Origin: Acidobacteria bacterium 28-9
GTDB lineage: Bacteria; Acidobacteriota; Blastocatellia; Pyrinomonadales; Pyrinomonadaceae
NCBI GenBank assembly: GCA_002050355.1
Contig: MWYY01000033.1
Coordinates: 1 to 40,285 of the forward strand
Length of the DNA: 40,285 bases
Reading direction: 5' to 3'
The notes below the pieces were generated by a model. It was not told where the DNA came from. It saw nothing but the letters and a program-made list of their open reading frames with translations, and ran no database searches. Shown here in pieces: positions 1 through 40,285 of this stretch. A program made the translations under genes and the position numbers. The first letter of the stretch is position 1. Every line of letters begins with the position of its first letter.

Positions 1-317
1 GACATCATCTTTTCGATTAAAAGTTTCCACGCGGGAATGTGTCCGGCGCGATGCGCTGCGATGCCCGACCGAAGCACGATTTTGCGGTGTTTGTGCGATT
101 TTATTTCGGGATAAAGTGCTGCGAATTCCTGGTAAATTTCATAACGCGCATCTTGCTTTTGCGCATCGACCGTTTGCGATTTGTCGGCGGCGACTTCCGA
201 CGCAGCTTCATCACAGCGCCGTCTAGTCGGCAGAAAAACAATCGCGGGCAGAAGATTGTAAGAACGCAGCGCGCGGACGAGTTTCGGCGGCGGAATTTCG
301 GGCAGTTTGAATTTCAT
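1..317 (-). CDS. C-terminal part of a Ski2-like DEAD/DEAH helicase, cut by the window edge
   Basis: The reverse strand is open from an ATG at 317 to the window edge (105 complete codons). It reads as the beginning of a second RecA-like helicase domain: AIVFLPTRRRCDEAASE (about residues 25-41) fits motif IV, and GIAAHRAGHIPAW (about 85-97) resembles the motif after it in Ski2/Mtr4-type helicases. The first RecA domain is encoded separately just upstream (517-1404). The two pieces together would make one normal helicase, but an in-frame TGA lies four codons before this ATG and about 200 bp separate the pieces. This is either a disrupted gene or a helicase made from two chains. The rest of the gene lies outside the window. 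The domain call is firm; whether it is translated from this ATG is inference. Confidence 0.75.
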   Translation of the reverse strand, partial: MKFKLPEIPPPKLVRALRSYNLLPAIVFLPTRRRCDEAASEVAADKSQTVDAQKQDARYEIYQEFAALYPEIKSHKHRKIVLRSGIAAHRAGHIPAWKLLIEKMM

Positions 318-351
318 AAAATAATTTCACTACAGGAATTTTTAAGTGAAT

Positions 352-487
352 TTTAACCGCAGATAAACGCAGATTAAGCAGATAAAAGCAGCATCAAAAG
401 CAAAAGAGAAGCCAGGTAAAAACAGACAAAATCAATTTGTTTTTATCTGTATTTATCTGCAAAAATCTGCGTTTATCTGCGGTTAAA
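352..487. repeat. Palindromic intergenic element with 24-bp perfect inverted ends
   Basis: The outer arms at 352-375 and 464-487 are exact reverse complements over 24 bp and contain the word AACCGCAGATAAACGCAGAT. Shorter copies of the same words (GCAGATAAA, TTTATCTGC) recur inside, so the whole unit could fold into one long hairpin. A related element with shorter arms lies at 11651-11766. It sits between the two halves of the helicase. No ORF is carried. It looks like a REP/MITE-type dispersed repeat. Confidence 0.75.
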
Positions 488-516
488 TATTACTCCATCA
501 CTTTATAAAGTTAATT

Positions 517-1404
517 TTAATACCGTCTTCTTCGCTCAAAGCGATTTTCTTCCTGCGCAAATTGCTCGATTTCGCGGTTCCATTTGCCGCTTTCGTCAAA
601 CAGGGGAAACAGTTGCAGATTCGGCGCGAGAAAGGCGGCGCGCAATTCGACCGGGCGCGTTCCGGCGCGGTTGATGACGCGGACGCGCGTGCCGCGCACT
701 TCGCCAATCCAATCGGCAAACTCGTCCGCGTTTCCGATTGTTGCTGAAAGCAGCAACAGACGAATGCGCGGCGGCGACAAAATTATCGCTTCTTCCCAGA
801 CGTGACCGCGTTCTTCATCGGCTAAATAATGCGCTTCGTCCAAAATTACGAAATCGGTAGCAACTTGTTCGCCGCTTCTAAGCGCGTCAAATAATTGGTT
901 GCGGTAAATTTCCGTCGTGCCGACGATTAAAGGCGCGTCATGATTTTCTTTTCTGTCGCCGGTTAGAATTCCGACGTTTTCCGCGCCGAACTCGGCAGAA
1001 AACTCTGTATATTTTGAATTGGTTAAGGCTTTCAAAGGCGTCGTATACCAAGCACGTTTCCCTTGTTCGAGCAGTCTGCGAATTTCTTCCCGGGCAATCC
1101 AGGTTTTGCCGCTTCCCGTCGGTGCGGTAACTAAAACGTCCTGCGTTTCGATTGCCTCGAGCGCTTCAATTTGAAACGGGTCAGGCACAATCGGCGCAGG
1201 GTCAGGCGTTCCGATGCCTTGCAGAAGCCGCTTGACCGATTCGGCTTGCGGCGCCGGAGAAAATCGAGCCGTAACATTTCGGTCGGAACTTTCCGGCGCA
1301 AGTTCGCGTTTATATCTTCGTTCCTTTTGGCGGTTAATGTTTGAGCGAACATTTTTTCGCCCGCTCTCTGATTGGCGATTTTTGTCTTTGCGCGTTCGTG
1401 CCAT
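517..1404 (-). CDS. N-terminal part of a Ski2-like DEAD/DEAH helicase
   Basis: 295 aa. A basic N-terminus (about 35 residues rich in R and K) is followed by a complete first RecA domain: Walker A APTGSGKTW near residue 95, TTPLKALTNSKY (motif Ia), GTTEIYRNQ, Walker B DEAHYL, and LLSATIGNADEFADW (motif III, SAT). The chain stops after an arginine-rich stretch, before any second RecA domain. That second domain begins about 200 bp further on, at 317 on the same strand. Helicases of this family need both RecA domains to bind ATP and nucleic acid, so this piece alone should not unwind. It is divergent from the gene at 1578. The ATG at 1404 begins MARTRKDKNRQ; no better start was seen. Confidence 0.75.
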   Translation of the reverse strand: MARTRKDKNRQSESGRKNVRSNINRQKERRYKRELAPESSDRNVTARFSPAPQAESVKRLLQGIGTPDPAPIVPDPFQIEALEAIETQDVLVTAPTGSGKTWIAREEIRRLLEQGKRAWYTTPLKALTNSKYTEFSAEFGAENVGILTGDRKENHDAPLIVGTTEIYRNQLFDALRSGEQVATDFVILDEAHYLADEERGHVWEEAIILSPPRIRLLLLSATIGNADEFADWIGEVRGTRVRVINRAGTRPVELRAAFLAPNLQLFPLFDESGKWNREIEQFAQEENRFERRRRY

Positions 1405-1577
1405 AAAAGGCTAATGTTAAAGGTTTCCGGTGGCAAAGTCTAATCTTTCAATTGGCGCGCAAAAGTGTTAAAATCTCAAATGATTCGCAACGGTTTATTG
1501 TCGTCGCGCATCTATGTTTGACGATAAGTTTTTAGTTTTTTCTATCGAATTTATTTTACGGTATTTATAAAAGCAGT

Positions 1578-2984
1578 ATGCAGCAAAAAGAAAAAGAACT
1601 TTTTAGCGGTTACGAGATAAGAAATTGGAACTTGTCGCCGCGCATTTATAAAATTATTGCGGCGTCGACGATTCTGAATTTGCTTGGCATTTTTGTGATG
1701 GCGCAGGGCAATCTGCTGACGCGCAAAGGTTGCGACAGTCCCTTTGTCAGCAGTATTTGTCAGGTTTTGGACACGGTTTACGCCGGAAGCTCTTTGCTCG
1801 GAACCGACGCCGAATTTGTCAGCAAAGAGTATCAAAAGGTCGAACTCGAAGACGCCGACATCACATACATTGACGTGAGCAACGACACGCCGCCGCTTCA
1901 GTACCCGGAAGGTTATTTTGCGCTCGCCAACCCCGAACAATTTGCGGCGCTGCAGCAAGACCCGATGTTGCCGACGACAATAGAAGGTTTCAGCAATCAA
2001 CCGTCATTCGGTGGTTTTTCGACATATCCGTCTGCGCCGCCGCCTCCTGCGACAAACAACAATTCTTCGGACTTGCTCGCCACCAAACCTAATTTGCCGC
2101 CGGTCAATAATAATCCGATTATCGGCGATTTGCCGTCTTCGATTAGCAGCGCAACAAATCCGATTCCTTCTTATAAAATGCCGAAACGCAGAGGCAATAG
2201 AGGTTTTCCTAAAAATATGACGCCGAAACCGTCGAAGATTCCGAGCGATTCGCCAAAGGATTTGCCGAAGCTGGACGGAGAAGAAACGGCTGAAAATAAA
2301 GCTGATGCTAACAAGGAAAAAGCCGATAAAACTCAAAAACCGATTGAAAGCGAAAAAGTAGCCGACGTTGAAATCAACAAAAAGCCGTTTGAAGATTTGG
2401 GCGACGCTCTGATTGATAAATTGGCGAAAAAGGAAATTGATTTAAACAAACCTTTTTCGGTTGTTTTGGACGGAGCGATAACAGAAGAGGGAAAGTTTGA
2501 CCCGAAGAAATCCAAATTCGGCAAAACCGCGGGCGACGAGCAAATGGTCAATATGGCAAAGCTGGCGCTCGAATCGGTCGGCAACAGCGGCATTCTCGGT
2601 TACTTGAAAAACAACGGAGTTGATAAAGTAAATTTCACGCTCGTTCAGGACGATAAACAGATTTACGCTATAATCGTCTCCGACCAGAAAACGCCGGAAA
2701 AAGCGCAAACGACCGTTAGCTTGATTAACACCGCGCTTCAGGCATTGGCTTTTGGCGACAATACGGGTTTGAAAAAGCTGGATGAAAACAGCAAAACTCT
2801 GGTAGCCAATTCAAAAGTTTCGAGCGAAGGCAAAAGCTTTGTCTTCAAATTTGTCGTTCCGAAACCGGTCGGTCAGGATTTGATAAACCGCAGCTTAAAA
2901 GAACGCGCCGAAAAAAAAAACAGCAGTCAGCCGAGCAATAGCGGCGATGTAGGACAGAACGCAAACGTAAATACGGCTAAATGA
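1578..2984 (+). CDS. Membrane-anchored proline-rich protein, TonB-like layout, unknown function
   Basis: 468 aa, not recognised as a named family. A short cytoplasmic N-terminus is followed by one hydrophobic segment at about residues 25-44. Then comes a linker rich in P, N and S (about 145-230), a Lys/Glu-rich charged stretch (about 230-280), and a C-terminal folded region (about 285-440) containing FSVVLDGAITEEGKFD. An N-terminal anchor, an extended Pro/Lys linker and a small C-terminal domain is the layout of TonB-like periplasm-spanning proteins, but sequence alone does not prove this. The stop codon overlaps the start of the next gene by 4 bp (ATGA), so the two are probably translationally coupled. 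secA follows on the same strand, so the pair may serve the cell envelope; that is inference. Confidence 0.7.
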   Translation: MQQKEKELFSGYEIRNWNLSPRIYKIIAASTILNLLGIFVMAQGNLLTRKGCDSPFVSSICQVLDTVYAGSSLLGTDAEFVSKEYQKVELEDADITYIDVSNDTPPLQYPEGYFALANPEQFAALQQDPMLPTTIEGFSNQPSFGGFSTYPSAPPPPATNNNSSDLLATKPNLPPVNNNPIIGDLPSSISSATNPIPSYKMPKRRGNRGFPKNMTPKPSKIPSDSPKDLPKLDGEETAENKADANKEKADKTQKPIESEKVADVEINKKPFEDLGDALIDKLAKKEIDLNKPFSVVLDGAITEEGKFDPKKSKFGKTAGDEQMVNMAKLALESVGNSGILGYLKNNGVDKVNFTLVQDDKQIYAIIVSDQKTPEKAQTTVSLINTALQALAFGDNTGLKKLDENSKTLVANSKVSSEGKSFVFKFVVPKPVGQDLINRSLKERAEKKNSSQPSNSGDVGQNANVNTAK

Positions 2985-3712
2985 CAACGCGCAAAAACTA
3001 CAACTCGATAGTTTTTCTCACAACACTCTCGGTCTATCTCGGCTTGGTGCTGGTCGGCGCGCCCGCGACCGTTTTGGCGCAAGCGGCTTTGACAGGCAGA
3101 TTGGAAGTTAAGGATAAGATTGAAAAGAGAGATGATTTAGATAAAAAGCCTGACGACGTTGCGGATGAAAAAGTTCAATCGCTTGAGTCCGGCAATCGTG
3201 TAATTTTGGATTACGCAGAAGTTGTGAAGGTTTTGTTCGAAGCAAGCTGGCAGGCAGACACAAAACGTTTCACATACGAGTGTGAAGCAAAATCCGACTA
3301 TGCAGGTAAATTACAGGCTAAAAGATTTTTTTTCACGAACTTCGAACAGAACGAACCCAATACACGGCAGATTTTTCATACAACCCATTCGGTATTATTT
3401 AAGTTATTTAGTTTATTTCCCGTTAAAACAAGCTACGACGAATCAAACGTAATCGTAAGTTTTAAGTTAAGCGACAAAGGATTTACAACCGAATCCAAAT
3501 TTTTGCAAAAAGACGGCTCTGATACCCAGGAACTTTTATCCGCTTACAATGCAAGTTTAGAACGCTTAAAGCGCGAGATTGTTAATAAACGTCAGGCTTT
3601 AATTCTCAAACACACAGAAGTTCTCACCGAAAACAATCAATTTGTCATCGTAACACGCCTGCCGCGCGGCTCGCTTGATACGCTTCTTGCTAAAAAAGAC
3701 AGCGCAAAATAA
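2981..3712 (+). CDS. Small exported protein of unknown function
   Basis: 243 aa. The N-terminus is a signal peptide: positive start MTTRKN, hydrophobic core around residues 9-30, and a likely cleavage after VLAQA near residue 35. The mature part starts with a charged Lys/Asp-rich stretch and continues as a soluble domain with no recognised motif. The start overlaps the stop of the preceding anchored protein by 4 bp. The last 238 bp of this gene lie inside the exact 1088-bp tandem duplication and occur again at 4563-4800, but the copy listed here is complete. Probably periplasmic, and probably a partner of the upstream protein because of the coupling. Confidence 0.7.
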   Translation: MTTRKNYNSIVFLTTLSVYLGLVLVGAPATVLAQAALTGRLEVKDKIEKRDDLDKKPDDVADEKVQSLESGNRVILDYAEVVKVLFEASWQADTKRFTYECEAKSDYAGKLQAKRFFFTNFEQNEPNTRQIFHTTHSVLFKLFSLFPVKTSYDESNVIVSFKLSDKGFTTESKFLQKDGSDTQELLSAYNASLERLKREIVNKRQALILKHTEVLTENNQFVIVTRLPRGSLDTLLAKKDSAK

Positions 3713-4562
3713 GCGGCGACCGAGCGCGAAAGAAATTTTCTCTTTCCAGACAAATTCGCCAAAACAATCGAACATTTTTACCGTTCCGATGTTGCGCCCA
3801 AAAGCGTAGACGTGCAATCTATTTAATCGCGCTTTTCAAAAAGGGCGTAACTTCTGAACACAAAAGAGGATTTTATGGCAGTCAACAGTTTTGTAGATAA
3901 ATTTTTTAAACGAGTATTGGGCAGCAACAGCGACCTTTTTTTGAAAAAAATCAACCCGATTGTCGGGCAGATTAACGCGCTTGAAGCGAACTTGCAGAAA
4001 CTGTCCGACGAAGATTTGCAGGCGCAGACGCAAAAATTAAAAGATAAAGTCGCAGGTGCACTCGACGGTATCGACGACAAAGAAGAGCGCCGCAAACGAG
4101 AGCAGGATATTTTGAACGAAATCTTGCCCGAAGCGTTTGCGACCGTGCGTGAAGCGTCTGTCAGAGTTACGGGAATGCGTCATTTCGACGTGCAGCTTAT
4201 CGGCGGCATCGCGCTTCATCAAGGCAGAATCGCCGAGATGCGAACTGGCGAAGGTAAAACTCTTGTTTCAACCCTACCCGCGTATTTGAACGCTTTGACC
4301 GGGCGCGGCGTCCACATCGTAACGGTCAACGATTATCTGGCGTTGCGCGATGCGGAATGGATGGGGAAAATCCATAAATTTTTGGGCTTGTCGGTCGGCT
4401 GTATCCAAAACGATATGGACGATTATGAGCGCAAGGAGCAGTATTCGTCGGATATTACATACGGCACGAATAACGAATTCGGCTTCGATTACCTGCGCGA
4501 TAATATGAAGTTCGACCCGGAAACTTTAGTGCAGCGTGACCATTATTACGCGATTATTGACG
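3475..4562 (+). repeat. First copy of an exact 1088-bp head-to-tail tandem duplication
   Basis: Every base I compared between 3475-4562 and 4563-5650 agrees at an offset of 1088, and all reading frames inside both copies give the same peptides. Just outside the unit the sequences differ (3474 A against 4562 G; 4563 C against 5651 A), so the boundaries are exact and the joint has no perfect microhomology, although GACAAAG at 3473 and GACGAAG at 5647 are alike. The unit runs from inside the small exported gene to inside the Walker B region of secA. Confidence 0.95.
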
Positions 4563-4648
4563 CAAAGGATTTACAACCGAATCCAAATTTTTGCAAAAAG
4601 ACGGCTCTGATACCCAGGAACTTTTATCCGCTTACAATGCAAGTTTAG
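3875..4648 (+). pseudogene. Truncated secA copy, N-terminal fragment with a junk tail
   Basis: 257 codons. Residues 1-229 are identical to the N-terminus of the full SecA at 4963, including the Walker A GEGKT at residues 125-129. The duplication joint then changes the frame, and 28 unrelated residues (starting AKDLQPNPN) are read from the tail of the small exported gene before a stop. The break comes right after YYAIID, before the Walker B DEVD. The ribosome-binding region (AGAGGA, 6 bp before ATG) is the same as for the intact gene, so a fragment could be made. It lacks Walker B, the second nucleotide-binding domain and everything after it, so it cannot be a working translocase ATPase. Confidence 0.9.
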
Positions 4649-4800
4649 AACGCTTAAAGCGCGAGATTGTTAATAAACGTCAGGCTTTAATTCTCAAACA
4701 CACAGAAGTTCTCACCGAAAACAATCAATTTGTCATCGTAACACGCCTGCCGCGCGGCTCGCTTGATACGCTTCTTGCTAAAAAAGACAGCGCAAAATAA
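4563..4800 (+). pseudogene. Duplicated 3' tail of the small exported gene
   Basis: This is the last 238 bp of the gene at 2981-3712, repeated by the tandem duplication. It ends with the same stop codon but has no start, signal peptide or promoter of its own. It is joined out of frame to the truncated secA copy, whose chimeric reading frame runs through its first 86 bp. Confidence 0.9.
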
Positions 4801-5650
4801 GCGGCGACCGAGCGCGAAAGAAATTTTCTCTTTCCAGACAAATTCGCCAAAACAATCGAACATTTTTACCGTTCCGATGTTGCGCCCAAAAGCGTAGACG
4901 TGCAATCTATTTAATCGCGCTTTTCAAAAAGGGCGTAACTTCTGAACACAAAAGAGGATTTTATGGCAGTCAACAGTTTTGTAGATAAATTTTTTAAACG
5001 AGTATTGGGCAGCAACAGCGACCTTTTTTTGAAAAAAATCAACCCGATTGTCGGGCAGATTAACGCGCTTGAAGCGAACTTGCAGAAACTGTCCGACGAA
5101 GATTTGCAGGCGCAGACGCAAAAATTAAAAGATAAAGTCGCAGGTGCACTCGACGGTATCGACGACAAAGAAGAGCGCCGCAAACGAGAGCAGGATATTT
5201 TGAACGAAATCTTGCCCGAAGCGTTTGCGACCGTGCGTGAAGCGTCTGTCAGAGTTACGGGAATGCGTCATTTCGACGTGCAGCTTATCGGCGGCATCGC
5301 GCTTCATCAAGGCAGAATCGCCGAGATGCGAACTGGCGAAGGTAAAACTCTTGTTTCAACCCTACCCGCGTATTTGAACGCTTTGACCGGGCGCGGCGTC
5401 CACATCGTAACGGTCAACGATTATCTGGCGTTGCGCGATGCGGAATGGATGGGGAAAATCCATAAATTTTTGGGCTTGTCGGTCGGCTGTATCCAAAACG
5501 ATATGGACGATTATGAGCGCAAGGAGCAGTATTCGTCGGATATTACATACGGCACGAATAACGAATTCGGCTTCGATTACCTGCGCGATAATATGAAGTT
5601 CGACCCGGAAACTTTAGTGCAGCGTGACCATTATTACGCGATTATTGACG
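4563..5650 (+). repeat. Second copy of the 1088-bp tandem duplication
   Basis: Identical to 3475-4562. This copy supplies the 5' part and at least 400 bp of upstream sequence of the intact secA, so the duplication leaves a complete secA with its native leader as well as a complete small exported gene. Confidence 0.95.
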
Positions 5651-7770
5651 AAGTTGACTCGATTTTGATTGACGAAGCCAGAACGCCGTTGATTATTTCC
5701 GGCGCGTCGGACGAAGCGACCGATAAATACTACGTTGCCAATCAAATCATTCCGAAATTCGAGCGCGGCGAAAAGAATGAAGAAACAAAAATAACAACGG
5801 GCGATTATCTGCTCGACGAGAAAAATCATTCCGCCGTTTTGACCGAAAAAGGCGTCGAAAAAGCCGAACGTCTTTTGGGCGTCGCAAATCTTTACGACCC
5901 GGCGAATATGGAGCTTCTTCACTGCGTCGAGCAGGCTTTGAAGGCGCACACGCTTTATAAACGCGACCATCAATACGTCGTGCAGGAAGGCGAAGTCATC
6001 ATCGTTGACGATTTCACCGGACGCTTGATGCAAGGTCGCCGTTGGTCTGACGGTTTGCACCAAGCCGTCGAAGCGAAAGAAGCCGTGAAAATCGAGCGCG
6101 AAAACCAAACGCTTGCCACAATCACGCTGCAAAATTATTTCCGAATGTATGAAAAACTTTCGGGTATGACCGGAACGGCGGAAACCGAAGCAGAAGAATT
6201 CGGCGAAACTTACGGTTTGGACGTTATCGTTATTCCAACGAATCGCCCGATGATTCGCAAAGATAATTCGGATGTTATTTACCGCACGCTGCCCGAAAAA
6301 TGGAACGCCGTCGTTGACGAAATAAAGGAACGCCACGAAAAAGGTCAGCCGGTTTTAGTCGGTACGGTTTCGGTTGAAACGAGCGAATTGATTTCCGAAA
6401 AATTAAAGAAAATCAATATTCCGCACAATGTTTTGAACGCGAAATATCACGAGCGCGAAGCCGAAATCGTCGCGCAAGCCGGGCGCAAAGGCGCGGTTAC
6501 GATTGCGACGAATATGGCTGGACGCGGAACGGATATTATCCTCGGCGGTAATCCCGAATTTCTGGCAAACGATTTTCTGAAAAAACAGGAAATCAACCCT
6601 GACGAAGCCGCGCCCGAACAATTTGAAGAAGAACTTGTAAAAGCGAAACGCATCGTTGACGCGGAACACGAAGAGGTTATCGCGGCAGGCGGGCTGCAAA
6701 TTCTCGCAACCGAACGCCACGAATCGCGCCGCATCGACAACCAGCTACGCGGACGCGCCGGACGACAGGGCGACCCGGGCGCAACCCGATTTGCACTATC
6801 TCTGGAAGACGATTTGATGCGAATTTTCGCGGGCGACAAAGTTCGCTCGATGATGGAATGGCTCGGAATGGAAGAAGGCGTCGCCATCGAATCGAAAACC
6901 GTTTCCAAACAAATTGAACGCGCGCAGAAAGCGGTCGAAGCGCGCAACTTTGAAACGCGCAAGCACGTTCTGAAATACGACGATGTGATGAACAAACAGC
7001 GCGCGACGATTTACGGTCTGCGTCGCCAACTGATGATGTCGCCCGAACACCGCGATTATTTGTTGGGCGAAAACGGCGTCGCCCGCGACCTTCTCGGCGA
7101 TTTAACCCATCAATATCTAAACCCGCAGGTTACGCCCGACAATTGGGATGTTGACACATACGCGGCGGAAATCCAGAGCGTTTATGCGATTGACCCGGCG
7201 GTTGATGCGAATGTTGATTTTAACCGGATGACGCAGGACGAAATCGAAAATGCCATCTGGGAAAAAGCGACCGCGAGCTACGACGAAAAGGAAAAACTCA
7301 TCGGCGGCGAGCAGCTTCGCGCTTACGAGCGTTACATAATGCTCAACATAATAGACTCGCAGTGGAAAGACCATCTGCTCTCGATTGACCATCTCAAACA
7401 GGGAATCGGCTTGGTCGGTTACGGGCAAAAAGACCCGCTCGTCGAATACAAAAAACAGAGCTTCGATATGTTCCAGGATATGCTCGACCGCATAGATACA
7501 AACACCGCGCGGGCATTATTCAATCTGGAAGTCGTCGTCAAAGACGAACAGGAAGAAATCGAACGCATAGAAAGATTGGAACGCCAAAGAGCGCGCAGAC
7601 AAGCGGCGGGAATGGCTTTCACGGGAGCGATGTCAACGGCAAATGTCGCCGGCGAAGACGCCCGCAAATCAACCCCGTTCGTCCGCGACCAGCCGAAAGT
7701 CAAACCGAACGACCCGTGCGCTTGCGGCTCGGGCAAAAAATTCAAAAAATGTCACGGCGCGGGAATATGA
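4963..7770 (+). CDS. secA: Preprotein translocase ATPase SecA
   Basis: 935 aa, normal for SecA. It is the peripheral motor that drives unfolded precursors through SecYEG. Visible in order: Walker A MRTGEGKT at residues 123-129, Walker B IIDEVDSILIDEARTPLI near 227-244, the preprotein cross-linking region after it, the second nucleotide-binding fold with TNMAGRGTDIILGG and RGRAGRQGDPGATRF, the helical scaffold/wing region, and a C-terminal zinc-binding tail CACGSGKKFKKCH typical of SecA and used in SecB/ribosome contacts. The start is set by AGAGGA six bases before ATG. The first 688 bp are the second copy of an exact duplication; a dead first copy lies upstream. A hairpin terminator follows at 7806. 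Confidence 0.97.
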   Translation: MAVNSFVDKFFKRVLGSNSDLFLKKINPIVGQINALEANLQKLSDEDLQAQTQKLKDKVAGALDGIDDKEERRKREQDILNEILPEAFATVREASVRVTGMRHFDVQLIGGIALHQGRIAEMRTGEGKTLVSTLPAYLNALTGRGVHIVTVNDYLALRDAEWMGKIHKFLGLSVGCIQNDMDDYERKEQYSSDITYGTNNEFGFDYLRDNMKFDPETLVQRDHYYAIIDEVDSILIDEARTPLIISGASDEATDKYYVANQIIPKFERGEKNEETKITTGDYLLDEKNHSAVLTEKGVEKAERLLGVANLYDPANMELLHCVEQALKAHTLYKRDHQYVVQEGEVIIVDDFTGRLMQGRRWSDGLHQAVEAKEAVKIERENQTLATITLQNYFRMYEKLSGMTGTAETEAEEFGETYGLDVIVIPTNRPMIRKDNSDVIYRTLPEKWNAVVDEIKERHEKGQPVLVGTVSVETSELISEKLKKINIPHNVLNAKYHEREAEIVAQAGRKGAVTIATNMAGRGTDIILGGNPEFLANDFLKKQEINPDEAAPEQFEEELVKAKRIVDAEHEEVIAAGGLQILATERHESRRIDNQLRGRAGRQGDPGATRFALSLEDDLMRIFAGDKVRSMMEWLGMEEGVAIESKTVSKQIERAQKAVEARNFETRKHVLKYDDVMNKQRATIYGLRRQLMMSPEHRDYLLGENGVARDLLGDLTHQYLNPQVTPDNWDVDTYAAEIQSVYAIDPAVDANVDFNRMTQDEIENAIWEKATASYDEKEKLIGGEQLRAYERYIMLNIIDSQWKDHLLSIDHLKQGIGLVGYGQKDPLVEYKKQSFDMFQDMLDRIDTNTARALFNLEVVVKDEQEEIERIERLERQRARRQAAGMAFTGAMSTANVAGEDARKSTPFVRDQPKVKPNDPCACGSGKKFKKCHGAGI

Positions 7771-7802
7771 AAAGGATAAAGGATAAAGGATGAGGGATAA
7801 AT
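7771..7802. repeat. Short degenerate tandem repeat after secA
   Basis: The words GGATAAA, GGATAAA, GGATGA and GGATAAA follow each other between the secA stop and the terminator. A similar GGATGAA/GGATAAG array lies at 37087-37139 after the CBS gene, so this is a recurring intergenic sequence type in this genome. Confidence 0.5.
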
Positions 7803-7805
7803 AAG

Positions 7806-7837
7806 AGGCGAAGTGTCTGACAACATTTCGCCTTTTT
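7806..7837 (+). terminator. Rho-independent terminator of secA
   Basis: AGGCGAA pairs with TTCGCCT around a 14-base loop and is followed by a run of five T. It sits 36 bp after the secA stop and directly before the convergent endonuclease gene. Confidence 0.75.
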
Positions 7838-7841
7838 AATT

Positions 7842-9458
7842 TTAATTTACTTTCTTTCGTTGAAGCGGCGGCTCGTCGAGCGGTAAGTCGACAATCAGCG
7901 GACGGTGGTCGGAGATGTGGTCTTCGAGCGTTTCGTTGACTTCGGTAAAGGTGCGCCCAAAGTGCGGCGCGAAGCGGTATGAAGCGCCGCCGTCGAACGG
8001 TTTTTTCAAATCGGCGGGCTTGACGAAAATCCAGTCGAGTTTGTATTTGCCGATGAATTTTATCGGGCGCGTTACCTGATAAGTGTTGACGAAGCCTTTG
8101 CCGCCGCGCTCGTTCGAGTTGGCGAGCGTTTTGTTTTTGTCGTTGTGCGATCGATTTTCGTCGCCGCGAAAATCGATCGCGCCGCCGTCGGCGAAACGGA
8201 AATCTTCGAGCGTCGAGAAAAATCTGCGTTCAGAATTCGGCATCAGAAACGGAATGTGGCGCACGGTCGGATCAGACTGCTTGCGCCAAAAAGTCAGAGC
8301 GTCAAGCACGGTGTCTTCAATCAAGCCGAAGCCGAGCGCGTAGCCGATGCCTTTTCTCATCCAGTATTTCGGATTACCGTAGCGCTTGACGAGTTCGCGG
8401 CGAACCGATGTCGGCGTAAAATCCGAGCTTGAAGTGTTCATATCGCCCGCGACCGCGACCGGATGGCGAATATCCTTAATCGCGTCGAGCAATTCTTCGA
8501 GCTGTTTAACGCGATTTGCGGATTTGGTGCGGTTTTCCAGATGCGCCGCCGCGATTGTAACGCGCCCGTTCGGAAATCGCTCGTGGCTGATGTCGGCGAG
8601 TAACACGCCGCGCCCGCCGCGCCGCACTTCGCGCAGAGTTTTTTCGAGAAATATTTTGCCGGCGATTTTTCGCTTTACCTTTTCCAGCATACTCGCGCCG
8701 TCCTTCTCGCTTTTATACCAATCATACGGCTGATTTTTAAACGGCGCGAGCCGCACATTTTCCAGCGGAAAACGACTGAGAATAGCGACTCCGTGCAAAC
8801 CTTTATAACGCGCCGGGTCAACTTTAACGACTTCGGAAAATTCTTTTTCTTCCGCGCTCGCGCCTTCCGACTGCTCGCTGAGATACACGGGACTAAGCTC
8901 GACGAACTGCGCGCCGAAAGCGTGATTCATCTTTAACCGCGCGGCTAAATCGGCGGCGAGGTTGCGATATTCGGTGCGCTTCATTCCAAAATCGACTTCG
9001 TTCAGAACGATTACGTCTGCCGCGCGGAGCGCCGCCGCTTGCTCCAAAACCGTCCGCCGTTTGTCGCTGCCGACGGGAAATTCATTCGCGTCGAGCATCG
9101 CCGCAAACTGTTCTTCGCCGCCGAACACTGCTTCGACGGCGGCGTATTCGATTCCGCGCTCGATATTCCAATGCGCGACGCGCAGAAAGTCGCCGAGTCG
9201 AGCCGACTGCGAAAAGCGAGTCGGCGCGGCGAGCGAGCGAGAATTGTCCACGAACGGAATCCGCAGCAGGCGATTAAGTTTGGCTTCCATCGGCGGCGCA
9301 AGCGTCTCCCGCTCGTAAAGCGTCGTCAATTCCGCGTAAGTAAAAAAATTGGGCGCGGAAGAATATTCCCGCGCGCTCGCCGGCGTATAAAGCAGACACG
9401 CGAACAGCAAAAACGAAAAGAACTTTACCGCGCGATTCTTATAAATCTCGTTTGTCAT
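7842..9458 (-). CDS. Exported endonuclease/exonuclease/phosphatase-family protein
   Basis: About 538 aa from the ATG at 9458 (MTNEIYKNRAVKFF), which begins a clean signal peptide ending near ...YTPASA. An upstream in-frame ATG at 9509 would add 17 residues before the signal and is less likely. The EEP fold (DNase I, exonuclease III and sphingomyelinase relatives) is shown by WNIERG, VLNEVDFGM (metal-binding Glu), HLENRT, AGDMNTSSSDF (D and N of the GDxN motif), DWIFVKP and a C-terminal SDHRPLIVDL (catalytic His). Metal-dependent phosphoester hydrolysis outside the cytoplasm is expected; the substrate (nucleic acid, lipid or phosphosugar) cannot be read from sequence. A long insertion between GDMNTSS and DWIF (about 170 residues) is unusual for small EEP enzymes. 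Convergent with secA. Confidence 0.85.
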   Translation of the reverse strand: MTNEIYKNRAVKFFSFLLFACLLYTPASAREYSSAPNFFTYAELTTLYERETLAPPMEAKLNRLLRIPFVDNSRSLAAPTRFSQSARLGDFLRVAHWNIERGIEYAAVEAVFGGEEQFAAMLDANEFPVGSDKRRTVLEQAAALRAADVIVLNEVDFGMKRTEYRNLAADLAARLKMNHAFGAQFVELSPVYLSEQSEGASAEEKEFSEVVKVDPARYKGLHGVAILSRFPLENVRLAPFKNQPYDWYKSEKDGASMLEKVKRKIAGKIFLEKTLREVRRGGRGVLLADISHERFPNGRVTIAAAHLENRTKSANRVKQLEELLDAIKDIRHPVAVAGDMNTSSSDFTPTSVRRELVKRYGNPKYWMRKGIGYALGFGLIEDTVLDALTFWRKQSDPTVRHIPFLMPNSERRFFSTLEDFRFADGGAIDFRGDENRSHNDKNKTLANSNERGGKGFVNTYQVTRPIKFIGKYKLDWIFVKPADLKKPFDGGASYRFAPHFGRTFTEVNETLEDHISDHRPLIVDLPLDEPPLQRKKVN

Positions 9459-9571
9459 AGATACTAAGGTAAATTTCTTTACTGTTTGTTTTGACGCTAA
9501 ACTCGACATTCAAAAAATTAGAACAATAAACGGGCGCAACGGCAAGAAACGGGCGAATGAGAAAAAAATTG

Positions 9572-9596
9572 AAAGCCGTTTAATTTCGGCTTTTTT
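9572..9596 (-). terminator. Possible terminator hairpin, readable on both strands
   Basis: AAAGCCG and CGGCTTT pair around TTTAATTT with T-rich flanks on either strand. No plus-strand gene ends before it. On the minus strand it lies downstream of the reductase gene at 10587, from which the IS at 9669-10418 now separates it. Confidence 0.4.
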
Positions 9597-9660
9597 CTCG
9601 TTCGCAAAATCGTTTTAAAATAACATTTGCCCGTCAACTTCGCCTAAATAAAGTTGTGAA

Positions 9661-9668
9661 AATTTATA
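9661..9668. repeat. Left target-site duplication of the IS, AATTTATA
   Basis: AATTTATA immediately precedes the left inverted end of the IS and is repeated exactly at 10419-10426 after the right end. Eight bases is the usual target duplication of IS1595-family elements. Confidence 0.9.
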
Positions 9669-10418
9669 GGGTCTAGAGTAGCAAACCAATAAATTGGTAA
9701 TGGTAAGCTACTGAAATGAAACAACAAAACGGTATTATCGGTTTGCTAAAATTAGCGAGCGAAAAACAAGGCAAATCATCAAGTATTTCGCCCTTGATTT
9801 GACGGCTCAGAAAACAGCTCTTTTGACTAATCTGACGCGCAAGTCGGTTAATCAAATTTATTTGAAAATTAGAAATCGAGTCGCCGAAGAATGTGAACGC
9901 GCTTCGCCTTTCGCCGCCTGCCAAATCGAGATTGACGAATCCTACTTCGGAGCAAGACGAGTCAGAGGCAAGCGCGGGCGCGGAGCGAGCGGCAAAACTA
10001 TTGTCTTTAGGATTTATAAAAGAAACGGTTCTGTTTATACCGAGATTGTTCCCGATGTGCAGCAGAAAACCTTGCAAAACATTATTCGCGGCAAGGTTTC
10101 GCTTGATTCGGTGATTCATTCGGACGGCTGGCGCGGCTACAATGGATTGGTCGATGTCGGGTATTCCAAACACTTGAGAGTCAACCACTCGCTTGATGTT
10201 TTTGCCATCGGTGATATTCATATTAACGGAATAGAAAGTTTCTGGTCGTATGCCAAAAGGAGATTGCAAAAGTTCAATGGTGTGCCGCCAAAAACTTTTT
10301 ATCTGCATTTGAAAGAATGTGAATATCGGTTTAATCATCGCAATGAAAACTTGCAGCTTTTGCTGTTAAAATTACTGGAGCGTTTTCCGCTCTAATCTAC
10401 TTTTGCTACTCTAGACCC
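9669..10418 (+). mobile_element. Complete IS1595-family insertion sequence, 750 bp
   Basis: The ends GGGTCTAGAGTAGCAAA (9669-9685) and its exact reverse complement (10402-10418) form 17-bp perfect terminal inverted repeats. They are flanked by the 8-bp direct repeat AATTTATA. Inside is one DDE transposase, read in two frames. The short length and the transposase motifs fit the compact (IS1016-like) branch of the IS1595 family; the branch is inference. Perfect ends and target repeats indicate a recent insertion, in the spacer downstream of the reductase gene at 10587. Confidence 0.93.
9716..10395 (+). pseudogene. IS1595-family transposase, split by a one-base frame change
   Basis: An ATG at 9716 opens a 28-codon frame (MKQQNGIIGLLKLASEK...) ending in TGA at 9800. 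The body of the transposase continues in the -1 frame: RQIIKYFALDLTAQKTALL, then IDESYFGARRVRGKRGRG (first catalytic acid), HSDGWRGYNGL (second) and HINGIESFWSYAKRRLQKF (Glu), as in ISXO2/IS1595 DDE transposases. The frames meet in the A5 run of GAAAAACAAGG at 9762-9766. A -1 slip there would restore a continuous chain. Either a base was lost from the A run or the element uses slippage; family members are usually one frame, so a mutation is more likely. Without a frameshift, the body could only start at TTG 9799, whose last two bases belong to the TGA. Confidence 0.85.
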
Positions 10419-10426
10419 AATTTATA
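10419..10426. repeat. Right target-site duplication of the IS, AATTTATA
   Basis: Exact copy of 9661-9668, directly after the right inverted end. Confidence 0.9.
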
Positions 10427-10586
10427 TTGGAAACTCGATTCGCCCGTTCTGCAAACGCCGTCGAATTTTTGAAGAAAGCGGTATTAATAAATAGTTTTAC
10501 GGAAAATGGAAAGTGAAAAATGAAAAATGTATTTTCTTTTAACTTTCGGCGCCGCTGAAAATCATCGCTCTTCCGTATCGTTCGTT

Positions 10587-11624
10587 TTACATTTTCGCCG
10601 CGCCTTCGATTTCCAAAATCAAATCCGCTCCGTAAGCCTTTGCCGGAGTTTGAAAGCCGGTTTTGAAATTGCCGCCCAAGATTTTTTCGCAAATCAGAAG
10701 CGCGGTTTGAACGGTCGTTTCATACCCTTCGGGACATTCGAGGCGCGCTTCGGCTCGGTTTCCGCCTGCGTCTGAGGCTTCGCCCCACAAATACGTTTTG
10801 CTGCGCGCGCGTTCTTCGGCGTCGGGTCCGCCTGCGGGAATTTGTTTTTGCAGATAGTTTTGCGCGAGCTTTGTTTCGAGCAGCCAGCCGATGTAGCGGC
10901 TCATTTTCATCATTCGCAAGTTTGATTCGGGAACAACCGTGTAGACTTGGATATTCAGAATTCCGGTCGAATAAAACGCGGTCGAAACGTCGCCCCACGG
11001 AATTGTAACGCCCGTTTTTTTGACCGCGCCGAAATCAATCTCGCGCGTTTTCCACGCCGCCGGAACATTAACTATTTTACCGTCTTTGCGAATCGCGCCG
11101 CCTTTGCCCGCGTTTAGCGTCATCGTCGCCTGCGTGCCGTGCGAGATTTTTCCCATTCCGTAAAAGGCGAGCGTCAAATCTGTCGCGGTCGGCAATTTAT
11201 TTTTCAGATGCAGCGCCAGACAATCGGACGGCACAACGTCGAAACCGACGCCGGGCATAATCATTATATTTGCTTCTTTCGCTTGTTTGTCGCGCCGCGC
11301 CATCGCTTCAAACACCGCGATTTCGCCCGTGATGTCGAGGTAATGTTTGCCCAATCGCAAACACGCTTCGACCATTTTTTCGGACGTTAAAGAAAACGGT
11401 CCGGCGCAGTGCAACACGAAATCAACTTCTTTGAGCGTGTATTCGAGCGATTTTTTGTCTTCGAGCGAAAACGTGCGGCAAGTCAAGCCTAATTCTTTCG
11501 CCAAAGGTTCGACTTTGTTTTGACTGCGCCCGGACAAAATCGGTCGAAATCCGCGCCGTGCGGCTTCGCGCGCAACGAGTTCGCCCGTGTAGCCGTTTGC
11601 GCCGTAGATTAGAAAATTTTTCAT
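10587..11624 (-). CDS. Saccharopine dehydrogenase-like NAD(P)-dependent reductase
   Basis: 345 aa. The N-terminal Rossmann fold starts at once with FLIYGANGYTGELVA (GxxGxxG class dinucleotide-binding loop), followed by ILSGRSQNKVEPLAKELG and the conserved VDFVLHCAGPFS, as in the saccharopine-dehydrogenase/trans-acting enoyl reductase superfamily. GVGFDVVPSDCLALHLK and the region after it also match that group. The true substrate is unknown; members include saccharopine reductases, lipid enoyl reductases and uncharacterised oxidoreductases. There is no lysine-pathway neighbour. No signal peptide, so cytosolic. It stands alone; the IS at 9669-10418 has inserted downstream. Confidence 0.8.
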   Translation of the reverse strand: MKNFLIYGANGYTGELVAREAARRGFRPILSGRSQNKVEPLAKELGLTCRTFSLEDKKSLEYTLKEVDFVLHCAGPFSLTSEKMVEACLRLGKHYLDITGEIAVFEAMARRDKQAKEANIMIMPGVGFDVVPSDCLALHLKNKLPTATDLTLAFYGMGKISHGTQATMTLNAGKGGAIRKDGKIVNVPAAWKTREIDFGAVKKTGVTIPWGDVSTAFYSTGILNIQVYTVVPESNLRMMKMSRYIGWLLETKLAQNYLQKQIPAGGPDAEERARSKTYLWGEASDAGGNRAEARLECPEGYETTVQTALLICEKILGGNFKTGFQTPAKAYGADLILEIEGAAKM

Positions 11625-11650
11625 AAAATTTTAGCCGCGAATAAGAAATA

Positions 11651-11766
11651 TTTAACCGCAGATGAAAGCAGATAAACGCAAGTATTAGTAAAGCAGCTTT
11701 AGGCGCAGGCGAAAAACTAAAAAATATTTCTTGTCTGTGTCCATCTGCGATTATCTGCGGTTAGAT
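11651..11766. repeat. Palindromic intergenic element, second copy of the family at 352-487
   Basis: TAACCGCAGAT (11653-11663) and ATCTGCGGTTA (11753-11763) are inverted ends identical to the outer part of the arms at 352-487. The next bases (GAAAGCAGATAAACGC) contain the same words with small changes, and the centre is unrelated. It fills the gap between the reductase gene and aat. Confidence 0.7.
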
Positions 11767-11797
11767 TTCGCCCGCGAGTTTTTCTGTACGCCAAATT

Positions 11798-12490
11798 CTA
11801 AAACAACTTCAGATTACGCGACTGCGTTTCCGCTAATTTATCGAGAAATTCTTCGCGCGCGATTTCTCGTGCGCCGAGAGTTTCAAAATGCGGCGTGATG
11901 ACTTGCGTGTCGAGCCACGTCGCGCCCCGCGATTCGAGATGTTCTATTAAAAATAAAAGCGCGAGTTTCGAGGCGTTCGATGCTGTGTGGAACATACTTT
12001 CTCCGCAGAAAACACCGCCCGCATCAACGCCGTAAAGCCCGCCGACCAGTTCGCCTGATTTATTCCAAACCTCGACGCTGTGCGCATCGCCCGCCTGGTG
12101 AAAATCGCAATATGCTCGGATAAAATCCGGCGTTATCCAGGTTCCGGTTTCGTGTTCGCGTTTCATTCGCGCGCAGTTCTCGATGATGCGCCGGAAATCT
12201 TTGTCAATCGTAAATGTAAAATCGTTTTTCTTCTGCTCTTTTCGCAGAGTGCGCGGAGTGTGAAGTTCATCAAATTTAAGCACGGCGCGTCGTTCGGGAC
12301 AAAACCAGGGAAGCGGCAAGCCTTCAATGTGCCACGGGAATATTCCGTTTCGGTAAGCGTTTCGCAGATTTCCGACCGACAAATCACCTCCGAAACCGAT
12401 AATATCTCGCGCATTGTAGTAATAATCGCCGAACAAAATCCATTCGGTAAATTCATGTTTACGCGGGTTCGGAAAAATTATCGAAGACAT
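11798..12490 (-). CDS. aat: Leucyl/phenylalanyl-tRNA--protein transferase
   Basis: 230 aa, the normal length. Aat adds Leu or Phe from aminoacyl-tRNA to proteins with N-terminal Arg or Lys, marking them for ClpS/ClpAP (N-degron pathway). Family features are visible: FPNP near the N-terminus, DIIGFGGDLSVGNLRNAYRNGIFPW, PLPWFCPERRAVL, the central HSVEVWNKSGELVGGLYGV, and FCGESMFHTASNASKLAL. The C-terminal LDTQVITPHFETLGAREI is also typical. It is divergent from the exported-protein gene at 12630 and is not visibly in an operon. Confidence 0.95.
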   Translation of the reverse strand: MSSIIFPNPRKHEFTEWILFGDYYYNARDIIGFGGDLSVGNLRNAYRNGIFPWHIEGLPLPWFCPERRAVLKFDELHTPRTLRKEQKKNDFTFTIDKDFRRIIENCARMKREHETGTWITPDFIRAYCDFHQAGDAHSVEVWNKSGELVGGLYGVDAGGVFCGESMFHTASNASKLALLFLIEHLESRGATWLDTQVITPHFETLGAREIAREEFLDKLAETQSRNLKLF

Positions 12491-12543
12491 ACGGCGAAGG
12501 ATTCAACTTTTTAATAATTTATTATGATTTTCTGCCGATGACT

Positions 12544-12549
12544 TATAAT
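12544..12549 (+). promoter_or_regulatory. Possible -10 box (TATAAT) of the 12630 gene
   Basis: A perfect TATAAT lies 80 bp before the ATG at 12630 in an AT-rich divergent spacer. No good -35 hexamer is at 16-18 bp, so the assignment is weak. Confidence 0.3.
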
Positions 12550-12629
12550 ATCAGCCAACCGAACACCGATTATAAATCATCTTTACAATTGAAACATTTT
12601 CTCCGAATAAATTCATAAGAGGTTTCCGA

Positions 12630-13718
12630 ATGAAAAAGAAATTTTTTGCACTGATGATTGTTTGGACGTTTGCATTAAATGCCGTCGGCACAACTTTTGC
12701 CGCAGCGAAAATAAGCGAAACGTCGAAACAAGGTAATCAACTTACTGCACAGCTTCCGGCATCGGACATGGTGTTGACCTTGAATGTTCAACGTCTTTTC
12801 AGCGACGCGCTGCCGCAAATTTTGTCGGGCAATCAACCGATGCTCGCCGAAATTATCGGCAAGATTGACGAGGTAAAAGCTAAAACCGGTATTGATTTAA
12901 GACAATTTGAGCAAATCGCCGTCGGCGTTTCGAGCAAAAAAAATGCGGCGGGAAAAATGGATTTTGCGCCAGTTCTTCTCGCGCGCGGTAATTTTAATAC
13001 CAGCGCTTTACTGGCGATTGCTAAAACTGCTGCTAAAGGAAAATATCGTGAAGAGAAAATCGGCAACCGAGCCGTTTATGTTTTCACACCAAAAAATGAA
13101 GTCAAACCAAATCAAACGCAAAGTAATAAATCTTCCGTGCTTTTGCCTGGTCTCGGTATAGTAGTGGGTTTTGATATGATGAAAATGCTCACGGATGAAC
13201 TTACCGTCTCGGTTTTAGATAATAATACTTTAGCAATCGGCTCGCTGGCGCGCGTGCGCGAAACTTTCGGCACAGCGCCGCGCGTCGGCAGCGACCTTTT
13301 GAATTTGGTCAATCGGAGACCGAACTCGATAGTTAATATCGGCGCGAGATTTCCAAACGGAATGTCCGATTTTGTAAACTTAGGGAACGACGAAATCGGA
13401 AAAAACGTTGCCGCCATACGGTATTTGTCCGGCGCGTTGGATGCCGCTGACGGAAACGCAATCTTTTCGCTGTCGGCAAAGACTTTGCAGCCCGAACAGG
13501 CAAAGAGTATGCAGGAACAACTCGATGGTTTGCAGATGCTCGGAAAATCATTTCTCGGCAGCTCGAAAATGGCAAACAAAGAAATCTACGCACGGATGAT
13601 TGAAAACGTAAAAATCGCGCGCGCAGGCAATGAAATAACGCTCGATTTGCAAGTCGCGCAAAGTGATATAAGCGTCCTTCTCGCCAAAAATAAAGCACAG
13701 TTATCTTCTTCCAAATAA
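12630..13718 (+). CDS. Exported protein of unknown function
   Basis: 362 aa. A signal peptide is clear: MKKKFF, a hydrophobic core, and cleavage likely near TTFAAA at about residue 25. The mature part begins QLTAQLPASDMVLTLNVQRLFSDALPQIL and continues as an alternating beta/helical protein of about 330 residues. This wording (a statement of potential, then Asn-Val-Gln-Arg-Leu-Phe, later IDLRQFEQIAVGV) resembles DUF3352-like exported proteins; I cannot confirm the family. No catalytic motif was recognised. ATG is preceded by AGAGG at a normal distance. Monocistronic, with its own strong terminator at 13751. Confidence 0.7.
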   Translation: MKKKFFALMIVWTFALNAVGTTFAAAKISETSKQGNQLTAQLPASDMVLTLNVQRLFSDALPQILSGNQPMLAEIIGKIDEVKAKTGIDLRQFEQIAVGVSSKKNAAGKMDFAPVLLARGNFNTSALLAIAKTAAKGKYREEKIGNRAVYVFTPKNEVKPNQTQSNKSSVLLPGLGIVVGFDMMKMLTDELTVSVLDNNTLAIGSLARVRETFGTAPRVGSDLLNLVNRRPNSIVNIGARFPNGMSDFVNLGNDEIGKNVAAIRYLSGALDAADGNAIFSLSAKTLQPEQAKSMQEQLDGLQMLGKSFLGSSKMANKEIYARMIENVKIARAGNEITLDLQVAQSDISVLLAKNKAQLSSSK

Positions 13719-13750
13719 ATTTTTGTTTCGTCTCTCCTCCGAAACACTTC

Positions 13751-13786
13751 GGCTGACTTGAGAAATTCTCAGTCAGCCTTTTTTTT
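13751..13786 (+). terminator. Rho-independent terminator of the 12630 gene
   Basis: GGCTGACT pairs exactly with AGTCAGCC, the stem is extended inward by TGAGAA/TTCTC, and eight T follow. It lies 33 bp after the stop. Confidence 0.9.
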
Positions 13787-13843
13787 CCAGACAAAAATCA
13801 CGTATCTTAAAATGCACAAAACTTTTTCGCCTGTACAAATCAA

Positions 13844-15550
13844 ATGAAAAGAAAATTAAATCACACAAAAGCTGCGATATTATTGGTTTTTGCCGTTTTT
13901 TGCTTCGGCTTGAATTTCGGCATCTCCGTAAATGCGCAGGAAACTCAGCGTCAGAGAATTACCGAAAAACCAACGACTCCGACGCCGCAAACTTCGCCGA
14001 CGCCCAAACAAACGCCGACTCCAAACCCGATTGTTTCGCCGACGCCGACAGCAACGTTCGTTCCGGTTCAGACCGTTTCGGATTTGCAGGCGCGTATTCG
14101 TGCAAGTTTGTCACGCTCTGAAATTCGTCGCGGGCGAGTCGGTGTCAAAGTCGTGTCATTGGATACGGGTAAAACGGTTTTTGAAGAAAATGCGGAAAAA
14201 TATTTTATGCCCGCATCGAATATGAAAAGTTTTACGATTGCCGCCGCGCTCGAAAAACTTTCGCCCGATTTTCGGTTCGTAACGAGCGTTTACGCCCCGG
14301 CAATGCCGGACGCGAGCGGCATGATTCGCGGCGATTTATCCGTTTATGGGCGCGGCGACGTTTCATTTTCGGCTGCGTTTAACGACGGCGATTATTACAA
14401 AGGTCTGGACGCGCTTGCCGCGAAAATTCAGCAAGCGGGCGTCAAGCGAATCGAAGGAAATTTAATCGGCGACGAAAGCTATTTTTCCGGCGACGCGATT
14501 CCTTCGGGCTGGGAATGGGACGATTTGCAATGGTATTACGGCGCGGAAGTTTCGGCGCTGCTTGTCAATGACAATGCGGTTGATTTGAGTGTTAAACCAA
14601 ATTCGGTGACTGGCGCGCCGTGCGCCGTTCAGGTTTTGCCTGTAAATTTGGTTGTGCGCATTGTAAATCGCTGCACGACAACCGCTTCAGGCGTCAAACG
14701 AGATTTGCAAGTTGTTAAGAAACTCGACCAGAACGTTCTCGAAATCAGCGGCACGATGCCGTCAAATGATAAAGAATTTAGGGGCTACATTGCCGTTTCA
14801 CGTCCGGCTGAGCTTTTTCTCTCGCTTCTTCGCCAATTTTTGATTCAAAAGGGCATCGTGATTACCGGACAAAACCGCGTGATTAACGCGAAAGATAAAG
14901 TTTCTTCGTCCGTCGCGTCTCCTGCTGCACCGTTTGAAATTACAAAACTCGAATCGCCGCCGTTCAGTTTGATTGCAGCGAAAACTATGAAGCCGAGCCA
15001 GAATCTCTACACGGAAACGATTTTGCGCGCACTCGGCGAACAAATGAAAACCGTTTCGATGCAAAGCCCGGCAAGTTTGCCGTCGGAAAATCCATTTACA
15101 AATTCGAAAGCCGACAGCAGCGAGCGCGGTTTGTTTGCCGTGCGCACATTTTTGCGCGAAATCGGCGTTGCGCCCGACGGCGTGCTGCAATACGACGGTT
15201 CGGGACTTTCGCGGCATAATTTGATTACGCCGAGTTCTACCGTGCAGCTTTATACTTATATGGCGCTAAGCAGCCGTTACGCCAGTGTTTGGCACGCCGC
15301 ACAGCCGGTTGGCGGCGTTGACGGAACGTTGAAAAATCGTTTTACGGGAACTTCAGCCGCTAATAATGTGCGCGGGAAAACCGGCACGATTGACCAGGTT
15401 TCCGCGCTTTCAGGTTACGTTACAACGACTTCAGGCGAGCGTTTCGTCTTTTCAACCGTCGTCAACGACATTGCTGACGGAAAACTTCGCCAAGCCGTAA
15501 TTGACGAAATCGTCGTTGCGCTGGCAAATTTCAACGGCAGAACGAATTAG
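13844..15550 (+). CDS. dacB: PBP4-type D-alanyl-D-alanine carboxypeptidase/endopeptidase
   Basis: 568 aa, family S13. It trims or opens peptide cross-links of peptidoglycan in the periplasm. A signal peptide (ending near SVNAQE) is followed by a Thr/Pro-rich linker (about residues 40-75). The three penicillin-binding motifs are all present: SNMK at S125-K128, SQN at 385-387 and KTG at 512-514. The long stretch between the first two motifs is the extra domain typical of PBP4/DacB. Longer than E. coli DacB mainly because of the linker. The nuclease gene downstream begins 124 bp after the stop on the same strand; mpl, another murein gene, lies convergent beyond it. Confidence 0.92.
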   Translation: MKRKLNHTKAAILLVFAVFCFGLNFGISVNAQETQRQRITEKPTTPTPQTSPTPKQTPTPNPIVSPTPTATFVPVQTVSDLQARIRASLSRSEIRRGRVGVKVVSLDTGKTVFEENAEKYFMPASNMKSFTIAAALEKLSPDFRFVTSVYAPAMPDASGMIRGDLSVYGRGDVSFSAAFNDGDYYKGLDALAAKIQQAGVKRIEGNLIGDESYFSGDAIPSGWEWDDLQWYYGAEVSALLVNDNAVDLSVKPNSVTGAPCAVQVLPVNLVVRIVNRCTTTASGVKRDLQVVKKLDQNVLEISGTMPSNDKEFRGYIAVSRPAELFLSLLRQFLIQKGIVITGQNRVINAKDKVSSSVASPAAPFEITKLESPPFSLIAAKTMKPSQNLYTETILRALGEQMKTVSMQSPASLPSENPFTNSKADSSERGLFAVRTFLREIGVAPDGVLQYDGSGLSRHNLITPSSTVQLYTYMALSSRYASVWHAAQPVGGVDGTLKNRFTGTSAANNVRGKTGTIDQVSALSGYVTTTSGERFVFSTVVNDIADGKLRQAVIDEIVVALANFNGRTN

Positions 15551-15674
15551 AACAAAGCAGAGAAGGTATAAATTAAAGGAAACAATTTCTTCCGAAGCGA
15601 CTCAAAAAAACTTTCATTTTTTTTCAAAAGTGCTATTATTGAGCATCTTTTTGAAATATTACGGGGTGAAAGAT

Positions 15675-16367
15675 ATGAAGCGACACTTTATTTTGACTGC
15701 GTTTTTGCTTTTGCTTGGAACAAATACTGCTTTTGCTCAAAACTCGAACAGAAGTCTCGAACAAGTCCGAAGAGAAACGTATGAAAGAAACAGAATAGTG
15801 AACGATCCGGCAAACAATCCGTTTAACCGGGGCGTATCTCCAACCGGAAGATTTGTCGGTTATGGCAGACCTTCCGGCGCGGAAACCAGAAAATATATTC
15901 TAGCGGCGCAAGCGCAAACCGAAGTAAAGGTTTTGTCTGCTGGCGACGCCGATATGCTGCTGGTTGACGATGGGTCAAACAAAACGATTGTTCGCATCCT
16001 CGGTATAGACGCGCCTGAAGAAGGACAGCCTAATTATGAAGAAGCAAAAAATAAATTAAGCGATTTACTGCTTGGAAAAAAAGTTCTTTTAAAATACTCG
16101 CTGCACAATTTGAAAGACGCTGAAGGACATTTTTTAGCCAGAGTTTTTGTCAACGGAAAAGACGTAGGCTTGAATATGCTGGAAAATGGTTTTGCCTGGC
16201 GTAGCCAAAAAGACAAATATTTTTTGGAGAGAAAAGACGATGATGAAAATGTCAAAGCCGAAGCCAAAGCGCGAGCGTCAAAAATAGGAATCTGGCAGGA
16301 CGCAAAGCCGCAAAAACCCTGGGAATATAAGGAAAAATTGAAAAAAGAAAAAACCTCTAAAAATTAA
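15675..16367 (+). CDS. Exported thermonuclease-like (SNase-fold) protein with an altered active site
   Basis: 231 aa from the ATG at 15675, preceded by GGGGTGA; an in-frame upstream extension exists but overlaps dacB and lacks a signal. Signal peptide MKRHFILTAFLLLLGTNTAFA, then a low-complexity region, then the SNase fold from about residue 83. VRILGIDAPEE keeps the equivalents of staphylococcal nuclease R35 (R107), D40 (D112) and E43 (E115), and D91 fits D21. A gap-free match of DAEGHFLARVFVNGK to the family's DKYGRGLAYIYADGK puts His152 where the catalytic Arg87 should be. The protein may be a weak nuclease or a binding protein. Its C-terminus is Lys-rich. Confidence 0.85.
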   Translation: MKRHFILTAFLLLLGTNTAFAQNSNRSLEQVRRETYERNRIVNDPANNPFNRGVSPTGRFVGYGRPSGAETRKYILAAQAQTEVKVLSAGDADMLLVDDGSNKTIVRILGIDAPEEGQPNYEEAKNKLSDLLLGKKVLLKYSLHNLKDAEGHFLARVFVNGKDVGLNMLENGFAWRSQKDKYFLERKDDDENVKAEAKARASKIGIWQDAKPQKPWEYKEKLKKEKTSKN

Positions 16368-16370
16368 AGA

Positions 16371-17807
16371 TTAGGTCGATAAGTTTTTCAGATTATTCTC
16401 CTTGTCTTTTAACACATCCAAAATTTTATCGTGAATGCCGCCAAAACCGCCGTTTGACATAATGGCGACAACATCGCCTGGCTTTAATTCGGGTGCCAGA
16501 TGTTCGACGATTGAGTCGGCATCAGGGAAACCAAACGCCGGTTTGCCTTGCATCTCAATGTCTTCGACGAGTTCGGCAACGTCTAAAACCTTGCCGAGTT
16601 CACTTGCCTTCGATGTGTTATAAACTCCTGCGATAATGACGTAATCGGCGTAAACAAAGGCTTTTGCATAAGGCTCCTGGAAAACCGCAAGCCGCGAAGA
16701 CCACGAGCGCGGCTCGAAAACGGCAATCAAGCGTCTGCCGTCGTACTTCACTCGCAAGGCTTTTAAGGTTTCTTCGACTGCCGTCGGGTGATGCGCGAAA
16801 TCGTCAATAACGGTTACGCCGCGTTCGACGCCGCGAATTTCAACGCGCCGTTTGACGCTTTTAAAACTCAAAAACGCTTCTTGAATTTTCTCACGGGAGA
16901 CGTTCCAGGCATCGGCGGCAATTATGACTGCCAGACAATTTCTGACATTGAATTCGCCGATAAGATGGGTTTCGAATTCGCCGAAAGAATGTCCGTCTTT
17001 GAAAACCTTAAAACGCGTAACATCAGTCGAAAAATCAATATAACGCGCCTGCCATTTCGCATCGTCGCCGGTGCCGAACGTTTCGACCGTTGTATGGATT
17101 CTGCCGTCCATCTCGTTCAAAACTTCGCGCGCCACAGGCGAATCAATTCCGACAATCAAGCGTCCGTTCGACGGAACGAGATTCATCAACCGCGAAAATT
17201 CAAACTTAATGTCTTCGAGGTTGTCGTAAATATCGGCGTGGTCAAACTCGATGTTGTTGACAATCGCAATCTCCGGCAAATAGTGCATAAACTTCGGCTT
17301 TTTATCAAAATAAGCCGTGTCGTATTCGTCGCCTTCGATGATAAAATAATCGCTCTCCGAAACGCGAAAGCTGGCGCCGAAATTCTGCACGATGCCCCCG
17401 ACCAGAAAACTCGGATTCAATCCGCCGACTTCGCAAAGCCACGTCGCAATACTCGTCGTCGTCGTTTTTCCGTGCGTTCCGGCAACAACCAAACTGCGCC
17501 GTCCGCGTATAAATTCTTCTTTAACGATTTCTGCCTGCGAACGATAAACGAGTTTGCGGTTCAAGACTTCTTCAAGCTCCGGGTTGCCGCGCGAAATCGT
17601 ATTGCCGACGATAATGCAATCGGCGCCGATGCCTGCGTTTTCGGCTTTGTAACCGTTGATAATTTCAATGCCTAGCGATTCCAACTGCGTTGACATCGGC
17701 GGATAAACATTCTGGTCCGAACCCGTAACTTTATGCCCGCGCGCTTGCAGCATTCCGGCTAAACTAGCCATTGCCGTCCCGCAAATTCCGATTAAATGAT
17801 AATGCAT
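16371..17807 (-). CDS. mpl: UDP-N-acetylmuramate:tripeptide ligase Mpl (murein recycling)
   Basis: About 478 aa. Mpl joins recovered L-Ala-gamma-D-Glu-meso-DAP to UDP-MurNAc, returning murein peptides to precursor synthesis. Mur-ligase features: N-terminal HLIGICGTAMASLAGML, ATP loop AGTHGKTTTTS, central NNIEFDHADIYDN, DDFAHHPTAVEETL and FEPRSWSSR. I place the start at MHYHLIGI (17807), because the corresponding bases beyond attR, the presumed former mpl leader, offer only this ATG. The current frame gains an extra ATG TTT at 17813-17808, supplied by inserted DNA. The first nine codons lie in the 29-bp attL, so an integrative element now lies against its 5' end and replaces its promoter region. 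Confidence 0.92.
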   Translation of the reverse strand: MHYHLIGICGTAMASLAGMLQARGHKVTGSDQNVYPPMSTQLESLGIEIINGYKAENAGIGADCIIVGNTISRGNPELEEVLNRKLVYRSQAEIVKEEFIRGRRSLVVAGTHGKTTTTSIATWLCEVGGLNPSFLVGGIVQNFGASFRVSESDYFIIEGDEYDTAYFDKKPKFMHYLPEIAIVNNIEFDHADIYDNLEDIKFEFSRLMNLVPSNGRLIVGIDSPVAREVLNEMDGRIHTTVETFGTGDDAKWQARYIDFSTDVTRFKVFKDGHSFGEFETHLIGEFNVRNCLAVIIAADAWNVSREKIQEAFLSFKSVKRRVEIRGVERGVTVIDDFAHHPTAVEETLKALRVKYDGRRLIAVFEPRSWSSRLAVFQEPYAKAFVYADYVIIAGVYNTSKASELGKVLDVAELVEDIEMQGKPAFGFPDADSIVEHLAPELKPGDVVAIMSNGGFGGIHDKILDVLKDKENNLKNLST

Positions 17808-17811
17808 AAAC
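17783..17811. other. attL: 29-bp repeat overlapping mpl codons 1-9
   Basis: Identical over 29 bp to 24271-24299. Bases immediately left (CCCGC) belong to mpl and differ from those left of attR (AATAAT). Similarity weakens right of 17811 but does not vanish (TTATTTTA is shared three bases later). Confidence 0.85.
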
Positions 17812-17814
17812 ATG

Positions 17815-17995
17815 TTATTTTACTTGTATTTACCTAGTGTTACGGAGTGTTATCTATTGAATTTCCCAAAGTATATTATCACTCGAAAACACTCTGTAAT
17901 AGCAAGTAACAGATACGTTTTTAGATACAGGAAACTTGCGAAAGAAATCAATACTTTGATAGACTGCTTTTGCCTGAAAACAGCATATTCAGTTT
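17815..17995 (+). repeat. Left copy of an approx. 180-bp direct repeat inside the element
   Basis: Aligned by eye to 23138-23313 with roughly four of five bases equal and few gaps: shared blocks include CCTAGTGTTA, ATTGAATTTC, TACGTTTTTAGATACAG, TTGATAGACTGCTTTTGC and ATATTCAGTT. It also contains an inner inverted pair, TTACGGAGTGTT (from 17840) with AACACTCTGTAA (17888-17899), one mismatch in 12. No ORF. It lies between attL and the cargo gene; the rest of the gap to 18271 is AT-rich with a hairpin at 18006 and a possible promoter at 18134. Confidence 0.75.
17902..17939 (+). other. Stem-loop 1 with loop TACGTTTTTAGATACAG
   Basis: GCAAGT (17902-17907) pairs with ACTTGC (17934-17939) around a loop holding TACGTTTTTAGATACAG (17914-17930). 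The loop word recurs exactly at 23238 and 24183, each time flanked by a different but self-complementary stem. Confidence 0.6.
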
Positions 17996-18005
17996 TCAAA
18001 TATCA

Positions 18006-18039
18006 AAGCCTTTAGTTGTGAACTAACTAAGGGCTTTTT
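18006..18039 (+). terminator. Terminator-like hairpin right of attL
   Basis: AAGCC/GGGCTT and TTAGTT/AACTAA form a hairpin followed by TTTTTC TTTTT on the plus strand. A matching hairpin with changed but complementary stem bases follows attR at 24330. No plus-strand gene ends before it, so it may instead act in the leader of mpl on the other strand. Confidence 0.5.
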
Positions 18040-18133
18040 CTTTTTGGATCTTATTAAGAAATATGATTTTCTGCAAATATGCTTTGTTCCATACCGTTAA
18101 TTTTGATTTTTGTTTGTATCTTAATTTTGATCC

Positions 18134-18139
18134 TATAAT
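18134..18139 (+). promoter_or_regulatory. Possible -10 box (TATAAT) for the large nuclease gene
   Basis: A perfect TATAAT lies 133 bp before the ATG at 18272 in AT-rich DNA. The -35 region (TGTTTG at 17 bp) is poor. Weak assignment. Confidence 0.3.
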
Positions 18140-18271
18140 GTTAAAAACAATTGTATTTTTATAACATAAAACTCTATTTGTTTTTAGTGAACTTTTACTC
18201 TAATATTTGCATCTAAGCGGCATTCCAAACAAATTCTAGTTCAAACATTTTAAAAATTAAGGATATTAACT

Positions 18272-21200
18272 ATGACTTTTCCCCGAAGCCCGAAGGTTAA
18301 AACTATACCTGTATCGCGTCAATTTATTTCATTTGTAATTGTTGCAGTATTTGTTTTGCAGCACCTTTTAATAATTTCGCCGCAATCAGTAAAAGCCAAT
18401 AATACTTTACAATCAATTCCATTTACTCAAAACTGGTCTAATATTGGAATAGTAACTATTGATGATGATTGGTCTAATGTTCCGGGTATTGTTGGATATC
18501 GGGGAGACGCACTGACTAGCTCACCCGGCACGAATCCTCAAACTATTGTTGCCGATGGTACATCAACCCCGATTGATGTCAATGCCAATCAAACCAATCC
18601 AAATACTTTTGCTACAGGCGGCGTTAGTGAGTTTCACACAACAGACCCGGTTGTTGCTTTACAGGGATCCGGTACGGCTGATGCCCCCTTTCTGCTAATC
18701 AATCTGAACACAAACGGACAGTCTAATATAAATGTCGCCTATAATCTTAGAGACATTGACGGTTCAACTGACAACGCTGTTCAGCCTGTTGCCCTTCAAT
18801 ACCGTATTGGCAATACAGGAAACTTTACGAACTTGCCTGATGGATTTGTGGCTGATGCTTCGACGGGACCAAGTTTAGCTACATTAGTAACACCAGTTAG
18901 CGTTAATCTTCCATCAGCGGCTAATAATCAATCTATAGTTCAAGTAAGAATTATCACTAATGATGCTGTAGGTAGCGACGAGTGGGTTGGGATTGATAAT
19001 ATTTCAATTACGGGTTCTTTTATTTCAGTTCCTACCAACCAAGCACCGAGCATAAACGCTTCTACAAACCCAATTACAACAGTTAATCAAGATGCTGCGC
19101 CGTTTACGGTGAATCTTACCGGCAGCGACGACAATAGTATTTACAACTGGTCAGCGACTGCAGGAACCGGCATAGCTTCTGTTAACGTTATTGCTGGACA
19201 AGGAACCGCTAATGCTACATATAATGTGGTTTTACAATCAGGTTTTAGTGGAACTGCCAGTTTTACAGCTTCACTTTCTGACAATTTTAATTCACCTGTT
19301 TCGCGTACAGTCAACATTGCCGTCACGCCATCGACTCCTAATAACCCACCGTCAATTGGCGCATTAACAAATCCTGTGACAACCGTTAACCAAGATGCAG
19401 CACCTTTTGTTGTTAATCTCTCGGGCTCCGACGACAATAATGTTTATAACTGGTCGGCAACTCCAGGAACCGGCGTCTCAGCCGTAACGGTAAGCGGCGG
19501 ACAAGGCACACCTAACTTAACCTATTCTGTAACGCTTCAATCTGGATTTAGCGGAACTGCAAGCTTTACGGCAAAACTCTCAGATAACGTAAACGCACAA
19601 GTTTCAAGCAATGTAACCATCGCTGTTACGCCTGCTCCCCCACCTCCCCTTGATCATGTTGTTATCAGTCAAGTTTATGGAGGCGGTGGAAACAGCGGCG
19701 CTACCTACCAAAACGATTTCGTTGAGCTTTTTAATCCCGACACTGTTCCCCACGAACTGTCTGGCTGGACAATCCAATACGGTTCTGCAACAGGCTCAAC
19801 CTGGCAGGTTCAACCACTTGGCGGTACTATTGCGCCGGGTGAGTATTATCTGATTAAGCTTGCTTCGAACGGCGCTGTTGGGGATGTTGTTCCCGAGGCA
19901 AATATCAGCGGCACCCTTAACCTTAGTGGAACTAACGGTAAAGTTGCTCTAGTACGCAATGGTGATGCACTTGAAGGCTGCGTAATTGGTGATCCAGTAG
20001 TTGACCTTGTTGGGTACGGGACTGCCAACTGTCGAGAAGGCGCAACTAACGCTCCAACTTTGTCCAACGCTACTGCTGCCTTTCGTAAGAATAGCGGCTT
20101 TGCTGATACAAACGTGAACGGCTCCGACTTCGTTGCAAGCACCCCTAACGCAAATCGGCGTACTACACCAATCGTCGAGCTTCCGCCATCAACACTTAGC
20201 AGCGATCCGCGGAACAGCGGCTTTAACGCGCCGCGTGATGCAAGTATCACCGTCACGTTCACCGAACCGGTTGATGTTGCTGAAGGGTGGTTCTCAATTT
20301 CTTGCGTGAACACCGGTTTACATAACAGCGCCACTGTAGCGTCAGGCGGTGCAAACGCTTGGATAATCATCCCGAACGTCAATTTTGAGCCGGGCGAACA
20401 GTGTACTGTCACAGTAAACAAACAGTTCGTACGCGATTCTGATGATGATGATTTAGCTCCGAATACTGACCTATTGACATCAAACTATAACGCAACGTTC
20501 ACCGTAGCAACTGGCGCTGCGCCATCTTATCCGTTAGATGTACATGTTATGTTCGGTAATCCAAGCAACGCAACTTCTGATATTAACAACCCAAATAACT
20601 TTCTGATGGAGAAACCCGAATATTCGCTCTCGTATAACAGAGAACGAGGCACGCCGAATTGGGTAAGCTGGCATTTGGCTGATGAATGGATCGGCACCCT
20701 ACAACGATTCGATACTTTCCGCGCTGATCCGGCTGTTCCGGCGGATTGGTACCGGGTGACGCACGTCGATTATACGTCATCCGGATTTGATCGCGGTCAT
20801 ATGGTGCCGAATGCAGACCGTGACCCCGAAACTTCAACTCCGATTAATCAAGCGACCTTCCTGATGACAAATATGATTCCGCAAGCCCCGGATAACAATC
20901 AGGGACCTTGGGCAAATATGGAAAATTACTTGCGCACACTATTACCGGATAACGAGATTTACATTGTTGCGGGGGGCGCGGGAACAGGCGGAACAGGCAG
21001 TAACGGAGGAGTTACGACTACTTTCGCTAATGGCAAAGTGACAGTTCCAGCTCAGACTTGGAAAGTCGCACTCGTAATTCCGAAAGACAGCGGCGATGAT
21101 ATAGCGCGTGTAACCGCATCAGCCAGAACCGTTGCCGTTATTATGCCGAACGTCCAAGGCATCAGAAATAACGCCTGGACAAATTACCTGACAAGCGTTG

Positions 21201-22942
21201 ATCAGGTTGAAGCGTTAACCGGTTACGACTTTTACGAAAACTTGCCGGATGCTATTGAAAATAGCGTAGAAGCAGGCATTGATGGAAACAATCCTCCGGG
21301 AACGGCGAATCAGATTGTCAATGTCGCGGAAGACAATTCTGTTTCAATTACATTGAACGCGGCTGGCGCAGGTATTTTAACTTATGAAATTGTCAGTCAA
21401 CCTACAAACGGCTTGCTTTCGGGAACCGGCGCAAACCGCACTTACACGCCAAACCCTAATTTTGCTGGAACTGACAGTTTTACCTTTCGTGTCAAACAGG
21501 GACAACAATACTCCAATGTGTCGACAGTTACGATCAATGTTACGGAAGTAAATGATGCTCCGGTTGCCGGTAATGATACTGTAACTATTGCAGAAGATAG
21601 CGGGGCGAATGCAGTTAATGTGCTTGCCAATGACAATGACATCGACGGCGACACGCTCACTATTACGGCAAAGACCGACGGCACAAATGGAACGGTCGCG
21701 ATCACTGGCGGCCCAGGTCTTACTTACACACCCGCTGCCAACTTCGACGGATCAGACTCGTTCACCTATACGGTTAGTGACGGCAGAGGAGGCACACAAA
21801 CCGCTACTGTTTCGGTTACGGTTAGCCCGGTTAACGATTCTCCTACGTTTTTGAGCATTACTCCTTTGTCACAAACGGTTGATTATAGCGACGCTGTTCA
21901 ACCAATCGCCATTACGGTAGAAGACGTAGACAACACCGGCGGATCGCTCGTCGTTACCGCTACTGGATTACCAAATGGACTAACGCTGGCACAAACGCCG
22001 GGCAAGGGTGAGTGGACGATCTCGGGCAAAGCGAATGTTCCGGCTGCTACCTACCAAGTACAGCTAAAGGTAACCGACTCGCTTGAAGTCGTTACTGCCG
22101 GCCCTGTTACGATTACTGTGGCTAAGGAGAAAACGGCAACTGAATATACTGGTGATTTTGATTTAATGACGGCAGGTCCTGCCATTAACACTGCTACTGT
22201 AAGGCTCGCCGCCAAACTCACGCAGGATAATGACGGTTCTGCCGGTGATATTACAAAAGCAACTGCCACCTTCAAAATCTCCAAATTCAACGGCGGTACT
22301 GTTTCCTACACGGTTTCAAATGTACCGGTCAATGCGAATGGCGAAGCACTAACTACCTTTACTTTGCCAGCTGATACTTACTCGATAACTGTTGATGTTG
22401 ACGGCGGCAATGGATACTGGACTGCTAATCCTATATATCCTGGACTGCTCAATATTACTGTACCAACAGATGAGCTGCGTTCAAGCGGCGGCGGCTGGGT
22501 TCCGGATGCAACAAGCGCTAGTGGTAAAGCAAATTTTGCATTCAGTGTTACCTCAAGTAAAAACGGGCAGCCGAAAGGCAATGCCTCATTTAGCTTCAGT
22601 GCTGGTGGATTTAACTATCTTGTCAAGGGCAATAGTTGGCAAGATGGATACTTGCAATTTTCAGCTGAACCCGGAGTAACTCCAACGGTTTTCACACGAT
22701 CAAACCTTAAGGGTAATTGTACGGTTCAGAAAATTGACCCAGTGAGTGGTTTGGTGGTCGCTTCATTTGGTAACTATACGTTTGAGATTTTTACTAGGGA
22801 TGGCGATCTGCTAAATCCCCGTCAACGTGATTCATACTCAATTACTGTGCGGGATAACTCAAGCGCAGTCTTCCATCAGGTAGGATCGCAAAATTCGCTT
22901 ATCACACTTGGCGGCGGCAACATCACTAACAAGGCTAAGTAA
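18272..22942 (+). CDS. Very large exported multidomain DNA/RNA non-specific endonuclease
   Basis: 1556 aa, cargo of the integrative element. Layout: hydrophobic export signal (about residues 10-40); a beta-rich domain with a DEWVGIDNISITG close (about 42-250); two near-identical Ig-like repeats (256-355 and 357-455, both with TTVNQDAAPF); a lamin-tail-type domain (VVISQVYGGGGNSG, FVELFNP, about 460-625); a Big_5-like domain (about 640-745); the NUC1/Endonuclease_NS domain (about 750-1000) with DRGH at 840-843 and NNQGPW at 875-880; at least three Ig/cadherin-like repeats (about 1010-1290); and a unique C-terminus. The DRGH His is the general base, and the Asn region binds the metal in Serratia-type nucleases. 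It should act outside the cell or on its surface on DNA and RNA; C-terminal repeats suggest attachment. An own terminator follows. Confidence 0.88.
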   Translation: MTFPRSPKVKTIPVSRQFISFVIVAVFVLQHLLIISPQSVKANNTLQSIPFTQNWSNIGIVTIDDDWSNVPGIVGYRGDALTSSPGTNPQTIVADGTSTPIDVNANQTNPNTFATGGVSEFHTTDPVVALQGSGTADAPFLLINLNTNGQSNINVAYNLRDIDGSTDNAVQPVALQYRIGNTGNFTNLPDGFVADASTGPSLATLVTPVSVNLPSAANNQSIVQVRIITNDAVGSDEWVGIDNISITGSFISVPTNQAPSINASTNPITTVNQDAAPFTVNLTGSDDNSIYNWSATAGTGIASVNVIAGQGTANATYNVVLQSGFSGTASFTASLSDNFNSPVSRTVNIAVTPSTPNNPPSIGALTNPVTTVNQDAAPFVVNLSGSDDNNVYNWSATPGTGVSAVTVSGGQGTPNLTYSVTLQSGFSGTASFTAKLSDNVNAQVSSNVTIAVTPAPPPPLDHVVISQVYGGGGNSGATYQNDFVELFNPDTVPHELSGWTIQYGSATGSTWQVQPLGGTIAPGEYYLIKLASNGAVGDVVPEANISGTLNLSGTNGKVALVRNGDALEGCVIGDPVVDLVGYGTANCREGATNAPTLSNATAAFRKNSGFADTNVNGSDFVASTPNANRRTTPIVELPPSTLSSDPRNSGFNAPRDASITVTFTEPVDVAEGWFSISCVNTGLHNSATVASGGANAWIIIPNVNFEPGEQCTVTVNKQFVRDSDDDDLAPNTDLLTSNYNATFTVATGAAPSYPLDVHVMFGNPSNATSDINNPNNFLMEKPEYSLSYNRERGTPNWVSWHLADEWIGTLQRFDTFRADPAVPADWYRVTHVDYTSSGFDRGHMVPNADRDPETSTPINQATFLMTNMIPQAPDNNQGPWANMENYLRTLLPDNEIYIVAGGAGTGGTGSNGGVTTTFANGKVTVPAQTWKVALVIPKDSGDDIARVTASARTVAVIMPNVQGIRNNAWTNYLTSVDQVEALTGYDFYENLPDAIENSVEAGIDGNNPPGTANQIVNVAEDNSVSITLNAAGAGILTYEIVSQPTNGLLSGTGANRTYTPNPNFAGTDSFTFRVKQGQQYSNVSTVTINVTEVNDAPVAGNDTVTIAEDSGANAVNVLANDNDIDGDTLTITAKTDGTNGTVAITGGPGLTYTPAANFDGSDSFTYTVSDGRGGTQTATVSVTVSPVNDSPTFLSITPLSQTVDYSDAVQPIAITVEDVDNTGGSLVVTATGLPNGLTLAQTPGKGEWTISGKANVPAATYQVQLKVTDSLEVVTAGPVTITVAKEKTATEYTGDFDLMTAGPAINTATVRLAAKLTQDNDGSAGDITKATATFKISKFNGGTVSYTVSNVPVNANGEALTTFTLPADTYSITVDVDGGNGYWTANPIYPGLLNITVPTDELRSSGGGWVPDATSASGKANFAFSVTSSKNGQPKGNASFSFSAGGFNYLVKGNSWQDGYLQFSAEPGVTPTVFTRSNLKGNCTVQKIDPVSGLVVASFGNYTFEIFTRDGDLLNPRQRDSYSITVRDNSSAVFHQVGSQNSLITLGGGNITNKAK

Positions 22943-22962
22943 TCGAAGTAGTGTTTAGTAAG

Positions 22963-23001
22963 AAAAAGCGGGTTAGCTTATAATAAGCTACCCGCTTTTT
23001 T
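22963..23001 (+). terminator. Strong terminator after the large nuclease gene
   Basis: AAAGCGGGTTAGCTTA pairs with TAAGCTACCCGCTTT (stem of about 14 bp with one mismatch), then six T. It can work on both strands. The remaining gap to the recombinase at 23325 is AT-rich and holds the second 180-bp repeat; nothing else was seen. Confidence 0.9.
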
Positions 23002-23137
23002 AGAATTTGAGCCTAAATACATTAAAAACTACATTTTATTAAATTATAATCTGCAATTTGACTATAAATATATAATTTATCTCTACTTGGTAGAGTAAGA
23101 AATAAATCTCATATGAAACTTTGCTTGATAACCCCTA

Positions 23138-23313
23138 TATTTTACTTATACTTAACCTAGTGTTATAGAGTATTATTTATTGAATTTCTCAAAGTATTAT
23201 TTCACTCAAAAACACTCCGTAAAAGCAGGTAACAGATACGTTTTTAGATACAGGTAACTTGGCAAGTCTATTTTGAATTTGATAGACTGCTTTTGCTTGA
23301 AACATATTCAGTT
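23138..23313 (+). repeat. Right copy of the approx. 180-bp direct repeat
   Basis: Partner of 17815-17995. It ends at the point where the recombinase reading frame begins, which suggests that the repeat replaced the missing 5' part of that gene. Confidence 0.75.
23226..23264 (+). other. Stem-loop 2 with loop TACGTTTTTAGATACAG
   Basis: GCAGGTAAC (23226-23234) pairs with GTAACTTGGC (23255-23264) with one bulge, one G-T pair and one mismatch. The loop word is at 23238-23254. Confidence 0.5.
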
Positions 23314-23324
23314 GTGAACACGCC

Positions 23325-24158
23325 TTGCAACCGGCAACTTACAAACGCTATTACTTTTCTTGTCAGACTTTGAAAAATTATTTTGGAAAAGTCAAAACTA
23401 ATAGAATTGAAACAAAAGACATCGAAAAATTTATCGTTTGGCGATGCGCTCAAACTTCAAAAAAGACCGGCGCATTTATCACACGCGAAACGGTCAACCA
23501 CGAACTATTAACCGTCAAGATGATTTTTAACCGTTTGATTGAATCAAAAATCCTGCGTGATAACCCGGCGCGAACTGTCAAAAGACTTTCCGAAAATGAG
23601 AGACAGTTTCACGTTTTAACTTTTGATGAAGAGAAGAAATATCTTCTTGCTTGTCCGCAGCCGCTTCAAGACGTGGCAGCCGTAATGCTTGAAACGGGTA
23701 TGCGATGCGGCGAAGTGTACCGCCTTCGTCGTCAGGATATTTATCTCGATAAAGGCTTTCTGAAAGTGGTAAAAGGTAAAACAAAAACATCCGTCCGAAA
23801 CGTGCATTTGTCGGAGAGAGCAAAAGAAGTTTTGCGCTATCGAATCAACAAGTTTTCCGGCGAAAATCTTTTTCCCCAGGGCGATAAAGACTTTGCAAAG
23901 CCAACCGACAGCTTAGATAAACAGCATCTTACGACAATTGGGAATTTAGGCTATAAGTTCCGGCTCTACGATTGCCGACATACCTTTGCAACCCGCGCCG
24001 TAGAAAATGGCATTGACCTTTTAACGCTTTCGCAAATTTTAGGACATTCCAGTTTGAGAATGGTTGCGCGTTATTCGCATCCGTCCGAATCATTCAAAGC
24101 CGATGCAATCAAGCGAATGGAAAAGGCAAAAATTAAAAGTAAGGCAAAAGCAGTCTAA
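23325..24158 (+). CDS. Tyrosine recombinase/integrase lacking its N-terminal part
   Basis: About 277 codons from a TTG at 23325; no ATG or ribosome site fits, and TGA at 23298 closes the frame upstream. The sequence opens in the middle of the SAM-like core-binding domain (ATYKRYYFSCQTLKNYFG), so an arm-binding N-terminus and the start of the core domain are missing. The catalytic domain is complete: ETGMRCGEVYRL (Arg), VKGKTKTSVRNV (Lys), LYDCRHTFATRA (Arg and the second His; the first His position is Tyr, as I recall in many related integrases), and LGHSSLRMVARYSHP (His/Tyr nucleophile). Its place next to attR suggests that it catalysed insertion into mpl. Since the core-binding domain is damaged, it may now be inactive. 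Confidence 0.85.
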   Translation: MQPATYKRYYFSCQTLKNYFGKVKTNRIETKDIEKFIVWRCAQTSKKTGAFITRETVNHELLTVKMIFNRLIESKILRDNPARTVKRLSENERQFHVLTFDEEKKYLLACPQPLQDVAAVMLETGMRCGEVYRLRRQDIYLDKGFLKVVKGKTKTSVRNVHLSERAKEVLRYRINKFSGENLFPQGDKDFAKPTDSLDKQHLTTIGNLGYKFRLYDCRHTFATRAVENGIDLLTLSQILGHSSLRMVARYSHPSESFKADAIKRMEKAKIKSKAKAV

Positions 24159-24176
24159 AGCGGTTAAATTCAAAAT

Positions 24177-24207
24177 AAAGGTTACGTTTTTAGATACAGT
24201 AGCCTTT
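24177..24207 (+). other. Stem-loop 3 with loop TACGTTTTTAGATACAG
   Basis: AAAGGTTAC (24177-24185) pairs with GTAGCCTTT (24199-24207), nine pairs with one G-T. The shared word at 24183-24199 overlaps the stem ends. It lies 18 bp after the recombinase stop and could also end that transcript. Confidence 0.55.
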
Positions 24208-24270
24208 TCAATCCACTTGCAAACGTCTATAACTATTTACCAAATAAGCACTTACACAATCAAAAATAAT

Positions 24271-24299
24271 AAATTCCGATTAAATGATAATGCATAAAC
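24271..24299. other. attR: 29-bp repeat matching the mpl start
   Basis: Exact copy of 17783-17811. It is not followed by mpl codons on its left side (AATAAT instead), so it marks the far end of the inserted segment. The sequence to its right is probably the former upstream region of mpl. The gap 24159-24527 holds stem-loop 3, attR, a hairpin at 24330 and AT-rich DNA. Confidence 0.85.
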
Positions 24300-24329
24300 G
24301 TCTTATTTTATTATGTTTACAAAGTATTG

Positions 24330-24363
24330 AAGTCGTTAGTTCTCCAACAACTAACGACTTTTT
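24330..24363 (+). terminator. Hairpin right of attR, terminator-like on the plus strand
   Basis: AAGTCGTTAGTT and AACTAACGACTT are exact complements around CTCCAAC, followed by a T-rich tail. Before insertion this would have lain about 40 bp upstream of mpl. It matches the hairpin at 18006 in position, flanks and inner stem. Confidence 0.6.
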
Positions 24364-24527
24364 CTTTTCTTGGATTGTAGTAAGAAAGGTAAGTATCCGC
24401 AAATTTGATTTATTAAACAAAATCAAATTTTCGCGGACGCGGTTTTTCGGTCGGGTAAACAAAGTGTTTGGCGGAAAACCATTTGATGAAGCTGATTTCG
24501 CTTGGTAACTGCCCGGTACAAACAGTT

Positions 24528-27392
24528 TTAATGGTTTTGCAATTCTCCTAAAATGCGCTTGAGTTCGTCGAGTTTTTGTCCTGCTTCACCGAGTTTGCCT
24601 TCGCTTGTCAGGCGTTGATAATCAGCAAAAGTTTGCCCGGCGAGTTTAATCAATTCAGCAGTAGATTGCGAAACGCCGGTTGATTGAGTACCGCCGTTAT
24701 TATCCGGTTTCTTCGTTTCCGCATCTTTAGTATTCGCGCTCGGCGCACCGCCCAGCAATTGCGCTAATGCCGTTTCAAAATTTGCAGCGTAAGTCAGCTT
24801 TTCCTGCGTCGCCAGCACGACAAGCCGCAACTCCGGCATCGGACTGCGCTCGGCTTGCAGGTAAATGGGTTCGACAAAAAGCAGTCCCGTTCCGATTGGC
24901 ATTATTATCAAATTGCCGCGTTTGACCTTTGAGCCTTGCTGATTCCAGAGCGTGATTTGCCCGGAGAGTTGCGCGTCCTGGTCAATTCTGGCTTCGATTT
25001 GCGAAGGTCCGTCAATAACGCGCGAGGACGGAAAATTATAGACGAGCAGTTGCCCGTAAGCCGCGCCGTCCGAGCGTCCTGCCATCCACGCAATCATATT
25101 GTTTCGATTGGCAGGCGTGAACGGCAAAACCTGTGCAAACTCAGGCTGTGATTGTTCGCCCGGCAGAGGCATTAAAACTTGATACGGGTCGAGCGGCTGC
25201 GTCTGCTGTTGCTGTTTTGCTTTGTTGGCATCCGCGTTGACTGCCGCTTCGCGGGCGATGCTCCAAACATCTTCGCGCCCGAAAAACATCTTCGCGCTCT
25301 GCGTGTGATAAAGCCCGAAAACGTCCGCCTGAGTTTTGATTAAAGTTTCGGGATAACGAACGTGAGCGCGCAAACCGGCTGGCATTTCATCGGCGTTTTT
25401 GAACAGCGCGGGAAACGCCGCGCGATATGCAGCGATAATCGGGTCGGCATCGTCGAAAACGTAAAAATTAACCGCGCCGCTGTAGGCGTCAATCGTCGCT
25501 TTGACGCTGTTGCGAAGATAATTAACCGTTTTGCCGTTTGCCGAATAATGCCGCGAATACGGAAAACGACTGCTCGTCGTATAAGCGTCAACCATCCAAA
25601 ACAAACGCCCGTCGTCGTTGACGACAATATACGGGTCGGAATCATAGCTGAGAAACGGCGCGACGCGATTTAGACGGTCTGAAATATTGCGATGAAGAAG
25701 CACGCGGCTTTCCGCCGTAACGTCGTCGGAAAATGGAAGTTTCGATAAATCGCCCGTTTCCCAAGCAATCGCGTAACGACGCAAACCACTTCCAACTGCA
25801 AAACCGCCGTCGCCTTCGTAATTCGTATAATTATTGTTTTCGCCTTGCGGATAATCGAATTCGCGCTGTTTAGTTTTAACGTAAACGTCCGTGTCCGTTC
25901 GCTCGCCGAAGTAAATTTCCGGTCTGGTGACTTTAATTTCGCCGCTCGATTCAATCGGCATATTCGAGAGAACAAAACGCGGTTTGCCTTCGGTCGTAAA
26001 TTCGTTGACCGGATTCATCGTGACGCCGTAGCCGTGCGTATAGACGAGCCGCTCATTAATCCAGTTGCGCGATTGTTCGGGCAGTTTATTAACGTCCATT
26101 TCGCGCGTCGCAATCATCACCTGCCGGTTTTCGCCGCCTATTTGATAGCGGTCAACGTCAACGTCCGGGAAATCGTAATAAGTGCGAATCTCCTGAATCT
26201 GCCGCAGAGTGTCTTGCAGCGCGCGCCAATCCCAAAGTCGAATGTTGGCGAACGTCGAACGATTCGCTTCGAGATTAAAAGCGGCGTTTGAAGTTTCCGC
26301 CGCGTATTCGCGCGACTCGACTTTTTCCAGATTGAAACCCGCGCGCGTTCCGGCGATGTTGTGTTCGATATATGCAGTTTCGCGTCCGAGTTCATTCGGT
26401 TTGACGATGAAATTTTGAACATACGCCGGAATCAGCATTACCGCGACGATGAAAACCGCGACGGGAATGCCGAGGGCGAGAATCATAAAACGCGCGCCTT
26501 TTTTTGTCAGAGCGTTGACGAAAAGCATCAGCGCGGCGACGACGAGCGCAATGGCGACGGCGGTTAAGCCCGGTATAGAGTAGTTATCTTCGGTGTATGT
26601 TACGCCGCTGAAAGATGCGTGGTCGCTCCACAGATAAGCGTAGCGCGAGAGAAAAATTTGCGCCGCGATGAAAAACAACAGCGCGCCGAGCGCGACCGAA
26701 ACGGCGGAATAAGCGCGCGTTCCGAAACCCGCAAAACTCGGCGGCTTTTCGTCGATTACGATTGACTGCTGCGGAACGGCGGACAAAAGAGCGCAGACAA
26801 TCGCGGCGACGAGCAGAATAACGGCGAGCGATGTCAGCCACGAGAAAATCGATTGATAGACGGGCAGGGAAAATAAATAAAAATTAACCGGATTACCGAA
26901 AATCGGGTCGGCGGCGCTCGTCGCCGGTTGATGTAGATAGAGCGTCCAAGTCTGCCAATCGCCGCTCATACCGAATGCGTAACTGACGCTGAAAACGAGC
27001 GCCAGAATCCAGCCGATTTTTTTCACATAGCGCGACGGATAAATTTCGACCGGCTGTTTGTTAATGATAGCTCTGAGCGGCGCGAGTTTGTCCAAACCGA
27101 AGAAGCGTTCGAGCCAGTAAAAGCCGCCGCGCAAAATTAAAAACGTCGCAACCCCGAAGACGGCGAACAGAATCCAGCCGAGCCGGAAAACCGACCAGAA
27201 GCGCGAAGCGAAACCGATTGAATCAAACCAGAGCGATTCGGTGTATAAACCGACGCCGCTTAAGAGGGCGACAAAAAGCAAAAACGCCGCCGCGAAAATA
27301 ATCCACTTGATTTGCCCGCGCCCGCCGCGCTTTTGCTTTGGCGTAATGTCAATAATTTCGGCGTTAAGGTCGGAATAATCGGAATTGTTCAT
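24528..27392 (-). CDS. UPF0182 family membrane protein
   Basis: 954 aa, about the normal size for UPF0182 (COG1615). The N-terminal third has seven hydrophobic segments, the first at about residues 30-50. Family hallmarks are ESLWFDSIGFASRFW after the first segment and a large outside domain with NIRLWDWRALQDTLRQIQ, DVDRYQIGG and ARTHGYGV-like VYTHGYGVTMNPVN. The C-terminus has a Gly/Asn/Thr linker and a short coiled-coil-like tail (DYQRLTSEGKLGEAGQKLDELK). The function of the family is unknown. Before the integrative element arrived, mpl would have been the next gene downstream on the same strand. An unrelated hydrolase gene lies 77 bp upstream, so it may share that operon. Confidence 0.9.
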   Translation of the reverse strand: MNNSDYSDLNAEIIDITPKQKRGGRGQIKWIIFAAAFLLFVALLSGVGLYTESLWFDSIGFASRFWSVFRLGWILFAVFGVATFLILRGGFYWLERFFGLDKLAPLRAIINKQPVEIYPSRYVKKIGWILALVFSVSYAFGMSGDWQTWTLYLHQPATSAADPIFGNPVNFYLFSLPVYQSIFSWLTSLAVILLVAAIVCALLSAVPQQSIVIDEKPPSFAGFGTRAYSAVSVALGALLFFIAAQIFLSRYAYLWSDHASFSGVTYTEDNYSIPGLTAVAIALVVAALMLFVNALTKKGARFMILALGIPVAVFIVAVMLIPAYVQNFIVKPNELGRETAYIEHNIAGTRAGFNLEKVESREYAAETSNAAFNLEANRSTFANIRLWDWRALQDTLRQIQEIRTYYDFPDVDVDRYQIGGENRQVMIATREMDVNKLPEQSRNWINERLVYTHGYGVTMNPVNEFTTEGKPRFVLSNMPIESSGEIKVTRPEIYFGERTDTDVYVKTKQREFDYPQGENNNYTNYEGDGGFAVGSGLRRYAIAWETGDLSKLPFSDDVTAESRVLLHRNISDRLNRVAPFLSYDSDPYIVVNDDGRLFWMVDAYTTSSRFPYSRHYSANGKTVNYLRNSVKATIDAYSGAVNFYVFDDADPIIAAYRAAFPALFKNADEMPAGLRAHVRYPETLIKTQADVFGLYHTQSAKMFFGREDVWSIAREAAVNADANKAKQQQQTQPLDPYQVLMPLPGEQSQPEFAQVLPFTPANRNNMIAWMAGRSDGAAYGQLLVYNFPSSRVIDGPSQIEARIDQDAQLSGQITLWNQQGSKVKRGNLIIMPIGTGLLFVEPIYLQAERSPMPELRLVVLATQEKLTYAANFETALAQLLGGAPSANTKDAETKKPDNNGGTQSTGVSQSTAELIKLAGQTFADYQRLTSEGKLGEAGQKLDELKRILGELQNH

Positions 27393-27469
27393 AACGACAA
27401 TTATACGCCTGCCGCATCACTGCTCAAAGGCAGATACTGACGTTGCCCAAAAATTTTTCATAAAAATCG

Positions 27470-28147
27470 CTATTCGTAACTCGCCTCGATTACTTGTTCG
27501 ACATCAAAGTCTAACAAATCACCGATTCTTTCAATTGTAATGTCGGCGGGCGGATATTTGGCGATTTCCTTTTCGTCAAAAGCGTAATGCCCCTGGCGCG
27601 GGAAAACAGTTGTTACTTTCGCGCCCCAAACTTTTTTTATCGCGGTTAAAATGCGAAGTTTGTCGTCAACCAAAACGTAATGTTTCGCCGGATAACGCCG
27701 CTCGACATCGCGGAGTTCGCCTTCTTTGTGAATATAAATCAAAATGTTGCCTTCGACCGCTTCAAACAAACCCGAACGCTCGACTTTTCTCGGTTGAAAA
27801 ACGACATCACCGTCCGTCAGAATAACGACTTTGCCAAATTGTCTGCAATACTCTAAAACGTCGAGTGAGTTTGGAAACAGCCGGTTAGCGAAACGATAGT
27901 TGATAAGAAAGGTAGAAACGGCAAGCAGATGCGTGTCGTAAGGCTGTTCGTGGCGGTAACGCTGCAATGCGCCCAGATAATCCGCGTAACCGAGTTCGGC
28001 TCGCAGTTGTTCAAAAATTTCCCAATATTGATTGCTCCGCTCAGTTCCGACTTCCTTTTCCAGAAAACCGCGTAAATCTTTCGACACGCGGTCGTTGTCG
28101 AGCAAGGTGTTGTCAACGTCAAAAAGAAAAACTGCTTTATCTTTCAT
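27470..28147 (-). CDS. HAD-superfamily hydrolase
   Basis: 225 aa. Motif I is FDVDNTLLDN with D10 (nucleophile) and D12; motif II is VVILTDGD; motif IV is YVLVDDKLRIL, with Lys residues between for motif III. The helical cap lies between motif I and motif II (about residues 15-90). It hydrolyses a phosphate ester or similar; the substrate is not readable. It starts 8 bp after the stop of thrB on the same strand, so it is probably co-transcribed with homoserine kinase. A role in threonine or serine metabolism is possible but not shown. Confidence 0.85.
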   Translation of the reverse strand: MKDKAVFLFDVDNTLLDNDRVSKDLRGFLEKEVGTERSNQYWEIFEQLRAELGYADYLGALQRYRHEQPYDTHLLAVSTFLINYRFANRLFPNSLDVLEYCRQFGKVVILTDGDVVFQPRKVERSGLFEAVEGNILIYIHKEGELRDVERRYPAKHYVLVDDKLRILTAIKKVWGAKVTTVFPRQGHYAFDEKEIAKYPPADITIERIGDLLDFDVEQVIEASYE

Positions 28148-28155
28148 AAAATAAC

Positions 28156-29079
28156 TTAACTGTCCAAAATTTTCACGCCTTCCGCGTTTATCTCCGTGAC
28201 ATAGATATTAAAATCAATCGCCGTCTTCGAGTAAATGCCGCGCATCGCATTTTTAACCTTTTGCGCTGTAACAGAAGTTTCGCTCAACATAAAAACGCTG
28301 GGACCCGAACCGGAAATTCCGCCGCCGAGCGCACCGGCTCTTAAACTTTCATTTTTAATTTCATCAAATTTTGGAATTAAATTCTTTCTAACAGGTTCAA
28401 CAATAAAATCTTCCAATGAACGCGAAATTAGTTCGTAATCGCCTTTTTGCAGACCGGAAACCAACGCGCCGACGTTACTCCATTGTCGAACTGCGTCCGT
28501 AAGAGAAACTTGCTTGGGCAAAATTTTTCTGGCTTCGGACGTTTTAACTTCGATTTGCGGATGAACGACGGTAACAAACATCGGCTGAAAATCGAGCCGG
28601 ATAACATCAATCGGATTTATCGAACGAACAAGTGTAAAACCACCGAAAACGCACGGCGCGACATTGTCGGCGTGGCGCGCGCCGCTGGCAACTTGTTCAC
28701 CGTCCATCGCAAATTTGACGAGTTCAAGTTTGGAAAACCGCTCATCTAACAATTCGTTTGCCGCAACGACCGCTCCCGCTGCGCTTGCCGCGCTCGAACC
28801 GATTCCGCTTCCGGGTTTTATGTGTTTTGTAATTTCGACTTCAAAACCGAAATTTTCATCAGTCGCTCGCAGCATCGAAAGCAAAGCCGCGCCCGCGACA
28901 TTTTTTTCGGGTTTGGTGGGCAAATTAAAATCATCGCGGTTAACGATTCGCACAGTTTTCTTTTCAATAATTCGCACGGTCATTTCGTCGCACGGAGCGG
29001 ACAAGGCAAAACCCAAACAATCAAATCCGCAGACGACGTTGGCGACTGACGCAGGCGATAAAACGCTGATTTCGCTCAT
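28156..29079 (-). CDS. thrB: Homoserine kinase (GHMP family)
   Basis: 307 aa, normal length. It phosphorylates homoserine to O-phosphohomoserine, the substrate of threonine synthase. GHMP features: N-terminal SPASVANVVCGFDCLGFAL, phosphate-binding loop KPGSGIGSSAASAAGAVVA, and C-terminal GGGISGSGPSVFML. It is divergent from thrC-thrA; the 105-bp spacer holds an exact 11-bp inverted repeat. The HAD hydrolase follows 8 bp later. Confidence 0.95.
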   Translation of the reverse strand: MSEISVLSPASVANVVCGFDCLGFALSAPCDEMTVRIIEKKTVRIVNRDDFNLPTKPEKNVAGAALLSMLRATDENFGFEVEITKHIKPGSGIGSSAASAAGAVVAANELLDERFSKLELVKFAMDGEQVASGARHADNVAPCVFGGFTLVRSINPIDVIRLDFQPMFVTVVHPQIEVKTSEARKILPKQVSLTDAVRQWSNVGALVSGLQKGDYELISRSLEDFIVEPVRKNLIPKFDEIKNESLRAGALGGGISGSGPSVFMLSETSVTAQKVKNAMRGIYSKTAIDFNIYVTEINAEGVKILDS

Positions 29080-29087
29080 AAAATTAA

Positions 29088-29121
29088 AATATGATTTTCA
29101 CAAAAAATGTAAAATCATATT
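29088..29121. promoter_or_regulatory. Inverted repeat between thrB and thrC, operator candidate
   Basis: AATATGATTTT (29088-29098) and AAAATCATATT (29111-29121) are exact complements separated by 12 bp. The repeat is central in the divergent spacer, where it could bind a dimeric regulator of both thr units or form a hairpin in the thrB leader. Confidence 0.5.
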
Positions 29122-29184
29122 ATGATAAGGCGTTTGCGGCTAATACTCAAAAATTGATTATTTTTCGACGAAATCTCCTTTTAA

Positions 29185-30483
29185 ATGAATTTTTTCAGCA
29201 CCAATAAACAATCGGTTAAAGCAACTTTTCGGGAAGCGGTTTTAAATGGTCAGCCGTCTGACAAAGGTTTATATTTCCCCGAAATAATTCCGGCGATTCC
29301 GCCTGATTTTTGGCGCGATTTCAAAAAGAAAACAAAAGCGCAAATCGCATTTGAAGTGATTAAACCTTATGTCGGCGACGATATTCCCGACGAAATAGTT
29401 TTACAGATTTGCGCGGAAACGGTAAATTTTGATTTTCCTCTTGTAAAGATTACGGAAAATATCTCAACACTCGAACTTTTTCACGGCGCAACGCTCGCCT
29501 TTAAGGATGTCGGCGCACGATTTATGAGCCGCTGTCTGCAATATTTTTCACGCGAAAAGAGCGAGAAAACGATTGTTATTGCGGCAACTTCCGGGGACAC
29601 GGGCGGCGCGGTGGCAAACGGGTTTTTTGATGTCGAGGGCGTCGAAGTCGTCATTTTGTATCCGCAGGGAAAAGTTTCCCGCGTGCAGGAATTACAGCTT
29701 ACAACTTTAGGAAAGAACATCTCCGCGCTGGAAGTAAACGGAACCTTCGACGATTGCCAAACTCTGGCGAAAACAGCTTTGGCGGATGAAGATTTAAAGC
29801 GAAAAGTTTTTCTTACCTCGGCTAATTCGATAAATGTGGCTCGCTGGCTGCCGCAGCAATTTTATTATTTTTACGCTTTGCAGCGATGGGAAGACGACGA
29901 AAACGCCCCGGTCATTTCAGTGCCGAGCGGGAATTTCGGCAACGTTTGCGCGGGAATTTTAGCGCACGTTTCCGGTTTGCCAGTTTCCAAATTTATTGCC
30001 GCGACCAACGCCAACGATGTGATTCCGAATTTTTTTCAACGCGGAAAAATGGAAATAAAGTCTTCCATTGCGACGCTTTCAAACGCGATGGATGTTGGAA
30101 ATCCATCCAACTTCGTGCGGATTCTGGAGATTTTCGACAACGATTTTATAAATTTAAAGGAAAAACTCGAAGCGTTGAGCGTTTCCGACGAAATTACGGC
30201 GCAGACGATGCGAGAAGTTTTTGAGAAATACAATTACATTTTAGACCCGCACGGCGCGGTCGGATTTTACGCACTTGAAAATTATTTGCATAAAAATCCT
30301 GACAAAAAAGGCTTTTTTCTCGAAACAGCGCACCCGATTAAATTCGATTCGGTCGAAAATATTACCGGGACTTGCGGCGCAATTCCCGAAGCGATCGAAG
30401 ATTTATTTTCGCGTCCGAAGCAAAGTGTCAAGATACGAGCAAATTACGAGGATTTAAGAGAGATTTTATTGCAAAAGATTTAA
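29185..30483 (+). CDS. thrC: Threonine synthase
   Basis: 432 aa. PLP enzyme that turns O-phosphohomoserine into threonine. The start is typical for the bacterial class (MNFFSTNKQSVKATFREAV, then GLYFPE). The PLP lysine lies in ELFHGATLAFKDVGARF (about residues 98-114), and phosphate binding in AATSGDTGGAVANGF and SVPSGNFGNVCAG. thrA begins 25 bp later on the same strand, so the two form an operon, and thrB faces away from it. Confidence 0.96.
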   Translation: MNFFSTNKQSVKATFREAVLNGQPSDKGLYFPEIIPAIPPDFWRDFKKKTKAQIAFEVIKPYVGDDIPDEIVLQICAETVNFDFPLVKITENISTLELFHGATLAFKDVGARFMSRCLQYFSREKSEKTIVIAATSGDTGGAVANGFFDVEGVEVVILYPQGKVSRVQELQLTTLGKNISALEVNGTFDDCQTLAKTALADEDLKRKVFLTSANSINVARWLPQQFYYFYALQRWEDDENAPVISVPSGNFGNVCAGILAHVSGLPVSKFIAATNANDVIPNFFQRGKMEIKSSIATLSNAMDVGNPSNFVRILEIFDNDFINLKEKLEALSVSDEITAQTMREVFEKYNYILDPHGAVGFYALENYLHKNPDKKGFFLETAHPIKFDSVENITGTCGAIPEAIEDLFSRPKQSVKIRANYEDLREILLQKI

Positions 30484-30508
30484 GAAAAATCTGCGGCAAA
30501 AATAAAAT

Positions 30509-32953
30509 ATGAAAGTTTTGAAATTCGGCGGCTCCTCGATTGGGAATGCCGAAAACATTGAGAAAGTTGTCGAAATAGTCAAAAGCGCAACCGAAAAAAG
30601 CTCGTGCGCCGTAGTTTTATCCGCGATGCAAGGCACGACCGACGATTTGATCGAAGCCGGAAAACTTGCCGAAAGCGGCGACGAAATTTTCCGCGAGAAA
30701 ATTAACGAAATCGAAGCGGAACATTTTGAAGCGATTCGGGTTCTTGTTCCGGTTTCAGACCGAAATGCGTTTTTAGATTCGGTCAAAAAACGCATCGGCG
30801 AACTCGAAAACATCTGCGAAGGCGTTTTTCTGCTTCATGAACTTTCGCCGCGCACGCTCGACAGAATCGTCGGTTACGGCGAAATTTTGTCAACCAGTAT
30901 CTTTGCGGCGAAATTCAATTCGCTCGGAATCAAAAACGTCTGGAAAGATTCGCGGGAATTAATTTCGACCGATTCAAACTTCGGTTTTGCAACAGTTAAT
31001 TTTGAGAAAACGAACGCGCAAATCAAACATTTTTTCAAAAATTCATCGTCAAAACTTCATATTTTACCCGGTTTTATTGCTTCCGATGCAGACGGCGCAA
31101 CGACGACTTTAGGACGCGGCGGTTCGGATTATACGGCGGCGATTTTAGCGGCGGCTTTGGACGCGGAAGTTTTGGAAATCTGGACGGATGTGAGCGGAAT
31201 GATGACAGCCGACCCGCGCTTTGTTCGCAATGTGCGGCAGATTCCGCGCATTTCATACCGGGAAGCGATGGAACTCTCGCATTTCGGAGCAAGGGTTATT
31301 TACCCGCCGACAATTCAACCGGTGATGGCGAAAGGCATTCCGCTTTGGGTGAAAAATACGTTTGCGCCGGAGGATTTCGGGACTTTGATTGAAGCTGAAA
31401 CTTCATCCGAAAAAGAAATTATCCGCGGCATTTCGAGCATTGATAAAATTCTGGTGTTAAATCTTGAAGGCAGCGGTATGGTCGGGATTCCCGGATTTTC
31501 CAAACGCCTTTTCGACGCGCTTTCACGCGCGAACATCAATGTTATTTTAATCACTCAAAGTTCTTCGGAACATTCAATCTGCGTAGCGATTGAGGAAAAG
31601 TTCGGTAAATTGGCGAAGGAATCGGTTGATAAAGAATTCGAGTATGAAATCAGCGTCGGAAAAATCGAACCTCTTCGGGTCGAAAGCGGTTTTTCGATTC
31701 TCGCGCTCGTCGGTGACAATATGAAGGCGCATACGGGCGTGAGCGGCAAAATGTTTGCGACTCTCGGCTCGCAGGGCATCAACATTCACGCCATCGCGCA
31801 AGGTTCGAGCGAACGCAACATCTCCGCGATTATCAATTCAAGAGACGTGCAAAAAGCCGTCAATACTCTGCACGAAGAATTTTTCTCGGACGGCAACAAG
31901 CAAATAAATGTTTTTGTCGTCGGATTCGGCACGGTCGGGAAAAAATTAATCGAACAAATCAATCTGCAAAGCGAATTTCTGCGCGAAAATATGCGTTTGA
32001 ATTTGCGCGTCGTCGGGTTGGCGAAAAGCCGAAATAAAATTTTTGATGAAGAAGGCGTTGAATTATCAAATGCCGAAAATTTATTGAAAAACGCGCCTCC
32101 GCTGAACATAGCGGAATTTACTGATTTGATTCTTGAAAAAAACCTGCGCAATTCGATTTTTGTTGATGTAACGGCAAATGCGGATGTCGCCGAAATTTAT
32201 CCGAAACTTCTCGAAAAAAGCGTTTCGATTATCGCCTGCAACAAAATCGCCGCGTCGAGCGATTACACAAATTACCGCAAATTGAAAGATTTATCGCGCG
32301 AATTCGGAACGCCGTTTTTGTTTGAAACTAATGTCGGCGCGGGTTTGCCGATTATTAACACGCTCAACGATTTAATGCGAAGCGGCGACGAAATAAAACG
32401 AATTGAAGCGGTTTTGTCGGGAACGCTGAATTTTGTTTTTAATAATTATGACGGCTCGCGTTCATTTTCATCCGTCGTTCGGCAAGCGCAAGATGAAGGC
32501 TACACTGAACCTGACCCGCGACTCGATTTGAGCGGAACGGACGTGGCGCGAAAGATTTTGATTTTAGCGCGTGAAGCCGGTTTCAATCTCGAAATGCCCG
32601 ACATCGAGAACAAAGGCTTTTTACCCGAATCTTGCCTTGAGGGAAGCGTCGAAGATTTTTACAGCGAGATGGAAAAGCACGAAAGCTATTTCCGCGAACT
32701 TTTTGAAACGGCGAAAAGTCAGAATTTGTCATTGAAATACATCGCTTCCTTTGACAACGGCAAGGCTTCGGTTGGCTTGCAAAGCATTGATAAAGCGCAC
32801 AATTTCGCCAATCTTTCCGGCAAAGACAACGCAGTTTTATTTTATACAAATCGCTACGCCGATTTACCTCTGGTCGTCAAAGGCGCAGGTGCGGGCGCGG
32901 ACGTGACGGCGGCTGGCGTTTTCGCTGATATAATTCGTGCAGCAAGAATCTGA
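30509..32953 (+). CDS. thrA: Bifunctional aspartate kinase/homoserine dehydrogenase
   Basis: 814 aa, same layout and size as E. coli ThrA. It carries the first and third steps from aspartate towards threonine and methionine. Aspartate kinase: VLKFGGSSIGNAENI at the N-terminus, LGRGGSDYTAAILAAALDA near 200, then tandem ACT regulatory regions (about 310-460, with VGIPGFSKRLFDAL and GVSGKMFATLGSQGINIHAI). Homoserine dehydrogenase from about 465: VFVVGFGTVGKKLIEQ (NAD(P) loop), NKIAAS, FETNVGAGLPIINTLNDL, EAVLSGTLNFVFNNY and DPRLDLSGTDVARKILILAR. The ACT regions imply feedback inhibition, normally by threonine. thrC precedes it by 25 bp. Confidence 0.97.
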   Translation: MKVLKFGGSSIGNAENIEKVVEIVKSATEKSSCAVVLSAMQGTTDDLIEAGKLAESGDEIFREKINEIEAEHFEAIRVLVPVSDRNAFLDSVKKRIGELENICEGVFLLHELSPRTLDRIVGYGEILSTSIFAAKFNSLGIKNVWKDSRELISTDSNFGFATVNFEKTNAQIKHFFKNSSSKLHILPGFIASDADGATTTLGRGGSDYTAAILAAALDAEVLEIWTDVSGMMTADPRFVRNVRQIPRISYREAMELSHFGARVIYPPTIQPVMAKGIPLWVKNTFAPEDFGTLIEAETSSEKEIIRGISSIDKILVLNLEGSGMVGIPGFSKRLFDALSRANINVILITQSSSEHSICVAIEEKFGKLAKESVDKEFEYEISVGKIEPLRVESGFSILALVGDNMKAHTGVSGKMFATLGSQGINIHAIAQGSSERNISAIINSRDVQKAVNTLHEEFFSDGNKQINVFVVGFGTVGKKLIEQINLQSEFLRENMRLNLRVVGLAKSRNKIFDEEGVELSNAENLLKNAPPLNIAEFTDLILEKNLRNSIFVDVTANADVAEIYPKLLEKSVSIIACNKIAASSDYTNYRKLKDLSREFGTPFLFETNVGAGLPIINTLNDLMRSGDEIKRIEAVLSGTLNFVFNNYDGSRSFSSVVRQAQDEGYTEPDPRLDLSGTDVARKILILAREAGFNLEMPDIENKGFLPESCLEGSVEDFYSEMEKHESYFRELFETAKSQNLSLKYIASFDNGKASVGLQSIDKAHNFANLSGKDNAVLFYTNRYADLPLVVKGAGAGADVTAAGVFADIIRAARI

Positions 32954-32990
32954 TAATTTATCACGAATAAAAACAAAAACTCTCGAAAGC

Positions 32991-34115
32991 TCAATTATTT
33001 TTACCCGAATAAATCTGAAACCTTGAAAGTCGCTGCTGATAAGCATCACGCGCAATCTGCACGTCTTCCAAAAATTGCGGTAATTCATCAAGCAGAAGTG
33101 CCTGCGGTCCGTCAACCAGCGCTTTGGTCGGCTCTGGATGGAAATCTACGAGAATCATATTTGCTCCGGCGATTACGCCCTGAGCCGTCGCGTGCATAAT
33201 ATCTAAAATACCTTCGGGACCTCGGCTGCGTGAGCCGACCGAATGCGACGGGTCAATGCAGACCGGCATCCGTGTCAGCCGTTTGACAACAGAGACGTGA
33301 GCGAAATCCACAAAATTTCGATGCGGGTCGCCGCCGTTCGTCTTCATACCGCGTAACCCGAAAATGACTTTTTGATTGCCTTCGCTGGCGAGATATTCAG
33401 CGGCGTTGAGCGATTCATCGAGCGTGATGCCGAAGCCGCGTTTGAGAAGGACGGGAAATTCCTGTTGCCGTCCGACGCTTTTTAATAATTCAAAATTCTG
33501 CGTGTTGCGCGTGCCGATTTGCAGCATCACGCCCGTCTGTTTTCCGGTTTTATCAAGCGCTTCACGAATCTCATCGATATGAGATTCGTGCGTGATTTCC
33601 ATCGCAATGACTTTGATTCCGTATTTGCCGGCAAGCTCGAAAACATAGGGCAAGCAATTTTTGCCGTGTCCTTGAAAAGAATACGGACTCGTGCGAGGTT
33701 TATATGCGCCCATTCTGGTGCAGACTTGCCCGTTATCACAAAGGGCTTTCATCATTGCTTCGACGCTTTCAGGCGAATCAACCGCACATAATCCGGCAAA
33801 TACGTTTAGCGTATCTTGACCGAATCGAACGCCTTGATAGTCAAAGTAAGCGGAGCGGTTGTCATCCTTGTGCCGACCGAGAATGCGGTATTCTTCGGAG
33901 ACGCGAACTACGTGGTCAACGCCCGGCAAACTTCGCATATCTTCGACGGAAAGCGCGGCAGTGTTTCCAATCAAATAAACTTCGGTCAAAGTTTGTTCCA
34001 CACCCTGCACTTGATGAACACGCAGTTCGATATTTTCGAGACGCGCCAGATGGCTTTCCAACTGGTGAAACTCTTTGGTTTTAGAATTGATATGCGGCTT
34101 GAGAATTAGAATCAT
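32991..34115 (-). CDS. DAHP synthase (type I beta), divergent active-site motifs
   Basis: 374 aa. First enzyme of the shikimate pathway: PEP plus erythrose 4-phosphate to DAHP. An N-terminal ferredoxin-like regulatory domain (about residues 1-90) precedes the barrel. Core motifs are recognisable: GLCAVDSPESVEAMMKAL, MGAYKPRTSPYSFQGHGK, VLLKRGFGITLDE, DPSHSVGSR and ALVDGPQAL. Several normally fixed positions differ: GPCSxE is GLCAVD, CERGIRT is GLRGMKT, and the metal-binding Glu of VEVHP is Asp (VDFHPEP). Cys, His and the second Asp ligands remain. Last gene of an aminotransferase-pheA-DAHP synthase operon (27 bp after pheA), so the context supports a DAHP synthase for phenylalanine. Confidence 0.85.
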   Translation of the reverse strand: MILILKPHINSKTKEFHQLESHLARLENIELRVHQVQGVEQTLTEVYLIGNTAALSVEDMRSLPGVDHVVRVSEEYRILGRHKDDNRSAYFDYQGVRFGQDTLNVFAGLCAVDSPESVEAMMKALCDNGQVCTRMGAYKPRTSPYSFQGHGKNCLPYVFELAGKYGIKVIAMEITHESHIDEIREALDKTGKQTGVMLQIGTRNTQNFELLKSVGRQQEFPVLLKRGFGITLDESLNAAEYLASEGNQKVIFGLRGMKTNGGDPHRNFVDFAHVSVVKRLTRMPVCIDPSHSVGSRSRGPEGILDIMHATAQGVIAGANMILVDFHPEPTKALVDGPQALLLDELPQFLEDVQIARDAYQQRLSRFQIYSGKNN

Positions 34116-34142
34116 ATTCGTCGGGCTAAACAGTGCGATTGT

Positions 34143-35300
34143 TTATTTATCATTTGGTATCTCGATTGTGGAATAGCGTCCGAGATAACGAACCGCTTCG
34201 GCTTGCTCGCCTATCTCGTCGAGCGCGCCGCGCAGTTCGCTTTCGCTTGCCGGTGCTTGAACGTCGAGGTAAAAATTATACTGCCAGGGACTTTCCTTAA
34301 TCGGACGACTTTCTATCTTCAGCAGATCAATGCCGCGACGGACAAACGGGCGAAGCGCGTCGTGAAGCGCGCCGGGACGATGCGCCAATTTAACGACCAG
34401 TGAAATTTTATGACCTTGTTCAGACAAGTTCGGATTTTGTGCAAGCAGAGCGAATCTAGTGTAGTTTTCTGCGTGGTCTTCCAGATGTTCCTGCAATATC
34501 ACACCGCCGTAGATATTTGCCGCGCGCTTTCCGGCAATCGCCGCTCTTGTTAAATCTCCGCTTTGAACCACGCGCCGCACGCTGCTCGCCGTATCGTCTG
34601 TTGCCACTCGCTCGATATGCGGGTGAGCAGCAAAAAAACGCCCGCACTGCGCCAGCGCGACCGGATGCGATTCCACAGTTTCGATAGACTCAAGTGATGC
34701 TCCCGGACAACCGATTAAAAAGTGTGAAATCGGCAAGATTATTTCCGCGACAATTGCCAGAGAGCTTTCCAGAAGCAAATCATAGCAGCGATGAACCGAA
34801 CCCGCGAGACTGTTTTCAAGCGGTGCGAGAATATAGTCTGCGCTGCCTTCATTAACTGCTGTGAAAAGGTTTTCAAATGTCGGGCGCGCAATCATTTCAC
34901 AGGTTTCGCCCAAAAGTCTTCCGGCGGCTTCCTCGCTGAAAGTTCCGCGCTCTCCGAGAAATGCAACTCGTCCTTCACCGCTAAAGTTTTCAGCCTGCAA
35001 TTCGGCATTGTTAATATCTGCTGTCGATGTATGAAACGCTTTCTGTTGAATATGCAGGCATTCGTCAATAATGCGCTGAAATATACTTGTAATATTCCGC
35101 TCATCTAAAGGACCAGAATTTTGCCGGCACAATCTCGTCAGCACCTCGCGCTCTCGATTGTGGTCGCACAGCGATATATCTTCGCGTCGCTTGACTTCGC
35201 CTACTCTGAGAGCAATCTCGACCCGTTTGTTCAACAGTCGAAGCAATTCATCATCAATGGCATCAATCTCAGCGCGCGGATTATCTATTTTTTCCTTCAT
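34143..35300 (-). CDS. pheA: Bifunctional chorismate mutase/prephenate dehydratase
   Basis: 385 aa, the standard P-protein layout. Chorismate mutase (about residues 1-95): RAEIDAIDDELLRLLNKRVE and DHNREREVLTRL. Prephenate dehydratase (about 110-290): VAFLGERGTFSEEAA, YILAPLENSLAGSVH, SHPVALAQCGRFF, and the catalytic TRF at 281-283. ACT domain (about 305-375): LVVKLAHRPGALHDAL and LLKIESRPIKESPWQY, where the ESRP motif binds phenylalanine for feedback inhibition. Together it turns chorismate into phenylpyruvate. It lies 30 bp after the aminotransferase gene and 27 bp before DAHP synthase, so the three form one unit. Confidence 0.96.
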   Translation of the reverse strand: MKEKIDNPRAEIDAIDDELLRLLNKRVEIALRVGEVKRREDISLCDHNREREVLTRLCRQNSGPLDERNITSIFQRIIDECLHIQQKAFHTSTADINNAELQAENFSGEGRVAFLGERGTFSEEAAGRLLGETCEMIARPTFENLFTAVNEGSADYILAPLENSLAGSVHRCYDLLLESSLAIVAEIILPISHFLIGCPGASLESIETVESHPVALAQCGRFFAAHPHIERVATDDTASSVRRVVQSGDLTRAAIAGKRAANIYGGVILQEHLEDHAENYTRFALLAQNPNLSEQGHKISLVVKLAHRPGALHDALRPFVRRGIDLLKIESRPIKESPWQYNFYLDVQAPASESELRGALDEIGEQAEAVRYLGRYSTIEIPNDK

Positions 35301-35329
35301 TCAGTGAAATTCTTTTGTTTAATTGTGTC

Positions 35330-36472
35330 CTACCGTAGAGCAGTTTGAAATTTTTCGAGCGCGCCGTGCAAAATCGAATCTTCGCGGGCGATGCAGATTC
35401 GCATATAAGTATCCCAATCGTCCGAATCGGCAAACGCGCTGCCCGGAACGCCTGCTACGCCCGCTCTTTCCATCAGAATTTCATTAAATTTGAGCGCGTC
35501 GTCAAAATCTTCGGGAATTTTTGTCCACAAGTAAAAAGCCGAGCCGGAATTGTAAATATCAAAGCCGAGTTCGGTCAAAGCGTCGGAAACGAATTGCCGT
35601 TTCTCGTCGAATTTATCGCGCAATTTGTCGTAATAATTCGCGTCCGCCATTAAAACTCTGGAAAGCGCGGCTTGCAGAGGAGTCGAAGGACAAACGTAAA
35701 TGACATTTGCCGCATTGTTAATCGGCGCGATGAGTTCGCCTTTGCCGTAGGCGTAACCGAGCCGCCAGCCTGAAATGTTCCACGATTTCGAGAACGAATT
35801 GACGGTAATCGTGCGCTCCCACATTCCGGGCAAAGAGGCGATTGGAATGTGCGGATTTTCGCCCGTTACAAAATGCTCATAAACTTCGTCGGAAATGCAT
35901 ATTAAATCGAGTTCGCGGCAAACTTCCGCAATCGCTTCGAGTTCGGTTTGGGTCAGCACTTTGCCTGACGGATTCGCGGGCGTGCAGACAATAACGGCTT
36001 TTAAGGGAAATTCGCGCCGGTCTTTCAATTGTCTGCAACGCGACAGCAAAGCGTCTTTTTCAAAACTCAAATCCGCCTCTAAATTAAAAGTTTCCGTTTT
36101 GCTGCCGAATTCTTCGAGAATGCGCCGGTGATACGGATAATACGGCTCAAAAACGAGCGCGGCTTTTCCGCGCAGATAACTTTGCGCGATGCCGATAAGC
36201 GCTCCCGTTCCGCCGTTAGTAATCATCAATTCGAGCGGCTGCGCGTCAAGGTCTACTTCGATGCCGTTATACTTTTTAATCTTTTCGGCAACGGCTTTTC
36301 GCAAATTTTGGTCACCTTCCGAACCGCCGTAATGATTTTGGCTGGCGGCGATAATTTCAGCCGCTTCCTTTGCAAGCTGCGGGTCAATCGGCAGTTCGGA
36401 CTGACCTTGCACAAGATTGCCGCTCGGCGGCACAAGCCGCGTAATTGCTCGAATATCGGGTTTAATTTTCAT
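35330..36472 (-). CDS. PLP aminotransferase, class I/II, probably aromatic or aspartate
   Basis: 380 aa, fold type I. Visible: ITNGGTGALIGIAQ (cofactor phosphate region), CTPANPSGKVL (Asn/Pro binding cofactor and substrate), SDEVYEHF (Asp), the PLP lysine in NSFSKSWNISGWRLGY, and the C-terminal Arg in YMRICIAR. Its place at the head of an operon with pheA and DAHP synthase suggests that it transaminates phenylpyruvate (or prephenate) with glutamate or aspartate. Substrate specificity cannot be fixed from the sequence. Confidence 0.85.
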   Translation of the reverse strand: MKIKPDIRAITRLVPPSGNLVQGQSELPIDPQLAKEAAEIIAASQNHYGGSEGDQNLRKAVAEKIKKYNGIEVDLDAQPLELMITNGGTGALIGIAQSYLRGKAALVFEPYYPYHRRILEEFGSKTETFNLEADLSFEKDALLSRCRQLKDRREFPLKAVIVCTPANPSGKVLTQTELEAIAEVCRELDLICISDEVYEHFVTGENPHIPIASLPGMWERTITVNSFSKSWNISGWRLGYAYGKGELIAPINNAANVIYVCPSTPLQAALSRVLMADANYYDKLRDKFDEKRQFVSDALTELGFDIYNSGSAFYLWTKIPEDFDDALKFNEILMERAGVAGVPGSAFADSDDWDTYMRICIAREDSILHGALEKFQTALR

Positions 36473-36543
36473 TGAATTTTTGTTAAGAATATTTTGAATA
36501 CAAAAATAACAGTTTTTCAGATATTTCTAAATTCCGAGTAACA

Positions 36544-36618
36544 CATTTAACATTTATCATTTATCATTAAATCAAAACACTTTCAATTTGCATTCGGGTA
36601 AATGATAACTGTTAAATG
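36544..36618. repeat. AT-rich inverted repeat that includes the CBS-gene start
   Basis: A 19-bp arm at 36544-36562 (contains CATTTAACATTTATCATTT) and its complement at 36600-36618 differ in one base. The right arm ends with the ATG at 36616. Similar CATTTATCATTTATC words are typical of intergenic repeats of this kind. Confidence 0.65.
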
Positions 36619-36627
36619 TTAAATGAT

Positions 36628-37095
36628 ATGACGGAAAAAACTTTTTCGGAGAATGCGCGGCGGCGGTGTCGTGAAATTATGACGGGCAATGTCAAGACGG
36701 TGCGTAGGACGATGAGTCTACAGGAAGTGGCGCGCTTGATGAGCGAAGGCGATATGGGCGTGATGCCGATTGTCGAAGAGGGAAAACTCGTCGGAATTGT
36801 AACCGACAGAGATATTGTCGTCCGTGCCATAGCCTTTGGACGAGACGTTTCGACCGAAATCGGCGATGTGATGACGACGGAAATTTTTTCGGTCAAGCCG
36901 GACGATTTTGTGTTTGAAGCGATTCGTCTGATGGGCGACCGGCAAGTGCGCCGCATCCCCGTTATTAATGAAAACGGTGAGCTTGCCGGAATTATCGCTA
37001 TGGCGGACATCGCGCTGGAGATGGAAGACGAACGCGAAATTGCCGCCACACTCGAAGAAATCTCAAGCGGCGCGGGTTTTTGGAGGAAAGGATGA
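36628..37095 (+). CDS. Two-CBS-domain protein
   Basis: About 155 aa. Two CBS repeats in tandem: REIMTGNVKTVRRTMSLQEV with MGVMPIVEEGKLVGIVTDRD, and DVMTTEIFSVKPDDFVFEAI with VRRIPVINENGELAGIIAMAD. Paired CBS repeats bind adenosine nucleotides and sense energy state or act in stress responses. I place the start at MTEKTF (36628); an ATG four codons earlier (36616) lies inside an inverted repeat, and neither has a clear ribosome site. No other domain. The hsp20 and lon genes follow on the same strand, which fits a stress context. Confidence 0.85.
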   Translation: MTEKTFSENARRRCREIMTGNVKTVRRTMSLQEVARLMSEGDMGVMPIVEEGKLVGIVTDRDIVVRAIAFGRDVSTEIGDVMTTEIFSVKPDDFVFEAIRLMGDRQVRRIPVINENGELAGIIAMADIALEMEDEREIAATLEEISSGAGFWRKG

Positions 37096-37139
37096 AAGAT
37101 GAAGGATAAGGGATGAATCAAAACAAAATTTCATCCTTT
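37087..37139. repeat. Repeat with 11-bp inverted ends at the CBS stop
   Basis: AAAGGATGAAA (37087-37097) and TTTCATCCTTT (37129-37139) are exact complements. Between them run the words GATGAA, GGATAAG and GGATGAA, like the array after secA at 7771. The CBS stop codon lies in the left arm. It could act as a weak attenuator before hsp20. Confidence 0.55.
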
Positions 37140-37165
37140 ATTATTCATAATTAATCCCTCAAATT

Positions 37166-37534
37166 ATGGCAAAAGCAATCAATCGTTATTTTCATTTTCT
37201 GGCTACGTCGAATGACGTTAAGCCTTCGGGCAAACTTTGGTATCCGTCGGCGGACGTTTATTCGACGCCGGACGGCTGGCTCGTCAAAGTCGAACTGGCG
37301 GGCGTTTCGGCGGAAGATATCGAAATTGATATTCAAGGCAATCAGCTTTATATCGCCGGCTGTCGACGCGATAAAAGCTGCGCCGTCGGCTTTGCTTATC
37401 AACAAATGGAAATTACATACAGCCGTTTTGAAAAAACGCTGGAGTTTCCCGCGTCTATCGAAGGCGCGCGCGTCGAACATAATTTTGACAACGGTTTGCT
37501 GATTATTCATCTTTTAAAGAAAAAACAAAAATGA
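37166..37534 (+). CDS. Small heat-shock protein, Hsp20/alpha-crystallin family
   Basis: 122 aa. The alpha-crystallin domain covers most of the chain: YPSADVYSTPDGWLVKVELA (first strands), GVSAEDIEIDIQGNQLYIAG (typical ...GNxLxIxG strand) and GLLIIHLLKK (the C-terminal GxLxIxxxK strand). N- and C-terminal arms are very short, and the usual I-x-I tail is not seen, so oligomer formation may be limited. A holding chaperone against aggregation. It stands 78 bp before lon on the same strand; hsp20 and lon are often neighbours. Confidence 0.9.
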   Translation: MAKAINRYFHFLATSNDVKPSGKLWYPSADVYSTPDGWLVKVELAGVSAEDIEIDIQGNQLYIAGCRRDKSCAVGFAYQQMEITYSRFEKTLEFPASIEGARVEHNFDNGLLIIHLLKKKQK

Positions 37535-37612
37535 ACTTTTAAGAACTTTGGAAAAAGCCAAAACGAGCTTCAAAAGCTGAAATTAAAAGATTAAAACCGC
37601 AAAAATAATTTT

Positions 37613-40093
37613 ATGGCTGAAGAAAACACCCAAAATCAAACACAAAACACGCAGAATGTTGTCGCTGCTGCTGCCGTTCCGCGGCAATTTGAAATCGCCG
37701 TGCTGCCATTGCAAAATACGACGCTTTTTCCCGAAACGGTCGTGCCGCTCGCCGTCGGGCGCGAGCGTTCGGTTAAAGCGGCTGAATTTGCGCTCTCGAC
37801 TGAAGAAAAACTTATTTGTTGTATTACGACGAAATCTCCTGACGTTACGGGAAATGATGCCGTAGCCGCAGACCTTTTTGAAGTCGGCACGGTCGTCAAC
37901 ATCAAGCGAATGATGCGCGCCGACCATGTGATGCAATTGATTGTGCAGGGCGTCGAGCGCGTTCGCGTTTTGTCCTGGTCGCAGGAACAACCGTTTCTAA
38001 AAGCGAAAGTGGAAGTTTTGCCGGTTTTAAAAATCGTTGACAACGAAGAAGTCGAAGCCTTAAAACGCAATATTCAAAGCCTTGTGCAGCAGGCTTTGGC
38101 AATGCTGCCGAATATTCCGCCGGAAATACGGATGGCGGTTATGTCGCAGAATAATCCGGTTCAGCTTTCATATTTTCTCGCCTCCGTGCTTGAATTGGGC
38201 GTCGAAACCGAGCAAAAAATGTTGGAAGCCGAAACCGTGGACGCGCTTTTAACGCTGTCTCACGCAGCTCTTTCACGTGAAGTCGAGATTATGCAGATTC
38301 GCTCGAAAATCGCCACCGAAGCGCAGACCGAGATGGACAAATCGCAGCGCGATTATATCTTGCGCCAGCAATTAAAAGCGATTCAGAAAGAATTAGGCGA
38401 AGACGAAGGCGAAAAAGCCGACGCCGACGCGCTGCGCGAACGTTTGGAGACAGCCGATTTGCCCGAAGAAGTTCGCAAGGAAGCCGAGCGTGAGTTGCGC
38501 CGAATGGAGCAACTGCCGCAAGCTGCGCCGGATTATCACGTTATCCGCACGTATCTCGAATACGTTTTGGAATTGCCCTGGAAAAAGGCGAGCGAAGAAA
38601 AGCTGGATTTGAACGAAGCGCGCAAAGTCCTGGACGAAGACCATTACGGACTAGAAGACATCAAAAAACGCATTCTCGAATCGCTCGCCGTCGTCAAACT
38701 TCGACCCGACTCGAAAAGTCCGATTATTTTATTTGTTGGTCCGCCGGGAGTCGGTAAAACCTCTTTAGGACGCTCGATTGCGCGCGCGATGGGAAGGGAA
38801 TTTGAACGTATTTCGCTCGGCGGCGTGCGCGACGAATCCGAATTGCGCGGACACCGCAGAACTTATGTCGGCTCGATGCCGGGAAGAATTATCCAAACTC
38901 TGCGGCGCGTCGGTGTCAACAATCCGGTGTTGATGCTCGACGAAATCGACAAGATGGGCAACGATTATCGCGGCGACCCGGCAGCTGCTCTTTTGGAAAT
39001 TCTCGACCCGCAGCAAAATCATACGTTCCGCGACCATTATTTGGATTTGCCGTTCGATTTGTCGAAGATATTTTTTATTGCGACAGCAAACCAGCTTGCG
39101 CCGATTCCCGCGCCTTTGCGCGACCGTATGGAGATTATCAGCCTAGCCGGTTACAGCGACATTGAAAAATTAAATATCGCCAAACAGTATTTGATTCCGC
39201 GACAGATAAATGAAAACGGCTTGCAGCCGGAACAAATCGAAATTACAGACGACGCGGTAAATCTTTTGACGGCGCGATACACGCGCGAGGCGGGCGTTCG
39301 ACAACTTGAAAGAACCATCGGAAATCTGGCAAGAAAAGTCGCGCTCAAAGTCGCGCAGGGTGACACTGAAAAAGTTACGATTACGGCGGACGAAATAAAA
39401 GGTTATCTCGGAGCGCCGCATTTTTACCCGGAAAAAGCGCGCGAAGAGCTGCCTGCCGGTGTCGCGACCGGAATGGCTTGGACGGAAATGGGCGGCGAGG
39501 TTTTGTTTATCGAAGCGACGTTGCTGCCGGGCGGTTCGGGTTTGACTTTGACCGGACAATTAGGCGACGTGATGAAGGAATCGGCGCAGGCGGCGCGTTC
39601 GTATTTATGGGCGCACGCTGCGGAAATCGGTATTGACCCGGAGATTATCAAATCAAACGGTGTTCACGTCCACGTTCCGGCGGGCGCGATTCCGAAAGAC
39701 GGTCCGAGCGCGGGCGTTACAATGGCGTCGGCGATGGCGTCGCTTTACACGGGCAGAAAAGTTCGTTCCGACACTTCGATGACCGGCGAAATCACGCTTT
39801 CCGGACTTGTTTTCCCGGTCGGCGGAATAAAGGAAAAGGTTTTAGCTGCACACCGCGCCGGTATCCGGCGAATAATTTTGCCGCAAAGAAACGAAGCGGA
39901 CATTGAGGAAATTCCCGAAGAAGTGCGGAATGAACTTGAGATAGTTTTTGCTCTGCATATCAGAGATGCGATAAACGCGGCTTTGGAAACGAAAGCCACC
40001 GATGCGCTCGTGCTGCCGACGAAGTTGGAAGATTTGCATCAGAGAGCAGGAAATAACATTAATGAAGAGCAATTAATCGCAAAGAAAAATTAA
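37613..40093 (+). CDS. lon: ATP-dependent protease Lon
   Basis: 826 aa, LonA class. It degrades misfolded and selected regulatory proteins in the cytosol. N-terminal substrate-binding domain (about residues 25-225), a coiled region (about 225-320), the AAA+ domain with Walker A GPPGVGKTS from residue 376 and Walker B VLMLDEIDKM near 443, and the protease domain with the catalytic dyad Ser699 in KDGPSAGVT and Lys742 in GGIKEKVL; the spacing of 43 equals that of E. coli Lon (S679/K722). A Gln/Asn-rich N-terminal 15 residues precedes the fold. hsp20 lies directly upstream. A terminator follows at 40115. Confidence 0.97.
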   Translation: MAEENTQNQTQNTQNVVAAAAVPRQFEIAVLPLQNTTLFPETVVPLAVGRERSVKAAEFALSTEEKLICCITTKSPDVTGNDAVAADLFEVGTVVNIKRMMRADHVMQLIVQGVERVRVLSWSQEQPFLKAKVEVLPVLKIVDNEEVEALKRNIQSLVQQALAMLPNIPPEIRMAVMSQNNPVQLSYFLASVLELGVETEQKMLEAETVDALLTLSHAALSREVEIMQIRSKIATEAQTEMDKSQRDYILRQQLKAIQKELGEDEGEKADADALRERLETADLPEEVRKEAERELRRMEQLPQAAPDYHVIRTYLEYVLELPWKKASEEKLDLNEARKVLDEDHYGLEDIKKRILESLAVVKLRPDSKSPIILFVGPPGVGKTSLGRSIARAMGREFERISLGGVRDESELRGHRRTYVGSMPGRIIQTLRRVGVNNPVLMLDEIDKMGNDYRGDPAAALLEILDPQQNHTFRDHYLDLPFDLSKIFFIATANQLAPIPAPLRDRMEIISLAGYSDIEKLNIAKQYLIPRQINENGLQPEQIEITDDAVNLLTARYTREAGVRQLERTIGNLARKVALKVAQGDTEKVTITADEIKGYLGAPHFYPEKAREELPAGVATGMAWTEMGGEVLFIEATLLPGGSGLTLTGQLGDVMKESAQAARSYLWAHAAEIGIDPEIIKSNGVHVHVPAGAIPKDGPSAGVTMASAMASLYTGRKVRSDTSMTGEITLSGLVFPVGGIKEKVLAAHRAGIRRIILPQRNEADIEEIPEEVRNELEIVFALHIRDAINAALETKATDALVLPTKLEDLHQRAGNNINEEQLIAKKN

Positions 40094-40114
40094 AGAAATA
40101 ACAAATCAACTCGC

Positions 40115-40143
40115 AGGCGAGGATTTTATCTTCGCCTTTTTTG
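40115..40143 (+). terminator. Probable terminator of lon
   Basis: AGGCGA pairs with TCGCCT around an 11-base loop and is followed by a run of T. It lies 22 bp after the lon stop. Confidence 0.7.
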
Positions 40144-40222
40144 CGATAATCTCTTGCTAAAGTTTGACTCAAAAGTTAGCGCAAACAGTAAAATATACTC
40201 GCCCGTTCAACTTGCAAAACAG

Positions 40223-40241
40223 TGTAAATCGAGGTTTTACA
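40223..40241. promoter_or_regulatory. Short palindrome upstream of the end-of-window promoter
   Basis: TGTAAA and TTTACA separated by seven bases, 15 bp before the -35 hexamer. It could be a regulator site; the arms are short. Confidence 0.3.
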
Positions 40242-40255
40242 GTAAAATTTTTTTA

Positions 40256-40284
40256 TTGACATTTCTAATCAAGCTGTCTATACT
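40256..40284 (+). promoter_or_regulatory. Strong sigma70-type promoter at the window end
   Basis: TTGACA (40256-40261) and TATACT (40279-40284) are 17 bp apart, a perfect -35 box with a near-perfect -10 box at ideal spacing. It points rightward to a gene, or an RNA gene, outside the window. Confidence 0.75.
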
Positions 40285-40285
40285 C

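Follow-up and report, generated by a model that had tools for sequence, protein, structure and literature searches.

In the stretch of DNA analysed here (40,285 nucleotides, hereafter the window), the start and first codons of mpl recur beside a distant tyrosine recombinase gene, which raises the question of what kind of element ends at the start of a gene and how that gene fares when it does. The initial annotation had proposed that the unit could be an intact small cargo element, attached at the 5′ end of mpl, that links nuclease export with wall recycling. Our analysis leads to a different view. The window copy is a decayed, degenerate member of a dispersed element family of the Pyrinomonadaceae (Acidobacteriota), and it is highly probable that this is a tyrosine-recombinase family, with the window unit as one of its decayed members, that has its ends at the start codons of many different housekeeping genes, where it is likely to insert via the first codons.

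The direct repeat is exact, as first described: 17783-17811 matches 24271-24299 without a difference over 29 bp (95% identity over 40 bp), with 6488 bp from start to start. None of 200 order-1 Markov versions of this 8.5-kb region gave an exact direct repeat longer than 16 bp, the longest being of that length. The mpl start that fits its relatives, which begin MHYHLIGI, is the ATG at 17807-17805. An integrase-made unit with the gene's 5′ end as its attachment site is supported, and the element now ends directly upstream of mpl. The locus contains the following features:

16371..17813, minus strand: mpl, the target gene (NCBIfam TIGR01081, 458 bits, above cut-off)
17783..17811, no strand: left attachment core, the start and first codons of mpl (29 bp exact repeat, pair test)
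17815..17999, plus strand: R1, the element's left end, a dispersed repeat whose edge lies 7 nt from the native mpl ATG
17914-17930: arm-like motif TACGTTTTTAGATACAG within R1, 99 nt from the R edge
18004..18044, plus strand: terminator-like hairpin with T-run after R1, reading into the element (called by eye on alignments)
18272..22942, plus strand: large protein with LTD, Endonuclease_NS and Big_9 domains (Pfam), between R1 and R2
23113..23131, plus strand: degenerate attachment core preceding R2, differing from that of mpl
23137..23318, plus strand: R2, a second left end, joined to the N-terminally truncated integrase
23325..24158, plus strand: tyrosine recombinase, N-terminally truncated (Pfam PF00589, Phage_integrase; alignment)
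24183..24199, plus strand: right-end arm-like motif TACGTTTTTAGATACAG, of the same sequence and orientation as in R1
24271..24299, no strand: right attachment core, a displaced copy of the mpl 5′ end (29 bp exact repeat)
24303..24386, plus strand: remnant of a further R (outer edge and part of the terminator), outside the right core

A tyrosine recombinase ORF does stand beside the right repeat, as had been claimed, but it is truncated at its N-terminus, covering only positions 74-352 of the 352-position family model with the catalytic region kept. The lost part would bind arm sites and, judging from the sequence, the window element is likely immobile, because this part is missing and its middle is rearranged around the nuclease gene. 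The R remnant matches the terminator region of R1 at 74% over 78 columns. The truncation, the second repeat R with its two copies here and others dispersed in the genome, and the remnant outside the right repeat had all been overlooked in the earlier reading.

Each element of the family has a conserved left end of about 190 nt (R) and an integrase right end. R gave 12 BLAST matches across nine contigs of the window's own genome, a draft that is 86.6% complete, and was found in 10 of the 59 genomes searched, this one included. Copies were counted at E < 1e-5 where the outer edge was intact, which retained 33 of the 35 at that E-value (the two omitted are L135 and a second piece of L132, the first piece being in the count; C34 was excluded from building the R model). 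In 20 of these 33 copies an ORF of 80 aa or more reads outward from an ATG no more than 8 nt from R, and the ATG is exactly 7 nt from the R edge in 17, a spacing that is the rule for targets on the R side; at random control positions the figure for an ATG within 12 nt was 2.6%. One more R-adjacent start, beyond the 20, belongs to a 79-aa MoaD-like gene. In 19/33 copies the arm-like motif is found 99 nt in from the edge of R; a second occurrence, oriented alike, stands between integrase and right core. Altogether, 15 different genes have R at their start or matching ends, and three more are known from right ends only. With up to 18 genes that have the family at their start codons, the pattern is stronger than the 5′-end targeting first proposed for mpl. 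R precedes a CDP-alcohol phosphotransferase-like gene in four genomes and mpl in three, and inheritance, not a new insertion, may account for some shared targets. No target was identified for window R2, L131 and L136, and L110, located away from mpl, has a core like that of mpl.

The attachment core approximates TTATG-N11-CATAA, with the ATG of the target in one arm, and it forms the flanking direct repeats in 10 of 11 left/right pairs. In 10/11 pairs (five of the 11 span different contigs of draft genomes) the two ends have 13-38 bp from the start of the target gene in common, and the 110 mismatched pairs share 10 bp or less, except for 14 bp between two asnS elements. At ispD, four congeners have the empty site, the native leader and ATG are displaced in the window's own genome, and replacement of the target's 5′ end can be read in the sequence of the joints.

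Phage_integrase (PF00589) was matched in the window integrase and in two relatives tested, and the R, K, R, H and Y columns, which we take to be the catalytic residues, are invariant in the alignment. In a tree of 33 rows, made from near full-length sequences and that of the window, the integrases of the family form one clade (support 100/99) among their relatives, and it includes one gene-body insertion. Of its 17 right ends, 10 are confirmed by a matching left end, three are placed by the start of the right-end ORF only and three by core similarity only, and G004:C160 lies inside a gene body with ends that share only 7 bp. Related integrases often sit at tRNA genes, the labels of L142, L145, L172 and L175 coming from reading tRNA-like sequence and not from ARAGORN. 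The integrase table holds 44 rows outside the clade, of which at least L143 has no downstream sequence to scan; L195 and L203, right ends with short integrase remains, stand outside the table.

Since the elements end exactly at start codons, each has likely replaced its gene's original start region with its own. The circular form would carry the first codons of the target, so that integration would leave the protein intact. Integration would also shift the gene's own leader and ATG to the opposite end of the element, and R would come to stand before the gene as its leader and probable promoter. In the case of targets such as asnS, it is the stretch following the integrase that would take this role. 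Later insertions at the same ATG may stack up, leaving remnants of R outside. A search for an outward sigma-70 promoter in R found no consistent site across 29 copies. As to whether R is a known RNA, the single Rfam match obtained lay outside R and far below the gathering score. An integron-like cassette array was also considered, given R's inverted repeat and its recurrence, and set aside because most copies of R stand singly at the start of a gene and the integrases are matched by Phage_integrase.

The fixed 7-nt spacing to many housekeeping ATGs, together with the presence of R at the same gene in several species, could also be expected if R were ancestral and served a housekeeping regulon as its regulatory region (promoter or leader RNA), with the integrase only secondarily associated. 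We consider this very improbable. Of eight congeners, seven show no R at mpl and one has it; the same target codons occur at the integrase ends; and up to E 0.5 Rfam matched nothing over R. An ancestral R is largely refuted by the pair test together with the empty ispD site. As an empty-site test the comparison at mpl carries less weight, for the gene upstream of mpl is not conserved, and UPF0182 has neither mpl nor R as a neighbour in the sole congener with a full-length copy.

What, then, of the nuclease? Its gene, encoding 1556 aa, lies wholly between both cores, as it would in an element built to export it, yet there is little chance that the window unit is such a purpose-built and intact one. 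The integrase is cut, an extra R2 lies inside and an R remnant outside, and R is absent from three stretches with nuclease homologues (on one of these contigs, G003:C109, R is about 24 kb away). Other members have different targets and different contents, and the proposed link between nuclease export and wall recycling is unsupported. The nuclease is not a regular cargo of the family. As to the primase, excisionase-like and packaging genes that would mark a PICI-like phage satellite or a prophage, G003:C101 has a Prim-Pol/DUF3987 match and G004:C160 has terminase and tape-measure matches, and in the window's own genome an HTH_17 gene lies near R in three copies, one of them scoring below the Pfam cut-off. 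How the window copy came to its present form is a separate matter, compatible with a family of elements at start codons: two elements may have stacked at mpl and then lost the DNA between them by a deletion, the first contributing R1 and the nuclease, the second R2 and the truncated integrase. The locus does combine R1, R2 and a remnant of R, R2 has a degenerate core of its own unlike mpl, and R remnants also lie behind the right cores at dnaX and in G003:C101. Against this, no intermediate was seen, and a search of the own genome with the R2 core found no target gene and no second copy within two mismatches. We regard this history as evenly balanced between true and false.

We know of no kin of the SXT/R391 ICEs spread over many genes. 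These elements, which integrate at the prfC 5′ end, resemble the present family in having a tyrosine recombinase and nearly identical attP and attB, but are described as conjugative and as having a single target gene (PMC2791158). The dusA-specific integrases are closer in that island sequence replaces the 5′ end of the gene and displaces the original, with 21-bp semiconserved att sites and putative promoters before and after integration; as reported, however, they are mostly specific to dusA, whereas the Pyrinomonadaceae family reaches up to 18 genes, and its core holds the start codon at a fixed spacing (PMC4482086). A single conserved target gene, common to both systems, contrasts with the 15 to 18 different targets found here. 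The attachment site of prophage HK022 adjoins the torS start, and an outward phage promoter drives the host gene without clear -10/-35 sequences; it concerns one site, and its promoter was shown experimentally, where that of the R family is only inferred (PMC6814406). In the HE-PICI, one integrase clade covers many protein-gene sites and two co-oriented motifs lie at fixed distances from the attP centre, but as described they target and disrupt late genes of prophages and carry no replacement sequence (PMC10111431). Replacement of 5′ ends is known (SXT/prfC, dusA), and in the literature compared we found no description of a clade spread across many start codons.

Because the half-site TTATG contains the ATG, exchanging the spacer of about 11 bp for the first codons of another gene could readdress an element. 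It may be that one integrase clade switched from tRNA genes to start codons and moved between essential genes by spacer exchange, taking over leader and promoter each time as portable promoter replacements across a bacterial family; we give this broader proposal an even chance. If it is true, mobile elements supply the leaders from which these bacteria express genes such as dnaX, ispD, asnS, glyS and lepA, and integration thus rewires core functions with the proteins unbroken. A clade that changes genes under one rule, the ATG in a core arm, would also be a natural data set on target change in tyrosine integrases, and integrases directed at gene starts could be drawn from it.

Among 19 viral-contig loci with related integrases, R was absent and the best full-length integrase had 40% identity; in two motif scans of viral contigs covering at least 132 loci, the matches listed included one weak match to the integrase, and none was convincing as R (best E 0.0055).

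We confirm the exact 29-bp direct repeat reported in the window by the initial annotation (17783-17811 and 24271-24299; 95% identity over 40 bp when extended), against a longest exact repeat of 16 bp in Markov controls (n = 200 sequences), and also that its left copy coincides with the 5′ end of the cell-wall recycling gene mpl and that a Phage_integrase ORF, the claimed tyrosine recombinase, adjoins the right copy. The repeat at mpl is explained by a second one, R (151 nt at 83% identity between 17829-17979, in copy R1, and 23152-23302, in copy R2), the conserved left end, about 190 nt long, of a family of integrase elements. With a 278-base query from the element's left end, R is found dispersed in the same genome (12 matches on nine contigs), which like all genomes used is a draft (86.6% complete, 117 contigs).

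Aligned R copies have a sharp outer boundary at TTATTTTAC, where the R model stops, flanking sequence beyond this edge not being part of the model. Among the loci scanned, 33 copies have an intact outer edge and 20 of these face an outward ORF of at least 80 aa, which begins with ATG in every case (20/20), at exactly 7 nt from the edge in 17, at 8 and 3 nt in one each, and at 1 nt for mpl, whose native ATG lies at 7 nt. At random positions, an ATG lies within 12 nt in 2.6% of cases. The other 13 copies comprise one at a 79-aa MoaD-like gene, four with the gene on the opposite side (glyS, asnS twice and gmk), three behind a right core (loci L019, L043 and L111), one with an mpl-like core distant from mpl (L110), one within a gene body (L114) and three for which no target was identified (window R2, L131 and L136).

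The targets matched by NCBIfam above cut-off are mpl, dnaX, ribE, lepA, bshA, ispD, gpmA, an arsenosugar-linked peroxidase-like protein, ppa, asnS, glyS and gmk, and those below it are HolB-like, CDP-alcohol phosphotransferase-like, MoaD-like, SDR, NudE-like and a partial alaS. Twelve targets have R at the gene start; at asnS, glyS and gmk the gene is on the integrase side and the left end matches; and alaS, SDR and NudE-like are assigned from the right end alone, which together gives 15 to 18 different targets. For ten of the integrase clade's 17 right ends, a corresponding left end provides confirmation (mpl, ispD, dnaX, gpmA, lepA, CDP-alcohol phosphotransferase-like, asnS twice, glyS and gmk). 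At three more (alaS, SDR and a NudE-like target whose start is broken) the target ORF continues past the right end and no left end was seen, three are assigned from core similarity only (ppa-like, ribE-like and G008:C61), and one is a gene-body insertion (G004:C160).

Nineteen of the 33 copies have a TACATTTTTAGATACA-like motif that begins 99 nt in from the R edge; in six others it begins at 89-100 nt, and in eight the search pattern missed it. The motif recurs in unchanged orientation downstream of the integrase stop. The pattern placed it in 12 of 14 right ends examined, and in seven of these 12 a TTATG-like core starts 93-94 nt beyond. The core consensus is roughly TTATG-N11-CATAA, with the ATG within one arm, and fits some cores poorly. 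In 10 of 11 left/right pairs, five of which span different contigs and are each presumably one element, both ends share 13-38 bp of the target gene start; non-cognate pairs (n = 110) share at most 10 bp, except for 14 bp between two asnS elements. Within R there is also an imperfect inverted repeat, some 24-30 bp long (window 17830-17911), possibly protein-binding sites. No convincing copy of R was found among the viral loci searched; weak R-like matches occur on Acidobacteria contigs with more distant integrases (L170:15980-16091, E 0.005; L171:15767-15857, E 0.002).

At ispD, the empty site is seen in four same-genus genomes (L272, L274, L275 and L276), in which a gene for a ~390-aa protein lies directly upstream. 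About 10 kb separates the two genes in the window's genome, where R precedes the working gene and the native leader lies, with its ATG and first codons, on the integrase side. A fifth congener, G004, also has R before ispD (L273:2192-2334). In two others (L270 and L271) the ispD contigs end too near for such a reading, and a further congener yielded no match to ispD. At mpl, R is present in one of eight congeners (G003) and absent from the available sequence of the other seven, where the neighbourhood varies too much to test for the joint; another genus (G026) holds the third mpl start that carries R.

Because the gene must now be expressed from sequence ahead of its ATG, we infer a probable promoter activity of R; no consensus promoter was found in R. 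Replacement of a target's 5′ end is already known, as in SXT at prfC (PMC2791158) and at dusA (PMC4482086), as is promoter takeover by HK022 at torS (PMC6814406), and HE-PICIs combine a single integrase clade, many protein-gene sites and co-oriented motifs (PMC10111431). What appears new is the spread of one clade over many start codons, for which we found no earlier description in the literature searched, which included Integrase-On-Demand and few subscription journals.

The copy in the window runs from mpl through a core, R1, a terminator-like hairpin and the 1556-aa nuclease to R2 with its own degenerate core, a truncated integrase, the right motif, a core and an R remnant. The likely origin of this copy is a combination of stacking and deletion, and it can probably no longer move. 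For the core in front of R2 (ATGAAACTTTGCTTGATAA, 23113-23131), this genome has no second copy within two mismatches. The nuclease had been proposed as the element's cargo, but regular cargo status is not supported, because three stretches with nuclease homologues lack R; on one such contig (G003:C109), R with an mpl-like core lies ~24 kb away.

Other elements carry Prim-Pol/DUF3987 (G003:C101, about 12.6 kb), matches to terminase and tape-measure plus a primase-like protein (G004:C160), or, at ispD, a solute-binding protein and a MIP-family channel, and HTH_17 genes, possible excisionases, lie near R in three copies of the window's genome (one under Pfam cut-off). The elements may thus be remnants of prophages or satellites. 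No circular form was seen. A DUF1206 gene adjoins R at mpl in G003 (L103:4293-5147) and by eye resembles one beside R behind a ppa-like core in the window's genome (L019:9421-10275), a possible sign of rearrangement by way of R copies.

In a 33-row integrase tree, 11 start-codon rows and the gene-body row form one set (support 100/99). A complete tRNA gene is found in the scanned stretch of 0/15 clade rows, whereas 17/44 other rows have one, and we infer that tRNA targeting is ancestral. Integrase matches at E ≤ 1e-50 occur in 18 of 119 genomes of the bacterial family, the window's own and distant kin counted. Aligned full-length relatives have ~347-357 aa, and in the window integrase the match to the model begins only at position 74. 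Full-length integrases are immediately preceded by a ~250-330-aa gene that overlaps or abuts them, a possible integrase partner:

L111:7809-8582, gene upstream of integrase
L113:1630-2634, gene upstream of integrase
L040:11417-12217, gene upstream of integrase

Pfam gave no match for that of L111 or its counterpart in G004:C160; by eye, CxxC-type motifs are present in those of L113 and L040. A contig labelled Naasia sp. (L195) also bears sequence of this Acidobacteriota family (integrase end, ribE-like core and R), possibly through a binning error.
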